This document shows, piece by piece, positions 1 through 64,000 of a stretch of DNA of 64,000 bases; the stretch's first letter is position 1; each line of letters begins with the position of its first letter. The position numbers and the translations under genes are program-made. The stretch spans positions 1-64,000 of the forward strand of contig CABZJI010000003.1 in NCBI GenBank assembly GCA_902526045.1. The letters run 5' to 3'. The notes under the pieces are model-generated. The model had not been told where the DNA came from. It worked only from the letters and a program-made list of their open reading frames with translations, and did not search any database. This DNA is from an uncultured SAR86 cluster bacterium (GTDB taxonomy: Bacteria > Pseudomonadota > Gammaproteobacteria > Magnimaribacterales > AG-339-G14).

Positions 1-2
1 GT

Positions 3-560
3 ACAGGTATAAGAGACGCATTTAATTTAGCCTGGAAAATTTATTTAGTGATAAAAAAACTGGGGCATCTGGCAATCAACGTGAATGATCCATCCGTTTC
101 TTTTGATTGGTACAACAAACATTTAGGTCTTATTCCTTCAGATAAGGTGGAACTAGGTAAAGGCTCTGGTATTTATGTGGCTCTATTTTGTAGATGTGAT
201 CTTGGTAAAAAATTAACTGATCATCATTCATTTCTTTTACAAAGTAATCTTTCATCAGACCTTAAAAGTGGATTAAATCATTGTGCTTATGAAGTTGTTG
301 AAGTTGATGACATTTTTACAGGTCATGAAGTTCTTAAAGATAAAAGTTACAAACATGAATGGGGTATAGGAAGACACTATGCAGGTAGTCAAATTTTTGA
401 CTATTGGCGATCTCCCTACGGTCACGTTCATGAACATCAAACTGATGGAGATTTATTTGATAACCAAGCAAAACCTGGAGTAATTGATATTTCAGAAGCT
501 GCAGGAATGCAATGGGGACCAGATATTACTAAGACATTTGGTAACTCTGAGGGAGTCTAA
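3..560 (+). CDS. 5'-truncated ORF: FAD-monooxygenase motif (TGIRDAFNLAWKIYLV) read in frame into a VOC / extradiol dioxygenase C-terminal-like domain (provided ORF starts at GTG 48)
   Basis: Codons 3-47 are open and in frame with the 48..560 ORF; LGHLAINV, LNHCAYEV and HVHEH resemble VOC metal-ligand positions; GRHYAGSQIFDYWRSPYGHVHEHQTDGD is typical of extradiol dioxygenase-like VOC proteins. Confidence 0.7.
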   Translation, partial: TGIRDAFNLAWKIYLVIKKLGHLAINVNDPSVSFDWYNKHLGLIPSDKVELGKGSGIYVALFCRCDLGKKLTDHHSFLLQSNLSSDLKSGLNHCAYEVVEVDDIFTGHEVLKDKSYKHEWGIGRHYAGSQIFDYWRSPYGHVHEHQTDGDLFDNQAKPGVIDISEAAGMQWGPDITKTFGNSEGV

Positions 561-573
561 TTGGATCTTAAGA

Positions 574-954
574 ATGAAATATTTAGTTTTTCTTTTATTC
601 ACACCTTTTCTTTTTTCAATGGACATGAAATTAAATTGTGAGAATGTTCAAAGTGTCCATTATGAGAAAGGAAAAAAAACAATTGACCAAGTCAGAATGA
701 TATTAATTTATGAAATAGACTTTAAAAAAAATGAAATTTTGAAATATCCTCAAAAATTTAAGCTAACACCTTTGAAATACAAAATTACTGGAAAGAGTAA
801 AAAATTTATTAAAGCTAATAAAAAAATTGCTAATTTAAATAATTCTTATGGTAACTGGAATTTGATGCTAGATATTGAAAAAGGTGAGTTAAAGGAAATA
901 TTTGATTCAGGTAAGAATAAAAGTCAAATCACATATAGATGTCTGACCTATTGA
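574..954 (+). CDS. Hypothetical secreted protein with N-terminal signal-like segment (MKYLVFLLFTPFLFS)
   Basis: In-frame ATG at 574 within ORF 484..954 gives a hydrophobic leader and avoids overlap with the upstream gene. Confidence 0.5.
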   Translation: MKYLVFLLFTPFLFSMDMKLNCENVQSVHYEKGKKTIDQVRMILIYEIDFKKNEILKYPQKFKLTPLKYKITGKSKKFIKANKKIANLNNSYGNWNLMLDIEKGELKEIFDSGKNKSQITYRCLTY

Positions 955-956
955 AT

Positions 957-1577
957 CTAATTTGTTCTAGCTGTGCCCCAATAGTTGAATCCAGCAATTC
1001 TAGGCGTACCCGGAAGGAACATAGTTTCTAAATCAACTATTTCTAATTCAGAGTTAGAAATAATTTCCGGAATATCTCTATTGATATTGCATCCTCCCAT
1101 TAATTTTTTCCAAATAGGATTTATTCTATTTTGCCATTTCTTTGTTTTGAGGTCAGGAGCAATCCCATGTTCACAAAAGAATAGAGTTCCATCATCCTTA
1201 ATGAGCCTTCTTATTTCTTTCATAGAGTCGTCTAAATTTTAAATAGAACATAAGGTATAGGTAACTAATATTGAATCAAAAGATTTTGATTTTAGGGGAA
1301 TCTCTTCAGCACCGCAGTTCATAACATCGATATTAAGATCTAATTCATAGATTCTCCTTTTTGCAATATCTGTTAATTCTTCAGCAGGGTCTAAGGCAGT
1401 TATTTTACTTATATTTGATGCATTGTAGTGAGGAAGATTCAAACCAGAACCAATTCCTATTTCAAGAACATTCCCACTTACTTTTGGGACAACTTTTCTT
1501 CTTTGGTAGTTAATTGGAGATGATCCACAAAGCAAATCAAGCACTTTAGGTAGTATTTTTTTTTCGTAAAAACTCAT
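957..1577 (-). pseudogene. Class I SAM-dependent methyltransferase interrupted by one in-frame TAA
   Basis: ORFs 1239..1577 and 957..1223 are in the same frame: ...VTYTLCSI*NLDDSMKEIRRLIKDDGTLFFCEHG...; SAM motif VLEIGIGSGLNLPHY; stop is at 1239-1241. Confidence 0.75.
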
Positions 1578-1612
1578 TATTTCAATTATATTGTATTTTT
1601 ATCTTTTTAGAG

Positions 1613-2191
1613 TTGGCTAAATTATATTTTAATTATTCATCCATGAATGCTGGTAAATCAACAGCATTGCTTCAGGCAAGCCATAATTATCAAGAAAGAG
1701 GAATGAATACATTGATAATTACTTCTAAAAAAGATGATAGAGGCGGAAAAGGAAACATCACTTCAAGAATAGGTCTTTCCAAGAAAGCTAAAGTATTTGA
1801 TGAAAATACAAATTTATTTGAACTTTTTAAGGCTGCATCAAAAGTAAAAAAAATTGCCTGTGTCTTAATAGATGAAGCTCAATTTCTAAAAAAGAAGCAA
1901 ATCAAAGAAATATCTTCAATCGTAGATGATTTTGATATTCCTGTTTTAACGTTTGGTATAAGGACGGATTTTCAGGGAAAATTATTTGAGGGAAGTAAAT
2001 TTCTTTTAGCTTGGGCAGATAACATAAAAGAAATTAAGACGATTTGCTGGTGTGGAAGAAAGGCTACAATGATTGTTAGAGTTTCTGAGGATGGAAAAAT
2101 CATTAAAAAAGGTGATCAGATTCTAATTGGCGGGAACGAAACTTATATTTCCTTGTGCAGGAAACACTTTTTTTCAAAATCGCTCAGATAA
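1613..2191 (+). CDS. tdk: Thymidine kinase (TTG start)
   Basis: FNYSSMNAGKSTALLQASHNYQERGM P-loop, LIDEAQF, C-terminal Cys residues. Confidence 0.9.
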   Translation: MAKLYFNYSSMNAGKSTALLQASHNYQERGMNTLIITSKKDDRGGKGNITSRIGLSKKAKVFDENTNLFELFKAASKVKKIACVLIDEAQFLKKKQIKEISSIVDDFDIPVLTFGIRTDFQGKLFEGSKFLLAWADNIKEIKTICWCGRKATMIVRVSEDGKIIKKGDQILIGGNETYISLCRKHFFSKSLR

Positions 2192-2199
2192 AATTATTT

Positions 2200-2976
2200 A
2201 TGTCAAAGATCAGAATATTCTCATATTTACCAAATCCAAGAGTCTGGAAGGCTGTTATTACTGGAAAATTATGTAATGTTGAAGTCGAGGTTATTGGCGA
2301 TAAACCCAGAAATCTTCCTAACTGGCTTTGGGATTATGATGCAAGAATTTTAGAAGAAGAGGAAAAACAAAATAGCCCTCATAAATTAGAAGGCAAAAGA
2401 GGCTTCACCGGCAATCTCTTTAAAACATCCGAATTTCTAAATCAACATCCCTTCGGAACTGTACCTGCTGCTTTTGTTGGAGATAATAAAATAGGAGTTT
2501 TTGAATCCAACAGTATTATGAGAGCAGTATCTAGAATGAGCTCTTTAACAGAATTATACGGGGGCAATGATTCTTCATTAACTTCCAGGATTGATAGTTT
2601 TTTAGATGCCAATCTAGTTTTTTCAAGAGAACATCAAGTTTATATTTTATCGATTGAAAATTTGAATTCTTACACTTATGACAGAATGAAATCTGCATAC
2701 GAATTTTATTTAGACGGAATAGAACTTTCTTTATCTAATAATAAATATATTGCCGGTGACAAGCTATCCCTCGCAGATATTTCATTTGTCTGTGATTTTT
2801 CTCAATTCTTGCGAGAGGGTCATTATGTGGAGTCACTTGCTGAACAGGGTTTTAAAATAATCTCAAAAAATATAAAAATTTCACACCCCAAGACTGTTCA
2901 TCACTTGATAGAGCTATCAGAAAGAAATGAATTTTCATCTGTTATGGGATCTTATTTAGAGTGGTTTAAAAAATAG
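2200..2976 (+). CDS. Glutathione S-transferase family protein
   Basis: In-frame ATG 2200; GST-like C-terminal motif YIAGDKLSLADISFVCDF. Confidence 0.75.
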   Translation: MSKIRIFSYLPNPRVWKAVITGKLCNVEVEVIGDKPRNLPNWLWDYDARILEEEEKQNSPHKLEGKRGFTGNLFKTSEFLNQHPFGTVPAAFVGDNKIGVFESNSIMRAVSRMSSLTELYGGNDSSLTSRIDSFLDANLVFSREHQVYILSIENLNSYTYDRMKSAYEFYLDGIELSLSNNKYIAGDKLSLADISFVCDFSQFLREGHYVESLAEQGFKIISKNIKISHPKTVHHLIELSERNEFSSVMGSYLEWFKK

Positions 2977-2977
2977 G

Positions 2978-4426
2978 TTACTCAAATCCAGGCGGGATTC
3001 TAAAACCTCCTCGAATATCTCTAATCATTTTTGATACTTCGATACAGGTTAAATCATGAAGATGGGGACCTATGACTTGGAGATTAACCGGTAAACCCTC
3101 TTTTGTTAATCCAATCGGCACACTTGTACTTGGAAGGTTTGCCATCACAACAGGGCCAGCCCATATAGTAGTATGCCAGTATTGTTTTTCTTTCCCGTTT
3201 ACAGTAATTGTTCTGTCAATTAACGGAGCATGATTATGTTTAATCGCTGGAACTGCGCATACAGGAGACAGCATCACATCGTATTCATTAAAAAACCTCT
3301 GCCATTTCTGTTTAATGAAATGTCTTCTAGCATTATTAACAACATAATCACGAGCTCTCAATGAAGTACCTCTCGCTATTTTGGCTAGCTCAGAAAAATC
3401 TTCATCTTTTAGATCCAGGGCAAGCATGTCTATAGATGCAAGAGTCTCTTTATCACCCCCCGCCGACATAACTGGATGGACAAGCTTACTGTAGATATCA
3501 TCAACTTGATCAAAGGTAAATGGGGGAGAGACCATCTCAACTTTCGCTCCAGCTGATCTCAAATCTTCAGCGGTCTCGTCTATGAGATTTCTTATTTGTT
3601 CATCAATTTCTGCTGATTTCTCTTCAGGCCAAACTGCGACTTTCAATTTCTTGACATCATTAATTTTAGGTTCAGGTAACTTTATGCTCCATGCAATACT
3701 ATCTTGAGCTTGAGGGGCAGCTAAAACCTTCATTGCAACCTCAAGATCTTCTGGACTCCTAGCTAGAGGCCCTGCAACTGACAAGCCATTTCCGGTGAGA
3801 ATAAATCCTGGTGGTGGAGGCAAATGTCCTACCTCTGAGACGATATTATAAGTAGGTTTATGGCCATAAACTCCACAAAAATGAGCAGGAGTTCTGATTG
3901 ATCCACCTATATCTGACCCTAACTCTAAAGGAGACATTCCAGATGCAAGAGATGCAGCAGATCCCCCAGATGAACCCCCAGGAGTCCTTTCTAAATCCCA
4001 TGGGTTATTAGATGTCCCATAAATTTCATTGTAACTTTGAATATCCGCGGAATGATAAGGAACATTTGTTTTTCCAAAAATGATAGCTCCAGCATTAACT
4101 AAATGTTGAACCGCTTCTGCATTCTTGCTTGGAATATTATTTTTCCAATCTGGATCGCCTCCAGTAGAAACTAAACCTTCGACTTCATAAGCATCTTTTA
4201 TGGTCATTGGTATTCCATGCAAAGGACCAGACGATTTTCCTTGCATGGTAAGTTCGTCAGCTTTTTTAGCTTTTTCCATAGCTCTATCAGCATCGAGTGC
4301 TACTACTGCATTAATTTGTGGATTTTTATCGTTGATTCTCTTTAGCAGGCTGTCTAATATTTCTACTGAAGAAATTTCTTTTTTTTGAATTAACTTTACT
4401 AATTCAGTTACAGTTTTATAAATCAT
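2978..4426 (-). CDS. Amidase (amidase signature family)
   Basis: GPLHGIPMTIKDAYEVEG, GKTNVPYHSADIQSYNEIYGTSNNPWDLERTPGGSSGGSAASLASGMSPLELGSDIGGSIR. Confidence 0.93.
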   Translation of the reverse strand: MIYKTVTELVKLIQKKEISSVEILDSLLKRINDKNPQINAVVALDADRAMEKAKKADELTMQGKSSGPLHGIPMTIKDAYEVEGLVSTGGDPDWKNNIPSKNAEAVQHLVNAGAIIFGKTNVPYHSADIQSYNEIYGTSNNPWDLERTPGGSSGGSAASLASGMSPLELGSDIGGSIRTPAHFCGVYGHKPTYNIVSEVGHLPPPPGFILTGNGLSVAGPLARSPEDLEVAMKVLAAPQAQDSIAWSIKLPEPKINDVKKLKVAVWPEEKSAEIDEQIRNLIDETAEDLRSAGAKVEMVSPPFTFDQVDDIYSKLVHPVMSAGGDKETLASIDMLALDLKDEDFSELAKIARGTSLRARDYVVNNARRHFIKQKWQRFFNEYDVMLSPVCAVPAIKHNHAPLIDRTITVNGKEKQYWHTTIWAGPVVMANLPSTSVPIGLTKEGLPVNLQVIGPHLHDLTCIEVSKMIRDIRGGFRIPPGFE

Positions 4427-4510
4427 TGAATCTCCCAATATTCATTGAAATGAATTTTTATCATATTGATTATTCATTTTCTTTATGTCAATTTATCTTT
4501 GAGGTTTTTT

Positions 4511-5557
4511 ATGGAAGAAAGAATTAGAGCAGCTTGGCAAGGAAGAATTTCAGGATGTCTATTGGGCAAACCGTTGGAGATGTTGTCAATGAGAGAAGGG
4601 TTTGATTCATTACAAAAATATTTAAAAGAGGCAAAATCCTTACCTTTAAGAGATTATGTAAACTATGTCGAAAACTCTAACATTAGAGGCGTTGCTCTCC
4701 AATGTTGTAAAAACCGAATATCTAAAGCTGAAATTGATGATGATATTACTTACACAGTTCTAGCATTGATGATGCTTGAAGAATATGGACTTGATTTAAC
4801 AACAGATGATGTAGCCCGATCATGGATAAACATGCTTCCTGCTGGCGCCACTTTTACTGCTGAAAGAGAGGCGTATATAACAATTCTTGAAAATATGAAT
4901 TTTAGCTATCAATTTGGAGGTGAAAGAGATTTTGATCTCAATATAGCAAGCGATAATAAATTTAATGATTGGATCGGAGCTCAAATAAGAATAGATATGT
5001 ATGGGTGGACTCTTCCAGGGAAACCTGACGAAGCTGCTCAACTTGCGAGAACTGATGCAAAGTTATCTCATAGAGGATGTGCAGTTGAATGCTCAGCATT
5101 TATTGCAGCTTTGGCAGCAACTATTCCTTCCGTTGACGGAAGAAAAAAAGCTGTGGCAGAAGCTCTAAAACTTATTGATAAAAACTCATCTGCATTTGAT
5201 GCAGTTCAGATTGGTATAAAAAATACTAATAAGGAAATTAATGATATTTTAAAAAAATATAAAAGCATGTCACCTGTTCATAGTTTAAATAATTTAGCCG
5301 TCGTTATTTGGGCATTTCTTAGTTTTTCAGAATCTTTTGATCAAGCTGTTGGAGAAGCTGTAGCAGCAGGATGGGATACAGATTGTAATGGTGCAACTGT
5401 AGGAGGTTTGATTGGTCTTGCTGATTGTAATGTTCCTGAAAAATGGCATTCACCATGGAATGGTAAAGTTAATACAGCCATTGCAGGTTTAGGAGAGCTT
5501 AGACTTGAAGATTTAGTCCAAAGAACTATAAGAGTTACAGAAAAGTTCCATAATTAG
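4511..5557 (+). CDS. ADP-ribosylglycohydrolase family protein
   Basis: GRISGCLLGKPLE, AEIDDDITYT, VGEAVAAGWDTDCNGATVGGLIG. Confidence 0.88.
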   Translation: MEERIRAAWQGRISGCLLGKPLEMLSMREGFDSLQKYLKEAKSLPLRDYVNYVENSNIRGVALQCCKNRISKAEIDDDITYTVLALMMLEEYGLDLTTDDVARSWINMLPAGATFTAEREAYITILENMNFSYQFGGERDFDLNIASDNKFNDWIGAQIRIDMYGWTLPGKPDEAAQLARTDAKLSHRGCAVECSAFIAALAATIPSVDGRKKAVAEALKLIDKNSSAFDAVQIGIKNTNKEINDILKKYKSMSPVHSLNNLAVVIWAFLSFSESFDQAVGEAVAAGWDTDCNGATVGGLIGLADCNVPEKWHSPWNGKVNTAIAGLGELRLEDLVQRTIRVTEKFHN

Positions 5558-5559
5558 AT

Positions 5560-6468
5560 ATGGCAAAAGTGATTGTTTTTGGCGGTATAAACATGGATTT
5601 ATTTGCCTACATTCCGAGATCTACTCGCCAAGGAGAAACTATCACCGCATCATCCATTGAATTCTACTTAGGAGGCAAGGGAGCTAATCAAGCAGTCGCA
5701 GCAGCAAGGCTAGGAGCTGAAGTAGCCTTTGTTGGAACTGTCGGAAATGATGAATTTGGAGAGAAGTTAATTAAAATGATTTCATCTGAAAGTATCGATA
5801 CTTCTCTTATAAATTCTAAAGCAGGACAAACCGGTACTGCGTTGATAAACGTACTAGAAAACTCTAACAATGAAGTAATTTCATATCCTGGAGCAAATAA
5901 ATTTACTAAAGATACGTTTATAAATGAAAGTTTTTTATCTGAAGCCAAAATTATTATTAGTCAAATGGAAGTTAATGAGGAAGAAACATTTAATTTATTT
6001 AAAAGGGCAAAAAAAAATAATTGCACAACTATTTTAAATCTTGCACCTTATAAAAAAATCAGCACGCAGATACTTACATTTACAGACATCTTAATAGTTA
6101 ATGAAACAGAATTTTCAGAGCTGTCTGGGATTGAGCTCAGTTTGATTAATGAAGATTTAAACATAGATCCTATCAACTCTCTTAAATTATTAAAATCTAT
6201 TGATTTAATTGTTACGTTAGGAAAAAGGGGTATCTTGATATTTTCTAATGGGAATAAAACCTTTATAGCCGGAGAAAAGGTTAATGCTATTGATACTGTC
6301 GGAGCAGGCGACTGCTTTGTGGGCGCACTTGGCTATGGGATTTTAAATGGTAAAGATTTATTGACTGCTAGTAAGTTGGCAAATAAAGCTGCTAGTGTTT
6401 CAGTAACCAAAAAAGGTGCTGCCGCCTCAATGCCTTTTTTAAAAGATATACATGATTTAAATTATTGA
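5560..6468 (+). CDS. Ribokinase / PfkB-family carbohydrate kinase
   Basis: GGINMDLFAYIP, GGKGANQAVAAARLGAEVAFVGTVGNDEFG, DTVGAGDCFVGALG. Confidence 0.92.
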   Translation: MAKVIVFGGINMDLFAYIPRSTRQGETITASSIEFYLGGKGANQAVAAARLGAEVAFVGTVGNDEFGEKLIKMISSESIDTSLINSKAGQTGTALINVLENSNNEVISYPGANKFTKDTFINESFLSEAKIIISQMEVNEEETFNLFKRAKKNNCTTILNLAPYKKISTQILTFTDILIVNETEFSELSGIELSLINEDLNIDPINSLKLLKSIDLIVTLGKRGILIFSNGNKTFIAGEKVNAIDTVGAGDCFVGALGYGILNGKDLLTASKLANKAASVSVTKKGAAASMPFLKDIHDLNY

Positions 6469-6480
6469 GAGGAAAAAAAT

Positions 6481-6870
6481 ATGTTTAGTCATATCATGGT
6501 AGGAGCAAACGATATAGAGAAATCAAAGTTGTTTTACGATAAAGTTCTTGGTGTTTTAGGCGCCGATGAAGGAACATTTTTTCCAAACTTAACTGGTCAA
6601 AAAAGATATTTTTATTTCTTAGAAGGAATGACCTTTTGTATTACTGAACCTATAAATAATAAGCCAGCTACTTCAGCAAATGGATCCACTATTGGTTTTA
6701 ATATTAAAAATGAAGCCACGGGTGATGAATGGCATAAAGCTGGAGTAGAGTATGGAGGAGAATCAATTGAAGATCCTCCCGGAATAAGACAATACGATGA
6801 GATTAAAATTTATTTAGCTTATTTAAGGGATCCTTCAGGGAATAAACTATGTGCAATTAAAAGGCTATAA
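6481..6870 (+). CDS. VOC family (glyoxalase-like) protein
   Basis: MFSHIMVGANDIEKSKLFYDKVLGVLG ... YLRDPSGNKLCAIKRL. Confidence 0.85.
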   Translation: MFSHIMVGANDIEKSKLFYDKVLGVLGADEGTFFPNLTGQKRYFYFLEGMTFCITEPINNKPATSANGSTIGFNIKNEATGDEWHKAGVEYGGESIEDPPGIRQYDEIKIYLAYLRDPSGNKLCAIKRL

Positions 6871-6969
6871 GTAATTTAATTGTAAAAACTTATACCGAGT
6901 GTGTTTATATAAATTCTGGATCTATAAAAGTTGTACTAAACAATCAAAATTTTTTTCTATGCTGTTTTT

Positions 6970-7719
6970 ATGAAAAATAATTTATTTAAATTAGTTTTAC
7001 TTTTCCTGTTTGTAAGTTGCTCTGATAAAGGATCTGTAAACAAAGACAAAGAAATAAATTTAGAACAACTAGAATTAGCTAATGATGTTTTTGAAGCTGG
7101 CTTAAAATTGATGGCAATGCCTAATGGTCTTCACGACTTGGAGGTTAAGGATGATAAACAGAAAACTTTATTTATCTCGGTCCATGGCAATAGTAGTAGG
7201 GGATATGAATGGATATATCCTCTCCAAGTTATCAATACCGAGACAAATTTAATCACTTTTTTTAGATGGGATGATAGTGCTTGTGTTAATCCTTCTGTTA
7301 ATTTTCTCGATGACCTGATACAAGATAAATTGAGGATCCATAAGAATATCCAAAAAGTAATTTTATTTGGCCATAGTTATGGTGGATTGCTGGTTGCATC
7401 TTTTATGGGTCAATGGACAGGTGAATTACCTTTGGAAGTCCATACAATTGCAGCTCCACTAAAGGGTCTAGGAAGTCTATCGGTTGTATGCAATTATAAA
7501 GCACCTGAGCAAGTACCAAAAAAATCTTCTCTTTTTGAATGGAGAACAATTCATAAATTGGATGGTGCTTTTCAGGATCTAAATTATGATCCTCAAAACG
7601 TTGAGATTAAAGGAAGCTATGTTACAAGACTTCCTGAAAAGTATAAAAATAATAAATTGGGACATAATTGGTCCATAAGCTGGGTAGCAGATAATTTTAA
7701 GAGGGATATAAAGAGATGA
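6970..7719 (+). CDS. Lipoprotein with alpha/beta-hydrolase-like fold
   Basis: LLFLFVSCS lipobox; SVHGNSSRGYEW and ILFGHSYGGLLVAS nucleophile elbow. Confidence 0.7.
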   Translation: MKNNLFKLVLLFLFVSCSDKGSVNKDKEINLEQLELANDVFEAGLKLMAMPNGLHDLEVKDDKQKTLFISVHGNSSRGYEWIYPLQVINTETNLITFFRWDDSACVNPSVNFLDDLIQDKLRIHKNIQKVILFGHSYGGLLVASFMGQWTGELPLEVHTIAAPLKGLGSLSVVCNYKAPEQVPKKSSLFEWRTIHKLDGAFQDLNYDPQNVEIKGSYVTRLPEKYKNNKLGHNWSISWVADNFKRDIKR

Positions 7720-8372
7720 ATTTATTAGCTGGAGCGACAGGATTTTTAGGAAATGAAATTCTATATGAATTGGGTCTTTTGCAGGATCAGACCTTGGTCT
7801 TAACTCGAAGAAAGATAGATACCTTACCAATGAACACTGATCAAATGATTATTGATTTTAATAAAATTTCAGAATTAGAACTTCCACAAATAGATCATGT
7901 CTTTCTTTCTATAGGATTTCCACTTTTCTTTCACAATGTAATGGGGATCATGAATAAAAACCTTAAGAAAGATTTATTTCTGGTAGATTTAAGTTATCAA
8001 CTTGAAATAGCAAAAAAGGCGAAAGAAACCGGAGCTAAAAATATATCAATAATTTCAGCTGTCGGCGCTAATCCTAACTCGTGGAATTATTATTTAAAAA
8101 TTAAAGGAATGGTTGAGAAAGAATTAATTAATATTGGATTTGATAGTACAAATATATTTCAGCCCGGACACTTGAGAGGGAATAAATATCGATTTGATAT
8201 TCTTTTAGCCGATATGGCTTCAATATTTTGTGACCCTTTTTTACTCGGACCACTTACAAAATTTAGGAGCATCTCAGCTAAAGCTGTTGCAAAGCATGTG
8301 GTAAATAATTCTTTGAAAAGTGAACCTGGAACTAATTACTTTGATTTTATAGATTTCCAACCTTGGAGATAA
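7716..8372 (+). CDS. NAD(P)-binding Rossmann-fold (NAD-epimerase/NmrA-like) protein
   Basis: LLAGATGFLGNEILYEL dinucleotide-binding motif; SAVGANPNSWNYYLKIKGMVEKEL. Confidence 0.8.
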   Translation: MNLLAGATGFLGNEILYELGLLQDQTLVLTRRKIDTLPMNTDQMIIDFNKISELELPQIDHVFLSIGFPLFFHNVMGIMNKNLKKDLFLVDLSYQLEIAKKAKETGAKNISIISAVGANPNSWNYYLKIKGMVEKELINIGFDSTNIFQPGHLRGNKYRFDILLADMASIFCDPFLLGPLTKFRSISAKAVAKHVVNNSLKSEPGTNYFDFIDFQPWR

Positions 8373-8373
8373 T

Positions 8374-8739
8374 ATGCAAAAAAATATATTCAATGAAGAT
8401 ATTGAAGAATGTTGTACAAATCCTATAACGGGTTTCTATAGAGACGGATTTTGCAATACAGATAAATTAGATTTTGGAACGCACACTGTTTGTACGTTAA
8501 TAACAAATGATTTTTTAGAATTTTCAAAAAGTATGGGAAACGATTTATCTACTCCAAGGCCAGAATTTGATTTCCCAGGTTTAAAAGAAGGCGATAAGTG
8601 GTGTGTTTGTGCAAATAGATGGCTTGAAGCTTACGAAAATGGTAAAGCACCTATGGTCTATTTGAGAAAAAGTCATCTAAAATCTATTTCAATAATTGAC
8701 ATAGAGATTTTAAAAAAATATGCAATTGACCTTGAGTAA
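8374..8739 (+). CDS. DUF2237 family protein
   Basis: NPITGFYRDGFCNT, HTVCTLITNDFLEFSKSMGNDLSTPRPEFDFPGLKEGDKWCVCANRW. Confidence 0.85.
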   Translation: MQKNIFNEDIEECCTNPITGFYRDGFCNTDKLDFGTHTVCTLITNDFLEFSKSMGNDLSTPRPEFDFPGLKEGDKWCVCANRWLEAYENGKAPMVYLRKSHLKSISIIDIEILKKYAIDLE

Positions 8740-8757
8740 ACTTAATTTAAAAAGCTC

Positions 8758-8931
8758 ATGAATGAGAAATTATTAGAGATATTAGTTTGTCCTCTTACTA
8801 GGGGTAAATTAATTTTAAGAAATGATGAGCTTATCAGCAAAGAAGCTAAACTTGCTTATCCAATTCGAGATGGAATACCCATTTTGATTATAAGTGAAGC
8901 AAGAAGTATTTCAGATGAAGATATAAAATAA
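8758..8931 (+). CDS. Trm112-family small protein, 57 aa, absent from supplied ORF track
   Basis: [65 protein letters not shown] and [11 protein letters not shown] are family hallmarks. Confidence 0.88.
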
Positions 8932-9087
8932 TTATTTCATCTTGATCATATATATTTAAATAAATACATCAAAAATAATCTTTTAGTGATCATTTCATCT
9001 AACAAAAGATTAGGGTACAAAAATCTTTTTCCTCCTAGTAAATTTTTTCATCGATCTGAAACTCATATAGAATAGGCAAACCAAAAA

Positions 9088-9179
9088 GGAGGGGTGGCAG
9101 AGTCTGGTTGAATGCACTGGTCTTGAAAACCAGCAGGTCAGAAATGGCCTCGTGGGTTCGAATCCCACCCCCTCCGCCA
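9088..9179 (+). tRNA. tRNA-Ser(UGA), encoded CCA
   Basis: GGAGGGG...CCCCTCC acceptor stem, anticodon stem-loop CTGGT-CTTGAAA-ACCAG, long variable arm, GGTTCGAATCC T-loop. Confidence 0.96.
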
Positions 9180-9187
9180 TATTTAAA

Positions 9188-9718
9188 ATGAATATATGTG
9201 TCTTTCTCGGATCATCACTAGGTAAAGAATCCATCTATGCCAAAATAGCCTTTGAACTAGGCAAACAAATTGCAATTAAAAATCATAAGCTTGTTTATGG
9301 TGGCGGAGGAATAGGTTTAATGAACGAACTAGCAAACGGTTGTCTTTCTGCAGGAGGCGAAGTTTATGGTGTCATCACTGAAAGATTAATTGATATGGAG
9401 GCTGGTCATGAGGGAATCCAGGAATTAATAATTGTAAAAACAATGCATGAAAGAAAGAAACTCATGTCTGAGGCTGCTGATTGCTTCATTTTATTGCCTG
9501 GCGGAGTTGGTTCATATGAGGAAATATTTGAAATCATGGCATGGAATCAATTAAAAATAATAAATAAACCCCTTTATGTGTTAAATACGAATGGTTTTTA
9601 TAATTCTTTAAAGCTATTTCTTGAGCACGCCAAGGACGAAGGGTTTTTCAGTGGAAAAACATTTGAAATGTTTAATTTATATGATTCTATTGATGACATT
9701 TTGTCTAAAATTAATTGA
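9188..9718 (+). CDS. LOG family (TIGR00730 Rossmann fold) protein
   Basis: CVFLGSS, YGGGGIGLMNELANG, ILLPGGVGSYEEIFEIMAWNQL; ATG at 9188, so the supplied 9152 start lies inside the tRNA. Confidence 0.92.
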   Translation: MNICVFLGSSLGKESIYAKIAFELGKQIAIKNHKLVYGGGGIGLMNELANGCLSAGGEVYGVITERLIDMEAGHEGIQELIIVKTMHERKKLMSEAADCFILLPGGVGSYEEIFEIMAWNQLKIINKPLYVLNTNGFYNSLKLFLEHAKDEGFFSGKTFEMFNLYDSIDDILSKIN

Positions 9719-9806
9719 AAATTAACATTTTTGAGTTCTTATTTTATAAATAAATATCAAAAACTTTTTTAATAATTAATTAATCTTAAAAAGTGTATTT
9801 TGGGTC

Positions 9807-9838
9807 TTGAATCAATTAAAAAAATCAGTAGTATAGAT
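9807..9838 (+). promoter_or_regulatory. Candidate sigma70 promoter for the intergenic RNA
   Basis: TTGAAT at 9807-9812 and TAGTATAGAT around 9829-9838; spacing is imperfect. Confidence 0.35.
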
Positions 9839-9844
9839 ATCAGT

Positions 9845-10026
9845 CTTTTAACAAAACTTAACTAACTCGAGACGGTCAAGCAGAAGTAAAAGATGAGAAG
9901 AAGAAGGGTGAGAAGAACTGGGGAAACTCAGCCACTTACAGGGAGAAGGGTCAATCGCCTGTATCAGTAGAACCCACTGAACCCCTTCAACTTCGATAAA
10001 ACACCACTTTTGTGGTGTTTTTTTTT
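9845..10026 (+). ncRNA. Candidate structured non-coding RNA (small RNA or trpS leader/attenuator)
   Basis: GC-enriched intergenic block with nested helices: 9867-9871/9992-9996, 9903-9908/9983-9988, hairpin 9918-9931 (CUGGG-GAAA-CUCAG), 9938-9942/9958-9962, 9965-9968/9976-9979, ending in an intrinsic terminator. Confidence 0.6.
9998..10026 (+). terminator. Rho-independent terminator
   Basis: AAACACCAC-TTTT-GTGGTGTTT followed by a T-run. Confidence 0.9.
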
Positions 10027-10037
10027 ATACTTACACT

Positions 10038-11021
10038 ATGAATTCTTCGCTCACAGGCATAACGACTACAGGTACGCCTCATTTGGGTAATTATGTTGGA
10101 GCTATTAAACCCGCTATACAATTAAGCAAAAAATTTAAATCCTATCTTTTCTTAGCTGATTATCATTCTTTAATAAAAGTAAATGATGCAAACGCCATAA
10201 AAGAATCATCTTTGAAAATAGCTGCAACTTGGTTGGCATGTGGGCTTGATACTAATAGCGCTCTTTTTTACAGACAATCTAAAATTCCACAAATATTGGA
10301 ATTAAATTGGATCCTGTCATGCATGGCACCGAAAGGACTCCTTAATAGGGCACATGCTTATAAAGCAGCGGTTGATCTAAATAAAGAAAATACAAACGAC
10401 GATGATTTTGGTATATCTCATGGTTTATTTAGTTATCCAGTGTTGATGTCAGCAGATATTTTGATGTTCAATCCTAAGTATGTTCCTGTAGGAAAAGACC
10501 AAAAACAACATTTAGAAATTACTCGCGATATAGCAGATAAATTTAATAAAACTTATAAAAATTTTTTTCAATTACCCGAACCCATTATTGATGAATCTCT
10601 TGATTTATTGACTGGGACAGACGGAAGAAAGATGAGTAAAAGTTACAATAACTCAATTGAATTATTTTCATCTGAAAAAATTTTACAAAAATCTATCAAT
10701 AAAATTAGAACCGATTCGAAAGAGCCGGGCGAAAAAAAAGAAACAAAAGATTCAATTATTTTTCAGTACTTTAATCACTTTTCTGACGAAGAAGAAATAA
10801 TTGAGATAACCAAAGAGTTTGATGACGGAATTGGTTGGGGAGACGCCAAGAAAAAGTTATTTACAAAAATTAATCAAGAAATATCTCCTTTTAGAGATAA
10901 ATATTTTGAATTAATAAATAAACCTAAATTGATAGAAGATACATTAGAGGCTGGAGAAACTGAGGCTAGAGATGAGGCTAATAAAAATTTAGAGAAAATT
11001 AAGGAAAAAATTGGAATTTGA
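10038..11021 (+). CDS. trpS: Tryptophanyl-tRNA synthetase
   Basis: GITTTGTPHLGNYVGAIKP, DYHSLIKV, GTDGRKMSKSYNN. Confidence 0.95.
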   Translation: MNSSLTGITTTGTPHLGNYVGAIKPAIQLSKKFKSYLFLADYHSLIKVNDANAIKESSLKIAATWLACGLDTNSALFYRQSKIPQILELNWILSCMAPKGLLNRAHAYKAAVDLNKENTNDDDFGISHGLFSYPVLMSADILMFNPKYVPVGKDQKQHLEITRDIADKFNKTYKNFFQLPEPIIDESLDLLTGTDGRKMSKSYNNSIELFSSEKILQKSINKIRTDSKEPGEKKETKDSIIFQYFNHFSDEEEIIEITKEFDDGIGWGDAKKKLFTKINQEISPFRDKYFELINKPKLIEDTLEAGETEARDEANKNLEKIKEKIGI

Positions 11022-11577
11022 AAAAAGTAAAAAAACTGCTTCGCATAAAAGTGAAGATTTGCTTTTAAATGGTACTGACTATCTTAGATTGGGTACAAAT
11101 TTCCAATGTTTAATTTCTTTCTTCTCTATAAATAATAATAAAACTTATTCATCAAAAAAATTATTAGAAATATACAAGTCTAGTCCTTTTTTTAATTTCC
11201 AATTAACTGGGAATTTTTTTAATTATCTCCCAAAATATCATGGGCCTTTTCTATCTAAAAATGTTCAAGTAGAAAATTATCTTGAAATACCGCCCAATAA
11301 TTCTTTCTTAAAATCGCTTGATTCAGTTGTTAATGCAAAAACAAAATATATGAATGTCATTAATCATGAGGCAATAGGAAAATTTAACGAAAGAGTAAAT
11401 AAAATTTATTCAGATTGTTATAAATATGTATTTTTAGAATATTCTGAATCTTTTAAAAAAATCAAGCCAAGTAAATATGAGCATGAGTGGTCTCATGCTC
11501 TAGTTTCTTATGATGAATTTATTTGCTTTACCCACAGCAAAAATTCTTTTTTCCTTATTTCTCTAGCTAGAGATTAA
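11011..11577 (+). CDS. Hypothetical protein, start uncertain
   Basis: Open frame overlapping the trpS end; no recognised motif. Confidence 0.5.
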   Translation: MEFEKSKKTASHKSEDLLLNGTDYLRLGTNFQCLISFFSINNNKTYSSKKLLEIYKSSPFFNFQLTGNFFNYLPKYHGPFLSKNVQVENYLEIPPNNSFLKSLDSVVNAKTKYMNVINHEAIGKFNERVNKIYSDCYKYVFLEYSESFKKIKPSKYEHEWSHALVSYDEFICFTHSKNSFFLISLARD

Positions 11578-11584
11578 TAATCCT

Positions 11585-12814
11585 ATGCAATCGAATAATA
11601 GCGCACCTCGATCAATATGGTTTTTAGCAATAGCTCTGGCGTTTGTTGGTGCAGGGCAATCAACGATGTTTATTTTAATTCCTCCGGAAGTCAGAAATTT
11701 AGGCTTTAATGAGTTTCAAGTAGGTTTAATTTTCTCTATTTCTGCTGTTGCCTGGATGATTTCCAGTCCATTTTGGGGTGATTTAAGTGATAAATTTGGC
11801 AGACACTGGATTTTTTTAATAGGAATGATTGGATTCGCAATCTCCCTTATTTTGATAACGACATTAATTGAATCTGCGAGACAATTAATAATCCCTCTAT
11901 ATCTTGTGCTTCCCTTATTAATCTTAACAAGATTAATAAATGGACTCTTTGGTAGCGCCGTTCGACCAGCAGCAGGGGGCAGGATTGCAGACATTACCAC
12001 ACCTGAATTACGGACAGCTGGCTTTGCCCGTTTTGATGCAGGCTGGCAATTTGGTGTGATCGTGGGTCCAATTTTTGTTGGATTAGTGTTGTGGCTTAGT
12101 GATGGAGACTTCTCGCTTCCATTCTTAATCATTGGTCTTGCTGGCTTGATTGCTGGATATATGAATTTTAGATTAATGAAGAACTCACATGTTGATACAG
12201 AAGTCGATAAAAGCGTAAAAAAAATAAATTATTTAGATGAAAGAATTTGGCCATCGATGTTCGTTGCCGCTTTTATGGGTATGTCGAATGCAACCATGGT
12301 GCTTACAGCATCTCTTTATTTTCAAGATTTAAGTCCTGAAATTGATAATATTTATCCTTACGTAGCATTTGGTTTTTCGTTGATAGCAATATCAGGTCTT
12401 TTAACTCAATTATTTTTGGTTGATAGGTTAAGACTCTCTTCTTATTTATTATTAAGAGTAGGACCTTTGATAATGTTAGTTTCATTTTTAGGAATTGCGT
12501 TTGCGCCGAGTATTTACGTTTTGTTTGTGTATCTGACTTTACATGGAGTGGGCTCTGCTCTCACTCGTTCTGGAAATGTAGCGCAACTGTCTTTATCGGT
12601 GAATACGAATGAACAGGGTTTAATAAACGGGTTGCTAGGAGGTGTAATGCCATTGGGTCATCTTCTGACACCTATCATAACCATGCCTTTGTATATGATA
12701 GCGCCAAATTATCCTTTTATATTTATTGCCATTCTAGCTGTACTCATTATTATGTTTATTAACTTGTCTAAAAAGTTCACTAACAAGCTTCATACGGGAG
12801 AAATTAATGTTTGA
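11585..12814 (+). CDS. MFS transporter
   Basis: Multi-TM; GDLSDKFGRHWIFLIGM MFS signature. Confidence 0.92.
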   Translation: MQSNNSAPRSIWFLAIALAFVGAGQSTMFILIPPEVRNLGFNEFQVGLIFSISAVAWMISSPFWGDLSDKFGRHWIFLIGMIGFAISLILITTLIESARQLIIPLYLVLPLLILTRLINGLFGSAVRPAAGGRIADITTPELRTAGFARFDAGWQFGVIVGPIFVGLVLWLSDGDFSLPFLIIGLAGLIAGYMNFRLMKNSHVDTEVDKSVKKINYLDERIWPSMFVAAFMGMSNATMVLTASLYFQDLSPEIDNIYPYVAFGFSLIAISGLLTQLFLVDRLRLSSYLLLRVGPLIMLVSFLGIAFAPSIYVLFVYLTLHGVGSALTRSGNVAQLSLSVNTNEQGLINGLLGGVMPLGHLLTPIITMPLYMIAPNYPFIFIAILAVLIIMFINLSKKFTNKLHTGEINV

Positions 12815-13700
12815 TAAAAATGTATTAAAAGGAAAAAGAATATTAGTAACCGGCGGTGGATCGGGTCTAGGTAAAGAAATGACCAGGCACTTCGTCAAGC
12901 ACGGAGCAGAAGTTTATATTTGTGGCAGAAGGGAAAACGTTCTTAAGGATGCTGCCGATGAAATTATGTCTGAGCATGGCGGAAAAGTTAATTATTTTCC
13001 ACTTGATATCAGAGACGCAATGTCGATTGAAGAAAATATTGAAAATGTTTTTAATGAAGGGCCATTAGACGGGCTAGTAAATAACGCTGCCGGAAATTTT
13101 ATTTCAAGAACTAAAGATTTATCACCAAATGGTTTTAATGCAATTGCATCAATTGTCTTTCACGGTACTTTCTATATTACTAATGCTGTAGGAAAAAGAT
13201 GGTTAGAACTAGGTCATAAAGGAAGTATTGTCTCAATTCTAGCAACATGGGTCTGGACCGGATCACCATTTGTTGTTCCATCTGCAATGTCAAAGTCAGG
13301 TATTAATGCCATGACAAAGTCATTAGCAGTTGAGTGGGGGCCACACGGTATAAGATTAAACTCTATCGCTCCAGGTCCGTTTCCAACAGAAGGAGCTTGG
13401 GCAAGGTTGATGCCTCAAACGGGGGACAAAAAATCTGATATTTCTGAGGATGCTGAAAGAAGTAATGTTCCATTAGGAAGAGTAGGAAAAATGGATGAAC
13501 TTGGAAATTTAGCTACTTTCTTAATGGCAGATGGCTGTGATTATCTAACAGGTCAAACTATTGCTATAGACGGAGCACAATATATCACTGGAGGAGGTAC
13601 TTTCTCTATGATGAGTTCCTTTAAGGATGAAGATTGGGAAACTATAAAGAATACAATTAAAGGCTCTAACGAGAAAGACAAAAAACAAAGAACTGTTTAG
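12807..13700 (+). CDS. SDR family oxidoreductase (2,4-dienoyl-CoA reductase-like)
   Basis: VTGGGSGLGKEMTRHF, NNAAGNFI, SAMSKSGINAMTKSLAVEWGPHGIRLNSIAPGPF. Confidence 0.9.
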   Translation: MFDKNVLKGKRILVTGGGSGLGKEMTRHFVKHGAEVYICGRRENVLKDAADEIMSEHGGKVNYFPLDIRDAMSIEENIENVFNEGPLDGLVNNAAGNFISRTKDLSPNGFNAIASIVFHGTFYITNAVGKRWLELGHKGSIVSILATWVWTGSPFVVPSAMSKSGINAMTKSLAVEWGPHGIRLNSIAPGPFPTEGAWARLMPQTGDKKSDISEDAERSNVPLGRVGKMDELGNLATFLMADGCDYLTGQTIAIDGAQYITGGGTFSMMSSFKDEDWETIKNTIKGSNEKDKKQRTV

Positions 13701-13723
13701 AATTATATTTTACTGGAGGAATA

Positions 13724-15175
13724 ATGATTGACTCGGTTTTTGATGAAATGAAAGAGGTCTTAGCTTTACAAAAAAAAGCTCATATAGACGACGGCCCAGC
13801 AAGCTATGAAATACGTTTAGATAGATTGAACAGACTATCTGAAATGTTAAAAAAATACTCAGATGAGATAGTCGATACTATAAGTGAGGATTATGGAACT
13901 AGAGATAAAAATGGCACTTTTTTGACGGAAGTGATGACTAGCTTAGGTAGCGTAAATTATTCAATCAAAAATCTAAAAAAGTGGATGAAATCTGAAATAC
14001 GTCAATCAAATTCAAGTCAGCCATTTGCCACAAGATTAATAATGCGCTTACTCGGCGCAAAAACTGAAATCCAATATCAACCTCTAGGTACGATTGGAAT
14101 GATAAAGCCTTGGAATTTTCCTGTTAATCTGATTATTTCTCCTATTTCACAAGCTTTAGCTGCAGGAAATAGAGTAATGATTAAGCCCTCAGAAATAACA
14201 CCCAAAACATCAGAGTTAATCAAAAAAATGTTTAACGAGTTCTATGATAAGGCAGAAGTGGAAGTTTTTCTCGGCGGACCTGATATTGCGGAAGCCTTTG
14301 GTAAATTAGATTTTGATCATTTACTTTTTACTGGATCTACTATCAATGGAAAAAAAGTTATGCAGTCTGCTGCAGGCAACCTTGTGCCAGTCACTTTAGA
14401 ATTAGGAGGTAAATCTCCGGTAATCATGGATGAAACTGCTGATGTTCCATTATCTGCAACAAGATTGATGCGTGGAAAAACAATGAATGCAGGTCAGATC
14501 TGTATAGCTCCAGATTATATGATGATGCCAAAGGGAAAAGTTGATGAATTCATAGATGAAAGCACTAAAGCGGTTTCTGAAATGTATCCAGATATTAAAT
14601 ACAATGAACATTACACATCAATTGTTAATCAAAAGCATTTTGAGAGAATTAATAGCCTTATCGAAGATGCAAAAGAGAAGGGTGCTGAAATAAAAACAAT
14701 TAATCCTGCAAATGAAGACTTTGAACAACAAGAAGGTCATAAAATTCCTCCAACTTTCGTATTGAACCCTACTGATGATATGAAAATCATGCAGGAGGAA
14801 ATTTTTGGGCCTGTCATGCCTATTAAAGAATATGAAGATATTGATGAAACAATAAGCTATGTCAATTCAAAGCCAAGACCTTTAGCTCTCTATTATTTTG
14901 GGAAAAATAAAGATATGCAAAATAAAATTCTTAATAGAACCACATCAGGTGGAGCAACTATTAATGATGTTGTTTGGCATGTCGGTCAGGATGATATGCC
15001 TTTTGGTGGAGTAGGAGATAGTGGAACTGGTTCTTATCATGGCCATGAAGGTTTTAAACGATTCAGTCATCAAAAATCTATCCTCACTCAATATAACTCA
15101 GATTTAGTAAAAAATATTATGCCTCCTTACAAAGGTAAAATGTTTGAATCAACAAAAAAGAACGCTCTTAAATAA
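13724..15175 (+). CDS. Aldehyde dehydrogenase (coniferyl-aldehyde dehydrogenase-like)
   Basis: PWNFPVNLIISP, LELGGKSPVIM, MNAGQICIAPDY, EEIFGPVMPI. Confidence 0.92.
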   Translation: MIDSVFDEMKEVLALQKKAHIDDGPASYEIRLDRLNRLSEMLKKYSDEIVDTISEDYGTRDKNGTFLTEVMTSLGSVNYSIKNLKKWMKSEIRQSNSSQPFATRLIMRLLGAKTEIQYQPLGTIGMIKPWNFPVNLIISPISQALAAGNRVMIKPSEITPKTSELIKKMFNEFYDKAEVEVFLGGPDIAEAFGKLDFDHLLFTGSTINGKKVMQSAAGNLVPVTLELGGKSPVIMDETADVPLSATRLMRGKTMNAGQICIAPDYMMMPKGKVDEFIDESTKAVSEMYPDIKYNEHYTSIVNQKHFERINSLIEDAKEKGAEIKTINPANEDFEQQEGHKIPPTFVLNPTDDMKIMQEEIFGPVMPIKEYEDIDETISYVNSKPRPLALYYFGKNKDMQNKILNRTTSGGATINDVVWHVGQDDMPFGGVGDSGTGSYHGHEGFKRFSHQKSILTQYNSDLVKNIMPPYKGKMFESTKKNALK

Positions 15176-15181
15176 AATCTA

Positions 15182-16414
15182 TTGAGACAAAACCTTCCTT
15201 TTTTTATTGCTTTAAGATATTTCAATTCTAAAAAGGAAGGATTTCTATCCTTTGTTTCTAAATTATCCTTGGGATCAGTATCTCTGGGTGTCGCAGTTCT
15301 TATAATTGTTTCCTCGGTATTTAATGGATTTGAAAAAGAATTAAAGGAAAAAATATTAAACTCAATTCCTCATGGAAACATTTACGGTTACTCATCAATT
15401 TCTAATCCAATCGAACTCATTGATTCGTTGTCTGATATGGATAGATTGAAAGGAGCAGCACCATATGTAGAGACCCAGTCACTTATTGGCTCTAAATCAA
15501 AATTAAAGGGGACCCTTATCTATGGAGTTGATCCTTCCATTGAATCAAACGTTTCTAACGTTCCAAACAATATGTTTGTTGGATCATTTGATGATTTAAG
15601 CGAAGGTAGTTTTAACTTAATCTTAGGTGATTTATTAGCAAGACAGCTATCTGTTTCTGTCGGAGATAAAGTAACTTTACTATTACCAAATCCCAAAGTA
15701 TCTTTAACTGGAATTTATCCAAAAATGAAAGTTTTTTCTATTTCTGGAATTTATAGCATGGGATCTAATGATCTAGATTCAAATTATGCTTTCATAAACA
15801 TTAAAGATGCCTCGAAACTTCTTTCATTATCAGGAAATGTAACTGGCATAAGACTAAAATTTGATGATCTTTTTGACGCTCCAGATTTAACTTACGATGC
15901 TTTAATTAAAGCTCAGAATTATTCTGAACAACCTCTGAGAGCTAATGACTGGAGCTCTCAGTTTGGGACTCTTTGGAGAGCTGTAGGCATGGAAAGAAGT
16001 CTAGTTTTTTTGCTAACTAGTTTAATCATAGTCATTGCAGCCTTTAATGTAGTTGCAATGTTAATGATGATGCTTAATGAAAAAAAGGAACAAATTGCAA
16101 TCCTAAAAACAGTAGGTATGAGTGATATGAAAATTATTCAAATATTTTTATATCTTGGTTTGATAATCTCTTTTTGGGGAATATCTATTGGAACCCTTTT
16201 AGGTTTGTTTATGTCATTTTTTATAGCTTCATCGTATTTTGATGTCATTATCTCTGGTTATTTGCAGTGGTACTTCATAAGTTATCTTCCTACAGACATA
16301 AGAATTGAGTGGATTATTTCAATTATAATAGGATCATTATTAATAACATCATTTGCAAGCATCTATCCCGCAAGATCTGCTTCAAAAATTATCCCAGCTA
16401 AGATACTTAGATAA
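15182..16414 (+). CDS. Lipoprotein-releasing ABC transporter permease (LolC/LolE/LolF-type)
   Basis: FIALRYFNSKKEGFLSFVSKLSLGSVSLGVAVLIIVSSVFNGFE; C-terminal FtsX-like TM block; next to LolD. Confidence 0.9.
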   Translation: MRQNLPFFIALRYFNSKKEGFLSFVSKLSLGSVSLGVAVLIIVSSVFNGFEKELKEKILNSIPHGNIYGYSSISNPIELIDSLSDMDRLKGAAPYVETQSLIGSKSKLKGTLIYGVDPSIESNVSNVPNNMFVGSFDDLSEGSFNLILGDLLARQLSVSVGDKVTLLLPNPKVSLTGIYPKMKVFSISGIYSMGSNDLDSNYAFINIKDASKLLSLSGNVTGIRLKFDDLFDAPDLTYDALIKAQNYSEQPLRANDWSSQFGTLWRAVGMERSLVFLLTSLIIVIAAFNVVAMLMMMLNEKKEQIAILKTVGMSDMKIIQIFLYLGLIISFWGISIGTLLGLFMSFFIASSYFDVIISGYLQWYFISYLPTDIRIEWIISIIIGSLLITSFASIYPARSASKIIPAKILR

Positions 16415-17085
16415 TGAGCTTAGTTACATTACAAGACATTGGAAAAGATTATCAATCTGGAGATAATATAATTTCTCCTCTTATTAACCTTAACCTTGAA
16501 ATAAATGATAACGACAGATTAATTATCTATGGAAAGTCAGGTTCTGGAAAAACTACTCTCTTAAATATTTTAAGCACTCTAGAGATTCCTTCTAATGGTT
16601 CAATGATTTTTGGTGACAAACTTATAGAATCTTTATCGGATAAAGAGCTCTCAAATTTAAGGCTAAATGATATCGGTGTAGTTTTTCAATCTCATCATCT
16701 CTTAGAAGAATTTTCTCTTCATGAAAACATCATTCTCCCAGGATCTATAACTCATAATCTTGATAAAGATTTTGCAAATTTTCTTATAGAGAAATTAAAA
16801 ATTTCCGATAGAAAAGATCACTTACCCGATCAACTTTCTGGTGGAGAAAGACAGAGATGCGCAATTGCACGAGCATTAATTAATAAACCGAAATTAGTAG
16901 TCATGGATGAGCCAACAGGAGATTTAGATAGAAATACTTCTGATGAAGTCATGGAATTGATAGACAATGTATTTAATGAAATTGACATTTCTGTGGTTAT
17001 TGCTACTCACGATGAAAATTTAAAATTTAAGCCAAATTCAAAATATTTACTCGAGCAAGGTAATCTCAATTTAATACAGGGCTAA
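16414..17085 (+). CDS. lolD: Lipoprotein-releasing ABC transporter ATP-binding protein
   Basis: GKSGSGKTTLLNILSTLEIPSNG, LSGGERQRCAIARALINKPKLVVMDEPTGDLD. Confidence 0.93.
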   Translation: MSLVTLQDIGKDYQSGDNIISPLINLNLEINDNDRLIIYGKSGSGKTTLLNILSTLEIPSNGSMIFGDKLIESLSDKELSNLRLNDIGVVFQSHHLLEEFSLHENIILPGSITHNLDKDFANFLIEKLKISDRKDHLPDQLSGGERQRCAIARALINKPKLVVMDEPTGDLDRNTSDEVMELIDNVFNEIDISVVIATHDENLKFKPNSKYLLEQGNLNLIQG

Positions 17086-17129
17086 GAGATAAAATTCTTC
17101 TAAAAAGGTAAAATAACCCTTTTTTAGGA

Positions 17130-19901
17130 ATGAAAAGTAACACTTCATATCTTGCACGTCTTTTTGGCTATGTTTCTTCAAGCATTCCTTATTTCTTGAT
17201 CAGTTTTTTTGGATTTGTATTATTTGCAGCAGCTCAAGTAGGAGCAGCGGAATGGTTAAGAAGAATAGTTGACTTTATAGAAAATCCAAATCAAACAGTT
17301 CAAACAATCTTACCCCTTGCATTGATAGCCATAGCCCTAATAAGAGGAATTGGTTTTTATCTTTCAAATTTTTTTATGGCCTTTATTTCGAATAAATTAA
17401 TTCATAATTTAAGAGTAGATTTATTCAAATCATTGATTTCAATGCCAGTGAGTTTTTATGATAAATCTTCCAGTGGACATTTATTATCTAGAATTACTTT
17501 TAATGTCATGCAGGTTAGTAGTGCAGTTACCGACGCAGTCAAAATTATCATTAGAGAAGGCTTGATAGTAATAGGACTATTAGGTTACTTAATTTACTTA
17601 AATTGGAAATTAACCCTAGTGTTAATAATTGCAGCTCCCCTAATTGGCATCATTGTTTCTATTGCTGGGAAAAGATTAAGACGTCTTAGTAAAAAAATTC
17701 AATCAGCCATGGGTGATGTTACTCATGTTAGTTCAGAATCTATAAATGCTCATAAAGAATTAAAGATTTTCGGCAATGAAAATCTTGAAATTGATAAATT
17801 CAATGAGGCAAGCGATGCAAATAGAATTCAAAATTTGAAATTAGAGTCTACAAACTCAATTGCTTCTCCGCTTATTCAATTAATAATATCTCTGGCTTTA
17901 GCTTTAATCACGTGGTTTGCCTTAGATCCTTCTGTAATTACATCAATGTCATCAGGAACATTTATAGCTTTTTTTGGTAGTGCTGGAATGCTAGCAAAAC
18001 CTATCAGACAATTATCTTCTACTAATGTCATGTTCCAGAAAGGTATTGCAGCAGCAGAAGATATTTTTAAGCAAATTGATGAAACTCCAGAAAAAGATGA
18101 TGGCTTAAAAATAATAAAGAATTCTGAAGGGAAAATAAAATTTGATAATGTCTCCCTTAAATATCCAAGTTCAGATGAATATTCCCTCAAGAATATAAAT
18201 TTTGAGTTAGAAAAAGGTTCTAATTTAGCTATTGTTGGAAGCTCAGGTGCAGGAAAAAGCAGCATAATTAATCTGATCCCTAGATTTTACGATGCCTCAG
18301 AGGGAGGTATTTCTATAGATGGAACTAGGATTGAACAGCTTTCTCTGGAATCTTTAAGGGATCAAATTTCCTACGTTGGACAAGAGATAACTTTATTCAA
18401 TGACACAATTTTTAATAATATCTTTTATGGAGATATCGATACCAGTGAAGAAGATGTCTATGAAGCAGCAAAGAAAGCGAATGCTCATGAATTCATAGAA
18501 TCTTTTCCTGATGGGTATAAAACCGTTATTGGTGATAATGGAACATTATTATCCGGTGGACAGAAACAGAGAATTGCCATTGCAAGAGCCATTTTAAAAA
18601 ATTCACCTTTTTTAATATTAGACGAAGCCACTTCCGCTTTAGATTCTGAATCAGAAAGATTGATAACAGATGCGATTGCTAACTTAAAAGAAGGTAAAAC
18701 TACAATTACTATTGCGCACAGACTTTCAACAGTAGAGCAAGCTGATGAAATTTTAGTTCTCCAAAATGGAGAAATAGTAGAAAGAGGTAAGCACAGTCAA
18801 TTAATATTATCTGAAGGTCCTTATTTTCAACTTTATAGAAATCAATTTGATTTTGATGATGGTGCATTAAAAATTGACACTGAACCAAATTCCAATCTTC
18901 TAGTAAATATAGATGCATCAAAATCCTATGTTTCAAACTTAGAAAAAGCTTGGTATGAAAATAGCCTCTGGCCTAGACTTCTTATTCCATTTTCATGGAT
19001 ATACCAATTTATTTTTAATAGACAAAAAAGACATCAAATTTCAAATTCATGGAAACCTAATCTTCTTACAATAGTTGTTGGTAACCTGACAGTTGGTGGC
19101 ACAGGAAAAACTCCAATTATTATTTACCTTGCTAAATTACTTAAAAAAGAAGGTCTCAAACCAGGAATAATTTCAAGAGGTTACCTAAGTAAATCAAAGA
19201 CCTATCCATTGCTACTTAATTCAGAGACTCCAATTGAAGAATCTGGAGATGAACCGGCTATTATGTTTAAGAATTCTCAATGTCCAGTGGTCATCGGCCC
19301 TAATAGGATACAAGCAGCTAAACATCTTATGGAAAATACAGATAGTAACGTCATTCTAAGCGATGATGGTTTGCAGCACTTTTCTCTTGGAAGAGATATA
19401 GAAATACTTATGATTGATGGAAATAGAAAGTTTGGAAACGAGCTACTGCTTCCAGCAGGACCGCTTAGGGAGCCAAAATCTAGAATTAAAACAGTGGATT
19501 TTACAATCAGCTCAAATAGAAAATGGCCTTCAGTTGCAAAATATGAAATGAAATATCGTCCTTTCAAGTGGATTCATATGAAAAGCCAAAAGGAATACGA
19601 TATATTCGACTGGCCCTTAAAAAAAGAAGTAAATGCGGTTGCAGGAATTGGAAATCCATCTAATTTTTTCAATTTATTAAAACAACTGGGATTTGAGATA
19701 TCAGAATACGCTTTCCCTGATCATCATGATTTTCACAGTGTAGATTTTGAAATTATGGATAATCAGCCTACTGTTATGACAGAAAAAGATGCAATAAAAT
19801 GCTCATTTCTAGACCATACGAATTATTGGTATTTAAAGATAGAAGCTGAAGTTTCAGATAACTTTGAACAAGATTTCTTAGCCGAAATTAAATCAAAATG
19901 A
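17130..19901 (+). CDS. MsbA-LpxK fusion: lipid A export ABC transporter plus tetraacyldisaccharide 4'-kinase in one ORF
   Basis: N-terminal part: ABC exporter TMD and NBD (GSSGAGKSSIINLIPRFYD, LSGGQKQRIAIARAILKNSPFLILDEATSALD). C-terminal part: LpxK motifs VVGNLTVGGTGKTPI, SDDGLQHFSLGRDIEILMIDG, FGNELLLPAGPLREP. Confidence 0.93.
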   Translation: MKSNTSYLARLFGYVSSSIPYFLISFFGFVLFAAAQVGAAEWLRRIVDFIENPNQTVQTILPLALIAIALIRGIGFYLSNFFMAFISNKLIHNLRVDLFKSLISMPVSFYDKSSSGHLLSRITFNVMQVSSAVTDAVKIIIREGLIVIGLLGYLIYLNWKLTLVLIIAAPLIGIIVSIAGKRLRRLSKKIQSAMGDVTHVSSESINAHKELKIFGNENLEIDKFNEASDANRIQNLKLESTNSIASPLIQLIISLALALITWFALDPSVITSMSSGTFIAFFGSAGMLAKPIRQLSSTNVMFQKGIAAAEDIFKQIDETPEKDDGLKIIKNSEGKIKFDNVSLKYPSSDEYSLKNINFELEKGSNLAIVGSSGAGKSSIINLIPRFYDASEGGISIDGTRIEQLSLESLRDQISYVGQEITLFNDTIFNNIFYGDIDTSEEDVYEAAKKANAHEFIESFPDGYKTVIGDNGTLLSGGQKQRIAIARAILKNSPFLILDEATSALDSESERLITDAIANLKEGKTTITIAHRLSTVEQADEILVLQNGEIVERGKHSQLILSEGPYFQLYRNQFDFDDGALKIDTEPNSNLLVNIDASKSYVSNLEKAWYENSLWPRLLIPFSWIYQFIFNRQKRHQISNSWKPNLLTIVVGNLTVGGTGKTPIIIYLAKLLKKEGLKPGIISRGYLSKSKTYPLLLNSETPIEESGDEPAIMFKNSQCPVVIGPNRIQAAKHLMENTDSNVILSDDGLQHFSLGRDIEILMIDGNRKFGNELLLPAGPLREPKSRIKTVDFTISSNRKWPSVAKYEMKYRPFKWIHMKSQKEYDIFDWPLKKEVNAVAGIGNPSNFFNLLKQLGFEISEYAFPDHHDFHSVDFEIMDNQPTVMTEKDAIKCSFLDHTNYWYLKIEAEVSDNFEQDFLAEIKSK

Positions 19902-20593
19902 ATTATGTAGTGATCCCAGCTAGATGGTCCTCATCTAGATTACCCGGTAAACCTTTAAAGAAAATTGGTAGTAAGCCAATGATTCAATGGGTGTATGAAT
20001 CTTGCAAGAAATCTGATGCTGACTTTATATTTATTGCTACAGATTCCGAGAAAATAAGAGATCAAGTTCTTGAATTTAAAGGAAAAGTGATTATGACTTT
20101 AATAGATCATAAAACAGGCACAGACAGAATCTATGAAGCAATAACAAAAATAAAATGTAATGAAGAAGATTTAATAATTAACGTTCAAGGAGATGAACCA
20201 TTCATATCTCATGATGATATCAACACTTTGATACACAATTACAATGATAATTTCGAAATGGCAACCTTATACAAAGAACTTAAAAAAGAAGATATAAATG
20301 ATACTAATGTAGTGAAAATTAATGTGACTGATAATGTAGCAACTTCATTTTCAAGAGACTTCAAATCATCAAATTCTATTTATCATCATCTCGGAATATA
20401 TGCTTATCGATGTGAATTTTTAAAAAAATTTGTTAAATATGAGCAATCTGAAAATGAAATTCGAGAAAGTTTAGAACAATTAAGAGCTCTAGATAACGGA
20501 CATCAGATTAAAGCATTTAAATCATCTTCTACGAGCAGCTTTGCAATAGATACTGAAGAGGATTTGATTAGAGCTAATGAAATTATCAAATAA
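19898..20593 (+). CDS. kdsB: 3-deoxy-manno-octulosonate cytidylyltransferase
   Basis: VIPARWSSSRLPGKPLKKIGSKPMIQWVYE, INVQGDEPFI, HLGIYAYR. Confidence 0.95.
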   Translation: MNYVVIPARWSSSRLPGKPLKKIGSKPMIQWVYESCKKSDADFIFIATDSEKIRDQVLEFKGKVIMTLIDHKTGTDRIYEAITKIKCNEEDLIINVQGDEPFISHDDINTLIHNYNDNFEMATLYKELKKEDINDTNVVKINVTDNVATSFSRDFKSSNSIYHHLGIYAYRCEFLKKFVKYEQSENEIRESLEQLRALDNGHQIKAFKSSSTSSFAIDTEEDLIRANEIIK

Positions 20594-21569
20594 AATCAAA
20601 AAATCCTTTAGCTTAAAAGACAATAATCTTTTAAAAATTGATTCTATTGCTAAGTTTTTTATAGAAATCAAAGATCTTGAAGACTTAAAAAATATTCAAA
20701 ATTTTACCTCAACGAAAAAAATTAATTTTTGTACCCTTGGGGAAGGATCTAACGTTGTCCTGCCTAATTTACTTAACAAGGTTGTGATAAAAATTTCATT
20801 TAATGAAATATCGATCGAGGATAATTTAATTACAGTTGGAGCAGGTAAAAATTGGGATGATTTCGTGCTTTGGTCCTTAGACAACGGTTATTCTGGATTA
20901 GAGAATTTATCAGGGATACCTGGAAGCATAGGAGCTGCTCCTATTCAGAATATTGGAGCATATGGGAGCGAAGTATCTGATTTTATTGAAGAAGTCATTT
21001 GTTTCGATATGGAATCAAATAACCTTGTTAGCTTTACTAATGAAGATTGCAATTTTTCATATAGACAAAGCATATTTCAAGATAATGACTCCCTAATTGT
21101 CGTAAAAGTTATATTCAAATTAACCAAAGACTTTCATCCAAACTTAGAGTATGAAGATCTAAACTCTTTAAAAGTAGAAGAGATTTCTCCTTTTATCATT
21201 AGAAAACATATCCTAAAAATAAGAAGAGCTAAAATATCAGATCCAAATGAACATCCAAATGTTGGCAGCTTTTTTAAAAATCCTATTATTTCATTGGATG
21301 AATTGGCAAAAATAAAACAAACCCTACCAAGCATTAAATTTTATTCATACATAGATAATAAAGTAAAAATCTCAGCAGCTTTTTTAATTGAATCACTGAA
21401 CCTAAAAGGTTTTGTATTGAATAATGCAAGAGTGTCTGAAAAACACTCGTTAGTACTAGAGAATAAGTCTAAAAAATCTGAAGATATTCTTGATCTTGCC
21501 TCACATATTCAGTCCTCAGTCTTTGATAATTACAACATTAATTTAGAAATAGAACCTCAGATATTTTGA
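20577..21569 (+). CDS. murB: UDP-N-acetylenolpyruvoylglucosamine reductase
   Basis: LGEGSNVVL, GLENLSGIPGSIGAAPIQNIGAYGSEV, PNVGSFFKNPI. Confidence 0.94.
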   Translation: MKLSNKIKKSFSLKDNNLLKIDSIAKFFIEIKDLEDLKNIQNFTSTKKINFCTLGEGSNVVLPNLLNKVVIKISFNEISIEDNLITVGAGKNWDDFVLWSLDNGYSGLENLSGIPGSIGAAPIQNIGAYGSEVSDFIEEVICFDMESNNLVSFTNEDCNFSYRQSIFQDNDSLIVVKVIFKLTKDFHPNLEYEDLNSLKVEEISPFIIRKHILKIRRAKISDPNEHPNVGSFFKNPIISLDELAKIKQTLPSIKFYSYIDNKVKISAAFLIESLNLKGFVLNNARVSEKHSLVLENKSKKSEDILDLASHIQSSVFDNYNINLEIEPQIF

Positions 21570-22156
21570 CTGAATTTCTTTTAATTGCTTCCATTCATCT
21601 TGTAGCGGTTATAAGTCCTGGACCTGATTTTGCTGTTGTACTAAGACAATCACTATCATCTTCAAGGAGAGCGTCAATTTTTACCGCTTTTGGTATTGCT
21701 ACCAGTGAATTTTTTCATTGTCTATATTCTATTTTTGGAATGGAATTAATTATGAGATATCAAGAAAATATATTTCTCGTGCTTAAACCTATAGCTATTT
21801 TATATTTAATGTATTTGGGAATTTCTTCTTTTTTTACTAATCGACCATCAGAAACAGTAGCACATTCAAGTTCCAAAAATTTCACCCTTGGATTTACGAC
21901 AAATCTTCTTAATCTTCAGGCAAGTACATTTACATTTACCTTATTTTTTGCAATTGTAAGCATTGATACTCCTTTAAATATCCTGTTTGTTTATGCTCTA
22001 TTTATAGCAATTAGTACTTTTATGTGGTTTGGGTTTTTGTCTTTATTGCTCACAAGTAAAGGATTTTTATATAAATTTAATAATTTCACCCCCTGGATAT
22101 ACAAATTTACTGGAATCGTTTTTATAATTAGTTCTTTTTATTTATTAACTTTGTAA
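21566..22156 (+). CDS. LysE family translocator
   Basis: ISPGPDFAVVLRQSLSSSRRASIFTAFGIA; multi-TM. Confidence 0.88.
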   Translation: MTEFLLIASIHLVAVISPGPDFAVVLRQSLSSSRRASIFTAFGIATSEFFHCLYSIFGMELIMRYQENIFLVLKPIAILYLMYLGISSFFTNRPSETVAHSSSKNFTLGFTTNLLNLQASTFTFTLFFAIVSIDTPLNILFVYALFIAISTFMWFGFLSLLLTSKGFLYKFNNFTPWIYKFTGIVFIISSFYLLTL

Positions 22157-22719
22157 TGAAATCTGGACCAAAAACATCTGCTCAATTATTTAGTGATATT
22201 TTGAAACTTCAAAATGAAGGTTCACTTCCTCCGGTAGATGATTGGAACCCTCCTTTATGTGAAAACGTTCAGATGAAAATATCCAGAGATGGAAAATGGT
22301 ATTTTATGGATTCTCCTATAGGCCGCGAGAAAATGGTTAATTTATTTAGCACAGTTCTAAGATTTGATGATGATGGAAATTACTATCTTGTTACTCCTGT
22401 AGAAAAAATCAAGATTGAAGTTGAAGATAAGCCCTTTATTATCGTTACCTACCAAAAAGAAATTAAAAACAATAAAAAGGTATTTTTATTCAAGACCAAT
22501 GTTGGTGATATTGTACTTTTAGATACTCTAGATAAATTAAGAGTTGAAATTGATAAAGATACACAAGAACCTTCGCCATATTTAAAAGTAAGAAAAAACC
22601 TAGAAGGGCTGATCAGTAGAAATGTTTTTTACCGATTAGTAGACGAATCCTACGAGAGAGATAAGGAATTGTTTATTAAAAGTAACAACAAAGAATTTTC
22701 GCTCGGAAAATTGGACTGA
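22156..22719 (+). CDS. DUF1285 domain protein
   Basis: LPPVDDWNPPLCENVQMKISRDGKWYFMDSPIGREKMVNLFSTVLRFDDDGNYYLVTPVEK. Confidence 0.85.
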   Translation: MKSGPKTSAQLFSDILKLQNEGSLPPVDDWNPPLCENVQMKISRDGKWYFMDSPIGREKMVNLFSTVLRFDDDGNYYLVTPVEKIKIEVEDKPFIIVTYQKEIKNNKKVFLFKTNVGDIVLLDTLDKLRVEIDKDTQEPSPYLKVRKNLEGLISRNVFYRLVDESYERDKELFIKSNNKEFSLGKLD

Positions 22720-24393
22720 TTACATATTTGGATAGTTTGGCCCGCCCATACCTTCTGGGGTAACCCAAACTATATTTTGACTTGGATCTTTGATATCGCA
22801 AGTTTTACAATGAACACAATTTTGAGCATTAATTTGAAACTTCTTTTCTCCGTCTTTTTCCACAACTTCATATACTCCAGCAGGACAGTATCGTTGGGCA
22901 GGTTCATCATATTCAGGGAGATTGACAGATATAGGTATAGCAGGATCTTTTAATGTTAGATGGCAAGGTTGATCCTCTTCGTGATTGGTATTAGAAAGAA
23001 ATACAGAAGATAATTTATCAAAGCTCACAACACCATCTGGCTTAGGATAATCAATAGGTTTAGTTTCTGAAACTTTTTTCAAACAAGCATAGTCTGGAGT
23101 AGGGTGATTAAGTGTAAAAGGAAGCTTACCTCGAAAAATTAATTGGTCTATAGCAGCTAAAGCTACTCCAATTAGCCCTTTGAAGCCCCACTTTAAACCA
23201 TTATGAAGAAAAGGACCCCAGTTTCTAGCTTTGTGCAATTCCTTGTTGGCCCAAGATTTTTCAAATTCTTTTTCATAACTAACTAAATCAGCATCATTTA
23301 CTTGATTCTTGATAGCTTCAAATACTACTTCTGCTCCTATCATTCCAGATTTCATTGCTGTGTGAGTACCTTTAATTTTAGGGAAGTTTAAAGTACCAGC
23401 GTTATCTCCAACCAACAGACCTCCTGGAAATGACATTTTTGGTCTAGATTGGTAACCACCTTTGATTAAAGCTCTTGCTCCATAGGCAACCCTTTTACCT
23501 TTCTCTAAAATCTTTTTAATATCTTTTTGCTGTTTCCATTGTTGAAATTCATCAAAAGGGCTTATGTGAGGATTTTCATAATCCAGTGGGACAACATAGC
23601 CTAAATAAATTTGATTATTTTCGCCATGATAAAAATAGGATCCAGATATGGTTCCATTGCTTGGCCATCCCATTGTATGCATAACTGTTCCTTCCTTATG
23701 ATCTTCAGGTGAAATATCCCAAATTTCTTTAAAACCTATTCCATAATGTTGAGGATCTTTATTATCATCGAGATTAAATTTATTAATAAGTTGTTTACCT
23801 AAATGACCACGGCAGCCTTCAGCGAAAATAGTGTATTTACCCCTTAACTCCATTGATGGTTGATAGGACGGTTTTTTTTCTCCTTCCTTAGTAACACCCA
23901 TTTCTCCGGTTAGGATTCCTTTAACAATGTCCCCTTCAAATATGACATCTGAGGCAGTAAATCCTGGAAAGATTTCGACTCCTAAACTTTCAGCTTGAGA
24001 GGCAAGCCATCTGCAGAAATTAGCCAAACTCATGACATAATTTCCATGATTATTAAAGGTTGGAATTAAAAAACTTGGAAAAGGAATGTTAAAAGAAAGA
24101 TTCTCGGAAATAACAAATTTAACGATATCCTTTGTTGCAGGAGAATTCAAAGGTGCTTCTTTGTCTTTCCAATCAGGAATAAGTTCATTAAGCGCAGTAG
24201 GCTCGAATACATTTCCAGATAGTATATGCGCCCCAATTTCTGAACCTTTTTCGATAAGGCAGACACTTAGATCTGTATTACTCTCAGATGCTAGTTGTTT
24301 TAGTCTTATTGCTGTGGATAGCCCTGATGGACCACCACCTACAATAACAACGTCATATTCCATGACGTCTCTTTCTTGTTGTATTTCTTCCAT
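22720..24393 (-). CDS. Electron transfer flavoprotein-ubiquinone oxidoreductase
   Basis: VVIVGGGPSGLSTAIRL, GAHILSGNVFEP, C-terminal CVHCKTCDIKDPSQNIVWVTPEGMGGPNYPNM. Confidence 0.96.
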   Translation of the reverse strand: MEEIQQERDVMEYDVVIVGGGPSGLSTAIRLKQLASESNTDLSVCLIEKGSEIGAHILSGNVFEPTALNELIPDWKDKEAPLNSPATKDIVKFVISENLSFNIPFPSFLIPTFNNHGNYVMSLANFCRWLASQAESLGVEIFPGFTASDVIFEGDIVKGILTGEMGVTKEGEKKPSYQPSMELRGKYTIFAEGCRGHLGKQLINKFNLDDNKDPQHYGIGFKEIWDISPEDHKEGTVMHTMGWPSNGTISGSYFYHGENNQIYLGYVVPLDYENPHISPFDEFQQWKQQKDIKKILEKGKRVAYGARALIKGGYQSRPKMSFPGGLLVGDNAGTLNFPKIKGTHTAMKSGMIGAEVVFEAIKNQVNDADLVSYEKEFEKSWANKELHKARNWGPFLHNGLKWGFKGLIGVALAAIDQLIFRGKLPFTLNHPTPDYACLKKVSETKPIDYPKPDGVVSFDKLSSVFLSNTNHEEDQPCHLTLKDPAIPISVNLPEYDEPAQRYCPAGVYEVVEKDGEKKFQINAQNCVHCKTCDIKDPSQNIVWVTPEGMGGPNYPNM

Positions 24394-24506
24394 ACCTACT
24401 CTTATATGGGGAGCTTAGTGAGTATTTTAAAGACTTACTTTAAACTAGCAAATCCTTTAGAATATGAAGTTCTTGTAATATTCCGCCTTAACACTATATA
24501 AGAAGT

Positions 24507-25259
24507 ATGAAAATTTTAGTTCCAATAAAAAGAGTTGTTGATTACAACGTCAAAGTAAGGCCAAAAGCTGATGAGTCAGGTGTAGATTTGAATAATGTAA
24601 AAATGGCCATAAATCCTTTCTGCGAGATAGCTGTCGAAGAGGCTGTGAGATTAAAAGAGGCTGGTACAGCCACTGAAATAATTGCCGTGACAGTTGGTAC
24701 TTCAGCTTCGCAAGAGCAATTAAGGACAGCATTAGCTTTAGGAGCAGACAGAGCTATTCTTGTAGAAACCGATGTTGAGGTAGAACCATTAGGAATTGCA
24801 AAGGTTTTGAAAGGAATAATTGATAAAGAGTCTCCGGACCTAATTCTTCTTGGGAAACAGGCAATTGATGGAGACAATAATCAGACATCACAAATGTTAG
24901 CTGCTCTAAGCGGCTATGCTCAAGCAACTTTCGCCTCAGAGTTAAAAATTGAAGGTGAAAAAGCAGTTGTAACTAGAGAGGTTGATGGAGGGTTGCAAAC
25001 AATATCTGTGAATCTTCCTTGTATTGTTTCATCAGATTTAAGGCTTAATGAACCAAGATATGCTTCTTTACCGAATATTATGAAGGCAAAGCAAAAACCT
25101 CTCGACGTAATAGAAGCAGGAACCTTAGGCGTAGATATTGAACCAAGAAATAAGACTTTAAAAGTTTCTCCCCCTCCTGTTAGAGAAGCTGGAATAATAG
25201 TAGAAACTGTAGAGGATTTAGTCGATAAACTTAAAAATGAAGCAAAGGTAATAACATGA
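24507..25259 (+). CDS. etfB: Electron transfer flavoprotein beta subunit
   Basis: [49 protein letters not shown]. Confidence 0.95.
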
Positions 25260-26182
25260 GCATACTTGTAATAGCTGAACACGATAACGAAGAAATTAAA
25301 GCATCAACTAATAACGTTGTAACTGCTGCCACTAACCTAGAGGGCGATATCCACGTTCTTGTTGCTGGATCAAATTGTTCTGGAGCAAAAGATCAAGCAA
25401 CAAAGATAGCCGGTGTAGCTAAGGTCTTGGTTGCAGATTCTCCAGAATATGAGCATTGTCTTGCAGAAAATATTGCAGATTTAATTGTTGCAATCTCTGC
25501 AAACTATACTCACATCCTTTCTCCTGCAACAACTAACGGCAAAAATTATATGCCAAGAGTATCTGCTCTTCTGGATGTTGCTCAAATATCTGATATCACA
25601 TCTATTGAGTCTAGTGATACTTTCGAAAGACCAATTTATGCTGGAAACTGTATAGCGACTGTTCAAAATAGTGATTCAAAAAAAGTTATCACAGTGAGAA
25701 CAACTGCTTTTGATGCCGCCCAAAATGATGGTAGTGCTGAAGTTGTTGATCTTCAAGAAAGTCATAACCTTGGTATATCAGAATTTATAAAAGAAGAAAT
25801 TGCTGAGTCAGATAGGCCTGAATTAACTGCAGCTGATGTAATCATTTCTGGTGGTAGAGGCATGCAAAATGGAGATAATTTTAAAATTCTGGAATCTGTA
25901 GCTGATAAATTAGGAGCCGCAATAGGTGCCTCAAGAGCGGCAGTAGATTCTGGCTTCGTTCCTAATGATTACCAAGTAGGACAAACAGGAAAAATTGTTG
26001 CACCAAACTTATATATAGCCGTTGGAATATCAGGAGCTATTCAACACCTAGCAGGAATGAAGGATAGTAAAGTTATAGTAGCGATTAATAAAGATGAAGA
26101 TGCACCGATATTTCAGGTTGCAGATTACGGATTGGTTGCTGATTTATTTACCGCTGTCCCTGAACTTGATGCAAAGCTTTGA
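25256..26182 (+). CDS. etfA: Electron transfer flavoprotein alpha subunit
   Basis: [58 protein letters not shown]. Confidence 0.95.
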
Positions 26183-26772
26183 TGTCATATATTGTTGAAA
26201 TTACAGAAGGCGCAGAAGATTATTTAGGTAATCTCTTAAAAGATTCTGAAGAAAAGGACACAAATATAAGAATCTTTGTTTCTGATCCTGGTTCTAACAA
26301 GGCAGAAACATGCATAGTTTATTGCAAACAAGGTGAACAAGATCCAACTGATTTTTCTCAAACCTATAATTCATTTAATGTTTTTCTAGACGAAAAAAGT
26401 CTTCCTTACTTAGAGGATGCAAAGGTTGATTACCACCCAGATAAATTTGGAGGTCAACTCACTATTAGAGCTCCAAAATCAAAAACTCCTCATTTATCAG
26501 ATGGAAGTTCCATTGAAGATAAGATTAATTTTTATTTACACAGTGAAATTAACCCTTCTTTAGCATCACACGGCGGAGAGGTTAGTTTGGTCGAAGTCCT
26601 TGATGACAATAAAGCGGTGCTTCAATTCGGTGGCGGTTGTCAAGGTTGTAGCATGATAGACGTTACACTAAAAGATGGTGTTGAAAAAACTTTGATAGAA
26701 AATGTTCCTGAAATTACAGGAATTATTGATTCAACCGATCATTCTCTTACGGAAAACGCTTATTTTAAATAA
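26182..26772 (+). CDS. nfuA: Fe-S biogenesis protein NfuA
   Basis: N-terminal A-type-like domain; C-terminal INPSLASHGGEVSLVEV...LQFGGGCQGCSMIDVTLKDGVEKTL. Confidence 0.93.
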   Translation: MSYIVEITEGAEDYLGNLLKDSEEKDTNIRIFVSDPGSNKAETCIVYCKQGEQDPTDFSQTYNSFNVFLDEKSLPYLEDAKVDYHPDKFGGQLTIRAPKSKTPHLSDGSSIEDKINFYLHSEINPSLASHGGEVSLVEVLDDNKAVLQFGGGCQGCSMIDVTLKDGVEKTLIENVPEITGIIDSTDHSLTENAYFK

Positions 26773-26774
26773 TC

Positions 26775-28181
26775 ATGCCTGAAAGGAATGTCTCATATGT
26801 TTTTAATGACACCGAGACAACAGGTTTGAATATCAATTTCTCTCAAATTATTCAAATTGGGTCAATTTTAACGTCTGAAAATTTTGATCAAATTGATTCT
26901 ATTGATGATGAATGTCAAATTTTGCCATGGATAGTTCCAGATCCAGGTGCCTATTTCACTCATAAAAAGATTTCTACCCTTAATTCTAATTGCAACAAGA
27001 CTCATTATGATCTAATAAAAGAGATCCACTCAACTTGGCAGCAATGGGCTGATTCATCAAACTTGGTCCACATAACCTATAACGGTCATAAGTTTGATGA
27101 GGAATTGCTCAGACGACAATTTTATTGGTATTTGTTAGATCCATATATAACTAATACAAATAATAATGGTAGAGCAGATATGTATGTATTGTTTCAATTA
27201 TTAGCAAACTTTTATTTAGATGAAATTAAAACGGGTAAAAATGAAAATGGAGATTTAAGCCTCAAACTGAGCGACCTAGCTGAAGCAAACGGTATTTCTG
27301 CTCAAGGAGCACATGATGCCTTGGAGGACTGTATTTTGATGGTTGAACTTGGAAAAATTATTAAGGATAAAGCCCCCGAAGCTTGGAAAATTTTCATTCA
27401 AGGCTCATCCAAGAAAGGAAACTTAGACATATTAAGATCTGAGAAATTTTGTTTACTAGGTGAGGTGGTTCGAAGAAATAAATATGTTTATCCTATTTAC
27501 CCATGTGGACAAAATAGTTCAAATCAAAATCAAATAATTGTATGTGATTTGTATTTCAATCCAGAGGAATTATTTAAACTCAAGGATCATGAACTTTTAG
27601 AACAATTAGGAACTCAAGGTGGTGCTTTTAAGCTAGTGTCAATAAATAAAAGCATGCCAATTACTTCGTTAAGTAGTATCTCTAAACCTTCCAAATATCT
27701 GGATTTATCAATCAAAGAATTAACCAGAAGAGCAAATTTATTAAAAGAAAATTTTGAATTTTCAGAAAGACTTTCTGAACTTTTAATAAAAAAACAAAAG
27801 ATTTATCCGTCTCCTAAATATGTAGATCAAGCTATATATGAAAGATTCCCTAGTAATTCAGACAGACTTTGGATGGAAAAATTTCATATATCAACTTGGC
27901 AAGATAAAACAAAATTAAAGGAAGGATTTGAAGATAGCAGATATAGAGAATTAGCATCTAGAATTATAGCTTTAGAGAAACCCGATTTATTATCTGACGA
28001 TGAAAATGAAGATTTTTCTCAATTTATTAACGAACGATTATTCTCAAAAGGGCCCTGGCTAAACTTAAGTCAAGCTATACAAAAATTAGAAAAATACGAT
28101 TCGGATGACTCAGATCATTTGAAGATCAAAAGGGCACTTAAAGAGCATCTTCTGAATTTAGAAAAAACTAATCTGGCTTAG
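26775..28181 (+). CDS. sbcB: Exodeoxyribonuclease I
   Basis: YVFNDTETTGLNINFSQIIQIGSILT, TYNGHKFDEELLRRQFYWYLLDPY, GAHDALEDC. Confidence 0.92.
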   Translation: MPERNVSYVFNDTETTGLNINFSQIIQIGSILTSENFDQIDSIDDECQILPWIVPDPGAYFTHKKISTLNSNCNKTHYDLIKEIHSTWQQWADSSNLVHITYNGHKFDEELLRRQFYWYLLDPYITNTNNNGRADMYVLFQLLANFYLDEIKTGKNENGDLSLKLSDLAEANGISAQGAHDALEDCILMVELGKIIKDKAPEAWKIFIQGSSKKGNLDILRSEKFCLLGEVVRRNKYVYPIYPCGQNSSNQNQIIVCDLYFNPEELFKLKDHELLEQLGTQGGAFKLVSINKSMPITSLSSISKPSKYLDLSIKELTRRANLLKENFEFSERLSELLIKKQKIYPSPKYVDQAIYERFPSNSDRLWMEKFHISTWQDKTKLKEGFEDSRYRELASRIIALEKPDLLSDDENEDFSQFINERLFSKGPWLNLSQAIQKLEKYDSDDSDHLKIKRALKEHLLNLEKTNLA

Positions 28182-29004
28182 TTATTAAGATAAGCACTCC
28201 AAATTTTGGATGATCAAAATAATTAATTTCTCCTGATCTAATTCTTCTGGATTCTTTTAATTGGAAAATAGGTATTAGCTCTTCTTCTTGTAAATTTGGC
28301 AGACTCTTTTTTAGTAATTCTTGCCCTGTATTATTAAATAAATAACCTTCTATATTTAGATTAGTATTATCTGATTCTTCAATAATTAAGATTTCATCTT
28401 CTTGAGTCTGTTCAGCTAAAAAAATATCGATATCAGTATGCAAATATCTTCCTTTGTAAGGTCTTAAAAATCCAAAAATCCTTGAACCTCTCTCGATATT
28501 TGAATCTATAAAGATTTCAAATGAATTATCTTTTGATGGTATAGGTTGATACCACGATTGCTCTCCAATGAATCTAAAGTATCTGCTTCTTCTAATAAGA
28601 TCTTTAAATTCTTTCATTAAATTATCGTCTCTTTTATCTATCTGAAATATTTGTCTAGGAAACTCTCTTTTTCGAGTAATGATATTTTTTTCTACGGTCT
28701 TTTTTTGTATTTCTTTTTTAATGAAAGGAATATCAATAGATTGGTTTTCTTTTGGAATTTCAAAATTTGTAGGAACAATATCTAAATTTGGATACTGAAA
28801 CTCATCAAGAGCAACAAAAAATCTATCAAAGTTTACCAATGGATTTTGAAAGTTTTCCTTTAAGTCCTCATCTTTCAAATACTTAATAAAAATAATGTCA
28901 ATTCTGTACTCATCATCATTAAGAAAATCTACATTTAATTGTCCTTTTTCAAATGAAAAGAGGTAAAAAGAGATCAAAAGAAGAAAAAAATTAACCAGCT
29001 TCAT
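28168..29004 (-). CDS. CsiV family peptidoglycan-binding-like protein
   Basis: Signal-like N-terminus, YRIDIIFIKY, position directly after mfd as in other gammaproteobacteria. Confidence 0.65.
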   Translation of the reverse strand: MKLVNFFLLLISFYLFSFEKGQLNVDFLNDDEYRIDIIFIKYLKDEDLKENFQNPLVNFDRFFVALDEFQYPNLDIVPTNFEIPKENQSIDIPFIKKEIQKKTVEKNIITRKREFPRQIFQIDKRDDNLMKEFKDLIRRSRYFRFIGEQSWYQPIPSKDNSFEIFIDSNIERGSRIFGFLRPYKGRYLHTDIDIFLAEQTQEDEILIIEESDNTNLNIEGYLFNNTGQELLKKSLPNLQEEELIPIFQLKESRRIRSGEINYFDHPKFGVLILITKPD

Positions 29005-31903
29005 CTAATTTCAGATTTGATATTATTGTTGAAAACGTATCTTGCAAAAATAAAATTGAATTATCTTCTTGAGGATTGAAAACTAATAAGTTATTCGACT
29101 TATCATCAGTCAAAATAGGAGAGTCAGAATCAAACGTGCACTCAATTCTTTTGCTAGATCCTATTATTTTTTTAATCATGAGGGGCATAGCAATTATCTT
29201 TAGTTTGGTGAGTTCTATAAGGTTTTGAAAAGTTTTTGAAACAGGGCCAAATCTATCAATGATTTCATCTTTTAAAGCTGTTAATTCGTCTAGTGTCTTG
29301 CATTCTGCCAATCTTTTATACATTTCAAGTCTAAGTTCCGCTTGCGGAAGATAATCGTTTTCAATGTATGCTGGAATGTTCAAATTAATGGATGTATCTA
29401 TTATTTTATCCTCAGGCATTCCCTTCAGTAGATGTTTAGCCTTTTTTATCATTTCACTGAAAAGGTTTAAACCAACGTCATTAACTAAACCACTTTGCTT
29501 TTCTCCTAAGATTTCCCCTGCACCTCTTATTTCAAGGTCTCTCATTGCTAATGCAAGTCCAGCATTAAAGGAATCTGTTGATTGTAAGGCCGTAATTCTT
29601 TCCTTTGCCTTACCTTTTATATCTTTAAATTCACTCGTAAAAAAATATGCATACGCTTGTGTCGGAGATCTTCCGACTCTCCCCCTCAATTGATGAAGTT
29701 GTGATAATCCAAAATTATCTGCATCTTTTACTATGAGTGTATTGGCATTGGGAATATCAATACCACTTTCTATAATAGTTGTGCAGATAAGAACATCAAT
29801 TTTACCTTCTTTAAAATTATCTAATATTTCCTTTATCTTCAGTGGATCCATTTGACCATGAACGATATCGATATATTTGTGAGGAAATATCTGGATCAAT
29901 TTATATTTTTCCTCTTCTAACTTATGGATTCTGTTACACACATAAAATGTTTGTCCGCCTCTTAATGTCTCACGACGAATTGCTTCTTTGATAAAGGACT
30001 TTGATTCTCTTGTAACAATTGTTTCAACAGGTTTTCTTCCGTGAGGAGGTGATGCAAGGATTGAAAAATCTTTTAAGTCAGTTAATGCAAGATTTAATGT
30101 TCGAGGAATTGGTGTTGCTGATAAATACATTACATCTATTTGTGCTTTTAAAGATTTAATCTTTTCTTTTTGCTTAACTCCGAATTTGTGTTCTTCATCA
30201 ATTATCAATAGACCTAAATTATTAAAATCTAATTTATTATTCATCAGTGCATGAGTGCCAATCACAATTAGGTTCGGCTGATTCAAGATCTTTGAGTAAA
30301 CTTCTTTTTTTTCTTGAGCGGATAGATTTCTGGTTAATAAAACTACATCTATCTCATATTCTAAAAATCTTTTTTTAAAAGTTTCATAATGTTGTTCCGC
30401 AAGAATTGTTGTAGGAACCATCATGCAAACTTGAAAACCATTGATATAAGAAATATATGATGCTCTCAAAGCCAACTCGGTTTTACCGAAGCCAACTTCT
30501 CCGCATATTAATCTATCCATCATTTTATTTGAACTAAAGTCGTTCATCAAAGAGTGAGAGCATTTATGCTGATCTGGTGTGAGTTCATAAGGAAAACTAC
30601 CAATAAATTTTTGAAAATCTTCTGTATTTATTTCTAAAGGTGATCTTTTATAGTTTGATCTTTTTGCTTCTGACTCTATTAATTCAGCAGCAAAATCGTA
30701 TGCTTTTTCAAATGTCTTTTGTTTTTTTTGATTCCATTTACTCTTTCTTATTGAGTCTAATTTTATTTCATCCATTCCTACATAAGCTGAAAGAAGATTC
30801 ATCGAGTGAACAGGCAAATAAATTAAATCTCCTTGATCGTATTCAATAATTAAACATTCTGTGTTGTTTAATTTCCTTAGTCCTTTATAGATTCCGATTC
30901 CATGATCTAAATGAACTACTTTTGAATCCAGTTCAAAAGCGATATGTTCGGTTATTGAAAATCTTTGATAGGTATAAGCTTCTTTAGAAACGGAATCGTC
31001 TTTTTTATTTTGAATGTTCAAATTTAAATTTTTTGAATTTAGTGAAGAAATTTCATCTAAGGTATTAAATAGAATTTCAGGAGGGAGGGGAGGTCTGTCT
31101 AAGTCTAATTTAAAGTCTTCGTATCTTTCATTAATCAATTCCCAATAGTCTGTGAGATATTTTTTTGCCTCATTAACATAGATAACTTTGTAATTTTTAA
31201 AATAATCACCAAAAAAAGTTCTTTCATAAAAAAATAAAGGTAAATAATGTTCTAACCCCTCTAAATTTTTACCTTTCAATATACTGTCAAATACTGATCC
31301 ATCTGTTTGAAAAGTATTCCTCCAATTTTTTTTAAAGATATCAATCGATTTATCTGTTAATTCATATCCCTTCGCAGCAATACATTTATATGAATCAATT
31401 TCTTTGAATGTAATTTGATCTTCATTTTTGAAATATTTTATAGAAATAACTTCGTCATCAAAAAGATCAATTCTAATAGGGAATTTTGAATTACTAGGAA
31501 ATATGTCAATTACAGATCCTCTTATTGCGTATTGTCCATTTTTTACAACTAAATCCTCCCTTTCGTATCCAGAGTTACTTAAAAATTTAGTCAGCCTTTT
31601 TAAATTAATTTGTTGATCTTTTGATATTTGAAATGTTTTTTCAAAGATATATTTTTTATCAAATAATGGTTGGATGATTGATGAGGCAGTGCAGGCAAAG
31701 CTAATTTCTTCTTCAATTATTAATCTAAGCGTTTCTATGCGGCTTCCTAGAAGAGAAGGATCAGGAGAAAAATTATCATACGGAAGGATTTCTAGATCTG
31801 TTAAGACTTCTAAATTTATAAAAAAAGTCGGATTAGATGCCTTATACCTATCCAACTGGTATTTATTTTCAAAAATTATTATATTTTTTTGATCTAAATT
31901 CAT
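28991..31903 (-). CDS. mfd: Transcription-repair coupling factor (short form, 970 aa)
   Basis: VVHLDHGIGIYKGLRKL (RID), CGEVGFGKTELALRA, LIIDEEHKFGVKQKEKIK, LSATPIPRTLNLAL, QLHQLRGRVGRS. Confidence 0.95.
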   Translation of the reverse strand: MNLDQKNIIIFENKYQLDRYKASNPTFFINLEVLTDLEILPYDNFSPDPSLLGSRIETLRLIIEEEISFACTASSIIQPLFDKKYIFEKTFQISKDQQINLKRLTKFLSNSGYEREDLVVKNGQYAIRGSVIDIFPSNSKFPIRIDLFDDEVISIKYFKNEDQITFKEIDSYKCIAAKGYELTDKSIDIFKKNWRNTFQTDGSVFDSILKGKNLEGLEHYLPLFFYERTFFGDYFKNYKVIYVNEAKKYLTDYWELINERYEDFKLDLDRPPLPPEILFNTLDEISSLNSKNLNLNIQNKKDDSVSKEAYTYQRFSITEHIAFELDSKVVHLDHGIGIYKGLRKLNNTECLIIEYDQGDLIYLPVHSMNLLSAYVGMDEIKLDSIRKSKWNQKKQKTFEKAYDFAAELIESEAKRSNYKRSPLEINTEDFQKFIGSFPYELTPDQHKCSHSLMNDFSSNKMMDRLICGEVGFGKTELALRASYISYINGFQVCMMVPTTILAEQHYETFKKRFLEYEIDVVLLTRNLSAQEKKEVYSKILNQPNLIVIGTHALMNNKLDFNNLGLLIIDEEHKFGVKQKEKIKSLKAQIDVMYLSATPIPRTLNLALTDLKDFSILASPPHGRKPVETIVTRESKSFIKEAIRRETLRGGQTFYVCNRIHKLEEEKYKLIQIFPHKYIDIVHGQMDPLKIKEILDNFKEGKIDVLICTTIIESGIDIPNANTLIVKDADNFGLSQLHQLRGRVGRSPTQAYAYFFTSEFKDIKGKAKERITALQSTDSFNAGLALAMRDLEIRGAGEILGEKQSGLVNDVGLNLFSEMIKKAKHLLKGMPEDKIIDTSINLNIPAYIENDYLPQAELRLEMYKRLAECKTLDELTALKDEIIDRFGPVSKTFQNLIELTKLKIIAMPLMIKKIIGSSKRIECTFDSDSPILTDDKSNNLLVFNPQEDNSILFLQDTFSTIISNLKLDEAG

Positions 31904-31982
31904 TAGTTTCTGCTTATTAAGATCCCTCTACATTGTGTATAATATCGTCGTCTATTTTGCCCTAAACTATAAAGGTGTTTTA

Positions 31983-33176
31983 ATGAATTTATCATTTTCT
32001 AAAGAAGATCAAGAATTTCAACAAGAGGTTAGAACTTTTATTGATCAAAATTATCCTTCTGAAATAAAAGAGAAGCAAGATCAAGGTATTCCTTTAAGTA
32101 AAGAAGATACTGTCAAATGGCATAAAATCTTAAACGACAAGGGCTGGCTTGCTGTAAATTGGCCGGAGGAACTTGGTGGAACTGGTTGGACAGTTACACA
32201 AAAACATATATTTCAAAATGAATTAGCTGCAGCTAATACTCCTACTTTGATGCCTTTTGGCGTGAATATGTGTGGGCCTGTTATTTACACTTTTGGTTCA
32301 GACGAACAGAAAGAGTTTCATCTTCCAAAAATCCTTAATGGAGATATTTGGTGGTGTCAGGGTTATTCTGAGCCAGGTTCTGGTTCTGATTTAGCTTCTT
32401 TAAAAACTAAAGCAGAAAGGAAAGGAGACGTTTATTTAGTAAATGGGGCTAAAACTTGGACTACATTAGCTCAGCACGCTGACTGGATCTTTTGTTTGGT
32501 GAGAACTGATAGCAGTGGAAAAAAACAGGAAGGTATAAGTTTCTTGTTAATCGATATGAAAACTCCAGGAGTAGAAGTCAAGCCTATTATTACGATCGAT
32601 GGAACTAATGAAGTTAATATGGTTTATTTTGACAATGTTGAAGTTCCAGTTACTAATCTAGTTGGTGAAGAAGGTTTTGGGTGGAGTATTGCCAAATTCC
32701 TTTTAGCTCACGAAAGAACTGGTATCGCTGGGATTCCATCTCTAAAAAGAGAATTAGATAGGCTAAGAGATATCACTACTCAAATCCAAGTAGGCGAGGG
32801 ATCCTTAAGAGATGATGCAATGTTCATGTCAAAGCTTGATAGATTAGAAATTAAACTTACTGCAGCCGAATACACTGAACTAAGGACTCTGGCTGCTATG
32901 TCTGCCGGAGGTCATCCTGGTCCTGAATCATCAATCTTAAAAATTCTTGGAACTGATCTTCAACAGGAATTATCTGACTTATTTGTTGAGGCGGTAGGAT
33001 ATTATGCTCATCCTTTTATGACCGAAGAAGATTTAGCTTCAAACGAATCAAGAATTGGGCCTGACTTCGCAGCAACAGTTATGCCTCACTATCTTAATTA
33101 CAGAAAAGTATCTATTTACGGAGGAAGCAACGAAATTCAGAGAAATGTGATTTCAAAAGCAGTTCTAGGTTTATAA
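31983..33176 (+). CDS. Acyl-CoA dehydrogenase family protein
   Basis: WWCQGYSEPGSGSDLASLKTKAER, KTWTTLAQHADW, YGGSNEIQRNVISKAVLGL. Confidence 0.94.
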   Translation: MNLSFSKEDQEFQQEVRTFIDQNYPSEIKEKQDQGIPLSKEDTVKWHKILNDKGWLAVNWPEELGGTGWTVTQKHIFQNELAAANTPTLMPFGVNMCGPVIYTFGSDEQKEFHLPKILNGDIWWCQGYSEPGSGSDLASLKTKAERKGDVYLVNGAKTWTTLAQHADWIFCLVRTDSSGKKQEGISFLLIDMKTPGVEVKPIITIDGTNEVNMVYFDNVEVPVTNLVGEEGFGWSIAKFLLAHERTGIAGIPSLKRELDRLRDITTQIQVGEGSLRDDAMFMSKLDRLEIKLTAAEYTELRTLAAMSAGGHPGPESSILKILGTDLQQELSDLFVEAVGYYAHPFMTEEDLASNESRIGPDFAATVMPHYLNYRKVSIYGGSNEIQRNVISKAVLGL

Positions 33177-33194
33177 ACAAATCAAGGTTGAGAT

Positions 33195-34322
33195 ATGGAT
33201 TTTTCACTTACAGAAGAACAACAGCTTCTTCAAGATAGTATTAATCAGTTCATTGAAAGAGAATATACTTTCGATGATAGAAAGAAATACTTAGATTCAG
33301 AAAAGGGGTTCAATGAAGAAAATTGGAAAACCTTTGGGAGTTTAGGTTGGTTAGGCATGCCATTTTCTGAAGATGATGGCGGATATAATGGAGGCCCTGT
33401 TGATGTTATGGTCATTATGGAGAATTTGGGTAAAGCTCTCATTGTAGAACCTTATGTCCCATCAATTCTTTTGTCTGGAAAAATCCTTGCTGATTTAGGT
33501 TCTGATGAACAAAAATTAAATTATTTACATCCAATGATAAGTGGAGAAAAAATAACTACTTTCGCTTATATAGAACCTCAAAGTAGATTCAATTTATCGG
33601 ACTGTTTAACTAAAGCAACAGTATCTGATGATGGATATGTCTTAGATGGTTACAAGGCATTAGTTCATAATGCTTCTGCTTCGGATACATTAATCGTTTC
33701 TGCAAGGACATCAGGCAATCAATGCGATGAAAAAGGTATTTCACTTTTTCTTTTAGATGTTAATAGTAAAGGAGTTTCTCTTAGAAATTATTCTACTATT
33801 GATGGTGGTAAAGCATCTGAGTTAACTTTAGAAAATGTATCAGTACCAAAAGATTCATTATTAGGCGAGATTGATGCAGGTTTTTCTACTATAGAAAATG
33901 CAATTGATCTTGCTACTTTAGGTATATGCGCAGAAGCAGTTGGAATCATGGGCAAAATGAACGAAATGACTCTTGAATATACTAAAACTAGAGAGCAATT
34001 CGAACAAAAATTAAGTCAGTTTCAAGCCCTTCAGCATCGAATGGTTGATAACTTTATGCATTATGAGCAATCTAAATCTTTGTTAGTAATGTGCGCTGCA
34101 AAAATGAACGATAATACTGAGGACAAAAAGAAAGCATTAGCTTCTTTAAAATATCAAATTGGACTATCTGGTAAACACATAGGAGAAGAGTCAATTCAAC
34201 TTCACGGCGGAATGGGTGTTACGGATGAAATGCATATTGGTCATTATTTTAAAAGACTAACTACGATAAGAACTTTATACGGAAATTCTGATTACCATTT
34301 GAGCAACTACGCATCTTTATAA
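33195..34322 (+). CDS. Acyl-CoA dehydrogenase family protein
   Basis: MDFSLTEEQQLLQDSINQFIE, SLKYQIGLSGKHIGEESIQLHGGMGVTDEMHIGHYFKRLT. Confidence 0.93.
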   Translation: MDFSLTEEQQLLQDSINQFIEREYTFDDRKKYLDSEKGFNEENWKTFGSLGWLGMPFSEDDGGYNGGPVDVMVIMENLGKALIVEPYVPSILLSGKILADLGSDEQKLNYLHPMISGEKITTFAYIEPQSRFNLSDCLTKATVSDDGYVLDGYKALVHNASASDTLIVSARTSGNQCDEKGISLFLLDVNSKGVSLRNYSTIDGGKASELTLENVSVPKDSLLGEIDAGFSTIENAIDLATLGICAEAVGIMGKMNEMTLEYTKTREQFEQKLSQFQALQHRMVDNFMHYEQSKSLLVMCAAKMNDNTEDKKKALASLKYQIGLSGKHIGEESIQLHGGMGVTDEMHIGHYFKRLTTIRTLYGNSDYHLSNYASL

Positions 34323-34333
34323 AACAAATTTAG

Positions 34334-35821
34334 ATGGTTTCTACAAAATCTGATCAAAATCCAGATAAAAGAGATAGATCTAAACCAAAAGACTATCTTT
34401 CCGATTGGATTAAAAGACAATCTTTAGTGGAGAAGATGATTCCTTTGATTGGAAATCTTCACAGAGAACAAAACGTAAGAATACTTCTGTACGGCAATCC
34501 TTTAATAACTTTATCTGTATCTCAAATTATGCAGGAGCATAGATTGGTGAGAGAAACTGAAAAAAATGAGCTCAGTGAATTTGAATCCTTCGAAGTAATA
34601 AACATACTTAATGATCTTGACCTTGGTCCTTGCGAAATAGATGTTGGCATTATCGCTGCAGGATATATGTTCGATTCTAAATCTTTATCCCTTGAGGAAT
34701 TTATTAAAGAACAAGTTGCAGATGCCATTGGTAATAAAAATCCAGTTCTTCAAGAACCACAAGACATAGTTCTATTTGGGTTCGGAAGGATTGGAAGATT
34801 AATTACAAGACTTCTACTAGAAGATACCGGTTCAGGGGAAACCTTATCCTTGAAAGCAATAGTTGTCAGGAAAAAAAGTGATGATGACTTGTTCAAAAGA
34901 GCCGAATTAATGAGAAGAGATTCTGTTCATGGAAATTTTAAAGGGACTATAAGGGTTGATTTGGACGAATATGGACTGGTGATCAATGGAAATCTAATAA
35001 AGTTTATAGATGGAGATCCATCGACTATAGACTATAAAAAATACGGAATAGATAATGCTCTAATCATAGATAATTCGGGTGCTTGGAGAGATGAGAAGGG
35101 TTTATCAGAACATCTAAAATCCAGAGGAGCAAGTAAGGTCCTGTTAACAGCACCCACTAAGTCTCCTTTAAAAAACATTGTTTATGGAGTTAATGAAAGT
35201 GATTTAAACAATACGGATAAGATTGTTGGCGCTGCCTCATGCACAACAAATGCAATTGTTCCTCTTTTAAAAGCTCTAGACGATGATTATGGAATAATTA
35301 ATGGGCATGTTGAAACAATTCACTCCTACACGAACGATCAAAATTTAATAGATAATTATCATTTAAAGTCTAGAAGAGGACGCAGTGCCGCTTTAAATAT
35401 GGTTATTACGGAAACCGGAGCAGCCTCTGCCGTCAGTCAGATACTTCCGAACTTAAAAGGAAAATTAACAGCAAATGCGATTAGAGTTCCCACTCCCAAT
35501 GTATCATTGGCAATCCTTAAACTTTCCTTAAACAAAACTTTAAATGACAAAGGAACAGCAAATGAATATTTCAGACAATTAGCTTTCCATTCTATATACA
35601 AAGATCAAATTGATTTTACTAATTCTTCTGAGATTGTTTCATCTGATTTAGTAGGAAGTAGGTATGCTTGCGTAATTGATTCTGAAGCAACTATCTGCGA
35701 TGACAAACAAATAGTCATTTACGCTTGGTATGACAATGAATTAGGTTACTGTATTCAGCTTTTAAGAGTTATCAAAAGTCTAGCTGGAATTAAATATAAG
35801 CGACTCCCGTACTTTTTATAA
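34334..35821 (+). CDS. Glyceraldehyde-3-phosphate dehydrogenase, N-terminally extended form
   Basis: GFGRIGRLITRLLLE, GAASCTTNAIVPLLKAL, RVPTPNVSLAILKLSL, WYDNELGYC; about 140 aa precede the Rossmann motif. Confidence 0.93.
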   Translation: MVSTKSDQNPDKRDRSKPKDYLSDWIKRQSLVEKMIPLIGNLHREQNVRILLYGNPLITLSVSQIMQEHRLVRETEKNELSEFESFEVINILNDLDLGPCEIDVGIIAAGYMFDSKSLSLEEFIKEQVADAIGNKNPVLQEPQDIVLFGFGRIGRLITRLLLEDTGSGETLSLKAIVVRKKSDDDLFKRAELMRRDSVHGNFKGTIRVDLDEYGLVINGNLIKFIDGDPSTIDYKKYGIDNALIIDNSGAWRDEKGLSEHLKSRGASKVLLTAPTKSPLKNIVYGVNESDLNNTDKIVGAASCTTNAIVPLLKALDDDYGIINGHVETIHSYTNDQNLIDNYHLKSRRGRSAALNMVITETGAASAVSQILPNLKGKLTANAIRVPTPNVSLAILKLSLNKTLNDKGTANEYFRQLAFHSIYKDQIDFTNSSEIVSSDLVGSRYACVIDSEATICDDKQIVIYAWYDNELGYCIQLLRVIKSLAGIKYKRLPYFL

Positions 35822-37173
35822 TGAGAAGTATCAATATATCGAAAGGTTTAGATATTCCTATTTCCGGTGAGATTACCGATTTAGCAATTACTAATTATAT
35901 TACTAAGAAAGTTGCTGTTTTAGGAAAAGACTATCATGACTTAAAACCTACAATGCTTGTTAAAATTGGTGATCAAGTAAAAAAGGGTCAAAAATTACTA
36001 GAAGATAAGAAAATTCCAGGTTTATTCCTAGTTGCCCCTGCCTCAGGAGAAGTTATAGAGATAAATAGAGGAGAGAGAAGAGCTTTTGAATCTTTAGTAA
36101 TTGATTGCAATAACAAAAATGAAGAAAAAATCTTCATAGAAAATCCATCTAATTTTGATTTCAAGAAAGAACACGTGAGGGATATTTTAATTGATAGTGG
36201 ATTATGGACTAATTTAAAGAAAAGACCCTTTTCAAAAGTTCCTAATATTGACGAAAATGTAGATGATATATTCATATCTTGTTTAGATACAAATCCTCTT
36301 TCTTTTGATCCAGAAATATTTATTAAACAAAATCTAGATGATTTTAATAAAGGCTTAGAAATTCTATCTTTAATAACATCTAAGTATGTGCATATTTCTT
36401 CAAAAATAGGTTCTAATTTGTTTGTTGAAAGCGAAAAAGTGAAGCTTTATGAGTTTAATAGTTTGCACCCCGCTGGAAACGTAGGTACACAGATTCATTT
36501 CATTTCACCATTAGGAAGAAATAAATCAGTTTGGACAATAAATTATCAACATGTTTGTCAAATTGGACATATGTTTAATTTTGGTAGGTTATCATTTAAG
36601 AAGCTCTTAAGCATTGCGGGCCCACAAGTGAAGATTCCTTTTCTGCTGGAGACTGTAAGCGGAGCTGATTTAACTGAAATTATGAGAGACAAGCTTCTAC
36701 AAGGACCCAATAGGATCGTTTCTGGATCAATATTATCTGGTCGAAATGCTACAGAAAATGAGTCTTTTATTGGTCATTTTCATAATCAAATATCAGTTCT
36801 AAGAGAAGTTGAAGATGATGATAGAGAGTTATTTAACTGGTTTAGACCGGATTTGAAGAAACATTCTTTTTTACCAGTTTTTTTCACTAAATTTTTTGAA
36901 AAAATTAATCCTTTAAAATTTACTACGTCAATGAACGGTGCTGATAGAGCAATTGTTCCAATTGGTGTCTACGAAGATGTTTTGCCTTTCAACATTATGG
37001 CAACTCAACTATTAAAAAGCATTGTTCTAAGAGATACAGAAGAAGCTCAAGATCTAGGTATCCTGGAGTTTGATGAGGAGGATTTAAGCCTTGCAACATA
37101 CGTCTGTCCTAGTAAATATGATTTTGGTTCTATTTTGAGAGAAAATTTAAAAATTATAGAGGATGAAGGTTAA
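35821..37173 (+). CDS. nqrA: Na+-translocating NADH:quinone reductase subunit A
   Basis: ISKGLDIPISG, LHPAGNVGTQIHFISPLGRNKSVWTINYQHVCQIG. Confidence 0.95.
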   Translation: MRSINISKGLDIPISGEITDLAITNYITKKVAVLGKDYHDLKPTMLVKIGDQVKKGQKLLEDKKIPGLFLVAPASGEVIEINRGERRAFESLVIDCNNKNEEKIFIENPSNFDFKKEHVRDILIDSGLWTNLKKRPFSKVPNIDENVDDIFISCLDTNPLSFDPEIFIKQNLDDFNKGLEILSLITSKYVHISSKIGSNLFVESEKVKLYEFNSLHPAGNVGTQIHFISPLGRNKSVWTINYQHVCQIGHMFNFGRLSFKKLLSIAGPQVKIPFLLETVSGADLTEIMRDKLLQGPNRIVSGSILSGRNATENESFIGHFHNQISVLREVEDDDRELFNWFRPDLKKHSFLPVFFTKFFEKINPLKFTTSMNGADRAIVPIGVYEDVLPFNIMATQLLKSIVLRDTEEAQDLGILEFDEEDLSLATYVCPSKYDFGSILRENLKIIEDEG

Positions 37174-37176
37174 AAA

Positions 37177-38403
37177 ATGTCTGATCCGTTAAGAAATTTT
37201 CTAGATAAAACTAAGCCAAATTTTCAAAAAGATGGTGCGTGGTCAAAATATTTTCCATTATTTGATGTTTTTGAAAATTTATTTTATTCATCTTCAAGAA
37301 AAACCTCTGGAATTACTCATGTTAGAGATGGTTCAGATATCCAAAGAGTAATGGCTATTGTTTGGATGGCAACCTTCCCAACAATGTTTTTTGGAATGTA
37401 TAACTTAGGTTATCAATCTTTAATAGCCATAGATGCTTTAAATGCTGCGGGACAAGAATTTGCAAAAGATTGGCATTGGCCAATTATTGAATTAGTTTCT
37501 GGTTTAAATCCAAATAATATTTTTGACTGTATCGCTTACGGTGCAGTCTTCTTCATGCCAATTTACCTAGTAACCTTTATTGTAGGAATTTTTTGGGAAG
37601 CTATTTTTGCTGTTGTAAGAGGTCATGAAATCAGCGAAGGTGCCTTTGTAACAACAGTTTTATTTGCATTATCATGTCCTCCAAATGCACCTCTATGGCA
37701 GGTTGCCTTGGGCATAACTGTTGGACTTGTAATAGGAAAAGAAATCTTTGGTGGAACAGGTAAGAATTTTTTGAATCCCGCTTTAACAGGAAGAGCTTTT
37801 TTATACTTTGCATACCCTGCATCTTGGTCTGGTGACTTATCTTGGGTTGCAGTTGATGGTTATTCTGCTGCCACCATTTTAGGTCTTTCAGCTGAGTCTG
37901 GTTATCAATTTCTTCCAGAATCTTATAGCTGGTCAAATGCATTTTTAGGTTTTATACCAGGGTCAATTGGAGAAACTTCAACGCTTGCAATTTTAGCTGG
38001 TTTAGCAATACTCCTTTTTACAAGAGTTGCATCATGGAGAGTTGTTTCGGGAGTCTTATTAGGCACAATACTAACCTCTATGCTTTTTAATATCGTTGGA
38101 AGTGATACCAATCCTATGTTTTCAATGCCATTTTGGTGGCATATGGTTGTAGGTGGATACGCTTTTGGAATGGTATTCATGGCAACAGAGCCAGTTTCAG
38201 GCTCACATACAAATAACGGACGATGGATATACGGATTTATTATAGGTATCTTGGTTGTTTTAATTCGAGTTGTAAATCCTGCTTTTCCTGAAGGAATGAT
38301 GCTAGCAATTCTATTTGCAAACTTAACCTCACCACTAATTGATTATTTTGTAGTCAAGCAAAATATAAAACGAAGAAATAAGGTCATTTATGCAGAAAGA
38401 TAG
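37177..38403 (+). CDS. nqrB: Na+-NQR subunit B
   Basis: HVRDGSDIQRVMAIVWMATFPTMFFGMYN, GKNFLNPALTGRAFLYFAYPA, SGYSAAT-like FMN site (DGYSAATILG). Confidence 0.95.
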   Translation: MSDPLRNFLDKTKPNFQKDGAWSKYFPLFDVFENLFYSSSRKTSGITHVRDGSDIQRVMAIVWMATFPTMFFGMYNLGYQSLIAIDALNAAGQEFAKDWHWPIIELVSGLNPNNIFDCIAYGAVFFMPIYLVTFIVGIFWEAIFAVVRGHEISEGAFVTTVLFALSCPPNAPLWQVALGITVGLVIGKEIFGGTGKNFLNPALTGRAFLYFAYPASWSGDLSWVAVDGYSAATILGLSAESGYQFLPESYSWSNAFLGFIPGSIGETSTLAILAGLAILLFTRVASWRVVSGVLLGTILTSMLFNIVGSDTNPMFSMPFWWHMVVGGYAFGMVFMATEPVSGSHTNNGRWIYGFIIGILVVLIRVVNPAFPEGMMLAILFANLTSPLIDYFVVKQNIKRRNKVIYAER

Positions 38404-39172
38404 CATTATAAATATTATTCTTGTTGGAATTGGTTTATGTGTTATCTGTGGTGCTGTCATATCTACTGTTGCTGTCTCGCTCAAGGATCAGCAAGAGCAA
38501 AACGTATTATTTGATCAACAAAGTAAAATTATAGATGCTGCCAGATTACTTGAAGTTTATCCCTCACCACAAGAAGCATTAGCTTCGATAGAGGAAGTGG
38601 TTGTTAATCTTGATGAAGGTCAGCCTTCAGACTTTCCTGCAGATCAATATGATTTAGACACCATATTAAGAGATTCATCTCAGCACAGAGTTCTTGATGG
38701 ATCTGATGATATTGCAATGATAAGTGTTAGAGAAAATCTCTCAAAAGTTTACATTGAATACAGAAACAACGAATTAAAAACCTTAATACTTCCTGTAAGA
38801 GGTTATGGTTTGTGGGGAACTTTATATGGCTACCTTGCTCTTGATTCAGACTTAAATACGATAGTAGGTTTAGAGTTCTATAAACACAAGGAAACACCTG
38901 GATTGGGAGCAGAAGTTGACAACCCCAACTGGAAAAAATTATGGAATGGAAAAAGAGTATACGATGAAAGCGGTTTAGTGCAGATTTCAGTCATCAAAGG
39001 ATTTTCTAATCCAGAAAATACCGAATATTCTTATGAAGTTGATGGTTTATCTGGTGCAACTATCACCAGCAAGGGAGTTTCAAATCTTCTTGCTTTTTGG
39101 TTAGGTAACGAAGGGTTTGGTCCCTTCATCAATAATTTAAAAAATAAAGATATAAATCTAAGCGATGTCTAA
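38390..39172 (+). CDS. nqrC: Na+-NQR subunit C
   Basis: [50 protein letters not shown]. Confidence 0.95.
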
Positions 39173-39836
39173 GTTTAAAGAAATCTTATTGACGCCTATT
39201 TTCAAAGATAATCCAATAGCTTTACAAATACTAGGTATCTGTTCCGCTTTAGCTGTAACCAGCAAACTTTATCCAACATTAATAATGTGTGTTGCTTTAA
39301 CTATCACTGTCAGCCTATCAAATTTCTTTATTTCACTTATAAGAAATATTATTCCCACCAACATAAGAATTATTGTCCAAATGACAATTATCTCTTCACT
39401 AGTTATTTTGGTAGATCAATTTCTTAAAGCTTATGATTATGAAACTAGTAAAACATTATCTGTCTTTGTTGGATTAATTATTACTAATTGTATTGTTATG
39501 GGGAGAGCAGAAGCATTTGCCATGCAGAATTCTCCCGGAGTTAGTTTCTTAGATGGTTTGGGTAATGGATTGGGGTATAGCCTAATCTTAATTGTAGTAG
39601 GAACTATAAGAGAGTTATTAGGTTCCGGCCAATTACTTGGAATTGATATTTTAACTACTACTCAAAATGGGGGATGGTATGTAGGAAATAATTTCTTTTT
39701 ATTAGCACCGAGCTCTTTTTTGATAATAGGATTATTTATATGGGCTCTTAGATCGTGGAAAACTGAGCAAGTTGAAGAGAAAGAATTTCTTATGAGTAAA
39801 AATGCTCCTAAAGAGGTAGAAACTCACCATGCTTGA
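39165..39836 (+). CDS. nqrD: Na+-NQR subunit D
   Basis: [59 protein letters not shown]. Confidence 0.95.
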
Positions 39837-40440
39837 GCATTATCTTTCTATTTTTATCTCCTCAATTTTCATAGAGAACTTAGCCTTATCTGTATTTCTT
39901 GGCATGTGTACTTTTTTAGCTATTTCTAAAAAAATTGAGGCTGCCATTGGACTTGGAATTGCAGTAATCGTTGTATTAGCTATAACGGTTCCTTTAAATA
40001 ATATCATTTATAATTTTTTACTTAGAGACGGAGCTTTAACGTGGCTTGGTTATCCTGATGTTTCTTTAGAGTTTGTTGGTTTAATCAGTTATATAGGAGT
40101 AATAGCTGCTTGTGTTCAAATTCTTGAGATGTTTTTAGATAAATATGTCCCAAAACTTTATACAGCTTTAGGAATATTTCTTCCTCTTATAACTGTCAAT
40201 TGTGCAATTCTCGGTGCTTCATTATTCATGGTAGAAAAGAACTTAGATTTTGGGGAAAGTGTTGTTTACGGTCTTGGAGGAGGAGTAGGTTGGGCTTTAG
40301 CGATTGTTTTATTGGCGGGAATTAGAGAAAAATTAAAATATAGTGATATTCCAGATGGACTTGAAGGATTAGGTATTACCTTTATAACTGTTGGTTTGAT
40401 GACCTTTGGTTTTATGTCGTTTGGGGGAATAATACTCTAA
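39829..40440 (+). CDS. nqrE: Na+-NQR subunit E
   Basis: [48 protein letters not shown]. Confidence 0.95.
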
Positions 40441-41670
40441 ATGATTAACTTAGATCTTATATTTGGAATTGCGACGTTTACGGTAATAGTAAATCTCATG
40501 ATTTTTGTTATCCTTTTTGCTAGATCTAGATTGGTTTCTACTGGTGACGTTTCTATCCAAATTAATGGAGACCAAGACAAAGTGATCACAGTTCCTGCTG
40601 GTGGAAAGTTATTACAGACCCTAGCATCAGAAAATTTATTTCTTTCTTCTGCATGCGGAGGAGGGGGAACATGCTCTCAATGTCGATGTCAGGTATTCGA
40701 AGGTGGAGGATCGATACTTTCGACCGAAGAAGCTCATTTCAATAATAAAGAAAAAAGAGAAGGTTGGAGATTATCTTGCCAAGTCCCAGTAAAGGCTGAT
40801 ATGAAAATTACTGTTCCCGATGAAGTTTTTGGAGTAAAAAAATGGGAAACAACTGTTATTTCCAACGATAATGTTGCCACTTTTATAAAAGAATTAGTTC
40901 TGAAATTGCCTGATGGAGAAAATGTAGGATTTGATGCAGGTGGTTATGTACAAATGGAAATCCCTCCCTATACTGCAGATTATAAATCTTTTGACGTCAA
41001 GGATATTTATAGAGGAGATTGGGAAAAATTTAAAGTTTTCGATAATGTTGCTACGGTTGGAGTTCCAGTTATAAGAGCATATTCAATGGCAAATTATCCT
41101 GAAGAGAGAGGGATAATGAAATTCAATATCAGACTTGCTAGCCCACCTCCTGGTACAAGCTTTCCTCCTGGAGAAGCTTCATCTTACTTATTTAATCTTA
41201 AGCCTGGTGATAATTTAACAATATTTGGTCCTTTTGGAGAATTTATGGCCAAAGATACTCCTAATGAAATGGTATTTATCGGCGGTGGTGCAGGAATGGC
41301 GCCGATGAGATCACATATTTTTGATCAACTACTAAGATTAGATTCTTCGAGAAAAATAACTTTTTGGTATGGTGCTCGTAGTTTAAAAGAAATGTTCTAC
41401 ATCGATGATTTTAATGATTTACAAGATAAATACGAGAACTTTACCTGGCATGCTGCTTTATCCGATCCTTTACCAGAAGATGATTGGAATGGCATGAATG
41501 GTTTTATTCACCAAGTATTGTTTGATAACTATTTAAAAGATCATCCAGCTCCTGAAGATTGTGAATATTATATGTGCGGTCCTCCTCCGATGATGGATGC
41601 TTGTTTTAAGATGCTTGATAGCCTTGGGGTAGAGCCAGAGAATATCATGTTTGATGACTTTGGCAGTTAA
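40441..41670 (+). CDS. nqrF: Na+-NQR subunit F
   Basis: [17 protein letters not shown] 2Fe-2S motif, [26 protein letters not shown]. Confidence 0.96.
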
Positions 41671-42622
41671 ATACCTCTTTATATTTTTATTACTTTTAAC
41701 AGGTTGTGTTTCAAGTGAAAAGCAATTTCAAGGTTATATATTTGGGACTTACTACAATATAAAAATTTCAAATCCACAAAACTTGAGCATTGTTCAATCA
41801 AGCATTGATTCAAAACTTCATGAGATAGATATGTTGTTTTCAAATTATAAAAATGATTCTTACTTGATGAAATTCAACAGAAAGGAAAAACAGATATTTA
41901 GTGATGATTTTAATAGTTTACTGAATCATTCGATTAAAATATGTGAGTTTGTAAATCAAAACTTCAATATTTTTTCGGGCAGTTTAGTGAATCTTTGGGG
42001 TTTTGGACCTCTAAAAAGAACAGGTTTACCAAAAGATGAAGCTATAGATAAAGTTATACCCAATGGATGCAACTCTACTTCAAATGATCATTTAGAGATT
42101 GATTTTTCTGCAATTGCTAAAGGTCACGCAGTTGATGAGATATCGAAACTTTTAGATGATCAAAATTTAAAAAACTACTTTATAGATATAGGTGGAGAAA
42201 TACTTATTAAAGGGAATAAGAAAAAATCTCCTTGGATTATTTGTATAGAAAACCCAGATATCAGTAACAGTAAACCCGTTAAATGTTTATCCAAAAAGGA
42301 TAATGAGAAATATATGGCTATTGCAACATCTGGTGATTACAGAAATTTTTTCACTATAAACAATAGGCGCTACTCACATACTATTGATCCAAAGACAGGT
42401 TATCCTATCTCTAATAATTTAGCATCTGTCTCAGTAGCCTTACCAGGACAGTTTAGACATACAGGTGATGCAGATGCTTTGGCAACTGCCTTAAATGTTA
42501 TGGGATTAAATAAAGGCTTTGAATTTGCGGTAAATAATTCAATTGCTGCATTATTTGTTTTTAAGTTAGAAAATGAATTTTCTATTAGAATGACTCCATC
42601 TTTTGAGGATATAATTCATTAA
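41654..42622 (+). CDS. apbE: FAD:protein FMN transferase (lipoprotein)
   Basis: LLLLTGC lipobox, [43 protein letters not shown]. Confidence 0.92.
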
Positions 42623-42624
42623 TT

Positions 42625-42798
42625 ATGGCTACTTTTGTGTTTGCATCTATCGTTTTTATACTCTCCATTCTTGGATTAAGTTTGGGCTTAATCCTTAACA
42701 ATAAGCCTTTACAAGGATCTTGTGGAGGTATGAGCAATCTTGATGGCAATTTGGAATGCAGCATATGTGGCGGCAACTCCAACAAGTGTCCTAAGTAA
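42625..42798 (+). CDS. nqrM: (Na+)-NQR maturation protein NqrM (DUF539), 57 aa, absent from supplied ORF track
   Basis: MATFVFASIVFILSILGLSLGLILNNKPLQGSCGGMSNLDGNLECSICGGNSNKCPK; Cys-rich tail, follows apbE. Confidence 0.92.
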   Translation: MATFVFASIVFILSILGLSLGLILNNKPLQGSCGGMSNLDGNLECSICGGNSNKCPK

Positions 42799-44403
42799 CT
42801 AGAACTGATTCATGGTGTTATCTTTTCCGCCTGCTTTCAGAGCTTTATCTCCTGAAAAATACTCTTTGTGAGTATCTCCAATTGTTGACCCAGCGAGATC
42901 TTGATGTTTGACAGATGACATATCTCTTCTTATTTCCTGTCTCTGTATACCTTTAACATACGCTAACATTCCTTCATCACCAAAATAGCCTTCAGTTAAA
43001 GTAGCTGTACCTAAAGCAGTCTCATGATAGGTTGGTAAAGTAATTAAGTGATGGAAGATACCAGCTTCTCTTGAAGCGTCTCTTTGGAAAGTTTTAATAA
43101 GCTCATCTGCTTCAATAGCTAAATCAGAATCATCAAATTTAATATCCATTAAACCTTTTGGATCTGATGCAGGATCAGGATAGGCTGAAACATCCTTACC
43201 TGAATCAAGCCACTCTTTATAAACTTGCTCTCTAAAGGATAATGTCCAATTGAAAGATGGAGAATTGTTGTAGACTAGTTTTGCTTTGGGTTCTACTGAC
43301 CTTATAGCATTAACCATTTCTGCAATTTGCTGTACATTTGGTTTTTCTGTTTCAATCCAGAGTAGATCAGCTCCATTTTGTAGGCTTGTTATGCAATCTA
43401 GGACGACTCTATCAAAACCAGTGTCTTCTTTAAATCTATATAAACCATTGGGGAGACGAACAGGTTTTACTAACAGTCCGTTTTGATGAATAGTAATATC
43501 ATTTTCATCCAATTCATCTAGATTAGTTATTTCTTCTGTTTCAAGGAAAGAATTGTATCGATCTGCTAAGTCGCCTTGTTCATGCATGACAGGAACTTTT
43601 TGTGTTAAACCCGCTCCTAAAGAATCAGTTCTGGCTACGATTAAACCGTTTTCAACTCCAAGCTCTAAAAATGAATACCTAACTGCATTAATCTTATGTA
43701 AAAAATCTTCGTGAGGGACAGTTACTTTTCCATCTTGGTGTCCGCATTGTTTTTCATCAGAAACTTGATTTTCAATTTGAATACAGCATGCTCCAGCTTG
43801 AATCATTTTTTTTGCTAACAAATAAGTTGCTTCTTCATTACCAAATCCAGCATCAATATCTGCAATTATAGGTACTACGTGAGTTTCAAAATTATCAATT
43901 TTGGATATCACTTTAGATTCATCGCCTCCATTTTCCCTAACTTCATCTAATTCATTAAACAAATGTTGTAATTCAACTGCATCCGCTCGCTTTAAAAATG
44001 TATAAATCTCTTTGATTAGGTTTGGAACAGCTAATTTTTCATGCATACTTTGATCAGGCAGGGGACCAAAATCTGATCGCAGTGCAGCAACCATCCATCC
44101 ACTCAAATAAACATATCTTTTATTAGTTGTCTCTCTGGATTTTTTTATCTCCATCATCATCTGTTGGGCAGTAAAACCATGCCAACAACCCAGAGATTGA
44201 GTATAGATAGATGAATCTTCATCGTACTCAGACATATCTTTATGCATTATGTCAGCAGTGTATTTAGCTATATCCAAACCTGTTTTGAATCTATTTTGTA
44301 AATCCATTCTTGCTGCATTTTCAGCAGAAATATTTTTGTATAAATCTCCACTTTTAGCTATTAATTGCTCAAAATGTTTTACAGTCTTTTTATAATCAAG
44401 CAT
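42799..44403 (-). CDS. aceA: Isocitrate lyase (large-type, 534 aa)
   Basis: IADIDAGFGNEEATYLLAKKMIQAGACCIQIENQVSDEKQCGHQDGKVTVPHEDFL; YNNSPSFNW. Confidence 0.95.
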   Translation of the reverse strand: MLDYKKTVKHFEQLIAKSGDLYKNISAENAARMDLQNRFKTGLDIAKYTADIMHKDMSEYDEDSSIYTQSLGCWHGFTAQQMMMEIKKSRETTNKRYVYLSGWMVAALRSDFGPLPDQSMHEKLAVPNLIKEIYTFLKRADAVELQHLFNELDEVRENGGDESKVISKIDNFETHVVPIIADIDAGFGNEEATYLLAKKMIQAGACCIQIENQVSDEKQCGHQDGKVTVPHEDFLHKINAVRYSFLELGVENGLIVARTDSLGAGLTQKVPVMHEQGDLADRYNSFLETEEITNLDELDENDITIHQNGLLVKPVRLPNGLYRFKEDTGFDRVVLDCITSLQNGADLLWIETEKPNVQQIAEMVNAIRSVEPKAKLVYNNSPSFNWTLSFREQVYKEWLDSGKDVSAYPDPASDPKGLMDIKFDDSDLAIEADELIKTFQRDASREAGIFHHLITLPTYHETALGTATLTEGYFGDEGMLAYVKGIQRQEIRRDMSSVKHQDLAGSTIGDTHKEYFSGDKALKAGGKDNTMNQF

Positions 44404-44428
44404 TTACGTTCCCCGTTTAAATGAATAC

Positions 44429-45793
44429 TTATTTTAATTTTGTTAGATAGCTAGCTAAGCCGGTGTATTGTATAGGAGATAGCTTGAGAAGTTTAGCTTT
44501 ATCTTCCTTAGAAATAGCAAGATTTTCCACCAAAGAAATATAACTTTTTTCGGTAATTTTGTTTCCTCTTGTTACTTTTTTTATGATTTCATAACTATTT
44601 TTAATTTTATTTTTTCTCATAACTGTTTGTATTGCTTCTGCTAAAACTTCCCAACTTTCTGTTAATTCTTTTTTAATTTTTGACTTATTTGGTTCTAGTT
44701 TATTCAAACCTTTATTCAATGAATTAAGAGAAATTTCTAAATAAGCAAAACAAAGCCCGATATTTCTACTCACTGTTGAATCTGATAAGTCTCTTTGTAA
44801 TCTAGAAATTTGCATCTTATTTTTAATGGCTGGAATGAGACTATTTGATAAAGTCAAATTTCCTTCAGCATTTTCGAAATCAATTGGATTGACTTTGTGA
44901 GGCATTGTGGATGAACCAACCTCATCGGATGAAATTTTTTGTTTAAGATAATCTTTAGAAATATAAAGCCAAATATCTTTTGAAAAATCTAGTAATACAT
45001 TATTTAAATTTTCTACATTAGATAACAAAAAAACTAGATTATCTTTAAATTCTATTTGAGACGAAATAAGAGAATATTCAAGATTGAATGAAGAAATAAA
45101 CTTATTTGTGATCTTTGGCCAATTGATAGAAGAATCTAAGGCATGGTGTGCATTAAAATTTCCTACGGCTCCATTAAATTTTGCTGCTTGCTTTGATTCT
45201 TTTATTTTTTTTTGGTGGAAGTTTATTCTGACGAAGAAATTTTTAAATTCTTTTCCTAAAGAAGTTGGGCTAGCTTTTTGACCATGAGTAAAGGAAAGCA
45301 TAGAAATATTAGCCCATTTAACCGCTAAACTTTTTAATTGCTTATTAAAAAACTTTAAGTTGGGTAATAAATGCTCAGTCCTATATCTTTCTATCATCAA
45401 TGCATAGGAGAGATTATTGATATCTTCTGAAGTACAACAAATATGAACATATTCACTTAATTTAGATAATCCTAATGATTCAAGCTGTTTTACAATATAA
45501 ATTTCTACAGCTTTTACATCGTGATTAGTTACCTTCTCTATAGATTTAATCTTTGATGCTTCATTCAAGTCAAAATTAATAAAAATATTTTCAATTTTTT
45601 TCTGTTGATTTTTACTAATAACAGGAAGAAATTTCATGCTTTTTAAGTTTAGTAAAAACAATAACCAATTAATCTCTACTTCTACTCTGGCTTTGATTAG
45701 AGCATATTCAGAAAAATAATTTTCAAGATCTTTTATTTTATTTTTATATCTTCCATCAATAGGGGATATAGATAAAAGTGATTCTTTAGTCAT
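44429..45793 (-). CDS. purB: Adenylosuccinate lyase
   Basis: SPIDGRYKNKIKDLENYFSEYALIKARVEVEI, SSTMPHKVNPIDFENAEGNL. Confidence 0.96.
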   Translation of the reverse strand: MTKESLLSISPIDGRYKNKIKDLENYFSEYALIKARVEVEINWLLFLLNLKSMKFLPVISKNQQKKIENIFINFDLNEASKIKSIEKVTNHDVKAVEIYIVKQLESLGLSKLSEYVHICCTSEDINNLSYALMIERYRTEHLLPNLKFFNKQLKSLAVKWANISMLSFTHGQKASPTSLGKEFKNFFVRINFHQKKIKESKQAAKFNGAVGNFNAHHALDSSINWPKITNKFISSFNLEYSLISSQIEFKDNLVFLLSNVENLNNVLLDFSKDIWLYISKDYLKQKISSDEVGSSTMPHKVNPIDFENAEGNLTLSNSLIPAIKNKMQISRLQRDLSDSTVSRNIGLCFAYLEISLNSLNKGLNKLEPNKSKIKKELTESWEVLAEAIQTVMRKNKIKNSYEIIKKVTRGNKITEKSYISLVENLAISKEDKAKLLKLSPIQYTGLASYLTKLK

Positions 45794-46860
45794 GATTTAT
45801 AAATTTCTCCACCGCCTAAACAAATATCATTTTGATAGAAGACAATAGATTGACCCGGAGTTATAGCTCTCTGTGGTTTTTCGAATTTTACACTAAAGAA
45901 ACGTTCTTTTTTTGTGAGGATACATTTCTGATCATCCTGCCTATATCGAATTTTAGCCATTAATTTTATAGGTTTTGTAAGATCCGGTTCAGAGATCCAA
46001 TTGATAGAGTCGACGAATAATTCTTTTTCAAATAAATTTTTATTATCATTCCCTTGGGCCACTACAAGGACATTTTCTAAAAGATTTTTTTCTACAACAT
46101 ACCACGGTCTTTCGTCGTAATTTTTTAATCCACCAATACCTAATCCTTGCCTTTGACCTAAAGTATAAAAAGAAAGGCCTCTATGAGAACCAACCTCTTT
46201 ACCGTTGTCACAGAAAATTTTTCCAGGCTTATCATTAATATAATTCTCTAGAAAACTAGGGAAAGGTCTTTCTCCAATAAAGCAAATTCCAGTACTATCC
46301 TTTTTTTTGAAAGTTGATAAATTCATGGATTTTGCAATTTCTCTAACTTCTTTTTTTGTGAGCTCAGAGAGAGGAAATATAGTTTTATCTAAAACCTCCT
46401 TATTTATATTGCATAAAAAATATGTTTGATCTTTATTTTGATCTTTCGCTTTTGCAAGATAATTTGTTCCAGATATCGATTTTATTCCTGCATAATGACC
46501 AGTGGCAATATAATCAAATTTATTGCTCACAGCATAATTATAGAATTCATTAAATTTTATATATTGATTACACAAAACGTCAGGATTGGGAGTTTTTCCA
46601 TTTTTTAAATCTGTTAAGAATTTCTCAAAAACCTTATTTTTATATTCATTTGAAAAATTTAAATGATGTAACTTTATATTTAATTGATCTGCAACTTTTG
46701 CAGCATCCATAAAATCTTCTTTTGCAGTACAGAGTGGAGTTCCATCATCATCCTCCCAATTCTTCATGAATGCGCCCTCTACCTCATATCCTTTTTTTAG
46801 TAGAAGTGCGGCAGAAACTGAGGAATCTACACCTCCAGACATACCAACAAGTACTTTCAT
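45790..46860 (-). CDS. mnmA: tRNA-specific 2-thiouridylase MnmA
   Basis: VGMSGGVDSSVSAALLLKKGYEVEGAFMKNWE, NPDVLCNQYIKF, KDQTYFLC, STGICFIGERPF. Confidence 0.96.
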   Translation of the reverse strand: MKVLVGMSGGVDSSVSAALLLKKGYEVEGAFMKNWEDDDGTPLCTAKEDFMDAAKVADQLNIKLHHLNFSNEYKNKVFEKFLTDLKNGKTPNPDVLCNQYIKFNEFYNYAVSNKFDYIATGHYAGIKSISGTNYLAKAKDQNKDQTYFLCNINKEVLDKTIFPLSELTKKEVREIAKSMNLSTFKKKDSTGICFIGERPFPSFLENYINDKPGKIFCDNGKEVGSHRGLSFYTLGQRQGLGIGGLKNYDERPWYVVEKNLLENVLVVAQGNDNKNLFEKELFVDSINWISEPDLTKPIKLMAKIRYRQDDQKCILTKKERFFSVKFEKPQRAITPGQSIVFYQNDICLGGGEIYKS

Positions 46861-46953
46861 AAGCTTATTTTATTAAAAAAATGCGAAAGTCTTAAACCTT
46901 TATTTTAATGATACAATCACTGCCTAAATTGTCCCTAGCAATAAAAAAAAGTT

Positions 46954-48228
46954 ATGAGTTTTGAAAAAATAGTAATTCCTTCTGGAGGAGAACCTATCAC
47001 CATAAGTGAAACAGGCAAGTTAAATGTTCCTGACAATCCAATAATACCCTTCATAGAAGGCGATGGTATAGGTACTGATATTACTCCAGCGATGATAAAA
47101 GTTATCGATAATGCAGTGGAAACTGCCTATGGAAATGAAAAAAAGATTTCTTGGATGGAGATTTATTGCGGCGAAAAATCAGTAGTTACTTATGGCAATG
47201 ATACCTGGCTTCCAGATGAAACAATTGATGCAATCAAAGAATATATTGTTGCAATAAAAGGTCCTTTAACTACTCCTATTGGAGGCGGAATCAGATCATT
47301 AAATGTCGCCCTTAGGCAAAAATTAGATCTTTACTCCTGCGAAAGACCTATTACGTATTTTGAAGGAGTTCCTAGTCCAGTTATTTATCCTGAATCTACC
47401 GATATGGTGGTATTTAGAGAAAATTCGGAAGATATTTATGCAGGCATCGAATTTAAAGCTGATTCTGATGAAGCTAAAAAAGTCATAAAATTCTTTAGAG
47501 AGGAAATGGGAGTTGGAAATATTAGATTTGAAGAATTCTGCGGTATTGGAGTAAAACCTATTTCAAAGCCTGGAACTGAAAGATTGGTTCGAAAAGCAAT
47601 TCAGTATGCTGTCGATAACGATAGATCTTCAGTCACTTTGGTTCATAAAGGTAACATCATGAAATTTACTGAAGGTGCTTTTAAAGAATGGGGTTACGGA
47701 GTAGCTAAATCTGAATACGGCGCTGTTTCTTTAGATGGTGGAGAATGGATGAGCTTTATAAATCCAAAAACTGGCAGGACTATCGTTATCAAAGACGTTA
47801 TTGCTGATTCTTTTTTGCAACAAATTCTGACAAGACCTGCTGATTACGATGTTATTGCTACAATGAATTTAAATGGAGATTACATTTCCGATGCATTGGC
47901 AGCAAAAGTGGGGGGACTCGGTTTAGCACCTGGAGCTAATGTAGGAGATCACATTGCTTTATTTGAAGCAACACACGGAACTGCTCCTAAATATGCAGGA
48001 GAAGACAAGGTAAATCCTTCTTCATTAATACTATCAGCAGGAATGATGCTAAACCATATTGGTTGGAAAGACGCTTCTGACAATGTCATAAAAGGGATAA
48101 GTTGGGCTATAAAAAACAAACTGGTAACTTACGATTTAGCTAGATTAATGAAAAATGCAACGAAACTTAAATGCTCAGAATTTGCAGACGAGGTATGCAA
48201 AGGAATGAAGATGGGGTATTTAAAATAG
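46954..48228 (+). CDS. icd: NADP-dependent isocitrate dehydrogenase
   Basis: [62 protein letters not shown]. Confidence 0.96.
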
Positions 48229-48238
48229 CATCAATTTA

Positions 48239-48598
48239 ATGTTTTTTGACCTAAAATTAGAGAGCAAGAATCCAGAGGAAGAATATGAAGGCGATTTATC
48301 TGTTGCCGTAAGACCTTCTGAGCCAATAATAAAAAAACCTTCTTTATATAGAATTCTTTTGTTGAATGATGACTATACCCCCATGGAATTTGTAGTATAT
48401 GTTCTACAAAAGTTTTTTAATTATGATCAAGAAAGAGCAACGCAAATAATGTTGGCCGTGCACACCCATGGAAAAGGAGTATGTGGTATCTTTACTAAAG
48501 AAATAGCAGAGACAAAATCAACTCAAATTAATGATTTTGCTCAGCAAAATGAACATCCTTTGATAAGTGAAATTGAACCAGTTGACGAAGAAGATTAA
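48239..48598 (+). CDS. clpS: ATP-dependent Clp protease adaptor ClpS
   Basis: [47 protein letters not shown]. Confidence 0.96.
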
Positions 48599-50859
48599 TG
48601 TTAGAAAAAAATCTAGAAAATTGTCTTAACAACGCTTTCAAAAAAGCACATAGCTCGAATCATGAATTTGTTACAACGGAGCATCTGTTGTTTTGTCTTT
48701 TAGATAACAATGAGGCATTGAAGCTATTGTCTGCTTGTAATGTTGATATCGAAAAACTGACACTAGATTTGGATAAATTTTTAAAGGATTCTATTCCAGA
48801 AAATTCAGACTCTAAGAAAGACGTCCAGGCTACTCTAAGTTTCCAAAGAGTTATTCAAAGAGCTGTTTTTCACGTACAAAGCACAAAAGGTGCTGAGGTT
48901 ACTGGTGCTAACATAATTGTGGCTCTATTTAGCGAAAAGGAATCTTATAGCGTTTACTTGCTAAAACAACAAGGGATGACAAGACTGGATGCCGTTTCTT
49001 ATCTTAGCCATGGGGAAGAAGAAGAGACCGAAGATTCAGAAATAGATTACCAAAATGAAGACGGTGAAGAATCAGAACAAAATGCATTAATCAAGTATGC
49101 AACAAATTTAAATCAAGAAGCATCAGAAGGAAATATAGATCCTTTAATTGGAAGATCTAATGAATTGGAAAGGATTACTCAAATTCTTTCAAGAAGAAGT
49201 AAAAATAATCCACTTTTGGTAGGTGAATCTGGAGTTGGAAAAACGGCAGTAGTTGAGGGTCTTGCAAAAAATATTGTTGAAGGAAATGTTCCAGATGTAT
49301 TGAAAAACCGACAAATTTTTTCTTTGGATATGGGGACTCTTCTCGCTGGAACAAAATACAGAGGAGATTTTGAGAAAAGGTTAAAGTCTATACTTAAAGA
49401 ATTAAAGAAAATTGATGGTTCTATTTTATTCATCGATGAAATACACACAGTGATTGGTGCTGGCGCAACTTCTGGAGGTGTAATGGATGCCTCAAATCTT
49501 TTAAAACCAACTCTTGGAAAAGGTAACTTCACTTTAGTGGGTTCTACGACTTATACCGAATATAGAAATATCTTTGAGAAGGATAGGGCTCTATCAAGAA
49601 GATTCCAGAAAGTAGATATTGAAGAACCTTCTCAAGAAGAAACCTTAAAAATTTTAGAAGGTTTGAAACAGAAATTTGAAGAGCATCATCAGCTTAAATA
49701 TTCAAAAGAAGCTTTAAAATCAGCAGTTGAGTTATCTTCAAAGCATATAAATGATAAATTCCTCCCAGATAAAGCTATTGATGTGGTTGATGAGGCAGGC
49801 GCAAGATTAAGACTTTTAAAAAATAGTAGAAGAAAAACTGTATCTGAATTAGATATCCAAAAAGTTATTTCATTAATGGCTAGAATTCCAGAAAAAAGTG
49901 TCTCAAAGGATGACAAGGTTTCATTAGGAAAACTCGAAGAAAATCTAAAAAGAGTTATTTTTGGTCAAGATGATGCTATAGAAAAATTAGTTAGCTCCAT
50001 AGTTATGTCAAGAGCTGGTTTAGGTAACGAAGAGAAACCAATTGGAAGTTTTCTGTTTGCAGGACCAACGGGTGTTGGTAAAACAGAATTATCAAGACAG
50101 TTATCTTTATCAATGGGAGTAGAACTAATTAGATTTGATATGTCTGAATATATGGAGAGACATACAGTTTCAAGACTCATTGGAGCTCCTCCTGGATATG
50201 TTGGATATGATCAAGGTGGCTTATTAACAGAAGCAGCAGTAAAAAATCCACATTCAGTAATTCTATTAGATGAAATTGAAAAAGCTCATCCAGAGGTTTT
50301 CAATGTTTTATTACAAGTTATGGATCACGGAACCTTAACTGATAATAATGGCAGAGTGGCAAGCTTTAAAAATGTTGTCTTAATTATGACAACTAACTCA
50401 GGGGCTCAAGAAATGGCCAGAAACTCTATGGGATTCCAAAAACAAGATAATTCATCAGATGGCGTTGAAGTGATTAAAAAAGCATTTTCTCCAGAATTTA
50501 GGAATAGATTAGATGCCATAGTTCAGTTTGACTCTTTACCTGAAGAAGTAATCCTAACCATAGTTGATAAATTCTTAACTGAAGTTCAAGCTCAACTTGA
50601 TGAGAAACAAGTAACTCTTGAGGTCGATGATGATGCAAGAGTATGGCTTTCTAGAAGGGGATATGATGAAAAGATGGGTGCCAGGCCCATGTACAGAATT
50701 ATTCAGGATAAAATCAAAAAACCATTAGCAGAAGAATTAATTTTTGGTGAACTTTCCAAGAATGGCGGAAGCGTTATTGTTTCAGTGGAAGAGGATGAAT
50801 TAAAAATTGATCTTAAGCCCAGCCCAAAAAAAGAAGAGAAGAGGAAAGCAAAGGTCTAG
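48598..50859 (+). CDS. clpA: ATP-dependent Clp protease ATP-binding subunit ClpA
   Basis: Two AAA+ modules (VGESGVGKTAVVEGLA; AGPTGVGKTELSRQL), ARPMYRIIQDKIKKPLAEELIFG; follows clpS. Confidence 0.96.
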   Translation: MLEKNLENCLNNAFKKAHSSNHEFVTTEHLLFCLLDNNEALKLLSACNVDIEKLTLDLDKFLKDSIPENSDSKKDVQATLSFQRVIQRAVFHVQSTKGAEVTGANIIVALFSEKESYSVYLLKQQGMTRLDAVSYLSHGEEEETEDSEIDYQNEDGEESEQNALIKYATNLNQEASEGNIDPLIGRSNELERITQILSRRSKNNPLLVGESGVGKTAVVEGLAKNIVEGNVPDVLKNRQIFSLDMGTLLAGTKYRGDFEKRLKSILKELKKIDGSILFIDEIHTVIGAGATSGGVMDASNLLKPTLGKGNFTLVGSTTYTEYRNIFEKDRALSRRFQKVDIEEPSQEETLKILEGLKQKFEEHHQLKYSKEALKSAVELSSKHINDKFLPDKAIDVVDEAGARLRLLKNSRRKTVSELDIQKVISLMARIPEKSVSKDDKVSLGKLEENLKRVIFGQDDAIEKLVSSIVMSRAGLGNEEKPIGSFLFAGPTGVGKTELSRQLSLSMGVELIRFDMSEYMERHTVSRLIGAPPGYVGYDQGGLLTEAAVKNPHSVILLDEIEKAHPEVFNVLLQVMDHGTLTDNNGRVASFKNVVLIMTTNSGAQEMARNSMGFQKQDNSSDGVEVIKKAFSPEFRNRLDAIVQFDSLPEEVILTIVDKFLTEVQAQLDEKQVTLEVDDDARVWLSRRGYDEKMGARPMYRIIQDKIKKPLAEELIFGELSKNGGSVIVSVEEDELKIDLKPSPKKEEKRKAKV

Positions 50860-51078
50860 TTACTTTCCTCTGTAAGTTATCCTGCCTTTAGATAAATCAT
50901 AAGGAGTCATTTCAACCTTAACCTTATCTCCGGTTAAGATCCTGATGTAGTTTTTTCTCATTTTTCCTGAAATGTGAGCCGTTATCACATGATCATTTTC
51001 AAGCTTCACTTTGAAAGTTGTGTTGGGCATGGTATCAATTACTTCGCCTTCCATTTCTATTAAATCTTCTTTTGCCAT
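50860..51078 (-). CDS. infA: Translation initiation factor IF-1
   Basis: [64 protein letters not shown]. Confidence 0.97.
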
Positions 51079-51109
51079 AAAATATGTATATATATGAACA
51101 TTATGCCAG

Positions 51110-51217
51110 ATGAAAAAGGAAGATAAAAAGTTTCATCTTTGGACATTGCTATCCTTTCTGGGAGTGATCATTATCCTACTGGCAATAATTAGTTACTTTA
51201 TTGATCTAATTTACTGA
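51110..51217 (+). CDS. Putative 35-aa single-TM small protein, absent from supplied ORF track
   Basis: [35 protein letters not shown]; Lys-rich N-terminus plus hydrophobic helix; stop almost touches the next ATG. Confidence 0.5.
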
Positions 51218-51218
51218 A

Positions 51219-51473
51219 ATGAAAAACCTGAGCGAGTCAGATATTTCAAGAGTCATTGAAATGGCTTGGGAAGATAGAACTCCATTTGATGCTATCGAAG
51301 CTCAGTTTTCTCTGAAAGAGCAAGATGTTATAGAGATCATGAGGCGAGAATTAAAAACAAGCAGTTTTAAAATGTGGAGAAAAAGAGTAAATGGTAAAAA
51401 TACGAAGCATTTATTAAAACGTTCTTTTTCAGTCGGACGACATAGGGCTAAAGTCCAAGGAAAACCAAGATAA
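51219..51473 (+). CDS. TIGR03643 / DUF2805 family protein
   Basis: ISRVIEMAWEDRTPFDAIEAQFSLKEQDVIEIMRRELKTSSFKMWRKRVNGKNTKH. Confidence 0.88.
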   Translation: MKNLSESDISRVIEMAWEDRTPFDAIEAQFSLKEQDVIEIMRRELKTSSFKMWRKRVNGKNTKHLLKRSFSVGRHRAKVQGKPR

Positions 51474-51491
51474 TTAAAAATTTTATTTCAA

Positions 51492-52520
51492 ATGATTAAT
51501 ACAAATATCAAATTAATTGGAAATCCTGCATCACCATACACGAGAAAAATGATTGCCTATTTGAGATACAAGAGGATTCCGTATCAAGTGATATGGGGAG
51601 AAGCGTCGGATGTTCTAAAATCAATGAAAATCGATCCACCTAAACCAATCTTACTGCCGGTTTTTCTCCTACCCAGAGATGGAAAAATAACATCTGTTAC
51701 TGATTCAACACCTTTAATTGCAGAATTTGAAAATTCTTATCCGGAAAGGTCTGTTTACCCAAATGATCCACCTCTTAAATTCATTAATTACATTCTTGAA
51801 GATTTTGGCGATGAGTGGTGTACAAAATTTATGTTTCATTATCGATGGTATTTCAGTGAAGACGCAGATAATGCCGGGACAATTTTACCTGTCGGAATTA
51901 TGAATAATATTTCTGATGAAGAGCTAGCTTTCTTTAAAGATCACTTCACAAAAAGACAAGTAGAAAGATTGTGGGTTGTTGGATCCAACGACGAAACAGC
52001 ATCCTTTATTGATAAAAGTTATAAATCGGTACTAAAAATTTTAGAAAATCATTTAAAAATTCAACCTTTTTTATTGGGTTCAACACCTTCTTCTTGTGAT
52101 TTTGCAGTATATGGTCAGCTTACACAGTTAATAGGATTTGATCCAACTCCACGAAGAATTGCTCATGAAATTGCCCCAAGGGTAATTGGATGGGTGAATT
52201 CACTTGAAGATGGAAGTGGTTATGAAGATAAGGAAAATAATCTTAAACTGTCAGATCTTCCACAAACTATTCATGAATTATTTCAAGAAATGAGTTCTTC
52301 TTACATACCAACAATGGTTGCTAATAAACAAGCTATTGAACAAGGGAAGAATGAGTGGGAAATAGATTTAGATAATGGAAAGTGGAAACAGAAATCTTTC
52401 CCGTATCAAGCAAAATGTTTGGTTTGGATTAAAGAAGAATATGAGAAACTAGACATAAATGAAAAAGATGAAGTTTTATCTTTTTTAAAATTAAATAATT
52501 GCGAAACGTTGGTGGTTTGA
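51492..52520 (+). CDS. Glutathione S-transferase-like protein
   Basis: IKLIGNPASPYTRKMIAYLRYKRIPYQVI; TPSSCDFAVYGQLTQL. Confidence 0.8.
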   Translation: MINTNIKLIGNPASPYTRKMIAYLRYKRIPYQVIWGEASDVLKSMKIDPPKPILLPVFLLPRDGKITSVTDSTPLIAEFENSYPERSVYPNDPPLKFINYILEDFGDEWCTKFMFHYRWYFSEDADNAGTILPVGIMNNISDEELAFFKDHFTKRQVERLWVVGSNDETASFIDKSYKSVLKILENHLKIQPFLLGSTPSSCDFAVYGQLTQLIGFDPTPRRIAHEIAPRVIGWVNSLEDGSGYEDKENNLKLSDLPQTIHELFQEMSSSYIPTMVANKQAIEQGKNEWEIDLDNGKWKQKSFPYQAKCLVWIKEEYEKLDINEKDEVLSFLKLNNCETLVV

Positions 52521-52521
52521 A

Positions 52522-53445
52522 ATGAATAGAATTACTGAAATGCTGGGATGTAAATATCCAATAATACAAGCTCCTATGGGATGGATAGCGAGAAGCACGC
52601 TTGCATCAGCAGTTTCTAATGCAGGTGCTTTTGGCATTATAGAAACTTCTTCTGGAGAAGTAGATCAATGTAAAGATGAAATAAAAAAAATGGCTACACT
52701 CACAAATAGTCCTTTTGGAGTTAATTTACCAATTTTATTTTTATCCGATGAAAGCATGCTGGATGTTGTGATAGGTGAAAATGTAAAATTTGTTACTACT
52801 TCTGCAGGAGATCCAGCTAAATATATTCATAAATTAAAAGAAGCAGATATCAAAGTATTTCATGCGGTACCTAGTCTTGCTGGTGCTTTAAAAGCAGTAG
52901 ACGCAGGAGTCGATGGTTTGGTTATAGAAGGCACTGAAGGAGGAGGTTTTAAAAACCCAGAGGAGGTTGGTCTTCATGTATTAATTCAATCTATCAAGAA
53001 ACACACAGATCTTCCAATTGTAGCAGCTGGAGGAATTGTTGATGGGAGAGGTATGGCAGCTGCTTTTGCTGCAGGAGCTGAGGGAATTCAAATGGGAACA
53101 AGATTTGTATCATCTTTAGAAAGTCCAGTTCATGAAAATTACAAAAACGCCATTGTTGGTGGGAATGAACAAGGTACATATATCCTCAATAAAAAAGCTA
53201 AGCCTTGTATCAGAGCATTAAAAACTGACTTCACAGAAAAAATTTACGATGAAGGCTTAATGGACATGAGTGCCATGTCAGGAATTAAAAATCTTTATTT
53301 TGGAGGTGATATGAATGCCGCTCCTGCATTAGCAGGACAATCAATAGGATTAATAGACGAAATAAAACCAGTCGAAACAATCATTCATGAAACAATTTCT
53401 GAATTCAATGATATTTGTAATTCTATGGGTTCTATCAAGTTTTAG
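52522..53445 (+). CDS. Nitronate monooxygenase / 2-nitropropane dioxygenase-like flavoprotein
   Basis: YPIIQAPMGWIARSTLASAVSNAGAFGIIE, IEGTEGGG, VAAGGIVDGRGMAAAFAAGAEGIQMGTRFV. Confidence 0.9.
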   Translation: MNRITEMLGCKYPIIQAPMGWIARSTLASAVSNAGAFGIIETSSGEVDQCKDEIKKMATLTNSPFGVNLPILFLSDESMLDVVIGENVKFVTTSAGDPAKYIHKLKEADIKVFHAVPSLAGALKAVDAGVDGLVIEGTEGGGFKNPEEVGLHVLIQSIKKHTDLPIVAAGGIVDGRGMAAAFAAGAEGIQMGTRFVSSLESPVHENYKNAIVGGNEQGTYILNKKAKPCIRALKTDFTEKIYDEGLMDMSAMSGIKNLYFGGDMNAAPALAGQSIGLIDEIKPVETIIHETISEFNDICNSMGSIKF

Positions 53446-53448
53446 TAG

Positions 53449-54531
53449 ATGAAAATTTTAAGAACTCCGGAGAGCAGATTCAGCAACATAAAAGATTTTC
53501 CTTATACACCTAATTATACGGTGATAAAAACACATGATGACTCTGATCTGAGAATTCACCACATCGATGAAGGGCCAAAAGATGGTCCTATTCTTCTGGT
53601 TATGCATGGTCAGCCCGTCTGGAGTTACTTGTATTCAAGAATGATTCCATACCTGACTGATGCCGGGATAAGAGTGATCGCACCTGATTTACCAGGTTAC
53701 GGCAAATCTGATAAACCTGCAGCAAGAGAAGATTATTCATATCAACGACAAGTGGATTGGATGAATGATTGGTTAAAAACCAATGATTTTAATAATCTTA
53801 TTTTCTTTGGACAGGATTGGGGAGGGCTTATAGGATTAAGAGTCATTGCAGATCAGTCAGATAGATTTCTTAAAGTTGCAATGGGAAATACAGGCTTGCC
53901 TTATAACCCTAATGTTTCTGAAGAAGTTATAGATAAAATTAAGGCATTTAGAAAAAGTGACATAAAACTAAATCCAATATCGATGCAAAAAGAAATAAGA
54001 AAAATGGATGGCAAAAATATTTCTGATGATGATTCTCCTTCTCATCCTGCTCTAAGTTTTATGTACTGGCAAAAATTATGCTGGGATACCGAAGATCTTC
54101 CAATTGGTTTTATGATGTCGAGTATGATGGAAAAAAATTCACGTATTAAATTCTTCATTTATTTCATATTTCTAAGGTTAGGTTTAAGAAAACTTTTTCC
54201 CTTAAAAACAAACTTAGACATAGCATATGAAGCACCTTTTCCAAATCCTTCTTATAAAATGGGGCCTAGAGCCATGCCTAGCCATGTGCCTATGATTCCT
54301 GATCAATCATTGGAAGCTCAGAGGAAAGCAAGAGAGTTTTATAAAAATTGGAATAAACCTTTTTTAAGCGTCTTTGCAGGTGACGATCCTGTAACTAACG
54401 GTGCAGAAAAAGATGTCTTAAGAATGTGTCCCACTGCAAAAAGTTCGCCAAATATAGGAGGAGGGCATTTTTTTCAGTGGACAAGAGCAAAAAAACTATC
54501 AAATATTCTTATAGATTTTATAAAAGATTAA
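53449..54531 (+). CDS. Haloalkane dehalogenase-like alpha/beta hydrolase
   Basis: MHGQPVWSYLYSRMIPYL, IAPDLPGYGKSDKPA, FFGQDWGGLIGLRV, FAGDDPVTNG, GGGHFFQW. Confidence 0.82.
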   Translation: MKILRTPESRFSNIKDFPYTPNYTVIKTHDDSDLRIHHIDEGPKDGPILLVMHGQPVWSYLYSRMIPYLTDAGIRVIAPDLPGYGKSDKPAAREDYSYQRQVDWMNDWLKTNDFNNLIFFGQDWGGLIGLRVIADQSDRFLKVAMGNTGLPYNPNVSEEVIDKIKAFRKSDIKLNPISMQKEIRKMDGKNISDDDSPSHPALSFMYWQKLCWDTEDLPIGFMMSSMMEKNSRIKFFIYFIFLRLGLRKLFPLKTNLDIAYEAPFPNPSYKMGPRAMPSHVPMIPDQSLEAQRKAREFYKNWNKPFLSVFAGDDPVTNGAEKDVLRMCPTAKSSPNIGGGHFFQWTRAKKLSNILIDFIKD

Positions 54532-54999
54532 TTGTTTATGTTCTCTATGTTAGTTCCTAATGCTGCGGATAATAATTATCTTGGCTTTAGGTTTGTTATT
54601 TATTTTTTTATCCCTTTTTTATTATTAATGACCTGGAGATCTGTCATACATCTATTTTATACAGAATATGGCTTGCACAGTATTGCTAACATAAAAGTTA
54701 TAGAGGGTAGTCCTGATCCCATGCCAATAATCTATACATTTTTTTCATTGTGGGGACTACTTCAATTATTATTTTGTTTTTTTTCTTGGGTGATTCTATT
54801 TAAATATAGATCTCTTTTGCCCTTAATGATTATGGTTTTTTTAATTGAATGGTCATTTAGGTTGATAAATTCCTTTGATTCACCACTCAATCTGGCTGAA
54901 TATAAAATCGGTACCACACCAGGGGTTGAATTAGCCCCACTAGTTACAGTTTTTTTAATAATTTTATTTATAACATCTTTATTAAAAAGGAAGTCTTGA
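54532..54999 (+). CDS. Multi-pass membrane protein of unknown function
   Basis: Several hydrophobic helices; sits inside a tight same-strand gene run. Confidence 0.7.
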   Translation: MFMFSMLVPNAADNNYLGFRFVIYFFIPFLLLMTWRSVIHLFYTEYGLHSIANIKVIEGSPDPMPIIYTFFSLWGLLQLLFCFFSWVILFKYRSLLPLMIMVFLIEWSFRLINSFDSPLNLAEYKIGTTPGVELAPLVTVFLIILFITSLLKRKS

Positions 55000-55000
55000 T

Positions 55001-56062
55001 ATGAAAAAAATTATTATTTATTTTATATTGTTAGTTTTTGTAATTGCTGGAATGTTGTTTTTTTTAAGTAGAGTTCCAGCTGTTCAAGATGCTTTATTTC
55101 AGAGACTAGCTCAAACTTTAATAAGTACAGCGCCGAATATCTTTCCAGAGGAAGACTCGTTGTCTGCCTTAGTATGTGGTTCAAAGTCACCTTTGCCTCA
55201 TCCAACCAGAGCTGAGACATGTGTGATGATAAAAGCAGGAGACGAAACTTTTATCTTTGATGTAGGAAATAGGAGTATCGATAATTTAAGAAACTGGAGG
55301 ATTCCTTTAGATAAATTAAATGCTATTTTTATTTCTCACCTTCATTCAGATCATATCGCTGAGCTTCCAGAAATACATATGTGGAGCTGGGTAGGTACAG
55401 ATAGGCAGTCAAAACTAAAAGTATACGGCCCTGTAGGAGTAAATCAGGTACTCAGAGGCTTTACAGAAGCTTTTTCACTAGATTGGAAGTATCGAAATGA
55501 TCATCATGGAGATAAATTTGCTCCTTTAGAAACAGCTGGTTTTGATGGATTTGAAATTACTGACTTTACTACTCCCGTGTATCAGTCTAACGGTATAACA
55601 ATATCAGCTTTTCTAGTTGATCACAGTCCAATTGATCCATCTTTAGCCTATAAGATTGAATATAAAGGAAGATCTATTGTTTTAAGTGGAGATACTATTT
55701 ATTCAGAGGCTGTCTTAGAAAATTCTAGAAATATTGATGTCTTATTTCATGAAGCTTTTCATAAAGAAACTTTAGATATGATGTATAACGCTCTTCCTGA
55801 GAATTCCTCATCTAGGATTGGACTTGTAGATATACAAAATTACCATACCAATACTGTTGAAGTTGCGAATCTAGCGAAAGAAGCAAATGTTGGCCATCTT
55901 GTTTATTACCATTTAATACCTGCCCCAAGGACTAATTTAGTTGCAGATATTTTTACGAGAGGAATAGATGATATTCTTACAAATTGGACTTTATCTGACG
56001 ACGGAACAATGGTTATATTACCTGTAGATTCGAAAGAAATTATTATTACGTCAATTAACTAG
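55001..56062 (+). CDS. MBL-fold metallohydrolase with N-terminal TM/signal segment
   Basis: IFISHLHSDHIAELPEI (HxHxDH), VLSGDTIYSEAV, LVYYHLIP. Confidence 0.88.
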   Translation: MKKIIIYFILLVFVIAGMLFFLSRVPAVQDALFQRLAQTLISTAPNIFPEEDSLSALVCGSKSPLPHPTRAETCVMIKAGDETFIFDVGNRSIDNLRNWRIPLDKLNAIFISHLHSDHIAELPEIHMWSWVGTDRQSKLKVYGPVGVNQVLRGFTEAFSLDWKYRNDHHGDKFAPLETAGFDGFEITDFTTPVYQSNGITISAFLVDHSPIDPSLAYKIEYKGRSIVLSGDTIYSEAVLENSRNIDVLFHEAFHKETLDMMYNALPENSSSRIGLVDIQNYHTNTVEVANLAKEANVGHLVYYHLIPAPRTNLVADIFTRGIDDILTNWTLSDDGTMVILPVDSKEIIITSIN

Positions 56063-56069
56063 GAGAGTT

Positions 56070-57041
56070 ATGAAAACTAAAATTACTGAACTATTTGATA
56101 TTGAGCACCCAATTATTCAAGGTGGGATGCATTATGTTGGTTTTGCTGAGTTAGCTGCAGCAGTTTCGAATGCAGGGGGGTTGGGAATAATTACCGGACT
56201 TACCCAAGGTACTCCAGAAAAGTTAGCAAATGAAATAGCTAAATGTAAGGATATGACCGATAAACCTTTTGGTGTGAATTTAACTTTTCTACCTTCGTTA
56301 ACACCGCCAGACTACCCAGGCCTTATTAAAGTTATTATTGAAGGTGGAGTTAAAATAGTAGAAACAGCTGGAAGGAGTCCTGCTGAATATATGCCTGCCT
56401 TAAAAGATGCTGGAATTAAAGTTATTCATAAGTGCACATCGGTAAGACATTCTTTAAAGGCACAAAGTGTTGGATGTGATGCCATTTCAGTTGATGGATT
56501 TGAATGTGGAGGACATCCAGGTGAGGATGATATTCCTAATTTTATTTTGTTACCAAGAGCTGCTGATGAGTTAGAAATTCCTTTTGTAGCATCTGGAGGA
56601 ATGGCGGATGCCAGAAGCCTAGTTGCGGCAATGGCCTTAGGTGCAGAAGGCATGAATATGGGAACAAGGTTCATAGCAACTGAAGATGCTCCTGTTCATG
56701 AAAACGTTAAAAAAGCTATTGTGAATGCAACTGAGTTAGATACAAGATTGATTATGAGATCTCTTACAAATACCGAAAGGGTGCTAACAAATCCCGCAGT
56801 TGATAGATTGATGGAAAAAGAAAAAGCACTTGGAGAAAAGTTAACTTTCTCCGATATTGTTGATGAAGTTGCAGGAGTTTATCCCACAATCATGATGGAT
56901 GGTGATATGGATGCAGGAGCTTGGTCTTGTGGTATGGTTGCAGGCCTTGTTTATGATATCCCTAGCGTAAAAGAACTCATAGATAGAATAATGAGTGAAG
57001 CTGAAGAAATAATTCAATCCAAACTCAAACAAGCTGTCTAA
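56070..57041 (+). CDS. Nitronate monooxygenase-like flavoprotein (second paralogue)
   Basis: HPIIQGGMHYVGFAELAAAVSNAGGLGIITGLTQGTPE, DGFECGGHPGEDD, ASGGMADARSLVAAMALGAEGMNMGTRFI. Confidence 0.92.
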   Translation: MKTKITELFDIEHPIIQGGMHYVGFAELAAAVSNAGGLGIITGLTQGTPEKLANEIAKCKDMTDKPFGVNLTFLPSLTPPDYPGLIKVIIEGGVKIVETAGRSPAEYMPALKDAGIKVIHKCTSVRHSLKAQSVGCDAISVDGFECGGHPGEDDIPNFILLPRAADELEIPFVASGGMADARSLVAAMALGAEGMNMGTRFIATEDAPVHENVKKAIVNATELDTRLIMRSLTNTERVLTNPAVDRLMEKEKALGEKLTFSDIVDEVAGVYPTIMMDGDMDAGAWSCGMVAGLVYDIPSVKELIDRIMSEAEEIIQSKLKQAV

Positions 57042-57460
57042 TGAAGTTTGAAAATAAAGTAATGCCAAATGATGATCAGATGGCAGAATTTCTTGAGCCT
57101 GGAAATAATGAACCAATTTATATGGTTAATCTTCTCAAGTTCAAGGATAAGGCAGAATATCCAGATAAGAGAGAGACGGACTTATCAGGCAAAGAAGCTT
57201 ATGCAATATATTCAAAAGAGGTACAACATCATCTAGCCAAAGTAGGAGCTAAAGGTATTTTTGGAGCTGAAGTTAAGAGATTGATGCTCGGTGAAGTAGA
57301 AGAGCTTTGGGATTCTGTTGCGATAGCTAAATATCCAAATAGAAAAGCAATGTTAGATATGATTTCTGATCCAGATTATATAAAAAGCGCTCAACACAGA
57401 GTTGCTGGATTAGAAGGACAGCTAAACATTGAAACAGTTATTCCTTCAGAAATTGACTAA
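57041..57460 (+). CDS. DUF1330-like protein
   Basis: EPIYMVNLLKFKDKAEY, YSKEVQHHLAKVGAKGIFGAEVK, VAIAKYPNRKAMLDMISDPDYIKSAQHRVAGLE. Confidence 0.75.
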   Translation: MKFENKVMPNDDQMAEFLEPGNNEPIYMVNLLKFKDKAEYPDKRETDLSGKEAYAIYSKEVQHHLAKVGAKGIFGAEVKRLMLGEVEELWDSVAIAKYPNRKAMLDMISDPDYIKSAQHRVAGLEGQLNIETVIPSEID

Positions 57461-58418
57461 CCTCAAAAAAGCATCCCTATTCTCATTAGTAGTAATAATT
57501 CTATTCTCTTGTGGGGGTGGAGGTGATGGAGGTATTGAGCCACCATCTGATGGAGGAAATCCTATAAGTAATTCAGGCTCATCAAATTCTTCAAGTTGTA
57601 CTCCAAATACCATAACAACTCCGAATATTTCCTTTTCAAGATCTCTTGATCCTTTAACTCAACCACAATCAAGTAACCAATACCCTCCTTATGACAAAAT
57701 TATTGACTACGAAGGAATAATTTTTGCAGGAATGGATGATGTAAGTAATGATTTTGTGTACAAAGTTACTCAAACATACAGAGAGCTTCTGGGTGGAGAT
57801 AACGGTATGAAATCATCTTGGACTGCAGATCTTATTAATAAGATGGACGATAAGAGTGTTCTTCAGAGGATTATATACGGCGAATACGATGACTATTCTG
57901 GAGATCGAGCATTTGATGAAAGAAATTATCCAGGATTTGATAATACTCATGATAATAATCCGAACGTTGACGTAATAGGGGAGAGTAAACCTATTGATAA
58001 ATCTGGCCAAGTTAATGAAGTCATAGAACATATTCTTCATACAATTACTGTCCTTGGATTTAATTATATATTTCCAGAAAAGTATTCTTATACAAATGCA
58101 TGTTCAGATGTTTATTTAGCAATGCAAGAAGCTATTTCTAAAGGCTATTATGATGTTTCATCATATGATGACATTAAAAATGATTCCGAGATTTATGGAA
58201 GGATAATTGTTCAGGAATTTGCTTACTGGATGATTATTACTGGATGGGATATCAAGAAAGATCTTCTTCCAAATTCTGCACCTGAGTGGACAATTAATAG
58301 CGCAACAGAAATGCAATCTCTCTTACCTTTATCTCATGCATTGTATGAAGAAACGGTAAAGGATATATTAAAAAATCCTACTTCAGAATTTTTACTTAAT
58401 CTATTTCCAAGATCTTAA
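57429..58418 (+). CDS. Putative lipoprotein of unknown function (start may be TTG at 57456)
   Basis: SLFSLVVIILFSCGGGGDGG lipobox and Gly-rich tether. Confidence 0.7.
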   Translation: MKQLFLQKLTNLKKASLFSLVVIILFSCGGGGDGGIEPPSDGGNPISNSGSSNSSSCTPNTITTPNISFSRSLDPLTQPQSSNQYPPYDKIIDYEGIIFAGMDDVSNDFVYKVTQTYRELLGGDNGMKSSWTADLINKMDDKSVLQRIIYGEYDDYSGDRAFDERNYPGFDNTHDNNPNVDVIGESKPIDKSGQVNEVIEHILHTITVLGFNYIFPEKYSYTNACSDVYLAMQEAISKGYYDVSSYDDIKNDSEIYGRIIVQEFAYWMIITGWDIKKDLLPNSAPEWTINSATEMQSLLPLSHALYEETVKDILKNPTSEFLLNLFPRS

Positions 58419-58420
58419 AT

Positions 58421-58909
58421 TTGGAATTAATTGATTTAAAGATTGATCAAGACATAGAAATCATCTCATCATTCTACGAAATTAATCAACAGCAAGTTCC
58501 TAAAGTTGGATCTGTATCTTTAGAAGAATTTATAGAATTAATCAAAATATCAGATATTTCTTATGGAATTATAAAGAAGGGTATATGCCTAGGTTTTGTT
58601 ATCTGTCTTAGAGAAAACACTAAATATCAATCTATAAATTATAAATTTTTTCAAAAGAGACATAAAAGTTTTTTTTATATTGATAGGATTGCAATAGAAA
58701 GTAAATCTCAGTCTTCAGGTATCGGAAGTATTCTCTATAAGAAATTATTATCATTTAAAGAAAATATTAATATCCCGATATGTGCAGAGGTAAATATTGA
58801 TCCACCAAATGACCTATCAATTTACTTTCATAAAAAACATGGCTTTTCTAAAATCATTGAAAGCACCATAAAAGAAGGGTATTCGGTTGTTTATATGGAA
58901 ATAGAATGA
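58421..58909 (+). CDS. GNAT-like N-acetyltransferase
   Basis: FFYIDRIAIESKSQSSGIGSILYKKLLSF ... FHKKHGFSKI. Confidence 0.8.
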   Translation: MELIDLKIDQDIEIISSFYEINQQQVPKVGSVSLEEFIELIKISDISYGIIKKGICLGFVICLRENTKYQSINYKFFQKRHKSFFYIDRIAIESKSQSSGIGSILYKKLLSFKENINIPICAEVNIDPPNDLSIYFHKKHGFSKIIESTIKEGYSVVYMEIE

Positions 58910-58987
58910 TTTTTATTACTTTACATAATATATATTATACGAATGTTTACTATAGGTTTAATCTAATAAAAATCCTGTATGGAAAGA

Positions 58988-59989
58988 CTAATTAATTGCT
59001 ACGTTCAATGAATTAACTACTTTTCCCTTATTTGAGGTAAGTTCCATAATAACTTCGTTTTCAAATATACGAATAACACCAAAATTGGCTTTTCTGTAGG
59101 TTGAACCTATCCTGAGTGGACCTTTCTCTTCTGTATTAAATGGTATTGGCAGATTCAATGAACTTGATGTGAATTCGTAAATATCATTATCATCTTCAGT
59201 CTTAAATCGATAAAAACCACCTCTATGCCTATCTCCAGAAAGTATTAAAAGATTAGATACATTAGATTCGTCTATGAGTTTAAAGAGTCTTTCTCTTTCT
59301 AAAGGAAATTTATCCCATGATTCCCATCCATGCCCTAAACTTAAAATCTGCAAACTAGATAAAATGATTTTTATATCGCTGTCTTCTTTCAACTTGCCCT
59401 TAAGCCAATGCCATTGTTTTTTCCCTAATAATGTCTTATTGGGATCGAAATCTTGTATATATCTCTCTTTTCCTTCTTTATTAAATTCATCTGTTAATTT
59501 CCATTCAGATTTAAAGGATCTATTATCTAAAAATATTAAATGAACCTTAAGACCATTTTTTTTGATTATTTTGTCGAAATATAGACCATCTCTTTGCCTG
59601 CGTGGATCGTTAGAAGGAATTCGCCAAGTTTCTAAGAAAAGTTCTTTTGCATTATCTTTGTGACGATAATCAGAACCGCCATCATTTAATCCGAAATCAT
59701 GATCATCCCAAATGAATTCTGCACTTACTTTACTTAAAAAATCTTCTAAATTATTGTATTGCTGTTTATAAGTTCTAATAAGTTTATCTAATTCTCCATC
59801 TTCTTGATCTCCATAGACGTTATCTCCAATAAACATAAATAAATCCAATTCTTTCATTTCTATGGTCTTGAGAATAGCCATGCTTCTGTCTTGATGAAGA
59901 CAAGAGCCAAAACCTAAACTAAGTATCTCTTTAGTTGAATACAAATTGATTGAAATAAAAAAAAGAAAAAGAAAATGAATAATTTTCAT
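58988..59989 (-). CDS. PhoD-like alkaline phosphatase family protein
   Basis: SLGFGSCLHQDRSMAIL, DLFMFIGDNVYGDQEDGEL, FIWDDHDFGLNDGGSDY, LLILSGDRHRGGFY. Confidence 0.85.
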   Translation of the reverse strand: MKIIHFLFLFFISINLYSTKEILSLGFGSCLHQDRSMAILKTIEMKELDLFMFIGDNVYGDQEDGELDKLIRTYKQQYNNLEDFLSKVSAEFIWDDHDFGLNDGGSDYRHKDNAKELFLETWRIPSNDPRRQRDGLYFDKIIKKNGLKVHLIFLDNRSFKSEWKLTDEFNKEGKERYIQDFDPNKTLLGKKQWHWLKGKLKEDSDIKIILSSLQILSLGHGWESWDKFPLERERLFKLIDESNVSNLLILSGDRHRGGFYRFKTEDDNDIYEFTSSSLNLPIPFNTEEKGPLRIGSTYRKANFGVIRIFENEVIMELTSNKGKVVNSLNVAIN

Positions 59990-60087
59990 TAAATGATCAT
60001 AGACGATAAGGGAAAATAGTAAATTGAAAACTGCTTTAATTTATTAAAAAAAATAACTTATACTTAATTCTTACTAAGGAGAAAATT

Positions 60088-60459
60088 ATGGAAATGATAA
60101 TAGGATTTACTTTGCTATTAGCCCTATTTCAAATTTGGCTTATACCAATGATGTTGAATTCGAAAAACGTAAATTGGCAACTTTCTAATAGAGATAATGA
60201 ACCTGAACATCCGCCCTCTTTAATGCTTTCTAGAGCTACGAAGGCAAAAGATAACTTAAAAGAAACCCTTCCAATTTTTCTTATCTTAGCTGTATGGTCT
60301 ATTGCTGCTGGAGAAGATATTAGCGGTCTAGCAATGTGGTGGTTAATATTAAGGATAGCTCATGGAGCTTTATACATGGCTGGTATAGGTATCATAAGAA
60401 CTCTTGTTTGGCTTCCTTCGATAATCATTCTTATTATGATGACATTAGCATTAATTTAA
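60088..60459 (+). CDS. MAPEG family membrane protein
   Basis: LSRATKAKDNLKETLPIFLILAVWSIAAG ... ILRIAHGALYMAGIGIIRTLVWLPSIII. Confidence 0.82.
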   Translation: MEMIIGFTLLLALFQIWLIPMMLNSKNVNWQLSNRDNEPEHPPSLMLSRATKAKDNLKETLPIFLILAVWSIAAGEDISGLAMWWLILRIAHGALYMAGIGIIRTLVWLPSIIILIMMTLALI

Positions 60460-60462
60460 AAA

Positions 60463-61323
60463 ATGTATCCGAAAAAATATATCAAAATTAAAGGGAAAGA
60501 AATGGCTTATGTTGACGAAGGTCAAGGAGATCCCATAGTTTTTTTACATGGAAATCCAACATCTTCTTATTTGTGGAGAAATATTGCTCCTCATGTGGAA
60601 GGATTAGGACGAATAGTAATTCCTGATCTTATTGGTATGGGAGACTCAGAGAAACTGGATAATGTAGATGATCCAGGTTACAAATATCATGGGCAGTATG
60701 ATTATTTGACTTCTTTATTGGAAGAAATAGATCTTGGAAATAATATTCATTTAGTTATCCATGATTGGGGATCTGCCATGGGTTTTCAATTTGCGAGAGA
60801 AAATTCTGAGAGAATTAAATCCATAACTTTTATGGAAGCAATTGTAATGCCAATGGTTTGGAATCAATGGCCCGAAATGGCAAGAAAGATCTTTGGTCTT
60901 TATAGATCTGAAGCAGGTGAAGAACTAATTCTTGAGAAGAATTATTTCGTAGAGAAGATTTTATTTTTAGATGCACCAAATCTTTCTGAAGATGATAAAA
61001 ATGAATATAGAAGACCTTTTGTTAAAAATGGTGAGGATAGACGCCCTACTCTCACTTGGCCAAGACAAATTCCTCTAGAGGGAGAGCCTCCTGAAGTTGT
61101 TGATGAAGTACAAAAAAATGCAAATTTTCACAAAGATTCTCATACTCCTAAACTTTTTATTAATGCTGATCCAGGATCAATCCTTATTGGTGATCAGAGA
61201 GAATTTGTCAGAAGCTGGAAAAATCTTACAGAAGTAACAGTAAAAGGAAATCACTTTATTCAGGAAACTTCTCCTGATCAAATAGGAAAGAATTTAGCTA
61301 ACTTTTTAGAATCAATTGGATAA
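60463..61323 (+). CDS. Haloalkane dehalogenase (HLD-II-like)
   Basis: FLHGNPTSSYLWRNIAPHVEGLGRIVIPDLIGMGDSEK, LVIHDWGSAMGFQFA, SITFMEAIVMPM, KGNHFIQE. Confidence 0.9.
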   Translation: MYPKKYIKIKGKEMAYVDEGQGDPIVFLHGNPTSSYLWRNIAPHVEGLGRIVIPDLIGMGDSEKLDNVDDPGYKYHGQYDYLTSLLEEIDLGNNIHLVIHDWGSAMGFQFARENSERIKSITFMEAIVMPMVWNQWPEMARKIFGLYRSEAGEELILEKNYFVEKILFLDAPNLSEDDKNEYRRPFVKNGEDRRPTLTWPRQIPLEGEPPEVVDEVQKNANFHKDSHTPKLFINADPGSILIGDQREFVRSWKNLTEVTVKGNHFIQETSPDQIGKNLANFLESIG

Positions 61324-62887
61324 AAGATTAAGGTTTACACTTCTCTGTTTCCTTTTTTTTTCTAATTTTATTTTTCCATATGAAAAACCAAATATCGTTA
61401 TTATCGTTTCTGATGATTTAGGTTGGGGCGATGTTTCATACCATGAAAGCATTATTCCAACTCCGAACATAGATAGGTTCGTAAAAGAAGGTTTGGAGTT
61501 AAATAGATTCTATTCAAATCCAATATGTAGTCCTACAAGAGCATCCTTAATGACAGGGCTAGAAGCATATTCTGTTGGTATTCTAAGACCAATTAGTAAT
61601 CCTTCCACAAGTCCTGTGGGACTGCCACTTGAGTACAAAATACTGCCTGAGTATTTCAAAGATGCCGGATACCAGACTTCTTTAGTTGGAAAATGGCACT
61701 TAGGAATGAACTCTAGAGAATATTTACCAGGTCAAAGAGGTTTTGATACAACCTATGGTTTTATGAATGGAGGTATTGATTACTTTAACCACACGATGTC
61801 AGGAAGACTTGATTGGCATAAAAATGGTGTGCCTTTAAGAGAAGAAGGTTATTCAACAGACCTAATTGCAAACGAAGCAATAAAAGTCATTCAAAATAAA
61901 CATAATAATAAACCTTTACTCTTATATGTTGCTTTCAATGCTCCCCACACCCCTATTCAAGCTCCTTATGAGAATATAGAAAATTTTGAATATATTGATG
62001 ATCCAAAAGAAAGAATTTATGCAGCAAATATAAGTATTCTTGATAAACAAATTGGGAGAATCATCGATAGCATAAAAGATGAAAAGCTTTCGTCAAATAC
62101 CTTGGTACTTTTTTTCAGTGACAATGGTCCTGTCTTTGACATTGATCCGATCGGAGCGGTCGTTGTTCCAGAATTATTGAATGCTAAAGGAAGTAGTGGA
62201 GGATTAAAAGGTAGTAAAGGTTCTGCATATGAGGGAGGTATAAGGGTTCCAGCATTTATGTTGTGGGAAGGTAAATTTAAAAATGAATCTTCAGATCAGT
62301 TTTTTTTCATCCAAGATGTCTTGCCAACTTTATTGAGTGCTGCCGAAATTGATTATGAAAATAGTCTTTTTGAAGGCACCAGTAGATGGGATTCTTTGCA
62401 TCAACGAACAGTTGATAAGCCACAAAATTCAGTTTTAGCTTCCAGTGTAGCTTTTGAGGAAATTGCCTTATTCAATGAAGAATGGAAGCTTTATTTTAAA
62501 AAAGGTCCTGCTGGAAGTAATTCAATAAATTATTATGAATTATTTAATATCATAGAGGACCCACTTGAAGAGTATGATTTATCTAAAGATTATCCTGATA
62601 TTTTTGATCGAATGAGGGAAACTCTCAATAAAATTCCCAAACGAAATCTACAAGGATATCCTGATGCAAGTTATCTTTATCTTCATGGGGATAGGATGTT
62701 ATCAGAAGAAAGTGGAACCCCTTGGTTAAATTACGATTTTGAAGTAATAGAAAAGCCCTCTCCTTTTACCGGAACTCTTATATTCATATGGATTTTATTG
62801 TTAGCAAATAAAACCTATGCAATTTTATTCATCTCTTTGGCGATTCTCATAATCTATTTAATTAGGAAAAAAATAAAACGTGGATAA
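61316..62887 (+). CDS. Sulfatase (arylsulfatase-like) with C-terminal TM segments
   Basis: NIVIIVSDDLGWGDVSYH, NPICSPTRASLMTGLEAY (C-x-P-x-R formylglycine motif), LVGKWHLGM, FSDNGP. Confidence 0.92.
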   Translation: MDKRLRFTLLCFLFFSNFIFPYEKPNIVIIVSDDLGWGDVSYHESIIPTPNIDRFVKEGLELNRFYSNPICSPTRASLMTGLEAYSVGILRPISNPSTSPVGLPLEYKILPEYFKDAGYQTSLVGKWHLGMNSREYLPGQRGFDTTYGFMNGGIDYFNHTMSGRLDWHKNGVPLREEGYSTDLIANEAIKVIQNKHNNKPLLLYVAFNAPHTPIQAPYENIENFEYIDDPKERIYAANISILDKQIGRIIDSIKDEKLSSNTLVLFFSDNGPVFDIDPIGAVVVPELLNAKGSSGGLKGSKGSAYEGGIRVPAFMLWEGKFKNESSDQFFFIQDVLPTLLSAAEIDYENSLFEGTSRWDSLHQRTVDKPQNSVLASSVAFEEIALFNEEWKLYFKKGPAGSNSINYYELFNIIEDPLEEYDLSKDYPDIFDRMRETLNKIPKRNLQGYPDASYLYLHGDRMLSEESGTPWLNYDFEVIEKPSPFTGTLIFIWILLLANKTYAILFISLAILIIYLIRKKIKRG

Positions 62888-63797
62888 ATCAGGAAAACAA
62901 AGTTTTAAAGTTATTGATACTGATGAAAAATGGATTCTTTATCATAATTGTTTTTCGCTTTGTTCTCGTAAAGTTCGATTGTGCCTTGAAGAATTGGAAA
63001 TAGAATATAAACAGGAACATATTGATTTAATAGAAACTGGTAAATACGAAGTTGCCTCTAAAAATTTTTTAAAAATCAATCCTGGTGCGACTGTCCCAGT
63101 CTTACTTCATGAAGGTTATCCAATCTATGAATCTCATGAACAAATTTACTATCTAACTAAAGAGTCTTCTTCAAGTTTTATTATTCCTGCCAACGAAAAA
63201 GATAAAGATTTAATGGACTATTGGGTTAAAAAGTCTTCTATGGTCGGAGATCCAATGGAAAATCAAGATACTTATGCAGGAAACTGTATAGGTGCATTGA
63301 CGTTCCCACTTTTTGCTTCAATGATTAAATATATAAATATCAATAAAATACTTGTTGGCTTGATAAATCATCCTTTAAAAATAAGGGTTTTCCTTTTTAT
63401 TATTCTAAAGACATTTGGATATAAAGCTTTTTCGAGTGGTTCTCCTATAAGAAGGTTAATCAAAAGATCATTAAAGAATATTAATAATCATCTCCATGAA
63501 CTAAATAATCATTTAAAGACAAAAGAAGAAGATTGGATTATCAATAATGCGTTTACCCTAGCAGACATCAGTTGGGCAGTTATTCTTCATAGAATTGAAG
63601 AAGTCGGCTGGGACGAAATATTATTCAGAGATAAGCCCTTTCTTGAAGATTATTACAAAAAGGTGAAAGATAAAAAAAGTTTTATAAGTTCAATCATCAA
63701 CTATGACCATGAAATATTGGATAAAGGTAAAACAATTCTAAAATTAAAGATAAAAGAAGATCAAAACCTTAAATCACTTTTTAAAGAATTTTTCTGA
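62880..63797 (+). CDS. Glutathione S-transferase family protein
   Basis: LYHNCFSLCSRKVRLCLEELEIEYKQEHIDL, NPGATVPVLLHEGYPIYESHEQIYYL, FTLADISWAVILHRIE. Confidence 0.88.
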   Translation: MDKSGKQSFKVIDTDEKWILYHNCFSLCSRKVRLCLEELEIEYKQEHIDLIETGKYEVASKNFLKINPGATVPVLLHEGYPIYESHEQIYYLTKESSSSFIIPANEKDKDLMDYWVKKSSMVGDPMENQDTYAGNCIGALTFPLFASMIKYININKILVGLINHPLKIRVFLFIILKTFGYKAFSSGSPIRRLIKRSLKNINNHLHELNNHLKTKEEDWIINNAFTLADISWAVILHRIEEVGWDEILFRDKPFLEDYYKKVKDKKSFISSIINYDHEILDKGKTILKLKIKEDQNLKSLFKEFF

Positions 63798-63810
63798 GTT
63801 TTTAATTAAA

Positions 63811-63840
63811 AAAAATACCCGAATCAATCGGGTATTTTTT
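63811..63840. terminator. Intrinsic terminator, probably bidirectional, between convergent genes
   Basis: AAAATACCCGA-ATCAA-TCGGGTATTTTTT, flanked by an A-run and a T-run. Confidence 0.85.
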
Positions 63841-63853
63841 AATAAATCTACTC

Positions 63854-64000
63854 TTATCTTTCGTTTGGATAAGCTTTTACAAATTGGGCCATCCTTGTTT
63901 GAACATTTGTTCTTATGTCCTCTACCTCGTTGAGATAAGTCTGATAAGCACTTGAACTAAAGGCAGTCTTCATCGAATCAGTAAGTTCTGTCATTGAAGT
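63854..64000 (-). CDS. C-terminal part of an unidentified protein, truncated by window edge
   Basis: Open minus frame ...TSMTELTDSMKTAFSSSAYQTYLNEVEDIRTNVQTRMAQFVKAYPNER*. Confidence 0.6.
   Translation of the reverse strand, partial: TSMTELTDSMKTAFSSSAYQTYLNEVEDIRTNVQTRMAQFVKAYPNER

Follow-up and report, generated by a model that had tools for sequence, protein, structure and literature searches.

IMES-5 RNA upstream of trpS in a SAR86 bacterium, its kinship with IMES-1, and palindromic loops that suggest assembly by symmetric kissing-loop pairing

The DNA analyzed here, referred to as the window, is a stretch of 64,000 nucleotides from an uncultured SAR86 cluster bacterium (contig CABZJI010000003.1). 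The region of interest lies between two genes which we take to be a LOG-family gene and trpS, the names assigned in the original prediction, in agreement with the sequences. A tRNA-Ser(UGA) is located directly 5' of the LOG gene (9088-9179), and no Shine-Dalgarno sequence is visible at trpS. The features of the locus are as follows.

Positions 9152 or 9188 to 9718: LOG-family gene, the 5' neighbor of IMES-5.
Positions 9807-9834, plus strand: putative promoter element, TTGAAT (9807-9812), 16 nt, TAGTAT (9829-9834).
Positions 9845-9995, plus strand: IMES-5 RNA core, a full-length match to the RF02995 covariance model.
Positions 9998-10026, plus strand: intrinsic terminator, with a stem of 10 bp at 9998-10021 and a loop of 4, followed by a T-run.
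Positions 10026-10031, plus strand: TATACT, a probable -10-like box outside IMES-5, 6 nt before the ATG of trpS (10038).
Positions 10038-11021: trpS, the 3' neighbor of IMES-5.

It can be observed that positions 9845-9995 of the plus strand match Rfam family RF02995 (IMES-5) with 131.8 bits and an E-value of 8e-26 over model positions 1-150 of 150, the gathering cut-off of the family being 96.1 bits. The RNA had been put forward as undescribed; the Rfam check instead places it in a catalogued family, although we know of no function for the IMES RNAs. IMES-5 is single-copy in the host genome. A sub-threshold RF02034 match elsewhere in that genome (G000:C2:144335-144455, E 0.0067) was considered as a second IMES copy and attributed to chance, because it falls inside a coding frame read in the same direction. 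Pattern matches in Bacteroidia and Acidobacteria contigs (L123, L137) were also regarded as chance, the IMES-5 model having no match there. The earlier view that this is not 6S RNA holds, as RF00013 has no match in the window, and a role of IMES-5 as a 6S replacement was discarded, a separate 6S gene being present at G000:C1:26546-26716.

The window copy shares the consensus structure of RF02995, apart from slight differences in spacing and inner pairs of P4 that are weak. Its elements are listed below.

Positions 9845-9892, plus strand: P1, a 5' double hairpin (9845-9851 with 9886-9892 and 9858-9863 with 9874-9879), with double changes in 12 of 13 pairs.
Positions 9866-9871, plus strand: P1 loop palindrome CUCGAG, the proposed kissing (dimer) site, with self-complementarity kept in 45 of 46 distinct IMES-5 copies.
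Positions 9897-9994, plus strand: P2, in which GAAG (9897-9900) pairs with CUUC (9991-9994) and GAAGGG (9903-9908) with CCCUUC (9983-9988), closing a three-hairpin junction.
Positions 9918-9931, plus strand: P3, the hairpin CUGGG-GAAA-CUCAG, with double changes in 5 of 5 pairs.
Positions 9937-9963, plus strand: P4 hairpin, UACAGG (9937-9942) with CCUGUA (9958-9963), loop GGGU (9948-9951).
Positions 9964-9980, plus strand: P5 hairpin, UCAGU (9964-9968) with ACUGA (9976-9980), loop ACCC (9972-9975).

The minimum free energy of the window copy is only mildly unusual when taken by itself; since the z-score is only -1.91, with 10 of 200 shuffles folding equally well, folding energy alone is unconvincing. 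Comparison of 35 homologues, the window copy included, was more informative. In a structure count that includes both the P1 palindrome and the pairing between the P4 and P5 loops, 85.1% of cells were paired; the corresponding values were 71.2% for shuffles and at most 48.5% for the structure slid along the alignment. Double changes were found in 30 of 50 pairs, and none of 500 shuffles reached the real alignment in covariation score, cells paired or double-change cells. Together with the Rfam match, this covariation bears out the proposal of a real structured RNA. Regarding individual elements, P2 has 99.7% of its cells paired but is nearly invariant, with a double change in one pair only, while P4 displays double changes in 7 of 10 pairs, its inner four pairs being poorly conserved. 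The originally drawn helices GAAGGG/CCCUUC, CUGGG-GAAA-CUCAG, ACAGG/CCUGU and CAGU/ACUG are all present, each either in the Rfam consensus or supported by the present analysis. The outer helix drawn between UCGAG (9867-9871) and UUCGA (9992-9996), however, is not conserved: the pairing breaks because the corresponding loop of the IMES-1 RNAs is CUGCAG in two families while the 3' CUCGA stays. The supported alternatives are the P1 double hairpin, which carries CUCGAG in its loop, and the GAAG/CUUC extension of P2. The kissing loop suggested between GGGU and ACCC fared better, being kept in 98.6% of cells across the 35 homologues with double changes in 2 of 4 pairs; the homologous loops of IMES-1 are GAGA and UCUC, with a few further coordinated changes. 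As judged from the alignments, this P4/P5 loop-loop pairing is supported, either within or between molecules. The RF02995 structure line from cmscan can display neither this pairing nor the palindrome, and both go beyond it.

Regarding transcription, the promoter-like element proposed upstream is borne out by alignment, TTGNNN-16-TANNNT recurring at identical spacing in most of 46 IMES-5 homologues, whereas a simple promoter scan returned no consensus match for it. The predicted intrinsic terminator was confirmed by scanning, in which 9998-10021 was the sole terminator-like site within 9700-10100, and its hairpin and T-run are aligned throughout the host's family. The Rfam match, the covariation, the conserved promoter-like element and the terminator together support the suggestion of a standalone sRNA of approximately 180 nt. 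A second suggestion was a riboswitch or attenuator acting in cis on trpS, and it is true that IMES-5 lies directly 5' of trpS in both families having it, with a terminator standing between the RNA and the start codon. However, the TATACT box in front of trpS is conserved in the host's family, and trpS seems to have its own promoter 3' of the IMES-5 terminator, yielding a leaderless mRNA. TATAAT/TATACT-like AT-rich stretches also precede trpS in the families f2 and f4, which are without IMES-5 at trpS; the IMES-1 homologues sit at other loci; and an unsystematic inspection noticed no alternative pairing between the terminator and the RNA. Control of trpS in cis is therefore considered highly improbable.

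The distribution of the IMES RNAs was analyzed in 203 genomes of the order, the families of which are denoted f1 to f4. IMES-5 is found in f1 and f3 (48 genomes), and IMES-1, frequently present twice, in f2, f3 and f4. Of the f1 genomes without IMES-5, five were checked; no trpS was found in these, the best candidate being a remote match, 37-38% identical, and because a close trpS match is missing too, assembly gaps are the likely cause. Family f3 carries both RNAs, approximately 14 kb apart and on opposite strands. Its gene order of LOG, IMES-5 and trpS is the same as in the window, and its IMES-1 is flanked by homologues of the window genes 22156-22719 and 22720-24393. In the window itself, these two convergent genes abut at 22719-22720, and IMES-1 is absent from the site where f3 carries it. 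Tandem IMES-1 genes, approximately 320 bp apart, were seen in some f2 genomes (L040, L042; G116, G100). IMES-1 was also sought outside the order, where it was not recovered: among 369 genomes of the class, the only matches were in two SAR86 genomes.

The two RNAs also recognize each other in model searches. The RF02034 (IMES-1) model matches the window copy with 27.6 bits against a gathering cut-off of 81 (E 4.6e-4), a value below family membership that marks a homologue, and a sister-genus IMES-5 copy with E 6.7e-6. Conversely, a model built only from IMES-5 (R1) gave next-best matches that were nearly all IMES-1 sites, with a best E-value of 0.0044. The single E-values are modest; the argument for homology rests on the shared layout and the coincident positions, and on this comparative evidence IMES-5 and IMES-1 are homologous. 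Common to both are the P1 palindromic loop, the junction closed by P2, the complementary P4 and P5 loops, a promoter and a terminator. IMES-1 differs in being longer, in its extended P3 bearing a second, variable palindrome, in having GAGA/UCUC where IMES-5 has GGGU/ACCC, and in its locus. The homology, the presence of both RNAs in one SAR86 family and the covarying palindromes are presented here as new, although parts may have been noted earlier: the literature searched made no mention of IMES-1 or IMES-5, and earlier notice of the palindromes or of the loop-loop pairing is possible.

The palindromes deserve closer description. When all hexamer columns of IMES-5 were scanned, the P1 loop was the only register that can pair with itself in a majority of sequences; the single exception among the 46 copies reads CUAGAG, in which self-pairing is broken. 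In IMES-1, the P1 loop is CUCGAG or CUGCAG in 123 of 123 distinct copies, a GC/CG double switch. For IMES-5, the evidence for P1 self-pairing thus consists of a conserved, nearly invariant palindrome and one double change in IMES-1, and is moderate. On a TrpS tree, which is an unrooted tree of a single gene, the replacement of CUCGAG by CUGCAG in the IMES-1 P1 loop maps to the branch along which IMES-5 was lost. This coincidence would fit hetero-pairing between IMES-1 and IMES-5, though as a single event.

The second palindrome, located in the loop of IMES-1 P3, is more variable. RNAalifold returned a poor structure of 18 pairs for the IMES-1 alignment, and a hand-set structure was counted instead. 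The P3 loop hexamer is self-complementary in 123 of 123 copies and exists as 12 distinct hexamers, of which seven are fully Watson-Crick (GUCGAC, GUAUAC, GUUAAC, GCUAGC, GGUACC, GCAUGC and GCCGGC) and five depend on G-U pairs (GUCGAU, GUCGGC, GUGCGC, GUGCAU and GUUGAC); it should be noted that the f3/f4 hexamer was located by a pattern fixing its first base as G and its sixth as C, which leaves only positions 2-5 unbiased. The other registers from -7 to +10 were self-complementary in 0-6% of copies, and offset -8, inside the stem, in 28%. Column shuffles of the 12 types gave a mean of 3.7 self-complementary hexamers, and 0 of 20000 reached 12. A column scan of a separately made alignment (A2) yielded 0.47 and 0.53 in two registers, corresponding to 19 of 19 f2 rows and 21 of 21 f3/f4 rows. 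On a tree built without the loop, the loop underwent 26 changes, 14 of which replace both partners of a pair, and complementarity is never broken. Immediately neighboring bases of one strand cannot pair with each other, so that the natural reading is that two molecules pair symmetrically; the hexamers that need G-U pairs speak for an RNA site and against one at the level of DNA. IMES-5 is without this P3 palindrome. Within each of 14 genomes compared, all IMES copies are cross-compatible, to which no weight is given, the copies being close kin.

These observations also bear on whether the P1 palindrome is a binding sequence for a protein or a target RNA instead of a dimerization site. The near invariance of CUCGAG in IMES-5 would fit such a binding sequence, but many IMES-1 RNAs have another palindrome, CUGCAG, in the corresponding loop, and the second IMES-1 loop stays palindromic throughout its 26 changes. 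Because of this alternative palindrome and the second palindromic loop, self-pairing seems to be a recurrent trait of the superfamily, and we judge the binding-sequence explanation of P1 rather unlikely. Kissing-loop homo-oligomerization, which is predicted here by comparing sequences, has strong evidence for IMES-1 and moderate evidence for the IMES-5 of the window.

The preferred reading of the locus, which we hold to be probable, is that the window encodes a standalone, trans-acting IMES-5 RNA of approximately 150 nt plus terminator, with its own promoter, whose P1 would join two molecules by a kissing loop. Transcription would begin at that promoter and end at the terminator. In the folded RNA, P2 closes P3, P4 and P5, with the loops of P4 and P5 pairing together, and P1 as a separate 5' hairpin presents CUCGAG, by which two RNAs would most likely join through a symmetric kissing loop. 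IMES-1, with the second palindromic loop on P3, could build larger assemblies, and where the two RNAs co-occur, their identical P1 loops could cross-pair. The assemblies may offer a partner access to the conserved purine-rich stretches. The RNA might thereby serve as an oligomeric scaffold or sequester a protein, and dimerization in the cell is itself presumed. More broadly, we lean, with less assurance, towards IMES-1 and IMES-5 forming one SAR86 superfamily that would assemble homo- or hetero-oligomers through symmetric kissing loops, IMES-5 as dimers or end-caps and IMES-1 as chains or closed assemblies.

The partner itself could be CsrA. IMES-5 might be the CsrA-sequestering RNA of SAR86, like CsrB or RsmY/RsmZ, with dimerization either incidental or serving to gather binding sites. 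CsrA was detected in 63 of the 203 genomes, all of them in f1 and f3, the carriers of IMES-5, and in none of 128 genomes of f2 and f4; the gene of the host lies at G000:C2:124027-124170. Long purine-rich stretches are left unpaired by the consensus structure. Moreover, Hfq (PF17209) was not found in 21 SAR86 genomes including that of the host, and because of this a classical Hfq-dependent base-pairing sRNA is less likely. Against CsrA sequestration, the same TrpS tree shows CsrA and IMES-5 being lost together just once, on the branch leading to f2 and f4, and GGA is not enriched, with a mean of 3.7 versus 4.4 expected among the 35 homologues. In the window copy, GGA occurs just twice, both times outside the conserved unpaired positions. 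Thus, although CsrB, RsmY and RsmZ are likewise standalone RNAs in CsrA-bearing genomes, IMES-5 differs from them in its lack of GGA enrichment, and we consider this explanation quite improbable. A possible CsrA link would nevertheless offer a second direct handle on IMES-5.

Returning to oligomerization as the preferred reading, the homology, the co-occurrence and the self-complementary loops render the question of IMES function concrete, namely dimerization. Should it be true, RNA-only assembly would occur in one of the most abundant bacterial groups of the ocean. The retroviral dimer initiation site, like the proposed IMES site, carries a palindrome of 6 nt with flanking A in the loop of a hairpin; it belongs to an unrelated RNA, and the analogy is one of mechanism alone. 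Closer in kind are the OLE, GOLLD and ROOL RNAs, which are far larger and were solved by cryo-EM, whereas the IMES RNAs are of 150-190 nt with oligomers predicted only. Symmetric kissing loops are common to all three; for OLE and GOLLD, the argument from palindrome covariation to homo-oligomers has been published (PMC12286853), both being supported by covarying palindromes. A covarying self-complementary loop of this type was found in IMES-1, while the IMES-5 palindrome, though conserved, hardly varies. If the proposed pairing is true, small RNAs would join the few natural RNAs for which homo-oligomers have evolutionary support.
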